The notes beneath the pieces are model-generated. The model worked only from the letters and a program-made list of their open reading frames with translations, was not told where the DNA came from and did not search any database. Of a DNA stretch of 64,000 nt, positions 1-64,000 are shown one piece after another. Positions within the stretch are counted from its first letter, which is position 1; each line of letters opens with the position of its first letter. Made by a program: the position numbers and the translations under genes. Source of the DNA: Chloroflexota bacterium (lineage in GTDB: Bacteria; Chloroflexota; Dehalococcoidia; E44-bin15); assembly GCA_030604825.1 (NCBI GenBank), contig JAUVVB010000008.1, positions 1 through 64,000 of the forward strand, read 5' to 3'.

Positions 1-2341
1 CCTCTACCTCCTCATACCGATCCACCATCCCGTGTTCTATCGCTTCCCTTTCGCAGGCGGTAACGCACGATAGGCATTCGCAGCACCCAGGACAGTTAAG
101 GCAGCGGCTCGCCTCCCTCACCACCTCCTCCTCGCTCAGCCCCAATTCCACCTCCTGGAAGTTCCTCGCCCTTTCTTCCGTGGATAAGGTAGGCATCGCT
201 ACCCGTTCTTTCCTGGTGACCCCTGTGGTATCTACCTCAAGCTCGCTTTTCTGGGCTCCCTCCCCTTCCCTTCCTTGTCTCAAATCCTCGCCCCTTATAT
301 AGCGGTGGATGGAGATGGCTGCCTTCCTCCCCGCAGCCAAGGCATCGATCACCGTATTGGGGCCGGTCACCGCATCCCCACCGGCAAACACGCCCTCCAG
401 GTTAGTCTCCAGGGTCAGCGGATCAACTTCGAAGGTATTGCCCCGCTTCAGCTTTATGCCCCAGGCCTCACCCAGGAGCAAGATATCCGGGGATTGACCG
501 ATGGCGGGGATTACCATATCCACATCCAATATGAATTCCGAGCCCGGGATGGGAACTGGCCTCCTCCTTCCGCTCTCATCCCGCTCGCCAAGCATCATCT
601 TGATGCACTCCATCCCTTTCACCCGGCCATCCCCGCCGATGATCCTCACCGGATTTGCCAGATAATGGATGTTTACCCCCTCCCTCTCCGCCCCCTCGAT
701 CTCCTCCTCGCTGGCCGGCATCTCCGCCCGGGAGCGGCGATAAACGATGAATACCTCCTTTGCCCCCAGGCGATGGGCGCATCTGGCGGCATCGATGGCC
801 ACATTTCCTCCTCCCACCACCGCCACCCTTTCACCCACCTTCACTTTCTCTCCCAGATTGACCTTCCTCAGGAAATCGACGCCGTGCTCCACCCCTTCCA
901 GCTCCTCTCCCGGAACCTCCAGCTTGGCGCTCAGATGGGTGCCGATGCCGATGAATACGGCGTTGAAGTCCCTTTTCAAATCGTCGAGGGTTATCTGCTC
1001 GCCGATGGGGGTATTCAGCCTTATCTCCACCCCCATCCTCTCTATGATGCCGATCTCCTTCTCTAAGATATGGCGGGGCAGGCGATACTCGGGGATGCCA
1101 ACCTTCATCATCCCCCCGGCGAAGGGGAGGGCCTCGAAGATGGTCACCCCATAGCCCATCTTCCTCAGCTCATAGGCAGCCATCAGGCCGGCGGGACCGG
1201 CACCGATGATGGCCACCCTTTCCTCCCTCTCTTCAGGGATGGCGAACTCAAATTCCATCTCCTGCTCGTAGTCGGCGACGAACCTCTTCAGCTCCCTGAT
1301 GGCCAGCGGTTTATCCACCTCCCCCCGGTTGCAGGCCTGCTCACAGGGGTGGGTGCAAACCCTGCCGCATATCCCGGGGAAGGGATTCTGTTCCCTGACA
1401 AGTTTCAATGCCTCGGCAAATCTACCCTTTGAGATGAGGGCGACATATCCTTGAGCGTTCACATGAAGGGGGCAGGCGGCGCGGCAGGGGGCGATGCCCC
1501 TTTTCTCGATCACCGCCTTGTTGGGAATGGCTTGAGGGAAGGGCTTGTAGATGGCCTTGCCAAAGCCGACGCCTCGCTCGAACTCGGCATAGATCTCAAC
1601 AGGGCAGACTTTGGTGCACTCCTCGCAGCCAGTGCACTTATCCCAATCCACATAGCTTGCCTTCCTCTTTATGGTGACATGAAAATTCCCCACCTCGCCA
1701 GAGACGCGCTCCACCTCGCTATAACCCAATATCTTTATGTTGGGATGCTGGCCGCACTCAACCATCCATGGGGTCTCAATACACTGGGGGCAATCCAGGG
1801 TGGGGAAGGTCTCCGATAGCTGGATCATGTGCCCCCCGATGCTGGGGGTCTTCTCCACCAGGATGACCTCATACCCACCATCGGCGATGTCCAGGGCAGC
1901 CCGAATCCCGGCCACCCCACCACCAATGACCAGCGCCCTCTTGGTGACCGCTTTGCTGATGATGGTGGCGGGCAGGCTTCGCCTCAGCCGCTCCAGACCC
2001 TCATCGATAACCTCGATCACCCTTTGAGTGAACTCCTGAGCGCCATCCCCCGCCCTGAGGTCAGCGACCTCCATCTGGTGAGAGCCCAGGCCTGCGGAGG
2101 TGACAATCTGGCGGAAGACCTCGCCATGAAGGGCGGGGGAGCAGGTGGTGAGCACTACCCCATCGAGTTTTTCGTCCTTTATGGCGTTCTTTACCTGGGC
2201 CAATCCGGGGTCGGCGCATAGATCTTGGTGGGCGGCGGCATGGATCACGCCCGGTATTTGGCTTACCGTTTTCAGCACCCGCTGGATGTCTATGGGTCCG
2301 ACGAGGCCGCAGTGACACAGAAAAACCCCGATCCGTTCCAT
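1..2341 (-). CDS. hdrA: HdrA-like N-terminal domain fused to ferredoxin and GltD-like (NADPH glutamate synthase beta chain-type) FAD oxidoreductase; partial, runs off window start
   Basis: Manual minus-strand translation from ATG at 2341 is open to position 1: MERIGVFLCHCGLVGPIDIQRVLK...LVIGGGVAGIRAALDIADGGYEVILVEKTPSIGGHM...DWDKCTGCEECTKVCPVEIYAEF...IAPCRAACPLHVNAQGYVALISKGRFAEALKLVREQNPFPGICGRVCTHPCEQACNRGEVDKPLAIRELKRF...; not in the ORF track because no stop lies in the window. Confidence 0.9.
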   Translation of the reverse strand, partial: MERIGVFLCHCGLVGPIDIQRVLKTVSQIPGVIHAAAHQDLCADPGLAQVKNAIKDEKLDGVVLTTCSPALHGEVFRQIVTSAGLGSHQMEVADLRAGDGAQEFTQRVIEVIDEGLERLRRSLPATIISKAVTKRALVIGGGVAGIRAALDIADGGYEVILVEKTPSIGGHMIQLSETFPTLDCPQCIETPWMVECGQHPNIKILGYSEVERVSGEVGNFHVTIKRKASYVDWDKCTGCEECTKVCPVEIYAEFERGVGFGKAIYKPFPQAIPNKAVIEKRGIAPCRAACPLHVNAQGYVALISKGRFAEALKLVREQNPFPGICGRVCTHPCEQACNRGEVDKPLAIRELKRFVADYEQEMEFEFAIPEEREERVAIIGAGPAGLMAAYELRKMGYGVTIFEALPFAGGMMKVGIPEYRLPRHILEKEIGIIERMGVEIRLNTPIGEQITLDDLKRDFNAVFIGIGTHLSAKLEVPGEELEGVEHGVDFLRKVNLGEKVKVGERVAVVGGGNVAIDAARCAHRLGAKEVFIVYRRSRAEMPASEEEIEGAEREGVNIHYLANPVRIIGGDGRVKGMECIKMMLGERDESGRRRPVPIPGSEFILDVDMVIPAIGQSPDILLLGEAWGIKLKRGNTFEVDPLTLETNLEGVFAGGDAVTGPNTVIDALAAGRKAAISIHRYIRGEDLRQGREGEGAQKSELEVDTTGVTRKERVAMPTLSTEERARNFQEVELGLSEEEVVREASRCLNCPGCCECLSCVTACEREAIEHGMVDRYEEVE

Positions 2342-2345
2342 CTTA

Positions 2346-3224
2346 TCACCTTAAGAGTCCCTTACTCTTGAGGAGAGGGCGAGGGTCTATGTAGTTCAGG
2401 TCGAAGCAGCATACCTCAGGCTCCAGCCCCAGGGAGAGGGCGAGAAGCTGGGTGAAATAGAGGATGGGAATCTGGCGAAATTCGCTGTATCCTTGAACCA
2501 GCTCCCCCTGTCTCTGGCTCAGGTTATAATCGCAGAGAGGACAGCTAGCGACCAGGGCCTCTGCTCCCCATCTCAGCGCCGAGCTCAATATATTCCAGGA
2601 ACAATCCAAAACGAAATCGGGGTTGCTCACTATCTGAAAGGAGCCGCAGCATTCGGTGGCAAAGGGGAAATCCACCACCTCGGCCCCCAGGGTCTTAAGC
2701 AGATCTTGAAGCACGGTAGGCCTTTCCACCTGGTCTATGGCCGCCTCCTGGGGCCGCAACAGGGTACAGCCATAGTATGGGGCCAGCTTCAGCCCACCAA
2801 GGGAAAGCTTTACCCTCTCCGATATGGCCTCCCAGCCTATCTCATCCCTTAGCATCTCCAGCAGATGGACGACTTCAACCTCCCCTTGATAATCCTCCTC
2901 TTCATCCAAGAAGCTATTGAGGGCATCTCGTTTCGCCTGGTCATCCTTCATCATTAGGTTGGCCCTTTTCAGGGTGTTATAGCAAAAGGAACAGAGGGTG
3001 ACGACCTTGCTATTCCCCTCCCCCTTGACCCGAATCAGATTTCGCAGCGGGGCTAGCTGGCGCATCAGGTCGTCATCGGCCAGGGAATAGACGGTGCCGC
3101 AGCAGTACCAGCGCGGCAGCTCCACCAGTTCCACGCCCAAGGCGTTCATGGAGGCGATGGCGGAATCCTCTAAATTCTTGGACTTGGTTTTTAAGGTGCA
3201 TCCCGGATAGTAACTTAACTTCAT
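2346..3224 (-). CDS. hdrB: Heterodisulfide reductase subunit B-like (two CCG domains)
   Basis: MKLSYYPGCTLKTKSKNLEDS..WYCCGTVYS..CSFCYNTLK..YYGCTLLRP..TECCGSFQ..SCPLCDYNL. Confidence 0.92.
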   Translation of the reverse strand: MKLSYYPGCTLKTKSKNLEDSAIASMNALGVELVELPRWYCCGTVYSLADDDLMRQLAPLRNLIRVKGEGNSKVVTLCSFCYNTLKRANLMMKDDQAKRDALNSFLDEEEDYQGEVEVVHLLEMLRDEIGWEAISERVKLSLGGLKLAPYYGCTLLRPQEAAIDQVERPTVLQDLLKTLGAEVVDFPFATECCGSFQIVSNPDFVLDCSWNILSSALRWGAEALVASCPLCDYNLSQRQGELVQGYSEFRQIPILYFTQLLALSLGLEPEVCCFDLNYIDPRPLLKSKGLLR

Positions 3225-3233
3225 CCTTTGTCC

Positions 3234-3686
3234 TCAAGCGGTGAACTTCCTGAAACCGCTAACCAAGGCCAGTTGAGGAAGTTCGGCCAACACCTCCTGG
3301 GGAATCCTCGACGGTTCCACATAATTGACGTTCTTCCTCAAGGTGAGGAGCCTCAACGCCTCCATCACCTTGGCCAGGTCCACCCCCCGGGGGCAGCGAA
3401 CGGAGCAGGTGAGGCACGAGGCGCAGAGCCAGATGGTCTTTGAATTGGCGATATCCTCCTCCAGCCCTAGCTGCACCAGGCGGATTATCTGATTGGGCAG
3501 CAGGTCCATGGCGAAGGACAGGGGGCAGCCTGCGGAACACTTGCCGCACTGGTAGCAGGAGGGCAGGGTCTGGCCACTGATCTCCTCAACCTTCCTTACA
3601 AATTCGCTGCTGAGCCGTTGCGGCGAAATCGTTATCCTCATACTTATATTGTCCCCTTTTTCGTTCTCCTTTGTCAATGCTGGCAT
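3234..3686 (-). CDS. hdrC: Heterodisulfide reductase subunit C-like 4Fe-4S protein
   Basis: SCYQCGKCSAGCPLSFAMDLLPNQIIRLVQLG..WLCASCLTCSVRCPRGVDLAKVMEALR. Confidence 0.9.
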   Translation of the reverse strand: MPALTKENEKGDNISMRITISPQRLSSEFVRKVEEISGQTLPSCYQCGKCSAGCPLSFAMDLLPNQIIRLVQLGLEEDIANSKTIWLCASCLTCSVRCPRGVDLAKVMEALRLLTLRKNVNYVEPSRIPQEVLAELPQLALVSGFRKFTA

Positions 3687-3719
3687 ACGGGGGCTTGGAG
3701 GGCGCCGGGTGGCGGGATG

Positions 3720-4565
3720 CTACAGTGCTGCCGTCTTGTGCCGAGCGGCGTAGCATTGCAGGTTCACCGCTACGGGGAGGCTGGCGATGTGGGTGGGAAA
3801 GACCTCGATATTTACTGCCAGGGCGGTGGTCCTTCCGCCGAAGCCCTCAGGGCCAATGCCCAGGCTATTAACCCTCTCCAGGATTTCCCTCTCCAGCTGC
3901 GCTACCTCGGGCTCGGGATTGGGCTCCCCTACCCGCCGCAGCAGGGCCTTCTTCGCCAGGATCATCGCCTTGTCGGCAGTACCGCCAATTCCCACGCCCA
4001 CGATTACCGGGGGGCAGGGATTGCTTCCCGCATCGTCAACCGCCTTGACCACGAAGTCAATGACGCCCTGCCGACCCTCAGCCGGCTTGAGCACGGCGAG
4101 GCGGCTCATGTTCTCGCTGCCCCCGCCCTTGGGCATCACCGTGATCTGGAGCCTATCCCCCTTAACTATCTCGGCGTGAATAACGGCAGGGGTGTTATCT
4201 CTGGTGTTCACCCTGGCCGAAAAGGGCTGGCTCACTATGGACTTGCGCAGATAGCCCTGGCCATAGCCCTGGCGCACCCCCTCCTCCACCGCCCCGTAGA
4301 GGTCGCCGCCAACGATGTGGACATCCTGACCTACCTCCAGAAACACCACCGCGGTGCCGCAGTCCTGGCAGATGGGGATTCTTTCGTCCCCGGCGATCCC
4401 GGCATTCTCCAGGAGCTGATCTAACACCTGCCTTGCCAGGGGGGACTCCTCAGCATCCCTGGCCTTTTTCAGCGCATCGAGGACATCTTCGCCCAGCACG
4501 AAATTCGCCTCCTGACAGAGGCGAGCCACCGTTTCCGTTATTTTCCCGCTATCTATCTCTCTCAT
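3720..4565 (-). CDS. Fumarate hydratase class I, alpha subunit (FumA N-terminal type / tartrate dehydratase alpha family)
   Basis: RIPICQDCGTAVVFLEVGQDVHIVGGDL..LRKSIVSQPFSARVNTRDNTPAVIH..MPKGGGSENMS..VIVGVGIGGTADKAMILAKKALLR. Confidence 0.92.
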   Translation of the reverse strand: MREIDSGKITETVARLCQEANFVLGEDVLDALKKARDAEESPLARQVLDQLLENAGIAGDERIPICQDCGTAVVFLEVGQDVHIVGGDLYGAVEEGVRQGYGQGYLRKSIVSQPFSARVNTRDNTPAVIHAEIVKGDRLQITVMPKGGGSENMSRLAVLKPAEGRQGVIDFVVKAVDDAGSNPCPPVIVGVGIGGTADKAMILAKKALLRRVGEPNPEPEVAQLEREILERVNSLGIGPEGFGGRTTALAVNIEVFPTHIASLPVAVNLQCYAARHKTAAL

Positions 4566-4566
4566 A

Positions 4567-5496
4567 TCAGCCCAGTTTCATTACCTGGATCAGCTCCCTC
4601 ACCGCCTCTGCTGACTTCTTGAGCGCGGCATCTTCCTCCGGGGTCAGCCTTATCTCCATGATCTGCTCGATCCCCCGGGCGCCCAGCTTGACCGGTACGC
4701 CAACGAACAAGCCCTCGATGCCATATTCGCCCTCAAGATAGGCGGCGCAGGGCAGGATCCTCTTCTTATCCAGGATTATGGAGTCCACCATCTGAGCCAC
4801 CGCTGCCGCGGGGGCATAATAGGCGCTGCCCGCCTTGAGCAGGCTGACGATCTCGCCACCCCCCTTTATGGTGCGCTCTACGATACGCTCGATGACCTGC
4901 GGGGGCAGGAGCTCGGTTATGGGGATGCCCCCCACCGTGGCCAGCCGGGGGATGGGCACCATGGTGTCGCCATGTCCCCCCAAGACAACGGCATAGACAT
5001 CCTCCACCGAGACATCCAGCTCCATGGCGAGAAAGGTTCTGAACCTGGTGGTATCCAGGATCCCCGACATGCCGATGACCCGATTTCTGGGGAACCGGCT
5101 CACATGAAGCGCCAGTTGAGCCATGGCATCCAGGGGGTTGGTGACCACGATGATGATGCAGTTGGGGGAGTAGCGCACCACGTTCTCGGTGACCCCTTTT
5201 ATGATCTCCATATTGGTTAGGAGCAGGTCATCGCGGCTCATCCCCGGCTTTCGGGGAACCCCCGAGGTGATGACGGCGATATCGGAATCAGCGGTCTCCT
5301 CATAGCTGTTGGTGCCGGTGAGCCGGGCATCGGAGGAAACCACCGGCCCGCTTTGAAGCATGTCCAGCGCCTTCCCCTGAGGCAGCCCCTCGATGATATC
5401 CACCAGCACCACATCGGCATAACCCCGCTCAGCGATTCGCTGTGCGCAGGAGGCGCCCACATTTCCCGCGCCCATAATGGTGACCTTTTTCCTCAT
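4567..5496 (-). CDS. mdh: Malate dehydrogenase (LDH/MDH family)
   Basis: [61 protein letters not shown]. Confidence 0.95.
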
Positions 5497-5500
5497 CTTG

Positions 5501-6583
5501 CTACTCCTTCATCTTTTGGATCACGGCATCGGCTACCTGGGAGGTGCCCACTGCAGTGGGGTCGTTGCGATCTGCTTTCATATCATAGGTTACCGACCTG
5601 CCCTCGGCGATGACCTGTGCTATGGCCCCTTCCACCCTGTTGGCAGCCTCTTCCTCCCCCAGGTAGCGCAGCATCATCGCCGCTGACAGCATCATTGCCA
5701 TGGGGTTTACCTTGTTCTGTCCCGTATACTTAGGGGCACTGCCATGGGTTGGTTCAAAGACGGCGATGTCCTCCCCGATATTGGCCCCCGGGGCAAGCCC
5801 CAGGCCACCGATGAGGCCGGCGCAAAGCTCGGAAACGATGTCCCCATAAAGATTGGGCAGGACCAGAACATCAAATCGCTGCGGTGAGCGCACCAGCTGC
5901 ATACACAGGCTATCCACGATCACGGTCTCAAATTCGATATCGGGGTAATTCCTGGCCACCTCAGCAGCAGTGGATAGAAAAAGCCCGTCGGTGAACTTCA
6001 TGATGTTCGCCTTGTGAACCGCGGTTACCTTCTTCCTGCCATTTTTGCGAGCATACTCGAAGGCATACCTCACTATCCTTCTGGTGGCGCTCCGGGAGAT
6101 GGATTTGATGCTGATGCTGGAGTCTTCGCTGATCCTTTGCCCATCCGCCTCGGCGATGAAGCGGATAAGCCTCGCTGTCTCCGGCGCCTCCATCTCATAT
6201 TCGATCCCGGCATAGAGGTCCTCGGTGTTCTCCCGGACCACCACCACATCCACATCTTGGTACGAGGAGGGAACCTCGGGGTAGCTCTTACAAGGGCGCA
6301 AGCATACATACAGATCCAGCGTCTTTCTCAGCGCCACATTGACGCTGCGAAAGCCCGAGCCCACCGGCGTGGTGATGGGGCCTTTGAGGGCCACCCTGTT
6401 CTTCCTTATCGAGTCCAGAAGGTACTGGGGAAGGGGGGTGCCGTACATATCCTGAGCCCTATCGCCAGCAAAGGCCAGATCCCAGTGGAACTCGATCCCC
6501 GTTGCTTCCAGAACCTTTACCGTGGCCTCGGTAACCTCAGGGCCAATGCCATCGCCGGGGATAAGGGTGATGTTATAGGCCAA
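5501..6583 (-). CDS. icd: NAD-dependent isocitrate / isopropylmalate dehydrogenase family
   Basis: [60 protein letters not shown] start at 6583 with AAGGAG RBS, just after leuD stop (track ORF begins 6640). Confidence 0.88.
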
Positions 6584-6596
6584 GATGCTCTCCTTT

Positions 6597-7094
6597 CTAC
6601 GGGATTTCAAAATCCTTATATTTCTTAATATAAGGGACAAGCCCGCCCTCGTCCAGGATCTTTAGCATCACCTCGGGGAATTTGCCTATGGAAAGCTCTG
6701 CCCCGTTGGTGATGTCCTTGACCTTGCGTCCCTCGAGGTCAACCTCCAGCTCATCTCCATCGTTTATCTTATCGGTATCGCATATCAGCACGGGGAGCCC
6801 CACATTTATGGCATTTCTAAAGAATATCCGCGCTGCCGACCTTGCCAGGATGGCGGCCACCCCTGCCATCTTGATGATGACGGCGGCATGCTCGCGGCTG
6901 GAGCCCAGCCCGAAGTTCTTGCCGGCCACGATGAAATCCCCCGGCCTTACCCCTGAGGTGAAGCCTGGGTGGACATCCTCCAGCAGATGCTTTGCCAGCT
7001 CGGGGAGATTGCTCCTCAGGTGGAACCACCTCCCGGGGGCGATGTCATCGGTGGAGATATTGTCCCCGAACTTAAAGGCTCTTCCTTTGAGCAT
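6597..7094 (-). CDS. leuD: Aconitase/isopropylmalate dehydratase family small subunit (LeuD-type)
   Basis: MLKGRAFKFGDNISTDDIAPGRWFHLRSN..GKNFGLGSSREHAAVIIKMAGVAAILARSAARIFFRNAINVGLPVL; start overlaps leuC stop (TGATG). Confidence 0.9.
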   Translation of the reverse strand: MLKGRAFKFGDNISTDDIAPGRWFHLRSNLPELAKHLLEDVHPGFTSGVRPGDFIVAGKNFGLGSSREHAAVIIKMAGVAAILARSAARIFFRNAINVGLPVLICDTDKINDGDELEVDLEGRKVKDITNGAELSIGKFPEVMLKILDEGGLVPYIKKYKDFEIP

Positions 7095-8347
7095 CACATC
7101 ATCTCCCTGGGGTCGATGATCTCCCCGGCGATGGCGGTGGCGGCCGCAGTAGCTGGGCTCCCCAAATAGATGAAGCCCTCTGGATTTCCCATCCGCCCCC
7201 TGAAATTGCGGTTGGCGGTGGAAAGGCAGCGCTCCCCATCCCCCAGCACCCCCTGATGGATCCCCACACAGGGCCCACACCCCGGGGGCAAGATCGCTGC
7301 CCCCGCCTCGAGGAGGTCTTTAACATATCCGGCAGCCATGGCTTCCATCAGCACCCCCCTGGAGGCGGGCGCAACCAGTAGCCTCACCGAGGGATGGCGC
7401 CTTTTCCCCTTGAGGATTCGGGCAGCCACTGCCAGGTCCTCCAGGCGACCATTGGTGCAGGTGCCGATGAAGACCTGCTCCACCTTTTCGCCCTTTAGCT
7501 CCTTAGCTAAAACGATGTTATCTACGGCGTGAGGCATAGAGACGGTAGGCTCAAGCCCTTCCAAATCAACCTCGATGGTTTCTTCGTAATTGGCGTCGGG
7601 ATCAGGTCGAAGAAGGCGAAATCTCTCCCCCCGGCCACGAGACTCAAGGTATGCCCTTGTGGTCTCATCGGCGGGGAAGAGCCCTACCTTTGCCCCCGCC
7701 TCCACCGCCATATTGGCTATGGTGAAACGCTCTGACATGCCCATCCCGGTCACGCCCCGGCCGCAGAACTCCAGCGCCTTATAGGTAGCGCCATCGGCAC
7801 CCAGCTTCCCGATGAGGTGAAGGATCAAATCCTTGGCATAGACCCCCTTTTTGAATTTGCCCCGCAAAACCACCCTGAAGCTCTCGGGAACCCTGAGCCA
7901 CGTCCTGCCCAGGGCGATGGCGATGGCGACATCGGTGGAGCCCATCCCGGTGGCGAAGGCGGCCAAAGCCCCGGCGGTAACGGTGTGGGAGTCGGCCCCA
8001 ACGATCACCTCGCCAGGGCTGGCGTAGGATTCCACCACCAATTGGTGGCACACCCCCTCCCCGATGTCCCAAAGCTGGACGCCGTTCTTCAGGGCGAAGT
8101 GGCGGAGAAGGGCGTGATCCTGGGATAGCTCGCGGTTGGGGCTTGGCGAGGCGTGATCGAGAAAGAAGGCCACCTGTTTTGGGTCTGCCACTCCCTCAAT
8201 GCCGCTCTCTGCAAGCTGTCTCAACGCCAGAGGGCCGGTGCCGTCCTGAACGAAGGCAAGGTCAACCTGGGCAACGACGATATCTCCAGCACGGGCATCG
8301 CTTCCCGATTTTTGGCTCAGGATCTTCTCGCTGAGGGTTTTCCCCAT
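7094..8347 (-). CDS. leuC: Aconitase/isopropylmalate dehydratase family large subunit (LeuC-type)
   Basis: MGKTLSEKILSQKSG..VGADSHTVTAGALAAFATGMGSTDVAIAIALGRTWLRVPES..FIGTCTNGRLEDL. Confidence 0.9.
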   Translation of the reverse strand: MGKTLSEKILSQKSGSDARAGDIVVAQVDLAFVQDGTGPLALRQLAESGIEGVADPKQVAFFLDHASPSPNRELSQDHALLRHFALKNGVQLWDIGEGVCHQLVVESYASPGEVIVGADSHTVTAGALAAFATGMGSTDVAIAIALGRTWLRVPESFRVVLRGKFKKGVYAKDLILHLIGKLGADGATYKALEFCGRGVTGMGMSERFTIANMAVEAGAKVGLFPADETTRAYLESRGRGERFRLLRPDPDANYEETIEVDLEGLEPTVSMPHAVDNIVLAKELKGEKVEQVFIGTCTNGRLEDLAVAARILKGKRRHPSVRLLVAPASRGVLMEAMAAGYVKDLLEAGAAILPPGCGPCVGIHQGVLGDGERCLSTANRNFRGRMGNPEGFIYLGSPATAAATAIAGEIIDPREMM

Positions 8348-8349
8348 GG

Positions 8350-10227
8350 CTAACCAATTACCGCCAAGACGTCGTCCTTAGCGACCCGATCCCCAGGCTT
8401 GAATCTGAGTTCCTTAACCGTTCCACTGGTAGGGGAGGGCAGGGCGGTCTCCATCTTCATCGCCTCCAGGATAACCACGGTATCCCCGGCGTTGACCTTT
8501 TGCCCCACCTCCACCTCATATCTGATGATGAGCCCTGGCATCGGTGCCCGGATTGCCCCCTCCACAACTGCTGGGGCCTCGGTTTCCCTGGCCACAGGGG
8601 GCGGGGCCGCTTCTGGCGGTGGTGGCGGGGGAGGGTTGGCGGTGAAAATCCTAACCCCGCCTGCGGGCTCCACCTCCACCTGGTAATACTCGTCTCCCAC
8701 AAAGACATTGTAAACCCTGAGCCCTGGTCCCTTTGGCGGAGCCACCATTTCCACCTTCTCCGCCAGCTTGCCCGCCTTCGCCTTGGCGATAAGCTCATCC
8801 TCTCGCTTCACATCCTCCAGCGTCTTTGGTTTCGTCTCCGGGGGTGGTTCCTCAAGGCCATATTTCCACCTCAGGAAGCGCATCCCCGTGGTGGGGTAGA
8901 GGGCATAGATGAGCACATCGCCTATATCCGGGGAGGTCTCCTTAACTGCCTCCTTCGCCGCCTCAAGCTCAGGCTCCAGTATGTCGGCGGCGCGACAGGT
9001 GATGGGCTCCTCGCCCCGCTCATACCCCTTGAGCACTATCTTCTGCACCTCAGGGTCGATCTCAGTGGGGGGCTTGCCATACAGACCGTATACATAATCT
9101 TTCACTTCCTTGGAGATCATCTTGTATCTGCCGATGAGCACATTTTGCACCGCCTGGATGCCCACGATCTGGCTGGTAGGGGTGACCAGCGGGGGATAGC
9201 CCAGCTCCTTGCGGGTTATGGGGAGCTCGGCGTAAACCTCATCGATCCTATCCAAGGCATCAGCCTCCCTTAGCTGAGCAACGAGGTTGGTAGTCATGCC
9301 CCCCGGTATCTGGTGCATCAGCACCCCGGTATCGATGACCGCCATCCTGGTGGTATCCAGATAATCGCGGTATTTGGGGGCAATGGACTCGATATACTGC
9401 CCCAGCTTGAACAGGTGGTCCAGGTCCAGCCCGGTATCCCTGAGGGTACCCTCCAGGGCAACCACGATGGGCTCCACCGCCGGCTGGGACGACCTGAGGG
9501 CGAAGGGGGCAAGGGCGCAATCGATGATGTCCACCCCCGCCTCCGCTGCCTTGAGGCAGCTCATGGAGGCCATGCCACTGGTATAGTGAGTGTGGAACTG
9601 AACCGGCACCTTAAGCGCCGCCTTGAGTGCCTTTATCAGCTCATAGACGTCGTAGGGGGCAGCCAGCCCTGCCATATCCTTGATGCAGATGCTATCGGCA
9701 CCCATATCCTGAAGGATGGCCGCCTTCTTGACATAATAATCTACATTGTAGATAGGCCCCCCCAGTTTTCGCTCGGTGAGGGAGTAGCAAAGTGCCCCCT
9801 GGATGTGCTTTCCGCATTCCTTGATCGCCTTGAACGGGGCCTCGAAATTGCGCTCATCGTTCACCGCATCGAACACGCGGAAGATATCGATGCCCACCTC
9901 CGCCGCCTTATGGACGAAGGCTCGCACCACATCGTCGGGGTAGTGGCGGTAACCCACCAGGTTCTGACCCCGAAGCAGCATCTGAAGCGGGGTATCGGGC
10001 ATCAACCTCTTCAGCAAGCGCGGCCTCTCCCAGGGATCCTCGTTGAGAAACCTGGTGGGCACATCGAAGGTTGCCCCTCCCCATACCTCCATGGAGTAAA
10101 ACCCCGCCTTGTTCATCTCCCCGGCGATGGCCTCCATGTCCTCGGTTCGCATCCGTGTAGCCAGGGATGACTGGTGGCCATCGCGAAAGGTAGTGTCGGT
10201 GATCTTAAGCGGGTTCTTCGTGCTCAT
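8350..10227 (-). CDS. oadA: Pyruvate carboxylase subunit B / oxaloacetate decarboxylase alpha-type carboxyltransferase with C-terminal biotinyl domain
   Basis: ITDTTFRDGHQSSLATRMRTEDM..QFHTHYTSGMASMSCLKAAEAGVDIIDCA; C-term VVILEAMKMETALPSPTSG biotin motif. Confidence 0.92.
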   Translation of the reverse strand: MSTKNPLKITDTTFRDGHQSSLATRMRTEDMEAIAGEMNKAGFYSMEVWGGATFDVPTRFLNEDPWERPRLLKRLMPDTPLQMLLRGQNLVGYRHYPDDVVRAFVHKAAEVGIDIFRVFDAVNDERNFEAPFKAIKECGKHIQGALCYSLTERKLGGPIYNVDYYVKKAAILQDMGADSICIKDMAGLAAPYDVYELIKALKAALKVPVQFHTHYTSGMASMSCLKAAEAGVDIIDCALAPFALRSSQPAVEPIVVALEGTLRDTGLDLDHLFKLGQYIESIAPKYRDYLDTTRMAVIDTGVLMHQIPGGMTTNLVAQLREADALDRIDEVYAELPITRKELGYPPLVTPTSQIVGIQAVQNVLIGRYKMISKEVKDYVYGLYGKPPTEIDPEVQKIVLKGYERGEEPITCRAADILEPELEAAKEAVKETSPDIGDVLIYALYPTTGMRFLRWKYGLEEPPPETKPKTLEDVKREDELIAKAKAGKLAEKVEMVAPPKGPGLRVYNVFVGDEYYQVEVEPAGGVRIFTANPPPPPPPEAAPPPVARETEAPAVVEGAIRAPMPGLIIRYEVEVGQKVNAGDTVVILEAMKMETALPSPTSGTVKELRFKPGDRVAKDDVLAVIG

Positions 10228-10442
10228 GCTAAACCTCTCCTTCTAGGTGGAAAAGCGGGGATTAAGCCTCTTCTTATTCTCAATTGCCGCTGCTGGCGCA
10301 TGCTCATCATCTCCTCCAGCCCCCAATGCTTCCAAAGGGTGAGCCCAAGGGAAGACCGTGGAGGAGTGGCTTGAGCTTCCTCCTCGATGAGCTGCTCGAT
10401 GGCAACCATAATAGCTGCCATCACCCCGCTCCTATCCTTCAT
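10224..10442 (-). CDS. Small conserved-type protein between two carboxylase subunits
   Basis: 72 aa ORF in the same orientation, overlapping the start of the downstream oadA-like gene; N-term MAAIMVAIEQLIEEEA. Confidence 0.5.
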   Translation of the reverse strand: MKDRSGVMAAIMVAIEQLIEEEAQATPPRSSLGLTLWKHWGLEEMMSMRQQRQLRIRRGLIPAFPPRRRGLA

Positions 10443-10451
10443 ATCCCTCCT

Positions 10452-12002
10452 CTAGAGCGGGATGTTTCCGTGCTTCTTGGGAGGGTTTGTGTCCCGCTTG
10501 TTTTGCAGCATCTCCAGGGCTTTGATCAGCTTGGGACGTGTCTCCCTGGGGTCGATGACATCATCTATGTAGCCCAATGAAGCCGCCACATATGGGTTGG
10601 CGAACTTGTCGATATAATCGGCGATGAGATTTCTGCGGGTCTCCTCGGGGTTTTCCGACTTGGCGATGGTGTCCCGGTAGATGATGTTCACCGCACCGTC
10701 GGGCCCCATAACGGCGATCTCAGCGGTGGGCCAGGCATAGTTTATATCGCCCCGCAGGTGCTTGCTGCTCATCACCACATAGGCACCTCCATAGGCCTTT
10801 CTGGTGATCACGCTCACCTTGGGAACGGTGGCCTCGGAGTAGGCATAGATCATCTTGGCGCCATGCTTTATGATCCCCCCGTATTCCTGATCGGTGCCCG
10901 GCATGAATCCGGGGACATCGGTGAGGGTGATTATGGGGATGTTGAAGCAATCGAGGAAGCGAACAAACCTTGCCCCCTTCATCGAGGCATCGATGTCAAT
11001 GACCCCCGCCGCTACGGAGGGCTGCTGGGCAACGATGCCCACCGAGCGCCCGTTGAGCCGGGCAAATCCGGTGATGATGTTGGCGGCATAGTGCTCGTGC
11101 ACCTCCATGAATTCCCCGTTATCCACCACCCTCCAGATGACCTCCTTCATGTTATACGCCTTTGAGGGGTCCTCGGGAACGATGTAGAGCAGCTCCTGGT
11201 CTATCCGGTTGGAGTCATCGCTTACCGGAGCTATGGGTGTCTCCTCCATGTTGTTCTGAGGGAAGTAGCTGAGGAGGCGGCGCACCTTCTCCAGGCAATC
11301 CTGGTCGTTCTCAGCCATGAAGTGGCAAACACCGCTCATGGTGGCGTGGGTCATCGCCCCGCCCAGTTGTTCGTGGGTCACCTCCTCCCCGGTAACCGCC
11401 TTGATCACATCCGGCCCGGTGATGTACATCTGCCCCGTTCCCTTCACCATGAAGATGAAATCGGTGAGGGCCGGGGAATACACGGCACCGCCAGCGGCAG
11501 GGCCCATGATCACCGATATCTGAGGGATAACCCCCGATGCCAGCGTATTGCGCAGGAAGATGTCGCCGTATCCACCAAGGCTCAAAACCCCCTCTTGAAT
11601 CCTAGCCCCTCCGGAATCGTTGAGCCCGATGATAGGCGCCCCATTCCTCACCGCCATGTCCATCACCTTACAGATCTTGTGGGAGACCACCTCCGATAGC
11701 GATCCCCCAAAGACGGTGAAGTCCTGAGCGAAGACATAGGTCAGCCTGCCATGGATATTGCCATATCCGGTGACCACGGCATCGCCGAGGAATTTCTTAT
11801 CGGCCAGGCCGAACTCGGTGGCGCGATGGGCGACAAAGGCATCCAGCTCCTCGAAGGTGCCCTCGTCGCAGAGAAGGGCGATGCGCTCCCTGGCGGTGAG
11901 CTTTCCCTTCTCATGCTGGGCCTCGATGCGCTTTGCTCCCCCTCCCAACTTTGCCTCCGCCCTGTGCTTGGTCAGGCTCTCCATCTTGTCTTCGATGGCC
12001 AT
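10452..12002 (-). CDS. Acyl-CoA (propionyl/methylmalonyl-CoA) carboxylase carboxyltransferase subunit
   Basis: [106 protein letters not shown]. Confidence 0.93.
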
Positions 12003-12046
12003 CTCTTCCTCCGCAAGTTGGCTTTTGTGATTCTGGGCGCACGATT

Positions 12047-12076
12047 ATTGTATCATCCCTTTTCCCTAAAATGCAA
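12047..12076 (-). promoter_or_regulatory. Candidate sigma-70 promoter of the carboxylase-TCA-Hdr operon
   Basis: On minus strand: TTGCAT-N18-TACAAT upstream of the 12002 start. Confidence 0.4.
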
Positions 12077-12117
12077 GGAAAGGTGAAGCTGGGGACACCA
12101 CCGTGGGCAATTTGAGG

Positions 12118-12786
12118 CTACTTGAGAAAGCGAAGCTTTGGCTTCCCATCTTCCAGGATGATATAGGAGAAGCTATCCACGAAGTCCCCTGAGTCCCATA
12201 GCTCTATGTTCCTTGTGTTTATATTAGTGGGACAGTGGGTATGGCCGAGGAAGATGGCGCGGTATTTCTCCCTTTGTGCCCAGGTGATCGCCTGATAGTG
12301 GATAAAGGCGACATTGGCTACGTACTGGTCCTCTTTCCCCTCCCGCTTCAGCTCCTGGGGGTGGGGAGAAAGGTTCTGATAGATATGGGGATACCAGCGG
12401 CGGATCAGGGGAAATATGGGCTTTAGCAGCCTCTGAATGGGGGCAAAATTCCAGCCGTGGGCGAAGAAATAGCTATCTCTTGCCAGATGGGTGACCACCC
12501 TGGCCCCTTCCAGCCCCAGCCTTGGGGCAAAGCGGGGCAGGGCCCAATCGTGGTTTCCCCTGATGAGGATGGTGGGCACCCTTCTGGTGGTCTCCACCAG
12601 CGCCTGATGAGCGGGCTGGCCGATGATGTTATCTACGGTGTTGCGCCACAGATCAATGATATCTCCATTGCCAACGAAGAGGGAGGCCTCCCTCCCCACC
12701 TCCTCCAGAAGCTGGATTATCCTTTCCCCATCCTCCTGGCCGGAGCCGATGTGAAAATCTGAGGCAACATAGACCCTTTCTGCCAC
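12118..12786 (-). CDS. Metallophosphoesterase (calcineurin-like, UDP-diacylglucosamine pyrophosphohydrolase-like)
   Basis: VYVASDFHIGSGQED..LFVGNGDIIDLW..LIRGNHDWAL..FLGHTHCPTNI. Confidence 0.85.
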   Translation of the reverse strand: MAERVYVASDFHIGSGQEDGERIIQLLEEVGREASLFVGNGDIIDLWRNTVDNIIGQPAHQALVETTRRVPTILIRGNHDWALPRFAPRLGLEGARVVTHLARDSYFFAHGWNFAPIQRLLKPIFPLIRRWYPHIYQNLSPHPQELKREGKEDQYVANVAFIHYQAITWAQREKYRAIFLGHTHCPTNINTRNIELWDSGDFVDSFSYIILEDGKPKLRFLK

Positions 12787-13668
12787 TCATCCCCCCTCCC
12801 TCTCGGCGATGGCCTGGGCCATCTCCAGAAGCCTGCTCGCCATTCTTGCCTGGGGGGTATCGATCATCTTGCCATCAAGGGAGGTGGAGGCGAAGCCCTG
12901 GGCTTCGGCAGCCTCGAAGGCCTCAACAACCCTTCTGGCATGGGCTATCTCCTCTTCCGTGGGGCGGAAGACCTGATTCACCGGCTCAATCTGGCTGGGG
13001 TGAATGAGGAACTTGCCCTCAAAGCCCAGGCTGCGGGCAAGCCTTGACTCCCTCACCAGCCCCTCCTCATCCCTGAAGTCATTATACGGGGTGTCGATGG
13101 CGATGACGCTGGCAGCCCTGGCGGCGATGACCACCATCATCCTGGGGAAGAGGAGCTCAGCACCCTCCTCAGTGCGCGCCATCCCCGTATCAAGGGTGAA
13201 ATCCTCAGCGCCAAAGGCGATGCCCACCACCCTGGGCGAGGCGCTGGCAATCTGGAAAGCATGGAGCATTCCCATAGCGGTCTCGACCCACGGGATGAGC
13301 TTGATATGCCCCTGTTTGAGCCCCCTTTCCGACTCCAATCTCTCAATGATGGCCTCCACCCTCCTCACCTCGTCGCTGGAGCCGGGCTTGGGCTGGCTGA
13401 TGCCATCGATGCCAGGGACGATCACCGCCTCCAGGTCCTGCTGGGCATAGCCGCTTTGGAGGGAATTGATGCGCAGCAAGACCCGCTGCCCTTTAAGGGG
13501 AAGCCCGGCTATGGAGTCCCTCACCAAGGCTCTGGCCTTGGCCTTCTCCGCCACAGCTACCGAGTCCTCGAGGTCGAGCACCAGCGCATCGGCGGGAAGG
13601 GAGCGCGCCTTTTCTATCATGTTCTCTCTGATCCCGGGGACGAAGAGCAATGTCCTCAGTGGTTCCAT
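12787..13668 (-). CDS. HpcH/HpaI aldolase / citrate lyase beta (CitE-like) family
   Basis: MEPLRTLLFVPGIRENMIEKARSLPADALVLDLEDSVAVAEKAKAR..RINSLQSGYAQQDL..FGAEDFTLDTG; start refined to 13668 (track ORF begins 13773). Confidence 0.88.
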   Translation of the reverse strand: MEPLRTLLFVPGIRENMIEKARSLPADALVLDLEDSVAVAEKAKARALVRDSIAGLPLKGQRVLLRINSLQSGYAQQDLEAVIVPGIDGISQPKPGSSDEVRRVEAIIERLESERGLKQGHIKLIPWVETAMGMLHAFQIASASPRVVGIAFGAEDFTLDTGMARTEEGAELLFPRMMVVIAARAASVIAIDTPYNDFRDEEGLVRESRLARSLGFEGKFLIHPSQIEPVNQVFRPTEEEIAHARRVVEAFEAAEAQGFASTSLDGKMIDTPQARMASRLLEMAQAIAEREGG

Positions 13669-13919
13669 TTTCCTTCCTTCATGCTGAAGGCTAGTATGGA
13701 ATTTCCGCCTTTCCCTGTCAAGGGCAATATGACACCCCAAGCCGCTATTTTCAATGGCAAAAGAAAAGTGCAAAACTCCAAAGGGAAAGGGAAGGCGCTT
13801 GCGATTCGGATCTGCGATGTGGCAGCTTGGATGAAGTGCTAACTCTGAGTTAGGAAGAGTTTTTGGCTGCTAGGCGCTTCTAGGTTCTTGTGTTTGCTCG
13901 AAAGGCGGCTTCTGCTCTT

Positions 13920-13948
13920 TTGACCTCGGCACGGATACAAGTTAGTAT
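13920..13948 (+). promoter_or_regulatory. Candidate promoter of mazEF
   Basis: TTGACC-N17-TAGTAT; followed by inverted repeat TACCA-TT-TGGTA at 13975-13986. Confidence 0.55.
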
Positions 13949-13997
13949 GTAAACAGGGTAGGAAAAATCATTAGTACCATTTGGTAAGGGGGTTGCG

Positions 13998-14240
13998 ATG
14001 GCTGATACTGGGAAGCTGACAATTAGTTTGCCACGCGATCTAATTTCCTTCGCTGACAAGCTGTCCAAGGAAAGAAATACCAGCCGTAGCGGGGCGATTG
14101 CTAGCGTCTTGCAAGAACTGGCGAAGGAACGAGAGCGGGCTCAGATGGTTGAAGGCTATAAGGTAATGGCTGAGCAAAATCGTGAGTTTGCTGCTAGGAC
14201 TTTGCCGTTGGCTAACGAAGTATTACCTGAGTGGAAATAG
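13998..14240 (+). CDS. Ribbon-helix-helix/MazE-like antitoxin
   Basis: MADTGKLTISLPRDLISFADKLSKERNTSRSGAIASVLQELAKERE; directly upstream of MazF-like gene. Confidence 0.82.
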   Translation: MADTGKLTISLPRDLISFADKLSKERNTSRSGAIASVLQELAKERERAQMVEGYKVMAEQNREFAARTLPLANEVLPEWK

Positions 14241-14246
14241 CCGGTC

Positions 14247-14585
14247 GTGGTTAAGCGTGGCGAGATATACTTGGTAGACTGGAGTCCTGGGAGAGGTAGC
14301 GAGCAGAGCGGGTTAAGGCCCGCTCTAGTTATTCAAAATGATGTCGGAAACCAATATAGCCCGACCACAATTGTTGCTGCCATCTCCACAGCCCCTGTTA
14401 AGCCGTATCCCTTCGTTGTCCTAATTACGGCCTCGGAAAGTGGACTGCCCAAAGATAGCAGTATTAATCTCTCAGCGATAATGACGATAGATAAAACGCG
14501 GCTCCGAGACAAATGTGGCGAATTGAGCCAGGCTAAGATGGCCGAAGTTGATATTGCTATCATGAAGAGCCTGGCGCTGGACTAG
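14247..14585 (+). CDS. MazF/PemK family endoribonuclease toxin
   Basis: VKRGEIYLVDWSPGRGSEQSGLRPALVIQNDVGNQYSPTTIVAAIST. Confidence 0.92.
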   Translation: MVKRGEIYLVDWSPGRGSEQSGLRPALVIQNDVGNQYSPTTIVAAISTAPVKPYPFVVLITASESGLPKDSSINLSAIMTIDKTRLRDKCGELSQAKMAEVDIAIMKSLALD

Positions 14586-14592
14586 TTACCAG

Positions 14593-14620
14593 TTCTTGGG
14601 AACTGCTTCTTGGGAACTGC
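14593..14620 (+). repeat. Perfect head-to-tail duplication of 14-mer TTCTTGGGAACTGC
   Basis: 14593-14606 and 14607-14620 identical. Confidence 0.9.
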
Positions 14621-14750
14621 CTTTTGGTGAGGGATAAATAGCACGGCTTATGCACCCTTAAATCGATCAGCACCCAAATTCGCAGTTTTGTATTTCCCTC
14701 AAAGCTGTGGGCTTATGCTAGAATCTGAGCAGCGGCAAAAAGGATAACAA

Positions 14751-15584
14751 ATGAGCAGCTATGAGCTCGGCATTACCCGATGCGGGAACAAGGAGTTCAG
14801 GTGGGGGGAGCGTACCTATATCATGGGGGTGATCAACCTCTCCCCCAATTCCTTCTCCGGCGATGGGCTGACGGGGGTGGAGGCTGCCCTGGCCCGGGCA
14901 AGGCGCCTGGTCGAGGAGGGCGCCGACATCCTCGATGTGGGTGGTGAATCCACCCGTCCCCGGTCAACCCCCCTATCGGCGGAGGAGGAGCTGAGGAGGG
15001 TGATCCCGGTCATCGAAAGGATGACCGCGGAGGTTAGCGTGCCCATAAGCATTGACACCTATAAGTCCGAGGTGGCGCGGCATGCCCTCAGGGCTGGGGC
15101 GAGGATGGTCAACGACGTTTGGGGGCTAAGGGGTGACCCAGAACTGGCGACGGTGGCTGCCCAGGAGGGGGTCCCCTTGGTCATCGTGGCCAATCAGCGG
15201 GAGACCACATATCAGGAGGTCGTTCCTGAGGTGCTGAATTCCCTGAAGAGGGGCATAAAGCTGGCGTTGGATAGCGGGGTTGCCTGGGAGAACATCATCA
15301 TCGACCCCGGGATTGGCTTTGGCAAGACCCTGGAGGGGAATCTGGAGCTCATCCGCCGCCTGGGAGAGCTCAGGGAGGTGGGCAGGCCCCTCCTGCTGGG
15401 CACCTCGCGCAAATCGATGATCGGGCTGGTGCTCGACCTTCCTGCGGACGAGCGCCTTGAGGGGACGGCGGCCACGGTAGCCCTGGGGATTGCCAATGGC
15501 GCTGATATGGTTCGAGTGCATGACGTTCTTCCCATGGTTCGGGTTTCAAGGATGACTGACGCCATCGTCAGGGGAAGGTGGTAA
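14751..15584 (+). CDS. folP: Dihydropteroate synthase
   Basis: MGVINLSPNSFSGDG..GADILDVGGESTRPRSTPLSAEEELRRVIPVI..DPGIGFGKTLEGNLELI. Confidence 0.95.
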   Translation: MSSYELGITRCGNKEFRWGERTYIMGVINLSPNSFSGDGLTGVEAALARARRLVEEGADILDVGGESTRPRSTPLSAEEELRRVIPVIERMTAEVSVPISIDTYKSEVARHALRAGARMVNDVWGLRGDPELATVAAQEGVPLVIVANQRETTYQEVVPEVLNSLKRGIKLALDSGVAWENIIIDPGIGFGKTLEGNLELIRRLGELREVGRPLLLGTSRKSMIGLVLDLPADERLEGTAATVALGIANGADMVRVHDVLPMVRVSRMTDAIVRGRW

Positions 15585-15586
15585 GC

Positions 15587-16102
15587 ATGGAGGTGAGGCG
15601 TCATCTTGCCCCCGGGGCGGTAACCATCTTTCTGGCCTTGGGGTCCAATTTAGGGGATCGCCGCGCCAACCTGGGGAAGGCGCTTCAGCTTCTCGGTGAG
15701 AGGCTGTCTGTAGAGCGGGTTTCCTCCCTCTACGAGACCGAGCCGGTGGGGTTTGAGGAGCAACCCCCCTTTCTAAATGCGGTGCTCCGCGCCACCACCG
15801 AGATCGGCCCCTTCCAGCTCCTTTCCCTGGTCAAGGGGATCGAGGTCGCTTTGGGGAGGATGCCCAGCTTCGCCAATGCCCCCCGCCCCATCGACATTGA
15901 CATCCTTTTCTATGGCGATCTGGTCATCGAGGCGCCACAACTGGGCATTCCCCATCCCCGTTTGGAGGAGCGGGCCTTTGTGCTCATCCCCCTGGCGGAG
16001 ATCGCCCCTGAACTGGTGCACCCGCTAAGCGGTCGCACCATCGAGGATTTGATGAAAAACAGGCGCCGCGGTGGGGTGAGGAAAATCGGCAAACTGGGGT
16101 AA
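15587..16102 (+). CDS. folK: 2-amino-4-hydroxy-6-hydroxymethyldihydropteridine pyrophosphokinase
   Basis: FLALGSNLGDRRANL..SSLYETEPVGFEEQPPFLNAV..RPIDIDILFYGDLVI..PHPRLEERAFVLIPLAEIAP; start refined from 15578. Confidence 0.94.
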   Translation: MEVRRHLAPGAVTIFLALGSNLGDRRANLGKALQLLGERLSVERVSSLYETEPVGFEEQPPFLNAVLRATTEIGPFQLLSLVKGIEVALGRMPSFANAPRPIDIDILFYGDLVIEAPQLGIPHPRLEERAFVLIPLAEIAPELVHPLSGRTIEDLMKNRRRGGVRKIGKLG

Positions 16103-16105
16103 AGG

Positions 16106-16468
16106 ATGTACGAGGTATCGGTTGAGGAACACTTCGACGCAGCGCACTACCTGAGGGGTTATGGCGGGAGATGCGAGAAGCTCCATGGCCATCGCTTCGA
16201 AGTCCAGGTCACCGTTCAGGCCCAGGGGGTTGACGAGATCGGGCTGGCCTATGACTTTGGGGAGCTGCGGAAGAAGCTGAGGGAGGTATTGGAGCGCTTC
16301 GATCACACCTGCCTCAACGAAACGCCCCCCTTTGACCGGATAAACCCTTCCTCGGAAAACATCGCCGCCACCATCTATAACGAGTTCCAGGGCAACATGG
16401 GGGAAATACCCATCTTGCGGGTAAGGGTTTGCGAATCCCCGCAAGCCTGTGTTACCTATTCCCCCTGA
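16106..16468 (+). CDS. 6-pyruvoyltetrahydropterin synthase/QueD family with adjacent Cys-Glu active-site motif (PTPS-III-like, putative FolB replacement)
   Basis: EEHFDAAHYLRGYGGRCEKLHGHRFEVQV; CExxHGH. Confidence 0.88.
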   Translation: MYEVSVEEHFDAAHYLRGYGGRCEKLHGHRFEVQVTVQAQGVDEIGLAYDFGELRKKLREVLERFDHTCLNETPPFDRINPSSENIAATIYNEFQGNMGEIPILRVRVCESPQACVTYSP

Positions 16469-16710
16469 TCCTTGGCCTCGGAGGAAGGGGCACTTTCCTC
16501 GGTGAGCTCTTCTGGTTTCGGGGCCTCGATCTCGGTTACCGCCATGGTCCATCCGATCCAAAATGCCAGTGCCAGCACTGACAAGAAAACGATGATTACT
16601 GGAGCGGCGATGGCCCAGTAGTTCTCGAGGGCTAGCCCCCAACCAAAGGCAACGGCCATCAAAATGGTAACCAAGCAGATAAGCCCACCTACTATCCTAG
16701 AAGCTGCCAT
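16456..16710 (-). CDS. Small two-TM membrane protein
   Basis: Two hydrophobic segments (IVGGLICLVTILMAVAFGWGLAL; YWAIAAPVIIVFLSVLALAFWIG). Confidence 0.6.
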   Translation of the reverse strand: MAASRIVGGLICLVTILMAVAFGWGLALENYWAIAAPVIIVFLSVLALAFWIGWTMAVTEIEAPKPEELTEESAPSSEAKDQGE

Positions 16711-16714
16711 GCCT

Positions 16715-16915
16715 CTATGCTACCTCCCGATCTTGATTGCGAACCTCTGGGGGGAGCAGATTGGGGATGGTATCCTCTATGGGATAGCTTACCGAGCAAC
16801 TGGCGCAATATAGGGAGCCTTTAACCACCTCCTTTTCATCCTCCTCCTCCGCGTTCAGCTGCAGGGGACCCTTGCAGAGCGGGCAAGCGAGGATTTCCAT
16901 GAGATCTTTTTTCAT
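16715..16915 (-). CDS. Trm112-like/UPF0434 zinc-binding protein
   Basis: LMEILACPLCKGPLQL..GSLYCASCSVSYPIEDTIPNLLPPE. Confidence 0.88.
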   Translation of the reverse strand: MKKDLMEILACPLCKGPLQLNAEEEDEKEVVKGSLYCASCSVSYPIEDTIPNLLPPEVRNQDREVA

Positions 16916-16989
16916 CGTTCCCCCTATCGTTTCTCGCCGCTAGAATTCTACTTCAAAGCCCTTGCTACGTCAACATGAGCGCCTTTGCC

Positions 16990-17019
16990 TTGACAGTGCC
17001 CTCCCCCTGGGCATAGAAT
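16990..17019 (+). promoter_or_regulatory. Candidate sigma-70 promoter
   Basis: TTGACA-N18-TAGAAT upstream of the ATG at 17048. Confidence 0.6.
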
Positions 17020-17047
17020 GCTGAGAGCTAGCATAGAGGGAGGAAAG

Positions 17048-18010
17048 ATGAAAAGGACCAGGATCTGCCAGCTTCTGGGCATCGATTACCCCATAATCCA
17101 GGGAGGGATGACCTGGGTTGCCAATGCCGAGCTTGCCGCTGCCGTTTCCAGTGCCGGGGCGCTGGGCATCATCAGCCCCAACGCGGGGATGGAGCTTGAG
17201 GGGGACATGGTGGAGCACCTAAGGGGGCAGGTAAGAAAGGCGAAGAGCCTGACCGATAAGCCCTTCGCGGTAAACCTATCGGCACAGTTCCCGGAGGAGG
17301 ATTTCAGGAAGCTGGTTGGGGTGCTCACCGGGGAGGGGGTGAGGGTGGTGACGGTTTCGGCGGGAAGTCCCGCCCGTTATACCGGCCTGCTAAAGGATGC
17401 CGGGCTCACCGTGCTTCATGTGATTGCCTCGGTCAGGCATGCCAAGAGGGCGGAGGCGGAGGGGGTGGATGCGGTCATCGCCGAGGGTTACGAGGCCGGC
17501 GGTCACAATGGCCTTGATGAGCTACCCACCATGGTGCTTGTGCCCCAGGTGGTGGACACGGTGGATATCCCGGTGGTCGCTGCGGGAGGCATCGCCGATG
17601 CCCGGGGGGTTGCTGCTGCCTTTGCCGTGGGCGCTGAGGGGGTCCAGATGGGAACCCGATTTGTGGCCACCCACGAGTGCGTGGCCCACCCCAAATTCAA
17701 GGAAGGAATCGTGAACGCCTCGGACACGGGAACGGCGGTCACGGGGAGGAGGCTCGGCCCCTCCCGGGTGCTCAAGGGGGAGTGGGTATCGAAGCTTATG
17801 GAGGTGGAGGCTAAGGGGGCAACGGCGGAGGAGCTTCTGGTCTTCATCGAGCTGGGCAGGTCGCGAAAGGGGGAACTGGAAGGAGATCCGAGCGATGGCG
17901 AGGCATACTGCGGTGCCATAGCGGGGATGATCAATGAGATCGTGAGTGCTGCCGATGTGGTGAAGAGCATCGTTGATGGCTATTCTGAGGTAGTGGCCCG
18001 ATTGAGATAA
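17048..18010 (+). CDS. Nitronate monooxygenase / FabK-like flavoprotein
   Basis: ICQLLGIDYPIIQGGMTWVANAELAAAVSSAGALGIISPNAG..GYEAGGHNG..VAAGGIADARGVAAAFAVGAEGVQMGTRFVATHEC. Confidence 0.9.
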   Translation: MKRTRICQLLGIDYPIIQGGMTWVANAELAAAVSSAGALGIISPNAGMELEGDMVEHLRGQVRKAKSLTDKPFAVNLSAQFPEEDFRKLVGVLTGEGVRVVTVSAGSPARYTGLLKDAGLTVLHVIASVRHAKRAEAEGVDAVIAEGYEAGGHNGLDELPTMVLVPQVVDTVDIPVVAAGGIADARGVAAAFAVGAEGVQMGTRFVATHECVAHPKFKEGIVNASDTGTAVTGRRLGPSRVLKGEWVSKLMEVEAKGATAEELLVFIELGRSRKGELEGDPSDGEAYCGAIAGMINEIVSAADVVKSIVDGYSEVVARLR

Positions 18011-18034
18011 GCATAGGCTATCAGGAGGTGATAG

Positions 18035-18997
18035 GTGAAGAAAACGAGGCTTTGCCAGCTTTTGGGGATCGAGCATCCCATAATTCAAGGGGGGATGAGC
18101 CTCATTGCCAGTGCCGAGCTTGCTGCTGCAGTTTCCAATGCCGGAGGGCTGGGGATAATCAGCCCAAATGCCAGGGAGCCCGACTGGGGAAAGGTGGCCC
18201 ATAATCTCAGAGAGCAGATCGCAAAGGCCAAGGGGCTTACCGATAAGCCCTTTGGCGTCAATTTCTCCATCCAGCTCATCGGTGAAGATAGGACGCTTAT
18301 CGATACCGCCATTGAGCAGGGGGTCAGGGTGGTCACCGTGGGTGCGGGAAGCCCCGCCCTTCATACCAGGTATTTCAAGGAGCATGGGGTCAAGGTTCTC
18401 CATGTGGTAGCCTCGGTAAGGCATGCCAAAAGGGCAGAGGCGGAAGGGGTGGATGCGGTCATCGCCGAGGGCTACGAGTCCGGGGGGCTCAACAGCCCTG
18501 ATGAGCTCACCACCTTTGTCCTGGTGCCCCAGGTGGTGGACGCGGTGGATATTCCTGTGGTGGCTGCGGGAGGCATCGCCGATGCCCGGGGATTTGTCGC
18601 TGCCCTTGCCCTGGGCGCTGAGGGGGTCCAGATGGGAACCCGCTTTATCCCCACCCGGGAATGCATCGCCAGCGAAAACTACAAAAAGGCCATTCTGGAA
18701 GCTATCGACACCAGCACCGTGATCATGGGGAGGAGGCTCATCCCCACCAGGGCGCTCAAGAACGAGCTCACCAAGGAGGTGCTGGAGAAGGAGGCTGCCG
18801 GTGCCTCTCCCCAAGAGCTGCTATCCATCCTGGCTCCGGGCCTGACCGCGGCAGCGGCGCTCGAGGGCGACATGGTTCATGGTCAGGTGCTGAGTGGCGC
18901 CGTAGCCGGGATGATCAATGAGATCGTGAGTGCCGGCGACGTGGTGAGAAGCATCATGGAGGGCTATGACCGGATAGTGGCGGGCTTGAAGGATTAG
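18035..18997 (+). CDS. Nitronate monooxygenase / FabK-like flavoprotein (tandem paralog)
   Basis: LCQLLGIEHPIIQGGMSLIASAELAAAVSNAGGLGIISPNA; same architecture as upstream gene. Confidence 0.9.
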   Translation: MKKTRLCQLLGIEHPIIQGGMSLIASAELAAAVSNAGGLGIISPNAREPDWGKVAHNLREQIAKAKGLTDKPFGVNFSIQLIGEDRTLIDTAIEQGVRVVTVGAGSPALHTRYFKEHGVKVLHVVASVRHAKRAEAEGVDAVIAEGYESGGLNSPDELTTFVLVPQVVDAVDIPVVAAGGIADARGFVAALALGAEGVQMGTRFIPTRECIASENYKKAILEAIDTSTVIMGRRLIPTRALKNELTKEVLEKEAAGASPQELLSILAPGLTAAAALEGDMVHGQVLSGAVAGMINEIVSAGDVVRSIMEGYDRIVAGLKD

Positions 18998-19001
18998 CCG
19001 A

Positions 19002-20231
19002 TTACTCCTCAGCCTTGCTTTCTCCGATAAGCCTCTCCCCATACTCCAGGAGCACCTTGGGGTCAATGTCTGGCTTCTTGGTCTCCAGATAGGCTTTCAG
19101 CGCCTCAAGGGGTGTCATCCCCTCGGCGGAAAGCCCGCTCAGCCGGGGGCGGTGCTCCCGCTGCACATCCCGGGCGATGGCGGCGATGAAATGGGCATCC
19201 TTCAATGCCCTCCGAATCTCCCCCTCCTGAAGCATCCCCTCCAGCCCCTCCGGGATCTGGACCTGAAGTCGAACTATGCTGTCCTTTATCCTGTGCCGGG
19301 CGATGGCGCGCAGCACTGCGGCGGTGGGGTCGGGCTCTTGGGCAGAGATATCAACCTTGATGGTGAGAAATGGGCGCGCCTTGACGGAATGGAATTCAAA
19401 GGACGTCCGCCTTTCAGCCCCCTGCTCTATTTCAACGATATAGAACCCCTTTTCATCCCCCTCCTCGCTGAAGTCGATGCGCTCCAGGCTTCCTGAGTAG
19501 ACCACCGGCGGGCTCTGGGAGAGGACCTGTCGCCTGTGGATGTGGCCCAGGGCGACATAATCGAAGGCGGGGTCGGCCACCACGCTGGGGAGGAGCGTGT
19601 AGTCGCGGCCCATCATCATCCCCCTCTCCGAGCCCATTTGAGCACCGTGCACCAGGACATGCGCTGCCAGGATAGCGGGCAGTTCTGGGTCCAGCGCCTC
19701 GACCGCGGCCTTCAGGTATTGGGTCAATCTCTCCGCAATCCTCTCGTTTACCTCATCCAGGGTGAGGTTTTTCGTCTCCTCCCTAGAGAGCAGCCCGCTT
19801 CTCTTGGCCCAGGGCAGGGCCACGATCTGGAGAGGCCCGCTTTTGGTGTCGATCCTGTAGGTGCCAGCCTTACTGGCCACGGTAACGTTCTCTATCGCCA
19901 GGGTGTCGAATATCTCTATGGAGGTGGCGCGCCAGAAGGCGCTGGGCTGATCGTGGTTGCCGATGAGGAGGAAGACGGGTATGCCCCCTGATGCCAGCTT
20001 CCAGATGCGCCTGGCAAACTCCCGCTGCTGGGTCTGGGAGGGCTCGCGGCTCTTGTAGGCGTCGCCGCAGAAGAGCACCAACTCAACCTTTTCGCTCAGG
20101 GCGTATTCCACCACCTCATCGAAGGTGGAGAGGAAATCGTGGAGCCGCCATGAGAGCCCGGTCTCGGGATCGATGCCCCCGCTGTAGTTCTCCACCCCCA
20201 GGTGCAGGTCGGCGAAATGAAGGACTTTCAT
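19002..20231 (-). CDS. sbcD: DNA repair exonuclease SbcD/Mre11-like
   Basis: MKVLHFADLHLGVENYSGGIDPETGLSWRLHDFLSTFDEVVEYAL..LFCGDAYKSREPS..LIGNHDQPSAF..AAHVLVHGAQMGSERGM..ALGHIHRRQVL. Confidence 0.92.
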   Translation of the reverse strand: MKVLHFADLHLGVENYSGGIDPETGLSWRLHDFLSTFDEVVEYALSEKVELVLFCGDAYKSREPSQTQQREFARRIWKLASGGIPVFLLIGNHDQPSAFWRATSIEIFDTLAIENVTVASKAGTYRIDTKSGPLQIVALPWAKRSGLLSREETKNLTLDEVNERIAERLTQYLKAAVEALDPELPAILAAHVLVHGAQMGSERGMMMGRDYTLLPSVVADPAFDYVALGHIHRRQVLSQSPPVVYSGSLERIDFSEEGDEKGFYIVEIEQGAERRTSFEFHSVKARPFLTIKVDISAQEPDPTAAVLRAIARHRIKDSIVRLQVQIPEGLEGMLQEGEIRRALKDAHFIAAIARDVQREHRPRLSGLSAEGMTPLEALKAYLETKKPDIDPKVLLEYGERLIGESKAEE

Positions 20232-20235
20232 GTCG

Positions 20236-20622
20236 TCAATCCAAAAGCCTCCTCTCGCCCTCTATCGTCTTGATGTCGGTTATATCCTGGGTGACCTCCA
20301 GGCAGCCGATGTAGCTTCCCGATTTGTCCCGGACGGGGAAGTAGCGTATCAATATCATCCGCCCCTTGAGGTTGATCCAGAATTGGGCGACATCCCTTTT
20401 TCCTGCCCGAAAATCTTCCAGTATTTGATTTACCACGTGCACGCTTTCCTGGGGATGACAGTTCTGGACCTTCATGCCGATGACGGAAGGGGTCCTTCTG
20501 AAGATGCGCTGGTCTCCCTTGCTATAGTACCTTACCACATCGTCCTTATCCACAAAGGAGACCTCAACCGGCAGCGCATCAAAGATGGCGGCGATGGTCT
20601 CAGTTGACAGTTTGTCCAGCAT
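20236..20622 (-). CDS. PAS-domain protein (DUF438 C-terminal-like)
   Basis: ALPVEVSFVDKDDVVRYYSKGDQRIFRRTPSVIGMKVQNCHPQESVHVVNQILEDFRAGKRDVAQFWINLKGRMILIRYFPVRDKSGSYIGCLEVTQDIT. Confidence 0.85.
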   Translation of the reverse strand: MLDKLSTETIAAIFDALPVEVSFVDKDDVVRYYSKGDQRIFRRTPSVIGMKVQNCHPQESVHVVNQILEDFRAGKRDVAQFWINLKGRMILIRYFPVRDKSGSYIGCLEVTQDITDIKTIEGERRLLD

Positions 20623-20636
20623 GGTGCTCCTCCTTG

Positions 20637-20684
20637 TCAGTTCTCCACCCCCAGGTGCAGGTCGGCAAAATGAATGATTTTCAT
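20637..20684 (-). pseudogene. Relic of sbcD 5' end
   Basis: Minus: ATG AAA ATC ATT CAT TTT GCC GAC CTG CAC CTG GGG GTG GAG AAC TGA = MKIIHFADLHLGVEN*; 42/45 nt match to intact sbcD start at 20187-20231. Confidence 0.9.
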
Positions 20685-20690
20685 AATTCC

Positions 20691-21086
20691 TTAGTTAGCT
20701 CCCCGGGTCATTCGAGGCAGGCTTGCATTGCCTGGGGGAAGTTCCCAATGCTCCTCCTCGCACTCCCTCAGTCTGTCGGCTTCCAAGCGCCTTGCTGTGG
20801 GGCCGTTTGCCAGTGTTGCATAGCGGAACTCAAGAGCATGACCTGCTTGACGCAGCCACTTCTCTGCTCTACTGAGATACCTGTCAGGCTTACCAATGCG
20901 CTCGTCAAGGAGTCTTTTCTTAAGGCTGGGCGTAGCTGAGCCAATATAGATTATCGAGGAAGAGCCCCTGAGCCTGCCAAATTCGAAATCCGTCCGTACT
21001 TCATAGATGCCAGGGGAGTTGGGCACAGGCACCTTTAGCGACTGCAAATCTAGCGGATGCCATTCAGACCACCTGGTTATGCTCAT
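20691..21086 (-). CDS. GIY-YIG nuclease-like protein
   Basis: VPNSPGIYEVRTDFEFGRLRGSSSIIYIGSATPSLKKRLLDERIGKPDRYLSRAEKWLRQAG..RLEADRLRECEEEHWELPPGN. Confidence 0.78.
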   Translation of the reverse strand: MSITRWSEWHPLDLQSLKVPVPNSPGIYEVRTDFEFGRLRGSSSIIYIGSATPSLKKRLLDERIGKPDRYLSRAEKWLRQAGHALEFRYATLANGPTARRLEADRLRECEEEHWELPPGNASLPRMTRGAN

Positions 21087-21139
21087 CTAACACCTCCCGA
21101 GAGGGCAGAATCCGAACTTTTCTCGCTCTTTAGTTTGTG

Positions 21140-21721
21140 TTAGGCTTGGCCAGAAGGAGAGTCAGTTTGATTTACACCATACCAACGCCAGGTTAGCCTC
21201 CTTGTAAATTCGAGGAATTTCAGCGCTTGACTTTTCATCGACCCGCCAAAGTTACCTAAGTAAAGACTTGGCAACACCTGTAGTATGACATCGTCTACGC
21301 TTGAATAAAAGCTTTTTGCTATCTCAGTAAGCTTGCCAGCATTAGCGTGAGTTAGAGCGTTTCGAATTTGTCTTAAGGTGTCAATGCTCCTTTTGTCATC
21401 GCCGTTAATTATCCCAAACTTACGACATAGCCTAGTTTTCTCATCCAGCGTAAGGCACTCTACTACCTCCTGCGTGGCTTTAAAATTCCTAACCAGCGCG
21501 TCAGCGAGTGCCAATTCTACCATGGTGGCAGAAAGAAAAAGAACGCCAACGAAATGGCCGCTTATATACATATCGATAGCTTGACCGCTATAGTCCCAAA
21601 TCAACTGCGGGAGTCCCCCTCTGTATTCGATGGGACTTAGTTCATTTCGCCTAGCTATTCTGTCTTCCAGAGTTTCGGCATCCCTCTTTTTTAGATTTTC
21701 TCGAAATTCGTTATCATTCAT
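21140..21721 (-). CDS. HEPN-like (DUF4145-like) protein
   Basis: Alpha-helical protein with RQIRNALTH (R-x4-H, HEPN RNase-type motif). Confidence 0.55.
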   Translation of the reverse strand: MNDNEFRENLKKRDAETLEDRIARRNELSPIEYRGGLPQLIWDYSGQAIDMYISGHFVGVLFLSATMVELALADALVRNFKATQEVVECLTLDEKTRLCRKFGIINGDDKRSIDTLRQIRNALTHANAGKLTEIAKSFYSSVDDVILQVLPSLYLGNFGGSMKSQALKFLEFTRRLTWRWYGVNQTDSPSGQA

Positions 21722-21864
21722 AAGTTACTCCTTGATGGGTTTTGAATCTCGTTTCATCCGCGATTAAGGAGGCACTTTGATTCTTAAGTTCGCGCTGTTT
21801 TAGCTTCATCCAGATACAAAACAACGCCGTTTTCCTCCCCAAGGAGTGCTCGAAATTCTTTCGC

Positions 21865-21915
21865 TTACCCCTCAAAGCCCAGCCAGTAGCTGCCGCCGGG
21901 GGGGAGGACTTCCAG
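21865..21915 (-). pseudogene. Relic of glyS 3' end
   Basis: Minus: CTG GAA GTC CTC CCC CCC GGC GGC AGC TAC TGG CTG GGC TTT GAG GGG TAA = [16 protein letters not shown]; 49/51 nt match to intact glyS end at 22479-22529, both differences synonymous. Confidence 0.92.
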
Positions 21916-21924
21916 CGCCCAAGA

Positions 21925-22449
21925 TTATTTGTCTTGACCCCTCGCCAGCCCCCGTATGTAGGCTATTTGGCCCACGTGCTGAGCTAACTCGCAGAGCAGA
22001 TGGCCTATCAGGTTGCCGATGGCAACTTCGCCGAAGATGCGGGATTTCACTATCTCATCGAATTTGGCAGGGTCGAGCTGGCGCACGTAGTCCAGAGTTC
22101 GAACTCGCACTGCCTCCCCATAGGCAAGGAGGTCGCGCAGCTGGACGGCGGGGAAGCTGTCCACCTGCTCGGCGGTATAGCCGTAGCCGGTAATTCTGGG
22201 ATCATCAGGCAGGTTCAGCTTCTCATGCCATTTCTCCGACTCCCAGACCTGAGGTGTGCGCTGGAACATGTACTGGAAAAACCAGTCCTCCACTCGCAGC
22301 ATATGCCACAGAATGAAGGCGATATGGTTTGCTCCGGGCTGCGGCTGCCACATCAGCTCTTCCTGACTCAGTCCGTCCACCGCCTGGATGAGGGCTGCCT
22401 GCGTATCGTTCAGGCCCTGCAGGATAGAATCCTTCACCTCCATCTTCAT
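21925..22449 (-). CDS. DinB family protein
   Basis: ILQGLNDTQAALIQAVDGLSQEELMWQPQPGANHIAFILWHMLRVEDWFFQ..GNLIGHLLCELAQHVGQIAYIRGLARG. Confidence 0.9.
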   Translation of the reverse strand: MKMEVKDSILQGLNDTQAALIQAVDGLSQEELMWQPQPGANHIAFILWHMLRVEDWFFQYMFQRTPQVWESEKWHEKLNLPDDPRITGYGYTAEQVDSFPAVQLRDLLAYGEAVRVRTLDYVRQLDPAKFDEIVKSRIFGEVAIGNLIGHLLCELAQHVGQIAYIRGLARGQDK

Positions 22450-22478
22450 CCTCCTTGAGCAGGTTTCGAACTCGCCCC

Positions 22479-23843
22479 CTACCCCTCAAAGCCCAGCCAG
22501 TAGCTGCCGCCGGGGGGCAGGACTTCCAGGGGCTCGCCGCTTAGCTTGGCCTCAAGGCTTTCCTTCAGCTCCGCCAGCGGCACCCGAATCTGCTTCATGC
22601 TGTCCCTCTCCCTTATGGTTACCTGGTTGTCCTCCAGCGATTGGAAATCTATGGTGATACAGAAGGGGGTGCCGATCTCATCCTGCCTGCGATAGCGTCT
22701 GCCGATGCTCTGGGCATCATCGTACTGGGTCATGAAGCACTGGCGCAGGTCGGCGTAAACATCCTTGGCCATGGGGATCAGCGCCTCGTTCCGGCTCAGG
22801 GGGAGGACGGCAACCTTTACCGGTGCCAGGTCGGGGTGGAGGCGGAGCAGCACCCTGATCTCCTCCTTATCCGGCTCCTCATCGTAGGCATCGATGAGGA
22901 AGGCGAGGGCAGAGCGGTCCACCCCTGCCGAGGGCTCGATGACATAGGGGAGGTAACGTTCTTCCGTATCCGGGTCGTAGTAGCTGAGGTCCTTGCCGCT
23001 ATACTGGGAGTGCCGGGCAAGGTCGAAGTCTCCCCTGTTGGCGATGCCCTCCAGCTCCGCCCATCCCATGGGGTAGAGGTACTCGATATCGTAGCAGGCG
23101 CGGGCGTAGTGGGCCAGCTCATCCTGGGAGTGCTCCCTGAGGCGGAGGTTCTCCCCCTTGATGCCCAGCTTGATATACCAGTTCAAGCGCTCATCAAGCC
23201 AGTACTTAAGCCACTGCTCATCGGTTCCCGGCTTGACGAAGAACTCCACCTCCATCATCTCGAACTCGCGGGTTCTGAAAGTGAAGTTGCCTACGGTGAT
23301 CTCGTTCCTGAAGGCCTTGCCGATCTGGGCGATGCCGAAGGGCAGCTTCTTCCTTGATGTGTCCATCACATTGGCGAAGTTGACGAAAATTCCCTGTGCC
23401 GTCTCGGGGCGAAGGTAAACCGTCTGCGCCTCGTCCTCAACGGAGCCGAAGAGGGTCTTGAACATCAGGTTGAACATTCGGGGCTCGGTGAGCTCGCCGC
23501 CGCAGGCGGGGCACTTGCCATCCTTGGCCTCATCGGCGCGCCAGCGCTGGTGGCACGACTTGCACTCCACCAATGGGTCCTTAAATCCCTCCACATGCCC
23601 GCTGGCAACCCATGTCTGGGGGTGCATCAGGACGCTGGAGTCCAGACCCACCATATCATCCCTTTGCTGGACCATGCAGCGCCACCAGGCTGCCTTGACG
23701 TTGTTCTTAAGCTCCACCCCCAGCGGTCCATAGTCCCAGCAGGCGGAGAGCCCACCATAGATCTCGCTGGACTGGAAGATGAAGCCGCGCCGCTTACACA
23801 GGGAGGCCAACTTTTCCAGGTCTACTTTGCTTCCCACCTTCAA
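22479..23843 (-). CDS. glyS: Glycyl-tRNA synthetase (single-chain type)
   Basis: [84 protein letters not shown]. Confidence 0.95.
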
Positions 23844-23948
23844 TCCTCAAGGTAATGCTTTTTGATAGCAGGGGCTTAGCAAAAATTACCAGTTTTCCCG
23901 CCAAATGTCAAAGGCTTGACACAGGGAGGGGAATAGCGAAAAATAGGG

Positions 23949-24581
23949 GTGATGATTTTAAAGGCGCTTTTCGACCTGGGCCCCTTTGCCTCCAATTGCT
24001 ACATCGTGGGCGCGGAGGCTACAAAGGAAGGGATGATCATCGACCCCGGTGCCGAGGCCGATACCATCCTGGAAAATGTGCGTCAGCTTGGACTTGACAT
24101 AAAGCTCATCGTGGCCACCCACACCCACATCGATCACATCGCTGCCCTTAAAGCGGTCAAGCAGGCTACCGACGCCCCATTTGCCATCCATGAAGCTGAG
24201 GGGGGCAGGGTGATGCAGGGAATGGCTCGAATGATGGGAATACTGATGACCAGGTCGCTTTCGCCGCCGCCAAAGCCAGACCGGCTGCTGACGGATGGCG
24301 AATCCATCGAGATTGGCGACCTCAGTTTCGCCGTTATCCATACCCCGGGTCACAGCCCAGGCGGGATCTCCCTCTATGGGCATGGGGTGGTCTTCTCCGG
24401 GGACACCCTGTTTAACCTCGGCATTGGCCGATACGACATGCCTGGGTGCAGCTACACAAAGCTGATGGATAGCCTAGAGAAGCTCATGTCCTTGCCCGAT
24501 GAGACCGTAGTCCTCCCCGGGCATGGCCCCCAGACCACCATCGCCACGGAGCGCAAATATAACCCCTTCTTACGCGACTAG
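23949..24581 (+). CDS. MBL-fold metallohydrolase (glyoxalase II-like)
   Basis: LGPFASNCYIVGAEATKEGMIIDPGAEAD..VATHTHIDHIAALKAVK..HTPGHSPGGISLY..GDTLFNLGIGRYD..PGHGPQTTI. Confidence 0.92.
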   Translation: MMILKALFDLGPFASNCYIVGAEATKEGMIIDPGAEADTILENVRQLGLDIKLIVATHTHIDHIAALKAVKQATDAPFAIHEAEGGRVMQGMARMMGILMTRSLSPPPKPDRLLTDGESIEIGDLSFAVIHTPGHSPGGISLYGHGVVFSGDTLFNLGIGRYDMPGCSYTKLMDSLEKLMSLPDETVVLPGHGPQTTIATERKYNPFLRD

Positions 24582-24583
24582 CC

Positions 24584-26614
24584 TCATCCAAAGATCCCTG
24601 TCACGTTGATGAGCACCGGCGCCAAAACCAACGCTATTATGGACATCAGCTTTATCATGATGTTCAGGGAGGGTCCCGAGGTATCCTTAAAAGGGTCGCC
24701 CACCATATCACCGACCACCGCCGCCTTGTGGGCATCTGACCCCTTCCCCCCGTAGTTGCCCCTCTCGATCCACTTCTTGGCATTATCCCATGAGCCACCG
24801 GCATTGGCCATCATGATGGCGATCAGGAATCCAGTGGCGGTGGCCCCGATCAAAAAGCCGGCGAGGGCAAACTTCCCCAAGACAAAGCCGACGATGATAG
24901 GAGCAGCCACGGTCATGAGTCCAGGTACGATCATCTCCCTCAAGGCTGCCTTGGTGCATATGTCAACGCATTTTCCATACTCAGGTCTGGCCTCGCCTTC
25001 CCACAGTCCCTTTATCTCGCGGAACTGGCGGCGAACCTCATTGATTATGGCGAAGGAGGTTCTGCCCACCGCATTCAGGGTCAGCGAGCAGAAGATGGCC
25101 GGCATCAAAGCTCCGAGGAATAATCCCGCTACTACACCGGGATGCAACAGGCTGATCTGGGTTATATCAACAATTCCCACTGCTTGGGTATAGGCCAACA
25201 TCAGGGCCAGGGAAGTGAGGGCTGCGGCGCCGATGGCAAAACCCTTTCCCGTGGCTGCGGTGGTATTGCCCAGGGAATCGAGGGCATCGGTGCGCTCCCT
25301 GATCTCCGGGGGCAGCCCCGACATCTCCACGATGCCACCAGCATTGTCCGCTACCGGCCCATAGGCATCGGTAGCCAGGGTGATGCCCAGCGTGGAGAGC
25401 ATGCCAATGCCAGCGATGGCGATGCCGTAGAAGCCAGCAAAATGATGGGCCACGAGGATGGCGATGACCACGAAGATAATGGGGGGCAGGGTGCTCATCA
25501 GCCCATTGGCAAATCCTCTGGTTATGGTAGTTCCGGCACCGGTTTGGGAGGCCTCGGAGATGCGGCGCGTTGGCCCGAAGTTGTAGGAGGTGAAGTAGTT
25601 GGTGCTCTCGCCAATGAGCATGCCGGCGATCAGTCCAGCGAAAACAGCCCACAGTATGCCCCAACTGGCACCGAGGAAGTATATTGCCAGAGCGGCAAAG
25701 CCGGCAGTCAGGATCGATGCTGAGAAGGTGCCACGGCGCAGGGCATTTAGCAGTGCCCCCATCTCCGGCTTTTCGCCCACCCTGACCAGGAAGGCCCCGA
25801 TGATGGAGGCGATGATCCCCCCGGCGGCGATCATCATCGGCAGATACCATGCCGTGGTCTCAGTGGCCAGGCCAGCCATTACCGCCACCGTAGCCAGGGC
25901 CATGGTGGCAATAATGGAGTCCACATAGGACTCAAACAGGTCAGCCCCCATGCCGGCGACGTCGCCCACATTGTCGCCCACAAAATCGGCGATGACAGCG
26001 GCATTTCGGGGGTCGTCCTCGGGGATTCCCTTTTCCACCTTCCCCACCAGGTCGGCCCCGGTATCGGCTGCCTTGGTATAGATGCCTCCGCCCACCCTGG
26101 CGAAGATGGCGATCAAAGAGGCGCCAAATCCAAAGCCAGGGATGATTTTGAGAAAGTCAACGCTTCCATGGAAGGCAAAGTAGAGGATGCTCAACCCCAG
26201 GATGCCGATGCCGACGACGCAGATCCCCATCACCGCGCCACTGCGGAAGGAGACCCTCAAGCCCTGGTTCAGGCTCTTCTGGACGGCGGCAGCCGTTCTG
26301 CCATTGGCTCTAATCGCCATGTTCATGCCAATAAAGCCGGCGATCCCGGAGCAGAGGGCGCCGAAAACGAAGGAAAGGGAGACCCACCAGCCGAGGTGGG
26401 GGATGAGTCCCAGAATGATAGCCACCACCACCACAAAGATGGCCAGTATTTGATATTCCCGTCTCAGGAAGGCCATGGCGCCCTCCTTGATGGCCGCCGA
26501 TATCTCCCTTATCCTCGGTGAGCCCTGTTCCTGCCGCAAAACATAAATCACCAAAAAGGCAGCGAAAGCAAGCCCCAAAACCCCTGCTATCACTGCCAAG
26601 ATAATTGGGTCCAT
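24584..26614 (-). CDS. hppA: Membrane-bound ion-translocating pyrophosphatase
   Basis: [116 protein letters not shown]. Confidence 0.97.
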
Positions 26615-26644
26615 GTTTTGACCTCCTTGATGCTGTGGCTGATG

Positions 26645-27346
26645 CTAACCCCCTCCTTTTTGCCCAACGCTTGGAGATGAACCCCCTTTATGGGGTTCCG
26701 GGGAGGCGTCCAGCCTCTCCTTGAGGCTATCTAGCCTTTCCTCTAAGTCCCTTTGCCTGAAGCTCAGGGTTAGGTCACCGCGGGTCCTCTCCAGAATACC
26801 CCTCACCGCATCGGTGGTTCTCCTCAACCCCCCGGTTATGGCATCGGGGAAGTCCATGGTAACCAGCACCCCGTAGATGTCATCCATGACCGACAACAGC
26901 TCTTCGCAGCGGGCGATCTCCCCCCTCCTGGTATAATCCAGGAGGTGACGGCGCAATTCCCCCACTGCCTCCCCCAACCCGTTGAGGTAAGCCGAATAGC
27001 TCACCCCCAGCTCTTCGGGGTCTGGGATATCCTCCCCCAGGATCAGGGCATAGGTGATACAGCCCTCCGCGTATTCCTTCTGGGAATTGTAGACGAAGCC
27101 GCCATGCAGCAGCTCTTGGTGCCCGGAGAGGGTTTTATCCAGCTCCCTGAGGAGCAGGTGAGCGGAGGCGAGCATTTCCTTTGCCTCCTCATATTCGGCG
27201 CGGTGGACGGCGCGAATGGCATTGGTGGAGTGGCGGAGGGCATCACGGGAGAGCTGAAGGGCCTCCTCCCGGGCAGCGTCCTTGGCGGAGAGGGTTCGGC
27301 GTGCCTTTTCAGCGATTAGCTCCAACCTAGCGGTTAACTTTGCCAT
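26645..27346 (-). CDS. Translin family protein
   Basis: REEALQLSRDALRHSTNAIRAVHRAEYEEAKEMLASAHLLLRELDKTLSGHQELLHGGFVYNSQKEYAEGCITYALILGEDIPDPEELGVSYSAYLNGLGEAVGELRRHLLDYTRRGEI..LLSVMDDIYGVLVTMDFPDAITGGLRRTTDAVRGILERTRGDLTLS. Confidence 0.85.
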   Translation of the reverse strand: MAKLTARLELIAEKARRTLSAKDAAREEALQLSRDALRHSTNAIRAVHRAEYEEAKEMLASAHLLLRELDKTLSGHQELLHGGFVYNSQKEYAEGCITYALILGEDIPDPEELGVSYSAYLNGLGEAVGELRRHLLDYTRRGEIARCEELLSVMDDIYGVLVTMDFPDAITGGLRRTTDAVRGILERTRGDLTLSFRQRDLEERLDSLKERLDASPEPHKGGSSPSVGQKGGG

Positions 27347-28375
27347 CTAGTTCACCTCGAATCTAGCTGCCAGCTTGCTGGCTGCCTTTTTTACATCCTC
27401 CGCCCCCAAAACGGCACCGATCACGGCGATGGAGTCTGCCCCCGCCGCGATGACATCGGGGGCGTTTTCCTCATCGATGCCCCCGATGGCCACAATGGGG
27501 ATGGATATCGCCTCCCTGATCTGTCTTAGGGCGTTAAGCCCCACCACCCTGCTGTCCGCCTTGGATGGGGTGGGATAGATGGCGCCCACGGCGATGTAGT
27601 CAGCACCGTCAGCCTGGGCCTCAACGGCCTTCTCCACGGAGGAGGTGGAGCAGCCCAAGATCTTATCCAGGGGAAGCAGGGGGCGCGCTGCGGAGATGGG
27701 GAGGTCCCTCTGACCCAGATGAAGGCCATCGGCATCTGAGGCCAGGGCGATATCCAGGTAATCGTTGACGATGAACAGGGCTTCCAAGCGGGAACAGAGC
27801 TCCCTCAGCTTCGTTGCCGTGGCCAGGATCGTCCCCTTATCCCGGTGCTTGTCCCGAAGTTGGATCGCCTTCGCCCCGCCCTCGATGGCTTGGCGGGCTA
27901 GCTCTATTTCCTCCCTGCCCCCCAGTGCCTCAGCGTCGATGATCACATAGAGCCCCGCTATCCTCTCCCTCTTCTGGCGGCGAAGCAGCCTCCCGACGAG
28001 CTCCTGCTCTATTTCATATAGGGCAAAGCGCGCCTTCTTGAAAACTGCCGCCTCCAGGGGCCCCTGGGGGAGCTTGGCGAACTCCTCCAGCACCCTTAGC
28101 GATTCCTCAACCCTCTTGGCGTTGGCGATGACGAGGGAGGGGAGGTCCTTTCGCTCCATCTCCCCGGGGACCTCGGCGAAGGCGCCCACATCAGCGGCTG
28201 AATCGCGAGCGAGAAGGAGCCTTCCCTTGAGCGAGGACTGCTCTCCCAGTTGGTGGCGCAGCGCCTTCAGCTGCTCGCTCAGCTCGGCGTTGTTGAGGAG
28301 GAAGCGGGCCACATCCTCCAGGAGTCTCAGCCCCTCGAGGGTGCGGTTGAGGTTAGCGTCGATGAGGCGTAGCAT
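27347..28375 (-). CDS. thiE: Thiamine-phosphate synthase with N-terminal extension domain
   Basis: C-term LYVIIDAEALGG..QLRDKHRDKG..LFIVNDYLDIALASDADGLHLGQRDLP..GCSTSSVEKAVEAQADGADYIAVGAIYPTPSK; N-term MLRLIDANLNRTLEGLRLLEDVARF. Confidence 0.92.
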   Translation of the reverse strand: MLRLIDANLNRTLEGLRLLEDVARFLLNNAELSEQLKALRHQLGEQSSLKGRLLLARDSAADVGAFAEVPGEMERKDLPSLVIANAKRVEESLRVLEEFAKLPQGPLEAAVFKKARFALYEIEQELVGRLLRRQKRERIAGLYVIIDAEALGGREEIELARQAIEGGAKAIQLRDKHRDKGTILATATKLRELCSRLEALFIVNDYLDIALASDADGLHLGQRDLPISAARPLLPLDKILGCSTSSVEKAVEAQADGADYIAVGAIYPTPSKADSRVVGLNALRQIREAISIPIVAIGGIDEENAPDVIAAGADSIAVIGAVLGAEDVKKAASKLAARFEVN

Positions 28376-28744
28376 TCAAAGGTCCTTGAGGGGCCCGGGC
28401 ATCTCCCCTTCCCTGGCAGCGTCGATCATCTCACGAACCTCGGAGAAGGTGTTCCAGTACTCTTCGCTGCGCATATCCATCCCCAGCTCCTTGAGGCGGT
28501 GCTCCGCCCAACTCCCGATGTTGCGCGGGTCCTTGTAGTGGTCGGGGCCTCCGTAGGGCTGGGGTGGGCCTGCCCCCTCAAGGCGGGTCTGCTCCGATTT
28601 GTGATAGGCAAAGCTGGAGATCACCCGGCTCAGCTCCCTATTGCCACAGTAGGGGCACTGGGGAGATAGGGTTTCGGTGACCCTCCTCACCAAAAGGCTC
28701 ACCTTCTTTTGACAGCCATCGCAGCGAAACTCATAGATGGGCAT
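28376..28744 (-). CDS. FmdB-type zinc-ribbon protein
   Basis: MPIYEFRCDGCQKKVSLLVRRVTETLSPQCPYCGNRELSRVIS. Confidence 0.88.
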   Translation of the reverse strand: MPIYEFRCDGCQKKVSLLVRRVTETLSPQCPYCGNRELSRVISSFAYHKSEQTRLEGAGPPQPYGGPDHYKDPRNIGSWAEHRLKELGMDMRSEEYWNTFSEVREMIDAAREGEMPGPLKDL

Positions 28745-28757
28745 CTCAGATCACCCC

Positions 28758-29099
28758 TCATTCCACCTCTTCCTGGGGCATCTCCCCGTGCTCCATCCTT
28801 TCCAGCATCTCTTCATGCTCAGGGGAGACCTCCTCGTCCATTCCTCTGCTCATCCTCTTATTCCACTCCGCCAGAGCCCTGGGGTCATTTCGCATCAAAC
28901 CATCCGTCAACCGGCGGTCGGAAAGGATATCCTCATAGATCTCCATATGGCTTGCCCCTTTGCGCACGGCGAAGGGGGAAAAGAGGCGAACCAGCTCCTC
29001 TCCGCCACATGAGGGGCATTTGGGCGATGCGGAGAAATCTCGAAGATAGATGGAAACCCTGCGTCGACAGCTTTGGCACCGATATTCGTAGATGGGCAT
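28758..29099 (-). CDS. FmdB-type zinc-ribbon protein (tandem paralog)
   Basis: MPIYEYRCQSCRRRVSIYLRDFSASPKCPSCGGEELVRLFSPFAV. Confidence 0.88.
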   Translation of the reverse strand: MPIYEYRCQSCRRRVSIYLRDFSASPKCPSCGGEELVRLFSPFAVRKGASHMEIYEDILSDRRLTDGLMRNDPRALAEWNKRMSRGMDEEVSPEHEEMLERMEHGEMPQEEVE

Positions 29100-29165
29100 G
29101 AAGCCTCACCCCTTGCCTCTTTGTGCCAATTTTAACATATCCCGGTAAATAGGTAAATGTGGGCT

Positions 29166-29525
29166 TCAGCTTGTGGCATCCTCGATGAGCTCGATGCGGG
29201 AAACCTCCCCCTCCCTGGTCAGCTCCAGGGCGACCACATCGATGCGCCAGAAGGGTGGCAGGTCTTGGTGGGCTTGAAGATAGGCTTGGGCCACGGCGAT
29301 AAGCCTCTCCTGCTTGGAGGGGGTCACCGATTCCTCTGGGGTGCCAAAGCCGGAGGTTGTCCTGGTGCGCACCTCCACGAAGACCAGGAAATCATCCTTT
29401 TCGGCGACGATATCCACCTCCCCCTCCCTGGTGCGGAAGTTTCGCTCCCGGATGATGTAGCCCTGCTTCACCAGATAATCCGCCGCTATCTTTTCGCCTA
29501 AGGCGCCAATTCTCTTCCGTTCCAC
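29166..29525 (-). CDS. yraN: YraN/UPF0102 family endonuclease-like protein
   Basis: GALGEKIAADYLVKQGYIIRERNFRTREGEVDIVAEKDDFLVFVEVRTRTTSGFGTPEESVTPSKQERLIAVAQAYLQ. Confidence 0.93.
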   Translation of the reverse strand: MERKRIGALGEKIAADYLVKQGYIIRERNFRTREGEVDIVAEKDDFLVFVEVRTRTTSGFGTPEESVTPSKQERLIAVAQAYLQAHQDLPPFWRIDVVALELTREGEVSRIELIEDATS

Positions 29526-30130
29526 CTATCTAACTCCCTGACAAAGCGCATCCTATGGATGGGGCAAGCCCCTAGTTGCTGCAGACTGGTGAGGTGTTCC
29601 CTGGTGGCATAGCCCTTGTGCCTGGCAAACCCATAGCCGGGATATTCCTCATCCAGGGCCATCATCATGCGGTCCCTGGTCACCTTGGCGATGATGGAGG
29701 CGCAGGCAATGGAAAGGCAAAGGCTATCTCCCTTGGTGATGCTTTTCTGGGGGAGATCAAGCTGGGGCAATCTAACATGGTCGATGAGCAGGAAGTCGGG
29801 AGGAAACGGGAGATGTTCCACTGCAGAGCACATGGCAAGCCTGGTCGCCCCCATTATACCTTGGGCGTCGATATCCTCGGGGCGCACCAGGCCAACCCCG
29901 ACCCCCAACGCCACCTCCCCGATGAGGGAGAAAAGGGATTCCCGCCGCTTTTGACTCAGCCTCTTGCTATCGCGCACCAGGGGGAGCCAGGGGGCATCGA
30001 GAGCGGGGGGCAATATCACCGCCGACGCCACAACCGGTCCCGCCAGGGGACCACGACCAACCTCGTCGATGCCGGCAATGAAACGGTAGCCTTTCTCCAT
30101 TAGCCTTTTCTCCTCAGTGAAGCTGGGCAT
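29498..30130 (-). CDS. rnhB: Ribonuclease HII
   Basis: FIAGIDEVGRGPLAGPVVASAVILPP..RDSKRLSQKRRE..ACASIIAKVTRDRMM..YGFARHKGYATREHL; start refined from 30313. Confidence 0.94.
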   Translation of the reverse strand: MPSFTEEKRLMEKGYRFIAGIDEVGRGPLAGPVVASAVILPPALDAPWLPLVRDSKRLSQKRRESLFSLIGEVALGVGVGLVRPEDIDAQGIMGATRLAMCSAVEHLPFPPDFLLIDHVRLPQLDLPQKSITKGDSLCLSIACASIIAKVTRDRMMMALDEEYPGYGFARHKGYATREHLTSLQQLGACPIHRMRFVRELDRWNGRELAP

Positions 30131-30140
30131 TGGGGGAATC

Positions 30141-31172
30141 CTAAATTGCCTGCTCAATGATCCCTCCCCCCAGAACCTCATCGCCGTGGTAGAAGACCAC
30201 CGCCTGCCCCGGGGCGATCGCCCGCTGAGGCTCTCCAAAGCGAAGCTCAACGAGCCCCCCATTTGGTCGTAGCACTGCCTTTGCCTCTGGGGACCTGTAG
30301 CGAATCTTGGCATCCACCTCCATCTCCCCCTGGGGAGGCCTGCCGCAGATGAAATTTACCTTGCTTGCCAGCAGGGTTTGGCTGAAAAGCATATCCTCAG
30401 CGCCGACTACCAGGGCGTTATTTGGGGCATCGATTTTGAGCACATATAGAGGCTGGGGGGAGGAGATGCCCAGGCCTCGCCTTTGCCCGATGGTGTACAG
30501 GGCGATGCCGCGGTGTTCCCCCAGCATCCTGCCATCGATATCGATGATCACCCCCGGCACCAGGGGGAGGCGCTGGACGAGGAACTTGCCATAGTTGCCG
30601 TTGGGAATGAAGCAGATCTCCTGACTCTCGCCCCTATCATGGATGGGAAGCCCCCTCTCCGCTGCCATGCGGCGCACTTCATCCTTTTTATGTTCTCCCA
30701 GGGGGAAGAGGAGGTGGCTGAGTTCCTCCTGCCCCAGGGCGTAAAGGACATAGGACTGATCCTTGGCCGGATCGATGGCTTTAAGCAAGCGGTGCTCCCC
30801 TCTACGGCGGTCGATCCTGGCATAGTGACCGGTAGCCAGATAGTCAGCCCCTAATGCCAGGACCTTTTTGAGCAGGAGCTCAAACTTTATCCTCTGGTTA
30901 CAGGCAAGGCATGGGTTTGGCGTTCTCCCCCGGCTGTACTCCTCACAGAAGTAGTCGATGACATGGCTTTGGAACTCCGGCTCGAGGTTGAGCACCAAAA
31001 AGGGGATGCCGAGGTGATGGCATACCTGCTTTGCCTCATCGGCCCTCCTTGAGGACTCAGCCCCAAGTTGCATGGAAACGCCGGTGACCTCATACCCCGC
31101 CCCCTTTAGCAGGGCGGCGGCGAGGGATGAGTCAACGCCACCGCTCATGGCCACGAAAACGCGACTGCCCAT
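30141..31172 (-). CDS. mnmA: tRNA-specific 2-thiouridylase
   Basis: GSRVFVAMSGGVDSSLAAALLKGAGYEVTGVSMQ..TPNPCLACNQRIKFELLL..YLATGHYARI; start refined from 31214. Confidence 0.95.
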   Translation of the reverse strand: MGSRVFVAMSGGVDSSLAAALLKGAGYEVTGVSMQLGAESSRRADEAKQVCHHLGIPFLVLNLEPEFQSHVIDYFCEEYSRGRTPNPCLACNQRIKFELLLKKVLALGADYLATGHYARIDRRRGEHRLLKAIDPAKDQSYVLYALGQEELSHLLFPLGEHKKDEVRRMAAERGLPIHDRGESQEICFIPNGNYGKFLVQRLPLVPGVIIDIDGRMLGEHRGIALYTIGQRRGLGISSPQPLYVLKIDAPNNALVVGAEDMLFSQTLLASKVNFICGRPPQGEMEVDAKIRYRSPEAKAVLRPNGGLVELRFGEPQRAIAPGQAVVFYHGDEVLGGGIIEQAI

Positions 31173-31298
31173 CTCTCCAGGGCGAAGTCTAGCAAAACCT
31201 GGGCCAACAATCAACTTATCATTGTGGGGCGAGGATGATATAATACCAGTAAAGGGGGGGATTCGCTTCTGGAACCGATAGAGCTGGCGAGGAAGGCG

Positions 31299-31610
31299 GT
31301 GGATGCAGCCTGGGAGAAGCAGGCAGCGGACATGGTTATGCTCGATATGAGGGGGGTGTGCACCTTTACCGAGTATTTTGTCATCTGCAGCGGTGAGACC
31401 AGTCGCCAGATAGAGGCTATTTGCGATGAGGTGGAGAGGGTTTTGGGGGAGGAACGGGTGGTGCCCCGTCGCCGAGAGGGAACGGGCTCAGGTTGGATAC
31501 TGATGGATTTCGGCGACCTCATCGTACATGTCTTCACCCCGACGGATAGGGAGTATTACCAGCTGGAAAGGCTATGGGCTAAAGCCACGCCCCTGATCAG
31601 GATTCAATGA
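31299..31610 (+). CDS. rsfS: Ribosomal silencing factor RsfS
   Basis: AADMVMLDMRGVCTFTEYFVICSGETSRQIEAICDEVE..EGTGSGWILMDFGDLIVHVFTPTDREYYQLERLW. Confidence 0.93.
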   Translation: MDAAWEKQAADMVMLDMRGVCTFTEYFVICSGETSRQIEAICDEVERVLGEERVVPRRREGTGSGWILMDFGDLIVHVFTPTDREYYQLERLWAKATPLIRIQ

Positions 31611-32049
31611 TCCATTTATCGGTATCCCTGTTGTAGGGGAAGGTCTCCTCCGCGGAGAAGAAAAGGCCGATCTCCCTCTGCGCCGTCTCCTCAGAATCGG
31701 AGCCGTGGATCAGGTTGCGCTCGATATCCAGCGCCAGGTCTCCCCTTATCGTCCCCGGCAGGGCAAGGGCGGGGTCGGTCTCCCCCATGGTTTTGCGCAC
31801 CACCGCCACCGCATCCTCCCCCTCCAGGATGGCAGCAATGACCGGGCTGGAGGTGATGTGCTCCACTAGCCCCTGGAAGAAGAATTTATCTTTATGGATC
31901 TCATAGAGGCGCTTTGCCAGCGCCTCATCCATTTGGATCATCTTCATCGCCACCATCTTGAGTCCCTTTGCCTCGAGGCGGGAGATGATCTGGCCCACAA
32001 GCCCCCCCTGCAGCGCATCTGGTTTCAGCAGGACTAGCGTCCTTTGCAT
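31597..32049 (-). CDS. ndk: Nucleoside diphosphate kinase
   Basis: MQRTLVLLKPDALQGGLVGQIISRLEAKGLKMVAMKMIQM..MGETDPALALPGTIRGDLALDIERNLIHGSDSEETAQREIGLFF. Confidence 0.95.
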   Translation of the reverse strand: MQRTLVLLKPDALQGGLVGQIISRLEAKGLKMVAMKMIQMDEALAKRLYEIHKDKFFFQGLVEHITSSPVIAAILEGEDAVAVVRKTMGETDPALALPGTIRGDLALDIERNLIHGSDSEETAQREIGLFFSAEETFPYNRDTDKWIIES

Positions 32050-32050
32050 T

Positions 32051-32476
32051 TTATGCTTCCTCAACTACATACATCGTTGCCTTCCCCTCCGCCACCGTGG
32101 TTCCATCCTCAAGGGCTATTCTGCCTGTGGCTTCGATGAGTTTTCTCGTTCTCCTCGATATGGTGGAGCTGATGAGGAGTCGCTTCCCCACGGGGGCGGG
32201 GTGCATGAGCCTGACCTCCATCTTTGCGGTGACACAATTTAGCCCCAGAAAGTGGGGTGCATACGCCATGACCTCATCCAGGAGAACATTGATAATCCCC
32301 CCATGGACGATTCCAGGCCAGCCCTGATGGTATTCCCCGGGGGTGAATTCCCCCCTGACCTCATCCCCTTCCCTGCGGAATCTGAGCTTCAACCCGATGG
32401 GGTTTTCCTGGCCACAGGCGAAACAAAGGGGGTAACCCTCCCCACGGGAGAGCGTTCTTCCTTTCCAAGCCATCAT
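32051..32476 (-). CDS. PaaI-type hotdog thioesterase
   Basis: CFACGQENPIGLKLRF..EYHQGWPGIVHGGIINVLLDEVMAY. Confidence 0.88.
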   Translation of the reverse strand: MMAWKGRTLSRGEGYPLCFACGQENPIGLKLRFRREGDEVRGEFTPGEYHQGWPGIVHGGIINVLLDEVMAYAPHFLGLNCVTAKMEVRLMHPAPVGKRLLISSTISRRTRKLIEATGRIALEDGTTVAEGKATMYVVEEA

Positions 32477-33147
32477 TTTACCCTCTTGATGGTCACTGCG
32501 GGGCGACGCAGGTAAAGGGGCTGGAGGGCGGCGGGGTCATCGCTCTCGCCCCTCTTCAGCCTTTTCCATCCCAGCTGGGTGAGAGATCCTGCCCGGGGCA
32601 GCGTTCCTCTCACCATCACCATCCTCTTTCCCAGCCGCCTCTCGATTTGCTGGGCGATATCGGGCGAAAAGCGGCCGCAGAAAAGGGTCTTTGAGGCTAT
32701 TACTTGGCAAAGCTCCTCCACCGTGGTGATATGCTCCTCGGCAAGCTTGAGCCACTCCCCCCCTTTAAGCTGAAACAGGGCAGTGGCGACCTCACCCCTT
32801 CCCGCATTCTGCAGGGGGCAAATAGGCAGCCCGGTTAAGGCATGCGGAAACGCCTCCGCCTCCAGTGTCCCAATCCCCACCAGGGGGATTCCCAGGGAGA
32901 AGGCCATCCCCTTGGCGGTAGCCACCCCAACCCTGAGCCCGTTGAAGCTTCCCGGACCCTTGGCCACGATGATGGCATCGATTTGTTGAATTTCCGCCTT
33001 TGCCTGCTGGAGCATGTGGAGCAGGTTGGGCAGGAGCTCCACGGTATGATTTTGCCCCGAAGGCCACGTCATCTCCGCCACCAACTCCCCTTTTTGAGAA
33101 AGGGCAATGCTGGCGATGTCGGTGGAGGTATCTATGGCAAGCTCCAT
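32473..33147 (-). CDS. tsaB: tRNA t6A biosynthesis protein TsaB
   Basis: MELAIDTSTDIASIALSQKGELVAEMTW..AIIVAKGPGSFNGLRVGVATAKGMAFSLGIPLVGIGTLEA. Confidence 0.93.
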   Translation of the reverse strand: MELAIDTSTDIASIALSQKGELVAEMTWPSGQNHTVELLPNLLHMLQQAKAEIQQIDAIIVAKGPGSFNGLRVGVATAKGMAFSLGIPLVGIGTLEAEAFPHALTGLPICPLQNAGRGEVATALFQLKGGEWLKLAEEHITTVEELCQVIASKTLFCGRFSPDIAQQIERRLGKRMVMVRGTLPRAGSLTQLGWKRLKRGESDDPAALQPLYLRRPAVTIKRVK

Positions 33148-33620
33148 TTCTTCGCCCTTTGCCCCAGCCGGGAAAGCATCCTCAGGTAGCGCTCGCCGCT
33201 GGGCTTAAAGATGATCCTTCTTTCGGTATCGGAAAGGAAGCTCATCTCCACCAGTAGATGCTCCTCGGGGAGCACCGCCAATCCCTTTTCCGCCCATTCC
33301 ACCACACAAACCCCCTCCCCATAGAGGTAATCCTCCAGCCCCAGCTCCATGACCTCCTCCAGCCTGTCCAGGCGATAGAGGTCGATGTGGTAGAGGGGGA
33401 GCCTTCCCCGATAATGATTGATCACCACAAAGGAGGGGCTGGTGGCATAGCCCTCCACCCCCAGCCCCCAGGCGATGCCCTGGGTGAGGCAGGTCTTCCC
33501 CGTCCCCAGTCCGCCCACCAGCAGGAAAAGATCGCCTGACCTTGCCAGTTTCCCCATCCTGATGCCGATCTGCTGCGTCTCCTCGGCGCTTCCGCTAACC
33601 AGGCTTAGAGAATCTATCAT
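33132..33620 (-). CDS. tsaE: tRNA t6A biosynthesis ATPase TsaE
   Basis: GDLFLLVGGLGTGKTCLTQGIAWGLGVEGYATSPSFVVINHYRGRLPLYHIDLYRL..VCVVEWAEKG. Confidence 0.94.
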   Translation of the reverse strand: MIDSLSLVSGSAEETQQIGIRMGKLARSGDLFLLVGGLGTGKTCLTQGIAWGLGVEGYATSPSFVVINHYRGRLPLYHIDLYRLDRLEEVMELGLEDYLYGEGVCVVEWAEKGLAVLPEEHLLVEMSFLSDTERRIIFKPSGERYLRMLSRLGQRAKKWSLP

Positions 33621-34608
33621 CGCCCCGGGCAAAATGCTCCCATCCCTCCCTTTTCGCCCTTACTTCCCTTCCCCGCTCATCGAGAAGCCTCACCCTCCCC
33701 ACTTCCTCACCAACTATCTCGCCGATGACGCTGACCGGGCAGGGCATCAGCCCCTTCACCCTATCGATGACCTCGGCGCTGGCGGTGAAAAGGAGCTCAT
33801 AGTCTTCTCCCCCCGATAGGGCGAGGTCGAGGCGATCCTGCGGGAAGGCAGCGCTTACCAGGGGGTGAACCGGTATTTTCTCCATCCTCAAATTGGCCCC
33901 CACCCCGCTGGCCTGGCATACCTTTGCCAGGTCGCTGGCGAGCCCATCGCTTATATCTATCGCCGCCCTCACCCCATGGCGAGCCAGGATCTGCCCTTCC
34001 CTGATGCGGGGATAGGGCTTGAGGTGCGCTTCCCTCAGCGAGGAGGCAGTCTCCTCATCCAGCTTAAGCCCTCCCTTGAGCATGGCCAGCCCCGCCGCCG
34101 ATGCCCCCAGATATCCGGTGACCGCAATCCTCTCCCCGGGCCTTGCCGCGGCGCGGGTAAGGATCTGGCCTTCCTGGGCAGTGCCCATCACCGCTATGCT
34201 TAGCACCACAAGGGGCGAAGCGACCACATCTCCGCCGCAGACGGCAACATCGAACAGGCTTGCCAGCTCCGCCATCCCCCGATAAAGCTGAACGACATCA
34301 TCCACCTCGATATCTGGGGGCAAGCCCAGGGATACCAGGGCATGTTTGGGGGTACCCCCCATGGCGGCGATGTCGCTGAGGTTCACCGAAAGGGCCTTCC
34401 ATCCCAGCTCCCGCCAGCCGGTGGTGCTCAGGGTGAAGTGGACATCCTGGACCATGGCATCGCAGGTGGCAAGCTGGATGGGGGCATCGCTGCGCCAGGC
34501 GGCGGCATCGTCGCCAATATCCACTAAAAGGGGCTCTTGCCTGGACTTGGTCACGATCTCGGCGAAGAGTTCGATGAGCCCAAATTCCCCCAGCTCCGAG
34601 ACCTTCAT
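33595..34608 (-). CDS. thiL: Thiamine-monophosphate kinase
   Basis: MKVSELGEFGLIELFAEI..LVDIGDDAAAW..VNLSDIAAMGGTPKHALVSLGLP..VCGGDVVASP..DISDGLASDLAKVCQASGVGANL..ALSGGEDYELLFT. Confidence 0.95.
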   Translation of the reverse strand: MKVSELGEFGLIELFAEIVTKSRQEPLLVDIGDDAAAWRSDAPIQLATCDAMVQDVHFTLSTTGWRELGWKALSVNLSDIAAMGGTPKHALVSLGLPPDIEVDDVVQLYRGMAELASLFDVAVCGGDVVASPLVVLSIAVMGTAQEGQILTRAAARPGERIAVTGYLGASAAGLAMLKGGLKLDEETASSLREAHLKPYPRIREGQILARHGVRAAIDISDGLASDLAKVCQASGVGANLRMEKIPVHPLVSAAFPQDRLDLALSGGEDYELLFTASAEVIDRVKGLMPCPVSVIGEIVGEEVGRVRLLDERGREVRAKREGWEHFARGDDRFSKPG

Positions 34609-34701
34609 GGCAAGATTATACCTGCTTTCCGTTGAGGCCACAACTGGCCAAATTAGTGAAGAGCTGATATAGTTTTGGGGTGAAGGATGGCTTAGGGGGT
34701 C

Positions 34702-34884
34702 TTATTTCCCCCTCTTTTCGTAATTGGGGCACCAGGTAACATTGGGACGGTTCGGGTTATGGCAGGAGCCTCGCCAGTCCCACTTGCAGCTATCGCAGAG
34801 GAAGATGTTCTTGCCCAGTGCCTTCTTGAGCCTGAGCTTTGCCTTATACCACATGCTGGGACCCATATCAACCTCTGAGCTCAA
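34702..34884 (-). CDS. Small cysteine-rich protein (putative metal-binding)
   Basis: 60 aa; CDSCKWDWRGSCHNPNRPNVTWCPNYEKRGK. Confidence 0.55.
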   Translation of the reverse strand: MSSEVDMGPSMWYKAKLRLKKALGKNIFLCDSCKWDWRGSCHNPNRPNVTWCPNYEKRGK

Positions 34885-34938
34885 AGATAATATACTACTT
34901 GAGAAGATTCAAGGCAAGGGTTGAAGGGGGTGATGCAA

Positions 34939-35127
34939 ATGCCTATAGTGAGGGTGGAAATGTGGCCGGGGAGGACCCAATCCCAGAAGGCGGAGCTGGC
35001 CCGGGTTATCACCGAGGCGGTGGTCACCATCGCCCACACCACCCCGGAGGCCACCATCGTCATCTTCGAGGATGTGGCCAAGGAGAACTGGGCGGTGGGT
35101 GGGGTGCTCGCCTCTCAATCTGACTAA
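34939..35127 (+). CDS. 4-oxalocrotonate tautomerase-like protein
   Basis: MPIVRVEMWPGRTQSQKAELARVITEAVVTIAHTTPEATIVIFEDVAKENWAVGG; Pro after initiator Met. Confidence 0.88.
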   Translation: MPIVRVEMWPGRTQSQKAELARVITEAVVTIAHTTPEATIVIFEDVAKENWAVGGVLASQSD

Positions 35128-35277
35128 CGGGTCAGTGTAGACTGCCGGGGGGAGCAAGAAAGGCTCACAGTGAGCGCATCCTGCCGAATTGACCCTTGCT
35201 TCGGGCCTCACCAACATAGGGCTGGAAAACACGTCAGCTTTTGCCAGAGCCAGGGGGATTATTCCTCTATCTTGCAC

Positions 35278-36546
35278 CTACAGTATTCCCTCTTCTATCA
35301 GTTCGTCCAGAGGTCTTGCCCTGCTCACCTCCTCCACCAGCTCGGGCGAAGGGTTGGGATAGACTACCGGCCCGTGTTCCCTGGAGGGAAGGATTACCGT
35401 TGAGGTGTGAGGCGGCATAGAGTTCTCGTCCCTCTGGTTCTTGGCCCAGGCCTCGATATCCACACAGCACTTGCCGTCCTCTATATGCTTCCTGGTGACC
35501 CTGCCCTCAAAGATGGTGACATCACCCATCATGTTGAAGGCCCTCTCATCTCCGCTCATCTTCCACAGGAAGCCATCATCGCCCATCCAGTTGGTGAACA
35601 GCTGACAGAGCCAGCTCATCCGTTGAGAGCCATAATCATAAGCCCGCTCCACTCCTATGGTGCGGGCGAAGGGATCGAGAATGTGAACCAGCTCGGGGAC
35701 ATCCATTTCCCCCATCTCGCCGACGTATTCAAGCCCCCTGGGGTGCCTCCTCTCCCAATCATATTCTATCTTGTGAGCCCTGAAGAAGGGAGAGCCAGCC
35801 CCCATTAGCCATGCTATCTCATCCCTGACGCTCAACGGTCCCTTGATCATAGGCCCCAGCTTATCACCCACCTCCACATCCTCCCAGTATCTCAGCTCAG
35901 CGCCCCTTATCTCCTCCTTCTGGTACATCTCGAGGAACCTGGCCCAGTCTTCCCTGGTATAGGCAGGCTTGGGGATATTGCGGTACTTGCCGGCTGACCC
36001 CGATGCCCTCCTCTCGCCCAGAACGGCATGGGCACGCTCCTTGCCTACGATCTGCCCCCTCTGGTCTATGTATATGACCTCGCCATAGTCGATCCAGGTC
36101 CTGCCCCCTCCCATCCTGCCCTCTTTCTTCACCAGCTCCCGCAGGATGCTGACGACTTTGAATTCATCGCCAACAAATATGGGGCGATACCATTCCCAAT
36201 CCCCCCCCACGTACCAGGCATGTATCCCGGGGCCTCCGCCACCCCCGGGCGTCCACTGAATGGAGTAGAGATAGCTTGGGGGAGCAATGATACTTTTATA
36301 TTTGGTCTTCTTGGCATACCCTTCATCCCTGAAAAGGGGATTGGTATCCCCTACGCCATTTACGAAGTGCCTGATGCCATCCTTGGTTGCCTGGGTGTTG
36401 AAGTAGATACGCCGGGGGATGAATGGCTTGTTCGCCCTCGCCATCCTCCTTGCCTCTACCTCGGGGGTATATGCTTCATGCTCGGGCATTTCTCCCTTCT
36501 CGCCCATGGGCCTCAGTCGCGGATGCTCCATCTTTTCGCTTGACAC
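35278..36546 (-). CDS. MaoC/FAS1-type double-hotdog dehydratase-like protein
   Basis: FVNGVGDTNPLFRDEGYAKKTKYKSIIAPPSYLYSI..VGGDWEWYRPIFVGDEF. Confidence 0.75.
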   Translation of the reverse strand: MSSEKMEHPRLRPMGEKGEMPEHEAYTPEVEARRMARANKPFIPRRIYFNTQATKDGIRHFVNGVGDTNPLFRDEGYAKKTKYKSIIAPPSYLYSIQWTPGGGGGPGIHAWYVGGDWEWYRPIFVGDEFKVVSILRELVKKEGRMGGGRTWIDYGEVIYIDQRGQIVGKERAHAVLGERRASGSAGKYRNIPKPAYTREDWARFLEMYQKEEIRGAELRYWEDVEVGDKLGPMIKGPLSVRDEIAWLMGAGSPFFRAHKIEYDWERRHPRGLEYVGEMGEMDVPELVHILDPFARTIGVERAYDYGSQRMSWLCQLFTNWMGDDGFLWKMSGDERAFNMMGDVTIFEGRVTRKHIEDGKCCVDIEAWAKNQRDENSMPPHTSTVILPSREHGPVVYPNPSPELVEEVSRARPLDELIEEGIL

Positions 36547-36747
36547 TTCCGGTCTTCCTCCCTTTCCATGGCTGTCGATGGACTTCTCTTAGCGTAAATT
36601 ATTATAAATGTCTTTCCGGGGCAAAGGCAACAATTGCCAACTCCCAGCCAATCCGGAAGCATTTCGAACTGCGTTTGGGCAGAGAAGGGCCCCCGATAGC
36701 TTGGCGGTGAAGCCTTTAGCTTCGAGTCCACTTAGTGATAAGGAGGG

Positions 36748-37938
36748 TCAGTACTCAATAGCTACTACCGGCTCCCACTCCCCATCATGGAATACGGTGA
36801 TATCAAAACGGCCGCTGAATCTCTCATGGGCGATGCCCCACTGCTCCTCGCCGCCAAATCGACATACCCCCTTGAGGATGTCAAACTCCCCTCCCTCCAG
36901 GGCCGCCACCACCACATCCACATCAAAACTGTCCACTTCTTGGAAAACCGCGGCCATCATGTATATCCAGTCGTAGCCCTCACCAGCGCTATTATCCCAG
37001 AGGTCCTCGCCAAACCTGTCAACGAACTTCTGGTGGAAAGCCTTCTGCTCTGGGGTCCCCTTGGGATACTCCGGGTAGCCGCCAGCAATGAAGCCCTCGG
37101 CGTTCTCCAGCCCGGCAGCCAGTGCCATGACTTTCCAGTTAGGCCGAGCGCAGCTCCACAAAAGGCCGTCATAGCCCATTCCCCTTGCTTGCTTGGTCAT
37201 AAGGGCAGAGCCGGATGAGCCTGAGACGGTGGTATCGATGAGATCAGGGTCGCCGGCCAGCATCCGGGTAATCTGCGGGCTGAAGTCCATGGTGCCCGAC
37301 TCGAAAAATTGAGTGCTCACCACTTCAATCCCGCGGGCCTGGGCCATATCTGCCGTGCACTCTGCCATCCGCTCGCCGCTCCCGCCAGCCGGGGCGATAA
37401 TAGCGACCCTCTCCACCTCAGGGTAATTCTCCTTCAGCCAATCATATCCAATCTCGTTCCAGCCACACATACTGTCTAGCCAGGTAAAGCTATAGGGGTA
37501 ATCCGGCCCCAACGGGAATTCCTCCGAAGCGTAAGTGTAGCTGAAGGTAACCACATGGTTCTCCTCGGTGATGGGCCTTACTGCCAGGCAACAACTGTCG
37601 CCAATAGGGCCATATATGTACTGAAGCTTGTCATCAAAGATCATCTTTTGAACTGCGGTCACCGACTCCTCGGGGTAAACCTTGTCATCACGCGCCACTA
37701 TCTGGAGCATGTATGTCTCCCCGCCAACAACAATTCCCCCTGCCTCGTTGACCTCTGCCACTGCTATCTCTGCTCCCTGTTCCACGGTAAGGAACCAGGG
37801 AGCGGCGGGGCCGGTGAGGGGCCCGAGCATCCCCAGCTTGTAGGTCTTGGCCTCGCCCTCCCCCGCTGCGCAGGAGGCGGTGAACACCAGGGCCACCGCC
37901 ATGAGAACAAAGACCAGGCTTGCTAACCACCTTTTCAC
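36748..37938 (-). CDS. ABC-type branched-chain amino acid-like substrate-binding lipoprotein (copy 1)
   Basis: MKRWLASLVFVLMAVALVFTASCAAGE lipobox; YKLGMLGPLTGPAAPWFLTVEQGAEIAVAEVNEAGGIVVGGE. Confidence 0.92.
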   Translation of the reverse strand: MKRWLASLVFVLMAVALVFTASCAAGEGEAKTYKLGMLGPLTGPAAPWFLTVEQGAEIAVAEVNEAGGIVVGGETYMLQIVARDDKVYPEESVTAVQKMIFDDKLQYIYGPIGDSCCLAVRPITEENHVVTFSYTYASEEFPLGPDYPYSFTWLDSMCGWNEIGYDWLKENYPEVERVAIIAPAGGSGERMAECTADMAQARGIEVVSTQFFESGTMDFSPQITRMLAGDPDLIDTTVSGSSGSALMTKQARGMGYDGLLWSCARPNWKVMALAAGLENAEGFIAGGYPEYPKGTPEQKAFHQKFVDRFGEDLWDNSAGEGYDWIYMMAAVFQEVDSFDVDVVVAALEGGEFDILKGVCRFGGEEQWGIAHERFSGRFDITVFHDGEWEPVVAIEY

Positions 37939-38025
37939 TTTTCACCTCCGAACTAGGAATATCGTTCTACAGATCGACCGACTGGCAGTTTCCGCTTCCC
38001 AATAATATCACCTCCAGTAACCCAA

Positions 38026-39213
38026 TCACCACTCTCTTTCTACGATGGCTATATGTTCCCACTCTCCGTTCCGAAAGACGTTGATCCATTCCCGGTCTAG
38101 TTGGTATTCCCGCCTTATGCCGTAGGTCTCCTCGCCGAAACGTACCGTAGCCCCGGTTATTTCATCTTTACGTTCACTGTTCGCCAGAGCCTCCACCACC
38201 AGATCAGGATCGAAGCTGTCCACCTCCTCGAATATGGGGCCGATCCACTTTACCCAGCCATAGCCCAAGGACACCGACTCATACCAGGCTTCCTCGCCAT
38301 ATTTATCGACGTACTTCTGGTAGAAGGCCCGTTGCTCAGGCGTTCCTGTCTGATAAATCGGGCCACCACAGGCAATGAGACCCTCGGCGTTCTCCATTCC
38401 TGCCCCTACTACCAGAACTTCTGCCTGAGGCTGGTAGGAAGTATAGAACAGGCCTTCATAACCCATCTCCCTGGCCTGCTTAATGATAAGGGCGCATGGC
38501 CCTGCTGGGGCGGAGCAGGGATCGATGAGATCGGGATTCTTGGCCAGCACCTTGGTGAGGAAAGGGGTGAAGTCCGTGGTGCCTAGCTCGTAATATTCAG
38601 CAGCTACAACCTCCATCCCCTGGGCCTCCGCTGCCGCCCTGGCACTCTCCCGTACAGCCTCACCAGTGGGGTTACGCTCAGCGATTGAGGCCGCCCTCTC
38701 CACCTCAGGGTGATTCTCCTTGAGCCACTGATAGCCGACCTTGGCCCGGTCAGCGGCAGAGGAAAGATAGGAGAAGGTATAGGGATACTCCGGGCCCGGT
38801 GCGGCTAAGCTCATAGTAAAGATAACCACCCGGTTCTCCTCGGTGATGGGCTGTACCGCCAGAGCACAAGAGCTGCCAATGGGGCCCCATATATACTGGA
38901 CCTTCTCCTCGTAGATGAGCTGTTGAACCGCGGTCACCGACCCTTCAGCCAACATTTTGTCATCTGCGGCTACTATCTGGAGCATGTATGTTTCCCCACC
39001 GACGACGATGCCCCCTGCCTCGTTGATCTCCTCAGCGGCCATCTCCATTCCATCTCTTATCGGGATGCCCCCATACGCAGCGGGGCCGGTGAGCGGGCCA
39101 AGGTATCCCAGCTTGTAGGTCTTGGCCGCTTCCTCCCCCGGTCCGCAGGAGGCGGTGAATACCAGGGCTACCGCCATGAGAACAAAGACCAGGCTTGCTA
39201 ACCACCTCTTCAT
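38026..39213 (-). CDS. ABC-type substrate-binding lipoprotein (copy 2)
   Basis: MKRWLASLVFVLMAVALVFTASCGPGEEAAKTYKLGYLGPLTGPAAYGGIPIRDGMEMAAEEINEAGGIVVGGE. Confidence 0.93.
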   Translation of the reverse strand: MKRWLASLVFVLMAVALVFTASCGPGEEAAKTYKLGYLGPLTGPAAYGGIPIRDGMEMAAEEINEAGGIVVGGETYMLQIVAADDKMLAEGSVTAVQQLIYEEKVQYIWGPIGSSCALAVQPITEENRVVIFTMSLAAPGPEYPYTFSYLSSAADRAKVGYQWLKENHPEVERAASIAERNPTGEAVRESARAAAEAQGMEVVAAEYYELGTTDFTPFLTKVLAKNPDLIDPCSAPAGPCALIIKQAREMGYEGLFYTSYQPQAEVLVVGAGMENAEGLIACGGPIYQTGTPEQRAFYQKYVDKYGEEAWYESVSLGYGWVKWIGPIFEEVDSFDPDLVVEALANSERKDEITGATVRFGEETYGIRREYQLDREWINVFRNGEWEHIAIVEREW

Positions 39214-39372
39214 TTGATGCCTCCCTTGGGAAATATCGTTGCTACTTGGCTGCTTGGCAGTCTTCGTTTCCCTATATTGTCACCTTGCCCGGCAAAACTT
39301 GGTGGCAGCTCTAATTGCTGCCGCGTTTCTCTGGCTCAGCCAGCACAGATGGCGAATGGCGCAGCGCCGCAA

Positions 39373-40560
39373 TCACCACTCTCTTTCTACGATGGCTATA
39401 TGTTCCCACTCTCCGTTCCGAAAGACGTTGATCCATTCCCGGTCTAGTTGGTATTCCCGCCTTATGCCGTAGGGCCCCTCGCCGAAACGTACCGAAGCCC
39501 CGGTTATTTCATCTTTACGTTCACTGTTCGCCAAAGCCTCCACCACCAGATCAGGATCGAAGCTGTCCACCTCCTCGAATATGGGGCCGATCCAGTGTAC
39601 CCAGCCATAGCCCAAGGACACCGCCTCATACCAGGTTTCCTCGCCATATTTATCGACGTACTTCTGGTAGAAGGCCCGTTGCTCAGGCGTTCCTGTCTGG
39701 TAAATCGGGCCACCACAGGCGATGACACCCTCGGCGTTCTCCATTCCTGCCCCTACTACCAGTACTTCTGCACCAGGCTGGTAGGAAGTATAGAACAGGC
39801 CTTCATAACCCATCTCCCTGGCCTGCTTAATGACGAGGGATAACGGCCCTCCTACAGTCGCGCAGGTATCGATGAGATCAGGATCCCCAGCCAGCACCTT
39901 GGTGAGGAAGGGGGTGAAGTCGGCAGTGCCTAGCTCGTAATATTCGACAGCTACAACCTCCATTCCCTGGGCCTCTGCTCCCGCCCTGGAAGCCTCCAGT
40001 GCTGCCTCACCAGTGGGGGTATGGTCACTAACAAGGGCCACCCTCTCTATCTCAGGGCGATTCTCTTTGAGCCACTGATAGCCGACCTCGGCCCGGGCGG
40101 TGGTAGAGGAGAGATAGGAGAACGTATAGGGATACTCCAGGCCCGGTGCTGCCTCGCTAACGGCAAAGATAACCACCCGGTTCTCCTCGGTGATGGGCCG
40201 CACCGCCAGAGCACAAGCGCTGCCAATGGGGCCCCATATGTATTGGACCTTTTCGCCGTAGATGAGCTTTTGAACCGCGGTCACCGCCTCTTCGGCCAAA
40301 TATTTGTCATCTCCGGCCACTATCTGGAGCATGTATGTTTCCCCACCGACGACGATGCCCCCTGCCTCGTTGATCTCCTCAGCGGCCATCTCCATTCCAT
40401 TCTTTATCGGGATGCCCGCATACGCAGCGGGGCCGGTGAGCGGGCCAAGGTATCCCAGCTTGTAGGTCTTGGCCGCTTCCTCCCCCGGTCCGCAGGAGGC
40501 GGTGAAAAATAGGACAACCGCCATGAGAACAAAGACCAGGCTCGCTAACCACCTCTTCAT
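39373..40560 (-). CDS. ABC-type substrate-binding lipoprotein (copy 3)
   Basis: MKRWLASLVFVLMAVVLFFTASCGPGEEAAKTYKLGYLGPLTGPAAYAGIPIKNGMEMAAEEINEAGG; start refined from 40617. Confidence 0.93.
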   Translation of the reverse strand: MKRWLASLVFVLMAVVLFFTASCGPGEEAAKTYKLGYLGPLTGPAAYAGIPIKNGMEMAAEEINEAGGIVVGGETYMLQIVAGDDKYLAEEAVTAVQKLIYGEKVQYIWGPIGSACALAVRPITEENRVVIFAVSEAAPGLEYPYTFSYLSSTTARAEVGYQWLKENRPEIERVALVSDHTPTGEAALEASRAGAEAQGMEVVAVEYYELGTADFTPFLTKVLAGDPDLIDTCATVGGPLSLVIKQAREMGYEGLFYTSYQPGAEVLVVGAGMENAEGVIACGGPIYQTGTPEQRAFYQKYVDKYGEETWYEAVSLGYGWVHWIGPIFEEVDSFDPDLVVEALANSERKDEITGASVRFGEGPYGIRREYQLDREWINVFRNGEWEHIAIVEREW

Positions 40561-40704
40561 TTGATGCCTCCGCAAAAGCGTTTGAGTTAGTCTAGCACCG
40601 GGCGCAAGGCAAGTCAAGGTTGCTTCAGGTGCCTGATCCTATTATCAGGGCAAGAAACCGAGGCATGATTGGATGGTGCTCAGGGGTGGAACAACTAACT
40701 TTAC

Positions 40705-40733
40705 TTGCCAGAACCCCACGTAGGTGTTAGAAT
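40705..40733 (+). promoter_or_regulatory. Promoter of tRNA-Lys/tRNA-Leu
   Basis: TTGCCA-N17-TAGAAT, 13 nt before the tRNA 5' end. Confidence 0.7.
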
Positions 40734-40746
40734 GAGCAGCAGATAT

Positions 40747-40821
40747 GGGCCGCTAGCTCAATGGAAGAGCAACTGACTCTTAATCAGTAGGTTGCAGGTT
40801 CGAGTCCTGCGCGGCTCACCA
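40747..40821 (+). tRNA. tRNA-Lys (CTT), CCA encoded
   Basis: Acceptor GGGCCGC/GCGGCTC, anticodon arm ACTGA-CTCTTAA-TCAGT, T-loop GGTTCGAGTCC, ACCA end. Confidence 0.96.
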
Positions 40822-40822
40822 G

Positions 40823-40907
40823 GGGGAAGTGGCGGAACTGGCAGACGCGCATGATTTAGGATCATGTGCCTTAGGGCGTAGGAGTTCGAGTCTCCTCTTC
40901 CCCACCA
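40823..40907 (+). tRNA. tRNA-Leu (TAG), CCA encoded
   Basis: Acceptor GGGGAAG/CTTCCCC, anticodon arm CATGA-TTTAGGA-TCATG, variable arm, GGAGTTCGAGTCTCC T-arm, ACCA end. Confidence 0.96.
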
Positions 40908-41037
40908 GGAAGAAGGTGAAAGGGGGTTTATGGAGAGATCTTTCAGGTCAGGGACCTGAGGTCTGTTACCCGTTGCCTTTTGAGGCTTTTCTTTGAGAAA
41001 GATGTGGCTTTTCAAAACTGTTCAAGGGGGATAAAGC

Positions 41038-41499
41038 ATGGCTGAAGCTATGGAGGCAATGCGGCGCCAGCTGGAAGCAGCTTTTTGGGGGCACACTTTT
41101 GTTGTTGTAGGCATAATAGCGGGGTTCGCCCTGCTCATGGCCAGCATCTTATCTCCAGTCCCCGTCTTCTGGCAGTATCTCATATTAGCAGTGGTGGTCA
41201 TAGTGCTTAGCCTGATCTGGGCCTTATGGCGCGACATACCGAAATCGGCTAAATACGCCTGTTCTAGCATAATCCTGATCGGCTTTGCCTGGTTGCTGTA
41301 TAATAGCCTGGCTGTTGAGTTTAACTGGCCTGCGGCTCAGGTACCGATGACCGACTTGGAGCTTGCGGCCCAGTACCCGGGGCCACTGCTTATGGAGGGA
41401 GCGATCAAAATGGCCAAAGCAATAATCACCGGCGGGGTGGTAAGCCTTTGGTTGTTCGCCGCCGGGGTGGCTGGCCTTCTTTCGGCGGCGCGTTCGTAG
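41038..41499 (+). CDS. Hypothetical multi-TM membrane protein
   Basis: Several hydrophobic helices, ATG preceded by GGGGG; no family recognised. Confidence 0.65.
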   Translation: MAEAMEAMRRQLEAAFWGHTFVVVGIIAGFALLMASILSPVPVFWQYLILAVVVIVLSLIWALWRDIPKSAKYACSSIILIGFAWLLYNSLAVEFNWPAAQVPMTDLELAAQYPGPLLMEGAIKMAKAIITGGVVSLWLFAAGVAGLLSAARS

Positions 41500-41590
41500 T
41501 AAGGCTTTAGGTTTTTCCACTGCTTCGCGGATACCAGGAGGGCTTTCCCACTGCGGCAGGCCCTATTTGTCTCCGGGGCAACGTGGTGAG

Positions 41591-42463
41591 TTAAAGCTGG
41601 CGCCTAATTCCTTTGAGGAACTCCTTGAAATCGGGGCCCATTTTGGGGTGTTTTAGGGCAAGGCCAACGGTGGCCTGGAGCAGGCCCAACGGCCTTCCGG
41701 CATCATAATATTCCCCCTCGAACTCATAGCCATATACCGCTTGCCTCTGGGCCAGTAGCCTCAGCGCATCGGTGAGCTGAATCTCTCCCCCAATGCCCGG
41801 AGGGGTAACCTCCAGCGCCTCGAAGATCTCCGGGGTGAGGATATATCGGCCCAGTATTGCCAGGTCTGAAGGCGCTGCCTCGGGCTCGGGCTTTTCCACC
41901 ACGCCCAACAACTGGTAAACCCGCTCCTCTATTTGCTGGGGCTCGATGACCCCATAGCTTCTAAGCTCATCCCTTGCCACCCGCCGCACCGCCACCACGC
42001 TCCCCTGGTAACGCTGGTATACCTGGAGCATCTGCTTTATAGGGGACACCTTGGCATCAAAGACATCATCAGGAAGGAAAACGGCAAACGGCTCCCCGGC
42101 GATGAGTTCCCTGGTGATAAGGATGGCATGCCCCAGGCCAAGCTGCTCCTTCTGCCTGACATAGCATATGTTGGACAGCTCGGCGATGCCGCGCACCTCC
42201 TCGAGCAGCTCCCTCTCCTTCTTTTGCTCCAGCAGGTATTCCAGCTCGAAGTCCCTGTCGAAGTGCTCCTCGATGGCGCTTTTGCCCGAGGATGTCACGA
42301 TGATGATCTGCTCCATATTGCAGGAGATGGCCTCCTCCACGACATACTGGATCATGGGCTTATCCACCAGAGGGAGCATCTCCTTGGGGAGGGCCTTTGT
42401 TGCCGGCAGGAACCTCACTCCCCATCCCGCCGCGGGGATCACCACCTTGCGAATCATAATCAA
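41591..42463 (-). CDS. galU: UTP-glucose-1-phosphate uridylyltransferase
   Basis: VIPAAGWGVRFLPATKALPKEMLPLVDKPMIQYVVEEAISCNMEQIIIVTSSGKSAIEEHFD. Confidence 0.96.
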   Translation of the reverse strand: MIMIRKVVIPAAGWGVRFLPATKALPKEMLPLVDKPMIQYVVEEAISCNMEQIIIVTSSGKSAIEEHFDRDFELEYLLEQKKERELLEEVRGIAELSNICYVRQKEQLGLGHAILITRELIAGEPFAVFLPDDVFDAKVSPIKQMLQVYQRYQGSVVAVRRVARDELRSYGVIEPQQIEERVYQLLGVVEKPEPEAAPSDLAILGRYILTPEIFEALEVTPPGIGGEIQLTDALRLLAQRQAVYGYEFEGEYYDAGRPLGLLQATVGLALKHPKMGPDFKEFLKGIRRQL

Positions 42464-42521
42464 AGACCTCTGCCCCCCATTCTACCTGAGGTTTTCACCG
42501 CAGGCAAGGGCTTTTTCAGGG

Positions 42522-42550
42522 TTGACAAGGCAACCCCTGTGGGATAGTAT
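42522..42550 (+). promoter_or_regulatory. Promoter of SRP RNA
   Basis: TTGACA-N17-TAGTAT, ends 6 nt before predicted RNA 5' end. Confidence 0.75.
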
Positions 42551-42556
42551 CTGGAC

Positions 42557-42826
42557 GGGTCGTGCTAGGCGGGGAGCTAGCGGTGCCCTGTATCCGCAAT
42601 CCGCTATAGCGGGGCTGAACTCCCACTCGAGGTCTTTTGCCTTTTGGGACTGCTCCTGCTAAGTGGCGTTGAAGGCCGGGTCCTGCGCGGCAGAAGGCTA
42701 TGAACCCCGTCAGGTCCGGGAGGAAGCAGCGGTAAATAGTGGCTTCTGGGTGCCGCAGGGTTACCTGGTCGGAGTCGGCTGGTGGGAGTAAGCCAGGGGG
42801 CGAGATCGAAAGTGGGTGCACGACCC
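42557..42826 (+). ncRNA. ffs: Signal recognition particle RNA, large type with Alu domain
   Basis: 5' GGGTCGTGCTAGGCGGGGAGCTAGCGGTGCCCTGTA Alu-domain signature; GTCAGGTCCGGGAGGAAGCAGC domain IV signature; termini GGGTCGTGC/GCACGACCC pair. Confidence 0.93.
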
Positions 42827-42878
42827 CTTTCTATGCGGGGTGGATGCGGCGGGCTAATCTCAATAGTAAGGAGGGTTC

Positions 42879-43670
42879 ATGGATCTGAATCTCAAGGACA
42901 AGGTAGCAATAGCAACCGGCTCAGCAACGGGGATGGGAAAGGCAATTGCCCTTACCTTGGCTGAGGAGGGGGCAAAGGTTGTGCTCGCCGATATCGATGA
43001 GGAGAAGGGAAACGCCGTTGCCGATGAGATAAGGGCTAAGGGCAGCGAAGCCTTAATGGTCAAGACCGACGTGACCAAACTGGAAGCGGCGAATAAACTG
43101 GCCAAGGCAGCGGTGGATAAGTTTGGGGCAATAGATGTCCTGGTCAACAATGCTGCGGCATGGCGGGTAAACTTCTTCATGCAGATGACCGAGGAGGATT
43201 GGGACTTCGAGATCGCCGTGTGTTATCGCGGCGTATTGAATTGCACCCGGGCAGTTCTGGAATACATGATCCCGCGAAGGGTGGGAAAGATCGTCAACAT
43301 TGGCTCCGATGCGGGAAGGATCGGTGAGCCCAACCAGCCCGTTTACTCCGGCGCAAAGGCGGGGGTTATCGCCTTCTCCAAGGCCTTGGCTAAGGACGTG
43401 GCGCGCCATGGCATCCTGGTCAACGCCGTCTGTCCCTCCATGACCAGAACGGAGAGGATGTTGGAGATGGAGGAGATGTTTGAGAAGCAGGGAGGAGACG
43501 CCCTGGCAGCATACCAGGAGAGGATGCAGAAGATCGTCAGGCTGTACCCGCTGCGCAAGCTGGGGACCCCCCAGGATGTGGCCAACATGGTGGTTTTCCT
43601 GGCCTCCGATCGAGCCAATCACATAACCGGTCAAACCATCAGCGTTAATGGGGGATATTGCATGGTGTAA
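42879..43670 (+). CDS. SDR-family oxidoreductase
   Basis: KDKVAIATGSATGMGKAIALTLAEEGAKVVLADID..DVLVNNAA..VYSGAKAGVIAFSKALAKD..HITGQTISVNGGYCMV. Confidence 0.92.
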   Translation: MDLNLKDKVAIATGSATGMGKAIALTLAEEGAKVVLADIDEEKGNAVADEIRAKGSEALMVKTDVTKLEAANKLAKAAVDKFGAIDVLVNNAAAWRVNFFMQMTEEDWDFEIAVCYRGVLNCTRAVLEYMIPRRVGKIVNIGSDAGRIGEPNQPVYSGAKAGVIAFSKALAKDVARHGILVNAVCPSMTRTERMLEMEEMFEKQGGDALAAYQERMQKIVRLYPLRKLGTPQDVANMVVFLASDRANHITGQTISVNGGYCMV

Positions 43671-44521
43671 TGGCAACCGGGTCTCTGCTTCGTGAGACAA
43701 AGGAAAGGCTGCGTCGCCTCGACCTTCGCGCCCGGAAGGGGCTGGGGCAGCATTTCCTGGTCGATGAGAGGGTGCTCAGCACCATCGTAGCTGCCGCCAA
43801 GCTCACCGCTGAGGACATCGTGATTGAGGTAGGCCCCGGCCTGGGCATACTGACCACGGAGCTGGCGGCGAGAGCGGGCTGGGTCATTGCCATCGAGGTG
43901 GACCAGGGGCTTGCTTTTGCGCTGGAGGAAAGCCTCGCCCCCTTTGGCAACGTCACCATCCTCAATGCCGATGTGCTGGAGAGCGACTCCAAAACGTTGA
44001 TAAGAAGGGAAAGGGGAGCAGAAGCTGCCTATAAGGTAGTGGCCAATCTTCCCTACTTTATCGCCGCAGCGGTGCTGCGCCACTTTCTGGAGGCCTCGCT
44101 AAAGCCGCAATCGATGGTGGTCATGGTGCAGAAGGAGGTGGCGCAGGCTATAGTGGCTCAGCCTGGCAGGATGGGCCTGTTGAGCGTTGCGGTGCAGTTC
44201 TATGGTAAGCCTGCCATTGTGGACTATGTTCCGGCACGAAGCTTCTACCCCCCACCAAAGGTGGATTCCGCCATTTTGCGCATCGAGGTTTATGACCGTC
44301 CTCTGGTGGAGGTAGAGGATGTGACCAGGTTCTTCGACCTGGTTCGGGGCGGTTTCGCGGCACCCCGCAAACAGCTTCACAATTCCCTGGCTCAGGGCCT
44401 TGGCATATCGCCTGGGGCGGCCGCCGACCTGCTGGCCAAGGCGGGGATAGATGGCACGCGCCGTGCTGAGAGCCTAAGCATTGAGGAGTGGGCCAGGGTC
44501 TATCGGGCCCTCACCCTCTGA
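43670..44521 (+). CDS. rsmA: 16S rRNA dimethyladenosine transferase
   Basis: ARKGLGQHFLVDERVLSTIVAAAKL..IEVGPGLGILTTELAARAGWVIAIEVD..KVVANLPYFIAAAVLRHFLE; start refined from 43658. Confidence 0.95.
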   Translation: MATGSLLRETKERLRRLDLRARKGLGQHFLVDERVLSTIVAAAKLTAEDIVIEVGPGLGILTTELAARAGWVIAIEVDQGLAFALEESLAPFGNVTILNADVLESDSKTLIRRERGAEAAYKVVANLPYFIAAAVLRHFLEASLKPQSMVVMVQKEVAQAIVAQPGRMGLLSVAVQFYGKPAIVDYVPARSFYPPPKVDSAILRIEVYDRPLVEVEDVTRFFDLVRGGFAAPRKQLHNSLAQGLGISPGAAADLLAKAGIDGTRRAESLSIEEWARVYRALTL

Positions 44522-45372
44522 TGGCAATGTTAACCTTCACCGCCCCTGCCAAGATTAACCTCACCCTGGAGGTTCTGGGGAGAAGGGCCGACGGCTACCA
44601 CGAGGTGAGCACCATCCTTCAGGCCATCGACCTCAAGGACTACCTCTCCTTCGATGAGCGGAAGGGGATAACCGTTGAGTGCGACCACCCCAGCCTTGGA
44701 ACGCCCGATAACGTGGCGCTCAGGGCGGCGAGGTTACTCCAGGAGGAGACCGGCTCAGGGAGGGGGGCGCTTATCTCCGTCAAGAAGGGCATCCCCGTTG
44801 CCGCGGGGCTGGGGGGTGGCGCCAGCGATGCCGCCGCCACCCTTAAGGGCCTCAACCAGCTTTGGGAACTGGGCTTATCCACCGATGAGTTGCTCCCCCT
44901 GGCATGGAGGGTTAGCTCCGATGCTGCCTTTTTTCTCTATGGGGGCACTGCCTGGGGGCAGGGGCGGGGAGAGAGGATAACCCCGCTGCCCCCCCTCCCC
45001 CCTTGCTGGGTGGTGCTGTTGAGGCCACCCCTGGATGTCCCCCCCGATAAGACGGAGCGGCTTTATAAGGCGCTGGACCCATCCCACTTCAGCCAGGGGC
45101 AATTCACCAGGGAGGCGGTGGAGCTGCTGCGCCAGGGTGAGGTTCCCCGTTTCTTCAATGCCTTCGAGAGGGTTGCCTTCGCCGCCTTCCCCGGGCTTGA
45201 GCAGCACTGGCAGCGCTTTTTGGACCTGGCAGCCGAGGGGGTTCACCTCGCCGGCTCAGGCCCCACCCTTTTCACCTTGACCCAGGACAAGGTGCGGGGA
45301 GAGAAGATATACCGCTCTCTAAACAGGGAAGGACTGGAAGCCTATCTTGTTCACACCGTGGCGGCACTTTAA
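44521..45372 (+). CDS. ispE: 4-diphosphocytidyl-2-C-methyl-D-erythritol kinase
   Basis: APAKINLTLEVLGRRADGYHEVSTILQAIDL..KGIPVAAGLGGGASDAAATLKGLNQLW..LAGSGPTLFTL; start refined from 44488. Confidence 0.95.
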   Translation: MAMLTFTAPAKINLTLEVLGRRADGYHEVSTILQAIDLKDYLSFDERKGITVECDHPSLGTPDNVALRAARLLQEETGSGRGALISVKKGIPVAAGLGGGASDAAATLKGLNQLWELGLSTDELLPLAWRVSSDAAFFLYGGTAWGQGRGERITPLPPLPPCWVVLLRPPLDVPPDKTERLYKALDPSHFSQGQFTREAVELLRQGEVPRFFNAFERVAFAAFPGLEQHWQRFLDLAAEGVHLAGSGPTLFTLTQDKVRGEKIYRSLNREGLEAYLVHTVAAL

Positions 45373-45979
45373 ACGGTTTTGGAACGACTCTCTAGCTAGC
45401 TTACCTGGTAAGGCCTTACAGCTAACCGAGCGCAAGGGGGTGAGGAGAGGAATCCTTATCGTTTCTCTCCTTGGCCTCATCGCCATACCCATCGTCCTGG
45501 TCACCATAGGCTTCGATCTGGAGAGCATCGCTCGCTATGGCTATATAGGGGTCTTTCTTGCCACCTTCATCTCCAGCACCACGGTCATCTTCCCCACCCC
45601 CGGGGTGGCAGTAGTGCTCTTCGCCGCTGCCCTTTTCAATCCAGGCTGGGTTGCCCTTGCCGCCACCCTGGGAGGGGGGCTGGGGGAATTTACCTCCTAC
45701 CTCGTCGGCTACGGAGGGATTCTGGTCATCGAACCCAAGTACGCGCAAAGGTACAAAAGGGCAGAGGGTTGGATGAGACGCTATGGAAGTGTCACCATCT
45801 TTCTATTCGCCCTTTTTCCCTTTTTGATCTTCGACCTGGTGGGCATCGCCGCCGGGACATTGAGATTCCCCTTCTGGAAATTCATGCTCTTCACCCTGGC
45901 GGGACGCCTTCCCAGGTCTTTCATTGAGGCCTATTTGGGGTGGGCCATATTGCCCCACATATTCCCGTTTTTACGGTAG
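45347..45979 (+). CDS. VTT/DedA-like membrane protein
   Basis: Hydrophobic; GYIGVFLATFISSTTVIFPTPGVAVVLFAAALFNPGWVALAATLGGGLGEFTSYLVGYGG. Confidence 0.8.
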   Translation: MFTPWRHFKRFWNDSLASLPGKALQLTERKGVRRGILIVSLLGLIAIPIVLVTIGFDLESIARYGYIGVFLATFISSTTVIFPTPGVAVVLFAAALFNPGWVALAATLGGGLGEFTSYLVGYGGILVIEPKYAQRYKRAEGWMRRYGSVTIFLFALFPFLIFDLVGIAAGTLRFPFWKFMLFTLAGRLPRSFIEAYLGWAILPHIFPFLR

Positions 45980-45983
45980 GCAA

Positions 45984-46652
45984 ATGGTCATCGACTTACA
46001 CGTTCACACCACCAAGGGGGGATACGATAGCATCCTTTCCGTTCCCCAGCTCATCGAGGAGGCGGAGATGAAGGGCCTTGATGGGGTATGCCTCACCGAG
46101 CACAACTGTGTCTGGAGCAGGGAGGAACTGGAGAGGCTGTCCTCCAATCACCAGATCGCCCTCCTCGGCGGCATGGAGATAGAAACGGATCTGGGGCATA
46201 TCGTCGTTTTGGGGCTGGATCGATACATCTCCGGAATCCACAAGGCCAGCGGGCTACGCCGCATCGCCGATGAGGTGGGTGGATTTCTCATCGCGGTACA
46301 CCCCTCGCGCCGCTTCTTTGACCTGGAGGACCTGGGGGTGAAGCCGAGGCGCAGCTGGTCACAGGCTATCGAGGAGGCCCTTAGCCTCCCCATCCTGGGC
46401 GTGGTGGATGAGATAGAGGTGCTTAATGGATGCTGCACCGAGAAGGAGAACCTGCTTGCCCTGGAGGTGGTGAGGAGGGTGGGGATGAGGGGCACCGCAG
46501 GGAGCGACGCCCACTCGGTAAACGGCATCGGTTGCTTTGTTACCCTCTTTGAGCGGGAGATAAGGAACGAGGGCGCTCTCATCGCCGAACTGAGGGCGGG
46601 GAGGTTCCGCCCGGCACGAAGGCTTCCCGATGGGCAGAGCGTCCCGGTTTGA
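45984..46652 (+). CDS. PHP-domain metallophosphoesterase
   Basis: MVIDLHVHTTKGGYDS..GVCLTEHN..GSDAHSVNGIG; start refined from 45924. Confidence 0.9.
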   Translation: MVIDLHVHTTKGGYDSILSVPQLIEEAEMKGLDGVCLTEHNCVWSREELERLSSNHQIALLGGMEIETDLGHIVVLGLDRYISGIHKASGLRRIADEVGGFLIAVHPSRRFFDLEDLGVKPRRSWSQAIEEALSLPILGVVDEIEVLNGCCTEKENLLALEVVRRVGMRGTAGSDAHSVNGIGCFVTLFEREIRNEGALIAELRAGRFRPARRLPDGQSVPV

Positions 46653-46658
46653 TGAAGC

Positions 46659-49433
46659 ATGAGCCAGACCTTTGTTTCCCTCGACCTGGAGACCACCGGG
46701 CTTGACCCCCGGAGCGATGAGATCATCGAGATTGGGGCGGTCAAGTTTCGGGGGGAGGAGGTAGTTGATACCTTCCACACCCTGGTGAAACCCTATCGTC
46801 TGCTTCCCTATCGCATCCAGGTGCTCACCGGGATAACGCAAGCCGAGGTTGATGCTGCCCCTCCCCTGCCCGTGGTGGTGGAGGAACTGCTCTCCTTTCT
46901 GGCCCACCATCCCATCGTAGGGCAGAACATCGCCTTTGACCTGGAGTTCCTTTCCCAGAAGGGGATTAGCCTGCCAAACCCCATCTACGACACCTTTGAG
47001 CTGGCAACCATCCTCCTCCCCACCCTCTCCGATTATAGCCTGGCCGCGGTGGCGGAAAGCCTTGGCCTTACCGCCCTCCCCCGCCACCGCGCCCTCCCCG
47101 ATGCCATGGCGGCCAAGGAGGCTTTCCTGGCGCTCTGGGATAGGGCCCGGGGGCTGGACGTGGCCATCGTTGCCGAGATGGTTCGCCTCACCAGGGATAG
47201 GGATTTATCGCTGGCTCCCCTCTTCCGCCACATCTGGGAGGAGAGGGGATTGCCCGTGGAGGGGGAATTCGATGTCCCCCGTCATGCGGAGAAGCGAAAG
47301 GGGAGGCTGGTGGCAGCAACGGCGCGGAAGCCCCTGGATGTGAAGGGGCTAACCCAGATGCTGGAGATGGAGGGCCCCTTGGCAAAGGCTTTCCCCGGCT
47401 TCGAGCACCGCGCGGAGCAGGTTGAGATGATGCAGGCGATGGCCCAGGCGCTGAACCAGGGCCAGCGCCTCATCGTGGAGGCGGGCACGGGAACGGGCAA
47501 GTCCATCGCCTATCTTCTGCCCACCATCTTCTTCGCCATGGAGAACGGCCTCCCCGTGGTCATCTCCACCAACACCATAAACCTCCAGGAGCAGCTTATG
47601 GGAAAGGACATCCCCGACCTCAAGCAGGCGCTTAAGCTTGAGGGCCTTCGCTACTGCCAGCTCAAGGGGCGAAATAACTACCTTTGCCTCCGGCGGTGGA
47701 ATCTGCTGCGCCGCAGCCAGAACCTCTCCGTGGAGGAGGTCAGGTTTCTGCTGCGCACCCTGGTCTGGCTTTCCCGCACCAAAAGCGGGGATCGGGCGGA
47801 GCTGGGCACCAGAGACGCTGGGCCATGGAACAGGGTCTGTGCCCAAGGTGGGGGCTGCCTTGGCGCCCAGTGCAGCTATCAACAGAGGGGCAGTTGCTTC
47901 CTCCATAGGGCGAGGAGGGAGGCAGAGGGGACTCATCTCATCGTCGTCAACCATGCCCTCCTCCTCTCCGACATCGCCTCTGGCAGCAAGGTGTTGCCCC
48001 CCTATAGCCATCTCATCGTCGATGAGGCCCATCATCTGGAGGAGGAGGCCACCGAGCAGTGGGGGCTTGAGGTAACCGAGCGCGACCTCATGGGCTATCT
48101 GGACCTGCTCAGCGAAAGGGTGGATGGTCACGCAGGTCTTCTCTTCCAAATTGGCAACCATTCTACAGAAAGCTCCCTTTCTCCCTCAATGGAACGGGAG
48201 CTCAGGGAACAGGCCCAGGCTGTTCACCTGATGGTGGAGGCCTGCCGCGACCGGGTGCTTCAGTTTTTCGATGTGCTGTGGCAATTCGTTGCCAGCCATA
48301 CCGAGGGACAGGGAGACTATGAGCGCAGGCTGAGCCTTACCGCGGCGGCTCGAACCCAGCCCGGGTGGAGGGATGTGGGGCTTTCCTGGGAAAACCTGAG
48401 CCTGGCCCTGGAGAACATCGCTTCCGGGCTGAAGCGCCTCTACATCATGATGGAGCCATTATCCGATGCCAATATCCTGGACTACGAAAGCCTGATGGTG
48501 GAGCTCTCCTCTTCGATCCAGCGCAGCGAGGAGCTGAATCGGGGGATAAACTCCATCATCGCTCAACAGGGGGAGGGGAATATCTGCTGGGCCTCGTTGA
48601 GGGAGCGGGGAGATAGGCTGAGCCTACATGCCGCCCCCCTCCACGTGGGCCCCATCCTTGAGGATTGCCTCTTCTCCCAGAGGGAGTGCGTGGTGCTTAC
48701 CAGCGCCACGCTGAGCATCGAGGGCAACTTCGAATACATCAAGGAGCGGCTGGGGCTAAAGGAGGCCAGCGAACTCCTCCTCGGCTCCTCCTTTGACTAT
48801 ATGAGCGCGGCGATGGTCTATATACCCCAGGAAATACCCCAGCCCGATGAACCGGGCTATCAGCAGGCGGTGCAGCAAGCGCTGATGGATGTTTGCCACG
48901 CCACCCAGGGCAGGGCGATGGCCCTTTTTACCTCCCATGCGGCGCTACGGGCAAGCCATCAGGCCATCGCCGCCACATTGCAAGGGGAGGGCATCCTCGT
49001 CTTGGGGCAGGGGATAGATGGGACGCCGAAGCAGCTTCTGGAGACCTTCAAAACCCATCCCAAAACCGTTCTCCTGGGAACCAGCAGCTTCTGGGAGGGA
49101 GTGGATGTGGTCGGAGAGGCCTTAAGCGTGCTCATCATGGCGCGGCTTCCCTTCAGCGTCCCCAATGACCCGGTTTTCGCTGCTCGCTCCCAGCTCTTCG
49201 ATGATCCCTTCAACCAGTATGCCGTTCCCCAGGCGGTGTTGAGGTTCAAGCAGGGTTTCGGCCGCCTCATTCGCACCAAGAGCGACCGCGGGGTGATGGT
49301 GGTGCTGGATCGGCGGATAAAGAGCAGGTTCTATGGCAATGCCTTCTTGGGTTCGCTCCCCCTTTGTACGGTGAAAAGCGGTCCCTTGCGCCACCTGGCT
49401 GGGGAGGTTTCGACCTGGCTGGAAGGCACCTAA
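46659..49433 (+). CDS. dinG: DinG-family helicase with N-terminal DnaQ-like exonuclease
   Basis: FVSLDLETTGLDPRSDEIIEIGAVKF; VEAGTGTGKSIAYLLPTIFFA; VCAQGGGCLGAQCSYQQRGSCF; VDEAHHLEEEA; QGFGRLIRTKSDRGVMVVLDRR. Confidence 0.94.
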   Translation: MSQTFVSLDLETTGLDPRSDEIIEIGAVKFRGEEVVDTFHTLVKPYRLLPYRIQVLTGITQAEVDAAPPLPVVVEELLSFLAHHPIVGQNIAFDLEFLSQKGISLPNPIYDTFELATILLPTLSDYSLAAVAESLGLTALPRHRALPDAMAAKEAFLALWDRARGLDVAIVAEMVRLTRDRDLSLAPLFRHIWEERGLPVEGEFDVPRHAEKRKGRLVAATARKPLDVKGLTQMLEMEGPLAKAFPGFEHRAEQVEMMQAMAQALNQGQRLIVEAGTGTGKSIAYLLPTIFFAMENGLPVVISTNTINLQEQLMGKDIPDLKQALKLEGLRYCQLKGRNNYLCLRRWNLLRRSQNLSVEEVRFLLRTLVWLSRTKSGDRAELGTRDAGPWNRVCAQGGGCLGAQCSYQQRGSCFLHRARREAEGTHLIVVNHALLLSDIASGSKVLPPYSHLIVDEAHHLEEEATEQWGLEVTERDLMGYLDLLSERVDGHAGLLFQIGNHSTESSLSPSMERELREQAQAVHLMVEACRDRVLQFFDVLWQFVASHTEGQGDYERRLSLTAAARTQPGWRDVGLSWENLSLALENIASGLKRLYIMMEPLSDANILDYESLMVELSSSIQRSEELNRGINSIIAQQGEGNICWASLRERGDRLSLHAAPLHVGPILEDCLFSQRECVVLTSATLSIEGNFEYIKERLGLKEASELLLGSSFDYMSAAMVYIPQEIPQPDEPGYQQAVQQALMDVCHATQGRAMALFTSHAALRASHQAIAATLQGEGILVLGQGIDGTPKQLLETFKTHPKTVLLGTSSFWEGVDVVGEALSVLIMARLPFSVPNDPVFAARSQLFDDPFNQYAVPQAVLRFKQGFGRLIRTKSDRGVMVVLDRRIKSRFYGNAFLGSLPLCTVKSGPLRHLAGEVSTWLEGT

Positions 49434-49678
49434 AATGGCTGCTCCATGTCGATGAGGGATTGGCTTAGCTGCGGGTTCTGGGCAAGGCAAACGTTGCAAA
49501 CAAATGCCATGGTGCAATGCGCATCATTGAAGAAGACGCGGCCACAGTTCTCCATCTCAGCGTGGATGGACCACGCCATATGAAACCTCTGGCCGCAGAG
49601 AAAGCAGCGGGCGACGTTCTCCTGGTCTAGGGGCTGGCCGCAAACGCCGCAAAGCTCTTCCAATTTCTCCTTCTTCAC
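49430..49678 (-). CDS. Small zinc-finger-like protein
   Basis: LCGVCGQPLDQENVARCFLCGQRFHM..CTMAFVCNVCLAQNP. Confidence 0.7.
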   Translation of the reverse strand: MKKEKLEELCGVCGQPLDQENVARCFLCGQRFHMAWSIHAEMENCGRVFFNDAHCTMAFVCNVCLAQNPQLSQSLIDMEQPF

Positions 49679-50916
49679 CCTTGCTCACCAGTCCACTGGC
49701 GAACCAGGGCCTCCTCCTGCCCCCTGGTGCTCACCCTCCCATCCAGCCTCGCCTCCAGAAGCGCCTCCAGCATTCTGCCCAGGCGGGGGCCGGGCTTAAC
49801 CCCCATCCCCTTCAGGTCCTCGCCATCGAGGAACAATTTGACATAACGCAACTCGTGGAGGTAGAGCTCCAGGTTATGGCGAGCTGGAGGGGAATCGCAG
49901 GCCAGGGCAGCGGCGGCGATGGCCGGGGGGGGATAAGCCTTGAGCAGCCGGTAGATCTGGCTTCGGGGGAGCTGGGGATCGGCCAGGGCATCAAGCCCCC
50001 CCTTTAGTCGCAGCACCTGCCGCAGGTTTCGAGCCTTTTGCCCTGCTATTTTGAGGCGGGCGATAACACCTTCAGTCTCCTCCTCATTCAGCGGATAGGT
50101 GAGCAGGGATAGATAGAGCTCGGGGTCTGGGCTGGCTTTCTGGCGAGCGAGGTGAAATCTATCCTCCAGCCACCCATCCCCCCTAAGCGAGGGGTGAATC
50201 TCTCGGAGCACACCAAGGCCTTCAGCACGCTTCAGAATTCGCTCCGGCTCTTCCTCCCTGAGGATAAGCTCCATCTCATGGCTTATCCTTTCCCCGCTGA
50301 TGGTATGGAGCATGGGACTATGCTCTATAAGAAGCCTTTGGGTGTTCTCCTCCAGCTTGAATCCCAGCCTCTGCTCATAGCGAAGGGCGCGAAGGATTCG
50401 GGTGGCATCGTCGATGAAGCTCCTCTCATGCAGTATGCGAATCGTTTTTCGCTCCAGGTCGATCTTGCCTCCATGGGGATCGAAGAGCTGGCCGAAGGAG
50501 GAGGGGGTAATGGCGATGGCCATGGCATTTATGGGAAAATCCCTCCTCATCAGGTCATCGGCGATGGTTCCCGGCTCGACCATGGGCAGGGCTCCGGGCC
50601 TGGGGTAGCTCTCGGAGCGGGCGGTGACCAGGTCGATGCTCAAGTTCCCAAAGCGGAACTTGGCGGTGCCAAACTGGCGATGAATGAGGGCCTTCTCCCC
50701 GCTGGCCCGGGCAAGCTGGCGGGCCAGGGAGGGGGCATCGCCCTCCACCACCAGGTCGAAGTCCAGATTGGGGCGACCGAGAAGAAGGTCGCGCACCGCC
50801 CCTCCTACCAGGTAAAGGCTTTCCCCCCTGGCAGCAGCGATCTCCCCCGCCCTCCGCAGAAAGGCGAGGATCTCAGGGGGCAAATCCCGTTCCATTTTGG
50901 GGGCCAGATTCGCCAT
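49675..50916 (-). CDS. cca: CCA-adding enzyme / poly(A) polymerase family nucleotidyltransferase
   Basis: LYLVGGAVRDLLLGRPNLDFDLVVEGDA..LMRRDFPINAMAIAI..IDDATRILRALRYEQRLGF. Confidence 0.93.
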   Translation of the reverse strand: MANLAPKMERDLPPEILAFLRRAGEIAAARGESLYLVGGAVRDLLLGRPNLDFDLVVEGDAPSLARQLARASGEKALIHRQFGTAKFRFGNLSIDLVTARSESYPRPGALPMVEPGTIADDLMRRDFPINAMAIAITPSSFGQLFDPHGGKIDLERKTIRILHERSFIDDATRILRALRYEQRLGFKLEENTQRLLIEHSPMLHTISGERISHEMELILREEEPERILKRAEGLGVLREIHPSLRGDGWLEDRFHLARQKASPDPELYLSLLTYPLNEEETEGVIARLKIAGQKARNLRQVLRLKGGLDALADPQLPRSQIYRLLKAYPPPAIAAAALACDSPPARHNLELYLHELRYVKLFLDGEDLKGMGVKPGPRLGRMLEALLEARLDGRVSTRGQEEALVRQWTGEQG

Positions 50917-50940
50917 CCCCTCGATTATAGCATGCTCAAC

Positions 50941-50968
50941 TTGACAAATCGAGGCGGAGAAATGTAAT
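50941..50968 (+). promoter_or_regulatory. Candidate promoter of rnc
   Basis: TTGACA-N16-TGTAAT. Confidence 0.6.
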
Positions 50969-51002
50969 CTGGCCTAACAGTTAAACTATTTGGAGTTTGC
51001 TT

Positions 51003-51707
51003 ATGGCTGATCTTGATGCCCTGCAAAAAGCCCTTGGCGTCGCCTTTAGGGACCAATCGCTGCTGGAGCAGGCCCTGGTTCATCGCTCCTACCTCAATGA
51101 AAACCCCGACTTCCATCTGCCCTCCAACGAGCGGCTGGAGTTCCTGGGCGATTCATTGCTCGGTTTCGTTATCGCCGAGAAGCTATACCGGGATTTCCCC
51201 CAGCTTTCTGAGGGGGAGATGACCAGGCTTCGTGCTGCGGTAGTGCGTGCCGAGACCCTTGCCCGGTTGGCCAGCTCCCTGGGGCTGGGCGATCATCTTT
51301 ACCTGGGGCGAGGGGAGGAGGCCAGCGGGGGACGAGACAGGCAATCCAACCTGGCAAGGACACTGGAGGCGGTGCTGGGGGCAGTAGCCATGGATCAGGG
51401 GGTTGATGTTGCCCGGGAACTGGTGCTCCGCATCTTCGAGGACGAGATTCGCAGTGCCAGCTCAGAAAGGCTCGCCATTGACCATAAGTCAAGGCTTCAG
51501 GAGTTGGTTCAGGCGAGGCATCACGTAACGCCGGTCTATAGGACCATCAACGTGGAGGGGCCAGACCATGCCAGGGAGTTCACCGTAGAGGTAATGGTTG
51601 GCCGTCGGGTAATGGGCAAAGGGCAGGGCAAGAGCAAGAGGATGGCGGAGGAGGAGGCAGCCAGGATGGCACTGGAGGAGCTGGAGCAAGATAGCCCTAG
51701 CGGCTAG
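51003..51707 (+). CDS. rnc: Ribonuclease III
   Basis: NERLEFLGDSLLGFVIAEKLYRDFPQLSEGEMTRLRAAVV..NLARTLEAVLGAVAMDQG; C-terminal dsRBD. Confidence 0.96.
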   Translation: MADLDALQKALGVAFRDQSLLEQALVHRSYLNENPDFHLPSNERLEFLGDSLLGFVIAEKLYRDFPQLSEGEMTRLRAAVVRAETLARLASSLGLGDHLYLGRGEEASGGRDRQSNLARTLEAVLGAVAMDQGVDVARELVLRIFEDEIRSASSERLAIDHKSRLQELVQARHHVTPVYRTINVEGPDHAREFTVEVMVGRRVMGKGQGKSKRMAEEEAARMALEELEQDSPSG

Positions 51708-51720
51708 GTTCGCCTTCAGA

Positions 51721-51749
51721 TTGTCCCCGGGGGGTGTTTGTGCTAAAAT
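51721..51749 (+). promoter_or_regulatory. Candidate promoter (extended -10)
   Basis: TTGTCC-N17-TAAAAT with TGTGC upstream of -10. Confidence 0.55.
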
Positions 51750-51789
51750 GAGCTGTTAAGCACCTTTAATCCACCATGTTGGAGGTAGT

Positions 51790-52596
51790 ATGGATTATGA
51801 GACCATCATCCTAAAGAAAGAGGATCACGTCGCTACCATCACCTTGAACCGGCCGGAGAGGATGAATGCGGTGAACCCTCAGATGGAGGGGGAGCTTCTT
51901 GGGGCGCTTCAGGATGTGGCCCAGGACGAAGATATAAGGGTGCTGGTGCTCACCGGGGCAGGGAGAGCCTTCTGCTCCGGCGCCGAGGTGGGAGGCGTTA
52001 TTGGAGAGCGTGGGGTAATAGCGTCGGGCGGCCCGGTTGAGGGGATGCGCCGCTATCTGAGGGGTGGGTTTCAAAAGATAACCCTCACCCTGCAGAAGAT
52101 GGACAAGCCCACCATTGCCATGGTTAATGGGGCGGCGGTGGGTGCTGGCTGCGATTTCGCCTTTGCCTGCGACATGAGGGTGGGCTCGGAGGGGGCCAGG
52201 TTCAGGAATGGATTCGTCAGGATTGGGCTCATCCCCGGCGCTGGGGGTACATGGCTTTACACCAGGCTCATGGGGCTGGGAAAAGGGCTTGAGTTCCTTT
52301 TCACCGGCGATTTTCTCCAGGCTGAGGAGGCGGAGAGAATAGGGGTGCTGAACAAGGTGGTGCCCGCGGAGGAGCTGGAAAGGGAGACCATGGAGCTGGC
52401 GCGAAAGATCGCCAAGGGGCCCCCAATAGCTATTCAGTTATCAACGATGCAAGCCTATAAGGCTCTGGAGGTGGACCTGGAAACGGCGCTGGAGATGGCA
52501 GCGGTCTGTCAGGCGCTGGCGCTCACCACCGAGGATCATCGGGAGGGGGTAAGGGCCTTCTTGGAAAAGAGGGAAGCCGAATTCAAAGGCAAATGA
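51790..52596 (+). CDS. Enoyl-CoA hydratase/isomerase family
   Basis: ATITLNRPERMNAVNPQMEGELLGAL..VLTGAGRAFCSGAEVGG..IAMVNGAAVGAGCDFAFACDMRV. Confidence 0.93.
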   Translation: MDYETIILKKEDHVATITLNRPERMNAVNPQMEGELLGALQDVAQDEDIRVLVLTGAGRAFCSGAEVGGVIGERGVIASGGPVEGMRRYLRGGFQKITLTLQKMDKPTIAMVNGAAVGAGCDFAFACDMRVGSEGARFRNGFVRIGLIPGAGGTWLYTRLMGLGKGLEFLFTGDFLQAEEAERIGVLNKVVPAEELERETMELARKIAKGPPIAIQLSTMQAYKALEVDLETALEMAAVCQALALTTEDHREGVRAFLEKREAEFKGK

Positions 52597-52612
52597 ACGA
52601 AAAGGGGGAAGC

Positions 52613-53554
52613 TTGGTTGACGAATTGAAGGTCTTCACCGGAAATGCTCACCCTGCCCTCGCTCGGGGGATCTGTGACTACCTGGGCATTCCCCTGGGCC
52701 AGGCGGAGGTCTTCGAATTTGCTAATGAGAATATCTTTGTGCGCATCCTGGAGAACGCGCGCCAGAGGGATGTCTTCGTCATCCAGCCCATCTGCTCCCC
52801 GGTGAATAAGAGCCTGATGGAGCTTCTGATCATACTCGATGCCTTGAGGAGGGCTTCGGCAGGGCGAATCACCGCGGTAGTCCCCTACTATGGCTACGGG
52901 CGCACCGACAAGAAGGACCAGCCCAGGGTGCCGATAACGGCGCGGCTGGTGGCCGATCTCATCACCGTGTCTGGGGCTAACCGCCTGCTCACCGTTGACC
53001 TTCATGCCGGGCAGATTCAGGGCTTTTTCACCATACCGGTTGATGAACTGACGGCGCTCTATGTCCTGAGCAATTATTTCGAGGATAAGGCCCTGGAGAA
53101 CCTGGTGGTGGTGGCCACCGATATCGGCATATCCAAGCGGGCGCGCGACGTTGCTGAGAGGCTCAATACCCCCCTTGCCATCATCGAGAAGAGGAGGGTG
53201 GGCAACGTGGAGGAGGCGGAGACCCTCAATGTCATTGGCGAGGTGGAGGGGATGAGAGCCCTGCTCATCGATGACGAGATCGATACCGCATCCTCCCTGA
53301 TAGCTGGGGTGGCGGCCCTGGAGGAGAGGGGGGCAAAGGAGGTTTATTCCTGCTGCACCCATCCCGTTTTCTCCGGTCCCGCCATCCAGCGGATCGCCGA
53401 GTGTCCGGTTAAGGAGGTGGTGGTCACCGATACCATCCCCATCTCCGAGGGCAAAAAGAACGAGAGGATCACCGTCCTTTCCATGGCATCGCTCCTGGGC
53501 GAGGCCATCCACCGCATCCACAACGGCCTCTCCGTGGGAGCCATGTTCGAGTAG
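52613..53554 (+). CDS. prs: Ribose-phosphate pyrophosphokinase
   Basis: [78 protein letters not shown]. Confidence 0.95.
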
Positions 53555-53562
53555 GTGAGGGT

Positions 53563-56115
<2,553 letters not shown>

Positions 56116-56148
56116 GCCCATGGAGAATTTCACCGCGGAGGATTCAAG

Positions 56149-57081
56149 ATGGAAATTATAGAAATGCCTACCGCAATACGTGAAGGCAGTAGTCTTTACA
56201 GAAGAAAGCTAAATATCAATTATCAAAGAACTTGCAACTGTGCGCCAACACACATTAATTGCTTGACCCCAAAGGAATGGCTGAAAAGGCAGCTTGGAGT
56301 ATGGCAATTCACTTATGAGGCTAGGGATATTCGCGATAAGAAAGTTCATCCCGCCACGTTTCCTATTTCGCTAGCTAAGAATGTCATTGAGTTGTTTACC
56401 CATGAGGGTGAACTTGTAGTGGATCCGTTTGTTGGTAGTGGCACCACCCTAGTAGCTGCTCAAGACTTGAATAGAAATGCTGTCGGTTTCGACTTAAAGC
56501 AGGGATATATAGAACTGTGTGAACGCCGAGTTGCACAGCGCAAACTTTTTCATGAATCTAAACAAATAGCTATTCATGATGATGCCAGGTTCATACACCA
56601 ATATTTTGAACCTGAAACTATTAGTCTCATATGGACTTCACCACCTTACGCCAATCTGCTAAACAGGGCTCGAAAAAACAAGTCGCGCAGATTCAGAAAA
56701 GATGAGCAGCTTGGCAAAATAGAGCAATATTCCCAGGACCCAAGAGACTTAGGAACAATGCCACTTGATGAATATACGAATGTTATGGGCGAGACATTTC
56801 AAACACTCTTGCCACTACTCCGCCCCAAAGCACATTGCGTAGTAAATGTACCTGATATGTGGTGGGAAAATGAAAGAGTCACAATACATGTTTCGCTAAT
56901 CCAGGAGCTAAGGAAGCGTGGGTATGAACTTAGAAACATAATAATCTGGGACAGGACAAATATCGTCAATCGAATTGGAATATTCGGTTGGCCAAGCAAC
57001 TATATTACTATGGGAGTTACTTTCGAGTATCTACTAGATTTTTGGCGCCCACCGGTAGTAAGAGAGAAATTTGGTAAGTGA
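56149..57081 (+). CDS. DNA methyltransferase (N4-cytosine/N6-adenine type) of a type II R-M system
   Basis: LVVDPFVGSGTTLVAAQDLNRNAVGFDL (SAM motif) and LIWTSPPYANLLNRA (catalytic TSPPY). Confidence 0.88.
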   Translation: MEIIEMPTAIREGSSLYRRKLNINYQRTCNCAPTHINCLTPKEWLKRQLGVWQFTYEARDIRDKKVHPATFPISLAKNVIELFTHEGELVVDPFVGSGTTLVAAQDLNRNAVGFDLKQGYIELCERRVAQRKLFHESKQIAIHDDARFIHQYFEPETISLIWTSPPYANLLNRARKNKSRRFRKDEQLGKIEQYSQDPRDLGTMPLDEYTNVMGETFQTLLPLLRPKAHCVVNVPDMWWENERVTIHVSLIQELRKRGYELRNIIIWDRTNIVNRIGIFGWPSNYITMGVTFEYLLDFWRPPVVREKFGK

Positions 57082-57091
57082 GTAGATTTTT

Positions 57092-57858
57092 ATGGAACTT
57101 TTGTCGAAAGAACAGTTAATTGATAAATTGGACGCAATCAGGAAGACGGGGTGGATTGCAAATGCCCGCCCAGGTAATGTTGGCGGAGTTGGAAACACAT
57201 TGGAGGATTTGCTTGGCATTATTGAAAACAACCTCCCTATCCCCAACGCGGCAGAGTGGGAACTAAAATGTCAGCGAATGGGCACGAGTTCTCTAACAAC
57301 GCTTTTCCACATGGAGCCGTCTCCAAGAGCTTATAAATTTGTACCTAAGATGCTACTACCGTACTATGGGTGGAAGCATAAATCTATCCCTGGCGAAATG
57401 AGTTTCCGTCAAACAATCAATGGTTTATGTAGCACAGACCGTGGTTTCAAGGTTGTGGTGGATCGCGATACTCACAAAATACTGGTCTCCTTCGACGCAA
57501 GTGCCGTGCACCCACACCATTCTGAGTGGCTAAATCAGTAGGTGAGCGGATTGGTTTGGGAGAGTTGAACCCTCAGCCCTACTGGGGCTTTGATGACCTC
57601 TTTCACAAGGCAGGGACAAAACTTCTGAATTGCTTCTACGTGCGCGCGGAAACAAAGCGCGAGCAGGGTAGGGAGTATTTCTGGTACAAAGAAATCATGG
57701 TATTACAGAAATTTAGTCTCAATAGCTTCTTGAAGGCCATAGAAGGCGCTTGTATATTAGTAGATTTCGATGCCAGAACTGGTCATAACCACGGAACCAA
57801 ATTTAGGCTAAGACAGGACAGCTTGCCAGATTTGTATGATGAAGTTGCAAGAGTATAA
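57092..57858 (+). pseudogene. MvaI/BcnI-family type II restriction endonuclease split by a frameshift (57092-57541 and 57526-57858)
   Basis: ORF1 GGVGNTLEDLLGIIENNLPIPNAAEWELKCQR..HPHHSEWLNQ*; ORF2 in -1 frame continues KSVGERIGLGELNPQPYWGFDDLFHKAGTKLLNCFYVRAE. Confidence 0.72.
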
Positions 57859-57901
57859 TGGAGATCAAGTAGTTACAAGTTAAGGATAAGGCTGTAGAGC
57901 C

Positions 57902-59620
57902 GTGAAAAACAGCGCCATCGCCAAGGTGTTTCAGGATATCGCTGACCTCCTTGAGCTGAAGGGGGAAATCCCCTTCAAGATCAGGGCCTATCAGAAGGCG
58001 GCCCGCGCCATCGAGCACTCCCCCACCGAGATTGAGCAGATGGTGAAGGAGGGGGGAGACCTCAGGGGCATACCTGGCGTGGGCGAGGCCATCGCCAAGA
58101 AGATCACCGAGCTGGTGACCACCGGTCACCTTCGCTACTACGATGAGCTTAGAGCGGAGTTCCCCGAGGGCATCAGCACCCTGCTCGATATTCCCGGCGT
58201 CGGCCCCAAGATCGCAATCCGCCTGTGCAACGAGCTTGGGGTAAACAGCATTGAGGACCTGGAGGCAGCAGTCGTCGATGGCCGAGTGGCTTCTTTATAT
58301 CGCCTTGGCGATAAGGTGGCGGAGAACATCCTGCGCCAGATTCAAGCGATGCGCACCAAAGAGCGGCGCATCCCCATCGGCGAGGCCCTCCCCGTGGTGG
58401 AGGAGGTCATGGCCGAGCTTCAGGGCTATGCCAGGCTGCGCAATCTCACCACGGCGGGAAGCCTGCGCCGCTTCCGTGAGACGGTGGGCGACATCGACCT
58501 CATGGGCACCGCCGATGATCGGGAAAGGATATTGAGCGCCTTTGTGGGGCTGCCTCAGGTAAAGGAGGTTCTGGCCAAAGGGGGCACCAAGGCCAGCGTG
58601 CTCGTCCCTGGTGACCTTCAGATTGACCTCCGGCTGGTGGATCACGACTGCTTCGGCTCCCTGCTTCAGTATTTCACCGGCTCCAAGCAGCACAACATCA
58701 TCCTCAGGGAGCGGGGCCATCGCCAGAAGCTAAAGCTCAGCGAATACGGGATCGCAAATTTGGATACCGGGGTTCTGGAGAAGTTCACCACCGAGGAGGC
58801 CTTTTATGAGAGGCTGGGGCTGCAGTTTATCCCCCCGGAGCTCAGGGAGGGGCAATGGGAGGTGGAGAGGGCGGAGCAGAACGCCATCCCCAGGCTCATC
58901 GAGATGGGCGATCTTAGGGGCGACCTTCACGTTCACACCGACTGGAGCGATGGGCACGAATCCATCGAGGCCATGGCCCTTGCTGCCAGGGCGCGAGGCT
59001 ATGAATATATCGCCATAACCGACCACTCGGCGGGGCGGGGCATCGCCCACGGGCTAGATGAGGAGCGGCTGAGGAGGCAGATGGCCGAGATCGGGGAGCT
59101 CGATGAGAGGATGGATGGCATTCACATCCTCGCCGGCATAGAGGTGGACATTCGCGCCGATGGCACCCTGGACCTCCCTGAGGAGCTTCTTTCCCAGCTG
59201 GACATCGTCGTCGCTGCGGTGCACTCGGCGATGAACCAGGAGCAGGAGAAGATGACAAACAGAATCCTTCGCGCCATAAGGAATCCCCACGTGGATGTGC
59301 TGGCTCATCCCACCTGCCGACTTCTGGGGGAGCGAGAGCCCATCATGGTTGACATTGAGGCCATATTTCGCGCCGCCGCCGAAACCAATACGGCGCTGGA
59401 GATCAATGCCATGCCCAGCCGCCTCGACCTTAAGGATATCCATGTGCTACGGGCAAAGGAGCTGGGGGTGAAGCTCATCATCGCCACCGATGCCCACAGC
59501 TCCTCCCAACTGGACCTGATTCGCTTTGGGGTTGGCGTTGCCCGGCGCGGCTGGTGCGAGGCAAGACATATACTGAATACCAGGCCCCTTGAAGAGATGG
59601 AGGCATTTTTGAAGCGATGA
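57902..59620 (+). CDS. polX: DNA polymerase X with PHP domain
   Basis: IAKVFQDIADLLELKGEIPFKIRAYQKAARAIE..HhH GVGEAIAKKI, IPGVGPKIA; TAGSLRRFRETVGDIDLM; PHP RGDLHVHTDWSDG. Confidence 0.95.
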   Translation: MKNSAIAKVFQDIADLLELKGEIPFKIRAYQKAARAIEHSPTEIEQMVKEGGDLRGIPGVGEAIAKKITELVTTGHLRYYDELRAEFPEGISTLLDIPGVGPKIAIRLCNELGVNSIEDLEAAVVDGRVASLYRLGDKVAENILRQIQAMRTKERRIPIGEALPVVEEVMAELQGYARLRNLTTAGSLRRFRETVGDIDLMGTADDRERILSAFVGLPQVKEVLAKGGTKASVLVPGDLQIDLRLVDHDCFGSLLQYFTGSKQHNIILRERGHRQKLKLSEYGIANLDTGVLEKFTTEEAFYERLGLQFIPPELREGQWEVERAEQNAIPRLIEMGDLRGDLHVHTDWSDGHESIEAMALAARARGYEYIAITDHSAGRGIAHGLDEERLRRQMAEIGELDERMDGIHILAGIEVDIRADGTLDLPEELLSQLDIVVAAVHSAMNQEQEKMTNRILRAIRNPHVDVLAHPTCRLLGEREPIMVDIEAIFRAAAETNTALEINAMPSRLDLKDIHVLRAKELGVKLIIATDAHSSSQLDLIRFGVGVARRGWCEARHILNTRPLEEMEAFLKR

Positions 59621-60369
59621 TGGGGGAAATGGCTCAAAATAAGCTACAGCCCTTCGGCGGCCGGGATGTCGTGGGCCAAAACGCGGCCATCGACCACCTA
59701 AAGCAGGCCATCGCCCAGGGAAAGCAGTGGTATATTGCCCTCCTTGAGGCCATCGGGCTGTGGACAAAGGCGGAGGAAACCCATAACGGGCGCCATTATC
59801 GCTATCTCATCGGCGATGAGGCCTTCGACTGGTTGCTGCTTGCCGAGCGCCTTTGCGAAGAGGTCAAAGACCTCATCCCTGAGGAGGAACTCGTGGAGCT
59901 GCTCTTCTTCGGCAAGACACCCATCGAGCTTGACAAGGAGGAGTTTTGCCGTCTTATCGGCAATGCCAAGTACCTTGCCCATCTCAATTTTTTCTATGGC
60001 ATCACCGTGGAGGAGGCCCTCATCCTGGCCGTGGAGGAGGAGGCGCGCAAGGAGCAGCGAGTGCGCGTGTTTAACAGCAATCACCCCGCGGAGGAGGCCT
60101 ATCAGCGGATCTACGGCGCCCCTTTAAACCCCCTGATCCGCAGATTCAGGCGAGAGAAGGGTTACCCCCAGCGCAGCTCCATGGGGCTCTGCGACCTGAA
60201 GGAGTTCACCTACTGGCTGTTCAAGCATCGGCTCAAGGAGTGCGACAAGGCAAGGGTTGCCAGCGATACCAAGAAGGCATTAAGGGAGCTTCAGCGTCAA
60301 TGGAGCCTGATGAGGGAACGCAGAAAGGGTATTGGGGAACCCCAGATATCTTCCAGCCCTCACGGGTGA
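59617..60369 (+). CDS. Conserved-type hypothetical protein, start overlaps polX stop
   Basis: 250 aa; ATGA overlap with polX; no family recognised. Confidence 0.7.
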   Translation: MMGEMAQNKLQPFGGRDVVGQNAAIDHLKQAIAQGKQWYIALLEAIGLWTKAEETHNGRHYRYLIGDEAFDWLLLAERLCEEVKDLIPEEELVELLFFGKTPIELDKEEFCRLIGNAKYLAHLNFFYGITVEEALILAVEEEARKEQRVRVFNSNHPAEEAYQRIYGAPLNPLIRRFRREKGYPQRSSMGLCDLKEFTYWLFKHRLKECDKARVASDTKKALRELQRQWSLMRERRKGIGEPQISSSPHG

Positions 60370-60379
60370 TGGGGCATTC

Positions 60380-61189
60380 CTAACTTGGCTTAAAGGCTTT
60401 CACCGTAACGCTGGCTATCCTATCGCCCAACCCCGCCTCGATTCCGCAACCAGCTTCTTCCTCACCACAAACCAGGTGGCTGACCCAATCAACCCTCGCC
60501 TTCTCAAAGCCGGCAGCCCGTATCTTATCGAGGTAAACCTTCTCGTCTAGCGCCCCTGCCACACAGCCGGCCCACTGCTCCAGGTCCTCTCGAATTTGTG
60601 GGGGCAGCTCGCCGTGGGTGACAATGTCCGATACGCAGAGCCTTCCCCCCGGTTTAAGCACCCGGAAGACCTCCTGAAACACGGCGTCCTTGTCGGGGGA
60701 GAGGTTTATCACGCAGTTGGAGATGACCACATCCACCGATCCGCTCTCGATGGGCATGTGTTCCATCTCGCCCAGGCGAAACTCCACGTTATCCATGGAG
60801 AGCTTCCTGGCGTTTGCCCTTGCCAGCTGGATCATCTCCAGGGTCATATCCAGCCCGATGACCTTTCCCTGGGGGCCTACCCTTTGCGCCGCCAAAAAGC
60901 AATCCAGACCCCCGCCGCTTCCCAGGTCAAGAACCACCTCGCCAGGCCGTAGCTCGGCAAGGGCCACCGGGTTACCGCAGCCCATCGAGGTTATGTTCAC
61001 CGATAGAGCATCAAGCTCTTCCTTGGAATATAGCCTCTGGGCGGGGCTTGTTTCCTGAGCGCTCGGAGTGCAACAGCTCGCGGCCTCGCTGCTTTGCGGT
61101 GGGCAACAGGAGGCACTTTGCCTTCGTGCTATGCTGGCATAACGCTCCCGCACAAATTTCTTGATCTCCCCTGCATTCCTCTTTGCCAT
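60380..61189 (-). CDS. arsM: Arsenite methyltransferase (ArsM-like)
   Basis: ASCCPPQSSEAASCCTPSAQ..LYSKEELDALSVNITSMGCGNPVALAELRPGEVVLDLGSGGGLDCFLAAQRVGPQGKVIGLDMTLEMI..VISNCVINLSPDKDAVFQEVFRVLKPGGRLCVSDIV; start refined from 61222. Confidence 0.92.
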   Translation of the reverse strand: MAKRNAGEIKKFVRERYASIARRQSASCCPPQSSEAASCCTPSAQETSPAQRLYSKEELDALSVNITSMGCGNPVALAELRPGEVVLDLGSGGGLDCFLAAQRVGPQGKVIGLDMTLEMIQLARANARKLSMDNVEFRLGEMEHMPIESGSVDVVISNCVINLSPDKDAVFQEVFRVLKPGGRLCVSDIVTHGELPPQIREDLEQWAGCVAGALDEKVYLDKIRAAGFEKARVDWVSHLVCGEEEAGCGIEAGLGDRIASVTVKAFKPS

Positions 61190-61275
61190 TCTACCTTCTC
61201 CAGCCGCGGAAAAGCGCTTCATTTATATTGTAAGCCTTCTTAGAGGGCGTGTCAAAAAAACATGTCCTCAGTTTA

Positions 61276-63939
61276 CTAGCCTAGCTCGGCGAGCCTTTGC
61301 TTCAGCCTTGCCATCCTCTCCTTATGGGCGGTGAGCCTCTCCCTTTCCCTTTCCACGATACTTGCTGGCGCCTTGGAAAGGAATTCTTCGTCCCTTAACC
61401 TGGTCTCCAGGCGGGCGAATTCTGCCTCCGCCCTCTTCATCTCCCGGTTGAGCCTTTTCCTCTCCGCATCCAGGTCCACCATCCCCGCCATGGGCAAGAA
61501 CACCTCTGCCCCCTTGAGCACCAGCGGTTTTGCCTTCCCGGGTATCTTCGCCCCTTCTTCAGTGCCTGCTATGGTGAGCGGCTTTACCCTGGCCAGGGTC
61601 TGGATGGCCTGAGCCTGGCTCTCAAAGGCGGGCTTTTCCTCGGTGATGACCACCGCCTCGATCCACCTCGATGGCTCCACCTTGAACTCCGCCCGAGCGT
61701 TTCTGATTGCCCTGATGGCCTCTATCACCAGCTCCATCGCCTTTTCCGCCTGGGGGTCCAATATCCCCTCCTCGGCAGGGTAGGGGACAACCATGATGGA
61801 CTCGGCCCCCTCCTCGAAACCGGAAAGGCGCTTTCTAAGGTTTTGCCAGATCTCCTCGGTGATGAAGGGCATGAAGGGGTGAAGCAAGCGCAGGGAGGTC
61901 TCCAGCACATAGGCAAGCACGGGCAGGGGAGAAGGGGGCTGACGAAGGCGAATCTTCGATATCTCGATATACCAGTCGCAGAACTCGCCCCAGAGGAAGT
62001 CGTGAATCTGCCTCTGCGCCTCACCAAAGAGGGAATCCTCCATCAGCTTGTTAACCGTCCTCACCAGGCGATGGAGGCGACTCAATATCCAGCGATCCTC
62101 CAATGGCAAGGTGGGGTGAAGCCCTTCCAGGCCATCGATGCTCACCCCTTCCCCCATGTTTCCCACCACGAATCGGGCGGCATTCCACAGCTTGTTGGCG
62201 AAGTTGCGACTTGCCTCCAGCTTTCGGCTGCCCACCCTGGTGTCATTTCCCGGGGAGGTGCCGGTGGAAAGGGCGAAGCGAAGGGCATCGGTGCCATATT
62301 CCTCGATGGCCTCTATGGGGTTGACCACATTCCCCTTCACCTTGCTCATCTTCTCCCCCTTCTCATCGCGCACCAAGCCGTGGAGATAAACCGTATGGAA
62401 GGGGATCTCTCCGGTATTCTCCAGCCCCATCATGATCATCCTCGCCACCCAGAAGAAGAGGATGTCATATCCCGTTTCCATCACCGTTGTGGGATAGAAG
62501 TATCTCAGGTCCTCGGTGTCATCAGGCCAGCCCAGGGTGGAGTGGGGCCAGAGGGCAGAGCTGAACCAGGTATCGAGGACATCAGGGTCTTGAAGCATAT
62601 TTGACGAGCCGCAGTGGGAACAGGCTTCCGGGTCATCGATGGTCACGGTGAGCTGGCCACAATCCTGGCAGTACCACACAGGAATCCGATGCCCCCACCA
62701 GAGCTGGCGGCTGATGCACCAGTCGCGGATGTTCTCCATCCAGTTGAGGTAAACCTTGGTGAATCGCTCGGGGATTATCTTTATCCTGCCGTCCAGTACG
62801 GCATCGATGGCTGGTAGGACAAGGGGGGTCACCTTGATAAACCATTGCTTTGAGGCCCAGGGCTCAACGATGGCGCCACAACGACAGCAGTGCCCCACCG
62901 AGTGAAGGTGAGGCTCCACCTTCACCAGAAGCCCCTCCTTCTCCAGATCAGCTAGAATCGCTTCGCGGCAGGCGAAGCGGTCAAGGCCGTTATAAGGGCC
63001 GGCGTTTTCGTTCATCGTCCCATCGGGGTTCAATATGTTCACCAGCGGTAGCCCATGCTTCTGCCCCACATCGAAGTCCACCGGGTCATGGGCTGGGGTT
63101 ATCTTCACCGCCCCGGTGCCGAAGGAAGGGTCCACCGCCTCATCGGCGACGATGGGGATCACCCTGTTTATGGCGGGAAGGACGGCCTTCTTCCCCAAGA
63201 GATTCATGAAGCGCCCATCCTCTGGATTTACCGCAACTGCGGTATCGCCGAGGATGGTTTCAGGGCGGGTGGTGGCCACGGTGATGAACCCTTCCTCACC
63301 GACGAGGGGATAGTTAACATAATAGAGATGTCCTGCCTCTTCCTCATGTTCCACCTCCAGCTCAGAGAGGGCGGTAGCGCAGCGAGGGCACCAGTTTATG
63401 ATTCGCTCCCCGCGGTAGATAAGCCCCTTCTGGTAGAGGTGAACGAAGGTGGTGCGCACCGCCCTTGAGGGGCCCTCATCCATGGTGAATCGCTCCCTGG
63501 TCCAGTCGCAGGAGGCGCCCAGCCGCTCGTGCTGCTCAGCGATAACGCGGCCATACTTCCTCATCCACTGCCACATCCGCTCCAGGAACCTCTCCCGCCC
63601 CAGGTCATGTCTGGTCAGCCCCTCTTGGGCCAGCACTTGCTCCACCACCACCTGGGCGGCGATCCCGGCATGGTCGATGCCGGGAAGCCATAGCGTGGGT
63701 TCTCCCCTCATGCGATGCCAGCGGATCATGATGTCTTCCAGGGTGGCCGTCAGCGCATGCCCCAGATGGAGCTCGCCGGTCACGTTTGGGGGTGGCATGA
63801 TGATGACAAAAGGTTTCTTTTGGGGGTCGATCTCAGGGGTGAAATAGCCCTTCTCCAGCCAGAACTGGTACCACTTGGCTTCTACCTTTTTGGGGTCGTA
63901 GGCTTTAGGTATCTCAGCCCACTCTTGCGTCACTGACAT
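61276..63939 (-). CDS. valS: Valyl-tRNA synthetase
   Basis: PPPNVTGELHLGHALTATLEDIMIRWHRMRG; KGEKMSKVKGNVVNPIE; C-terminal coiled coil. Confidence 0.97.
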   Translation of the reverse strand: MSVTQEWAEIPKAYDPKKVEAKWYQFWLEKGYFTPEIDPQKKPFVIIMPPPNVTGELHLGHALTATLEDIMIRWHRMRGEPTLWLPGIDHAGIAAQVVVEQVLAQEGLTRHDLGRERFLERMWQWMRKYGRVIAEQHERLGASCDWTRERFTMDEGPSRAVRTTFVHLYQKGLIYRGERIINWCPRCATALSELEVEHEEEAGHLYYVNYPLVGEEGFITVATTRPETILGDTAVAVNPEDGRFMNLLGKKAVLPAINRVIPIVADEAVDPSFGTGAVKITPAHDPVDFDVGQKHGLPLVNILNPDGTMNENAGPYNGLDRFACREAILADLEKEGLLVKVEPHLHSVGHCCRCGAIVEPWASKQWFIKVTPLVLPAIDAVLDGRIKIIPERFTKVYLNWMENIRDWCISRQLWWGHRIPVWYCQDCGQLTVTIDDPEACSHCGSSNMLQDPDVLDTWFSSALWPHSTLGWPDDTEDLRYFYPTTVMETGYDILFFWVARMIMMGLENTGEIPFHTVYLHGLVRDEKGEKMSKVKGNVVNPIEAIEEYGTDALRFALSTGTSPGNDTRVGSRKLEASRNFANKLWNAARFVVGNMGEGVSIDGLEGLHPTLPLEDRWILSRLHRLVRTVNKLMEDSLFGEAQRQIHDFLWGEFCDWYIEISKIRLRQPPSPLPVLAYVLETSLRLLHPFMPFITEEIWQNLRKRLSGFEEGAESIMVVPYPAEEGILDPQAEKAMELVIEAIRAIRNARAEFKVEPSRWIEAVVITEEKPAFESQAQAIQTLARVKPLTIAGTEEGAKIPGKAKPLVLKGAEVFLPMAGMVDLDAERKRLNREMKRAEAEFARLETRLRDEEFLSKAPASIVERERERLTAHKERMARLKQRLAELG

Positions 63940-64000
63940 GCCTTTCCGCTCTGGTGCTCAGCTATGCGGCTGATTTCTCCCGAAGCTGGCGACGCCTTCT

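Follow-up and report, generated by a model that had tools for sequence, protein, structure and literature searches.

A duplicated sbcD start in a Chloroflexota genome is one instance of a recurrent gene-end scar

Background

Why does the start of sbcD occur twice in a Chloroflexota genome, with a PAS-domain gene between the two copies? The question arises in a stretch of 64,000 nucleotides from a bacterium of the class Dehalococcoidia, which is called the window throughout. The initial annotation of this stretch took the extra copy as an old start, left behind when the PAS gene arrived together with, or by recombination into, an sbcD allele from a diverged donor. Here we examine the copy itself, the same interval in related genomes, and similar duplications at other genes.

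Results

The duplicated start and its neighbours

The extra copy lies on the minus strand at 20684..20637. It reads ATGAAAATCATTCATTTTGCCGACCTGCACCTGGGGGTGGAGAACTGA, which translates as MKIIHFADLHLGVEN followed by a stop codon, and we regard its 48 nt as probably the first 15 codons of an older sbcD closed by a chance stop (called the relic below). The intact sbcD (19002..20231, minus strand, 409 aa) was identified by PF00149 and by tblastn to relatives. Alignment of the relic with its first 45 nt, starting at 20231 on the minus strand, confirmed the three annotated differences, at positions 7, 10 and 18; the first two give V3I and L4I, and the third is silent. As a direct repeat, the likeness covers 46 nt with 93.5% identity (20186-20231 in the resident gene, minus strand, and 20639-20684). 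It starts exactly at the ATG, with GGAATT versus GACGAC in the bases upstream. When the sbcD start was searched against its own upstream DNA, the local alignment score was 82, while the top score in 426 control searches with internal sbcD pieces was 38. The duplication is therefore far beyond chance. A dispersed repeat was also considered and rejected, as a search of the family genomes with the sbcD peptide returned only sbcD and copies close upstream of it.

The cargo between the relic and sbcD is a gene of 128 aa (20236..20622, minus strand), for which the PAS assignment is solid (PF13596, E 6e-30), and the insert that holds it measures 407 bp. PAS homologues elsewhere in the class are mostly not on the contig of sbcD, and no gene-end repeat was accepted around 19 other PAS homologue loci, a 137-nt repeat in L076 being left out of this assessment. 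The relic starts 6 nt past the stop of a 131-aa ORF (20691..21086, minus strand) that had been labelled GIY-YIG; the motif is present, but the Pfam match to GIY_YIG_2 is below threshold (E 0.3). Next upstream is a 193-aa ORF (21140..21721, minus strand) with a weak DUF4145/HEPN-like match (E 0.015).

A scan of the window for repeats revealed a second scar 1.2 kb from the first. A 50-nt repeat with 98% identity (21866-21915 and 22480-22529) is the 3'-terminal 50 nt of glyS, ending at the stop codon, and stands on both sides of a DinB_2-family gene (21925..22449, minus strand; PF12867, E 8e-20). The host gene glyS occupies 22479..23843, and the relic of its 3' end occupies 21866..21915 (both minus strand), with 49 of 50 nt the same as the glyS end. 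Thus, the glyS-sbcD interval has two single-gene inserts, each between duplicated gene ends and each oriented as its host gene. Elsewhere in the window, the starts of two adjoining small zinc-ribbon (FmdB-like) ORFs form a 48-nt repeat of 73% identity (28711-28758 and 29066-29113), which probably reflects tandem paralogues; repeat D12 was rejected on that appearance.

The interval in related genomes

Of the 11 family genomes checked, 6 (the window's among them) have a second sbcD 5' end upstream of the gene itself; the relatives are mostly fragmented assemblies and at least some of them MAGs. The intervening genes differ. The relic is clear in the window, L002, L023 and L025 and eroded in L026 and L027; the scores of these last two fall inside the control range, and they were accepted on position and flanking homology only. 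One further clear case, L101 from another family, appeared among 60 more loci of the class. The Chloroflexota MAG L002 has the order DUF167-PAS-relic-HicBA-sbcD, and its two repeat copies agree at 51 of 51 nt. In L023 the order is relic-DUF167-HicBA-sbcD, and L027 has the same order with its relic eroded. In L025 it is DUF167-relic-HicA remnant-alcohol dehydrogenase-sbcD, the last two cargo genes being named from sequence. In L026 the eroded relic stands beside HicBA, 4.8 kb upstream. Positions 1698-2340 of L026 (reverse complement), away from sbcD, hold HicBA, an eroded sbcD start and then sequence like the left arm of HicBA, which resembles a tandem or circular copy. The cargo at sbcD relics therefore varies among PAS, HicBA, DUF167 and alcohol dehydrogenase.

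The glyS end behaves similarly. Its 3' relics are also present in L021, L023 and L027 with other cargo; a further one, in a different family (L103), flanks a DUF2283-like ORF (named from sequence). Overall, the gene content between glyS and sbcD varies among the genera examined. Cargo genes also adjoin their hosts without a relic in relatives. For example, L002 has DUF167 and PAS (89.7% identical to the window PAS) directly before the sbcD start that is now its relic, with no relic upstream of PAS; L022, L024 and L028 have DUF167 directly before sbcD; and L027 has a 67% homologue of the DinB_2 gene downstream of glyS.

These comparisons bear on whether the short ORF could be a functional leader peptide. 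In the window the ORF is intact and has a stop codon. However, most genomes differ from one another in what comes after the relic, and the eroded relics of L026 and L027 begin with ATA in place of ATG. The conserved independent peptide that would have spoken against a scar was accordingly not found, and a leader function is scarcely credible.

Origin of the two alleles

When the sbcD of sister L025 was compared with that of L022, the mismatch rate over the first 106 nt was 0.32 and dropped to 0.10 beyond them, a step reached in 0 of 2000 permutations (Fisher 1e-8), whereas seven control pairs gave p values of 0.08-0.94. Between the L025 relic and the sbcD of the same locus there are 13 mismatches in 48 positions, against only 4-7 in comparisons with the sbcD starts of other genera. 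Together, the step and the distances point to a foreign start on a native body, with the native start kept as the relic. A clear recombination breakpoint is seen near nt 106 of sbcD, within positions 2431-2540 of L025. The recombination scenario of the initial annotation is directly shown in this sister.

For the window itself, the nearest relative by glyS is L002 (86.7%). Its sbcD is 89.6% identical to that of L002 over the first 270 nt and 75.1% for the rest; the identity of other relatives to the window gene also rises toward the 5' end. In one permutation test the mosaic signal gave p 0.03 to 0.2 against most relatives, and no excess was found in the other. This signal is weak and is therefore not used as proof. 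Relatives match the relic and the resident start about equally well. Hence the arrival of PAS by recombination in sbcD is supported by the adjacency in L002, the recurrence with other cargo and the L025 case, but the diverged donor is not borne out in the window.

Our main reading, to which we give a probability of roughly 0.7, is that the relic was once the sbcD start of the recipient, left by one-sided homologous recombination that brought PAS together with a donor 5' part of sbcD. The anatomy and the sister cases lead to this attribution, and we infer that the window scar formed as they did. The incoming fragment would have carried PAS and then the 5' part of a donor sbcD. A homologous crossover inside sbcD would leave the resident gene with PAS and a donor-derived start, and the other end of the fragment would be attached at codon 15 of the recipient sbcD, with no long stretch of homology involved. 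The recipient's old first 45 nt would then be stranded upstream. The joint may have been made by direct homology-facilitated illegitimate recombination (HFIR), or by circularisation of the fragment and a single crossover. Uptake by natural transformation is plausible, and the presence of ComEC in 12 of 14 family genomes, the window's included, is suggestive of it.

Several points stand against this reading. Repeats of 30-60 nt are short for RecA-dependent recombination, the inner joints are often much nearer to the cargo ORF than randomly placed fragment ends would lead one to expect, and the resident 5' end of the window sbcD is not demonstrably foreign. Moreover, the presumed recipient order, in which sbcD immediately follows the 131-aa ORF and PAS is absent, was sought in the related loci and not found; no homologue of this ORF lies beside sbcD in any of those examined.

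The last point also bears on the mirror version, in which PAS-sbcD was resident and the DUF167 upstream of PAS was replaced by a fragment ending in the 131-aa ORF and 45 nt of a different sbcD; the relic would then be donor DNA. In its favour, L002 has DUF167 before PAS while the window has none, and the relic is slightly closer to the sbcD starts of L019 and L021 (2 mismatches) than to that of L002 (4). These differences amount to just 1-2 nt, however, no related locus was found with the 131-aa ORF beside sbcD, and in L025 the relic is the native allele. We consider the mirror version unlikely.

Boundaries of the repeats

The repeats stop at start or stop codons; almost every gene-end case overshoots by no more than about 15 nt, although this boundary was not imposed. 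The exceptions are thrC (about 36 nt upstream of the likely ATG) and one case in L258 (44 nt). Ends at codons are expected if the boundary is set by homology between different contexts, as in one-sided recombination. They are relevant to another possibility, that the cargo was inserted with a long target-site duplication (by a staggered break or an unknown transposition) which restored the host gene. The compact cargo directly flanked by repeats, the identical copies in the young case L002, and the HicBA loci of several families with repeats of differing host genes would all agree with it. Such a duplication should ignore coding boundaries and copy the resident gene, yet the repeats do not extend into intergenic DNA and the L025 relic and resident start are different alleles. 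In addition, lengths of 27-151 nt are unsuited to a transposase, and neither a transposase nor terminal repeats were seen in the inserts read. We therefore regard this explanation as quite improbable.

The same scar at other genes

In around 14 of the 54 fetched HicB loci the pair is convincingly flanked by two copies of host sequence, while a comparable duplication score was attained by 1 of 514 control ORFs. Judged by translation, the hosts appear to include sbcD, a BadF-like gene, uvrA, argJ (twice), secA, a DUF72 gene, tmk and a tRNA gene. The HicBA repeats at L159 and L167 were set aside as dispersed repeats, and that at L188 as two different tRNAs. A scan for gene-end duplications covered 797 kb of the window's genome, where there were 6, and 307 kb of G001, where there were 14 (a count biased upward, since the contigs were chosen partly for holding HicB); 424 kb of class loci had 2, and 300 kb of E. 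coli K-12 had none. Doubtful automatic calls include L210, the 211-nt repeat of L224, and L249. The window relic is thus one instance of a recurrent gene-end scar.

In the window's and related genomes the cargo between duplicated gene ends consists of small genes, often toxin-antitoxin pairs. Other genes found as cargo are MFS-like (at uvrB), RelE-like (at thrC), pyrE-like and XRE-type (both at nadD) and PQ-loop; only the PQ-loop, DinB, DUF167 and PAS assignments were tested by Pfam. In G001, lysS is followed by five relics of its 3' end in series, with toxin-antitoxin-like small genes between them. The array spans positions 2072-6356 of L231 (contig C7), and its spacers resemble RelE, HicBA and DUF433/DUF5615 genes (named from sequence). 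Two repeats were noted in the window's own genome: 59 nt of the uvrB 5' end, duplicated with 90% identity around an MFS-like gene (L246, 6002-7355), and an intergenic repeat of 60-140 nt present three times with ORFs between the copies (L205, 14746-17406).

Recurrence at the same gene ends also raises the possibility of att-site duplication, in which a site-specific integrase inserts at a gene end and restores the gene. SXT-type elements insert so at prfC. The repeated use of the sbcD, glyS and lysS ends, the restored genes and the tandem array at lysS are in line with this. No integrase-like ORF was found, however, among the listed ORFs of inserts of about 0.3-2.7 kb, the window inserts are single genes, and many unrelated gene ends are used. 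This explanation is very improbable.

Discussion

When compared with known systems, the scars are closest in mechanism to events described in E. coli. With linear DNA that had homology at one of its ends, 56 of 60 analysed clones had part of the homologous gene end duplicated, over lengths of 109-950 bp (PMC3240628). These were attributed to resection, re-circularisation and a single crossover, and classical HFIR accounted for only 4 of 60; HFIR joints often use 3-10 bp of microhomology (PMC3240628). Either route gives the anatomy seen in the window, and the homologous crossover in one flanking gene that both involve is found in L025. In L023, the joint between relic and DUF167 lies inside GGGGGT, which occurs in both presumed parents. 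Our cases differ from the E. coli ones in that they occur in natural genomes, have shorter duplications (about 30-150 nt), carry small whole-gene cargo and reuse the same gene ends.

The closest concept for the variable glyS-sbcD interval is the minimal mobile element of Neisseria, in which variable whole-gene cassettes are placed between two conserved genes by homologous recombination (PMC3082526). The variable content is shared. Those elements, however, use homology in both flanking genes, whereas in our loci one of the sides seems to lack homology, and a relic of the gene end stays behind; the exchange on two flanks without duplication is not what we see, as the glyS and sbcD relics persist, and such relics are not part of the definition (PMC3082526). 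The lysS locus of G001 also resembles an integron cassette array, with small genes separated by similar short repeats, but these repeats are pieces of lysS rather than attC, and no integrase was seen in the array. A transposon with target-site duplication would have a fixed short duplication, a transposase and terminal inverted repeats; the duplications here vary from 27 to 151 nt and end at codons, and the inserts read showed no transposase. No description of duplications around toxin-antitoxin genes was found in the open-access literature searched.

It is possible, though we put it forward tentatively, that gene-end cassettes are the main form in which small genes and toxin-antitoxin pairs move in this Chloroflexota group, the end piece of a neighbouring gene serving as landing homology; the sbcD, glyS and lysS ends may so gather integron-like arrays without a dedicated recombinase. 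Gene-end relics are a readable and orientable record of the entry of single genes. They tell which neighbour supplied the homology and, if the two alleles are distinct, on which side the foreign DNA lies. Any genome can be scanned for such relics, and the spread of toxin-antitoxin genes that have no mobility genes of their own could be traced with them.
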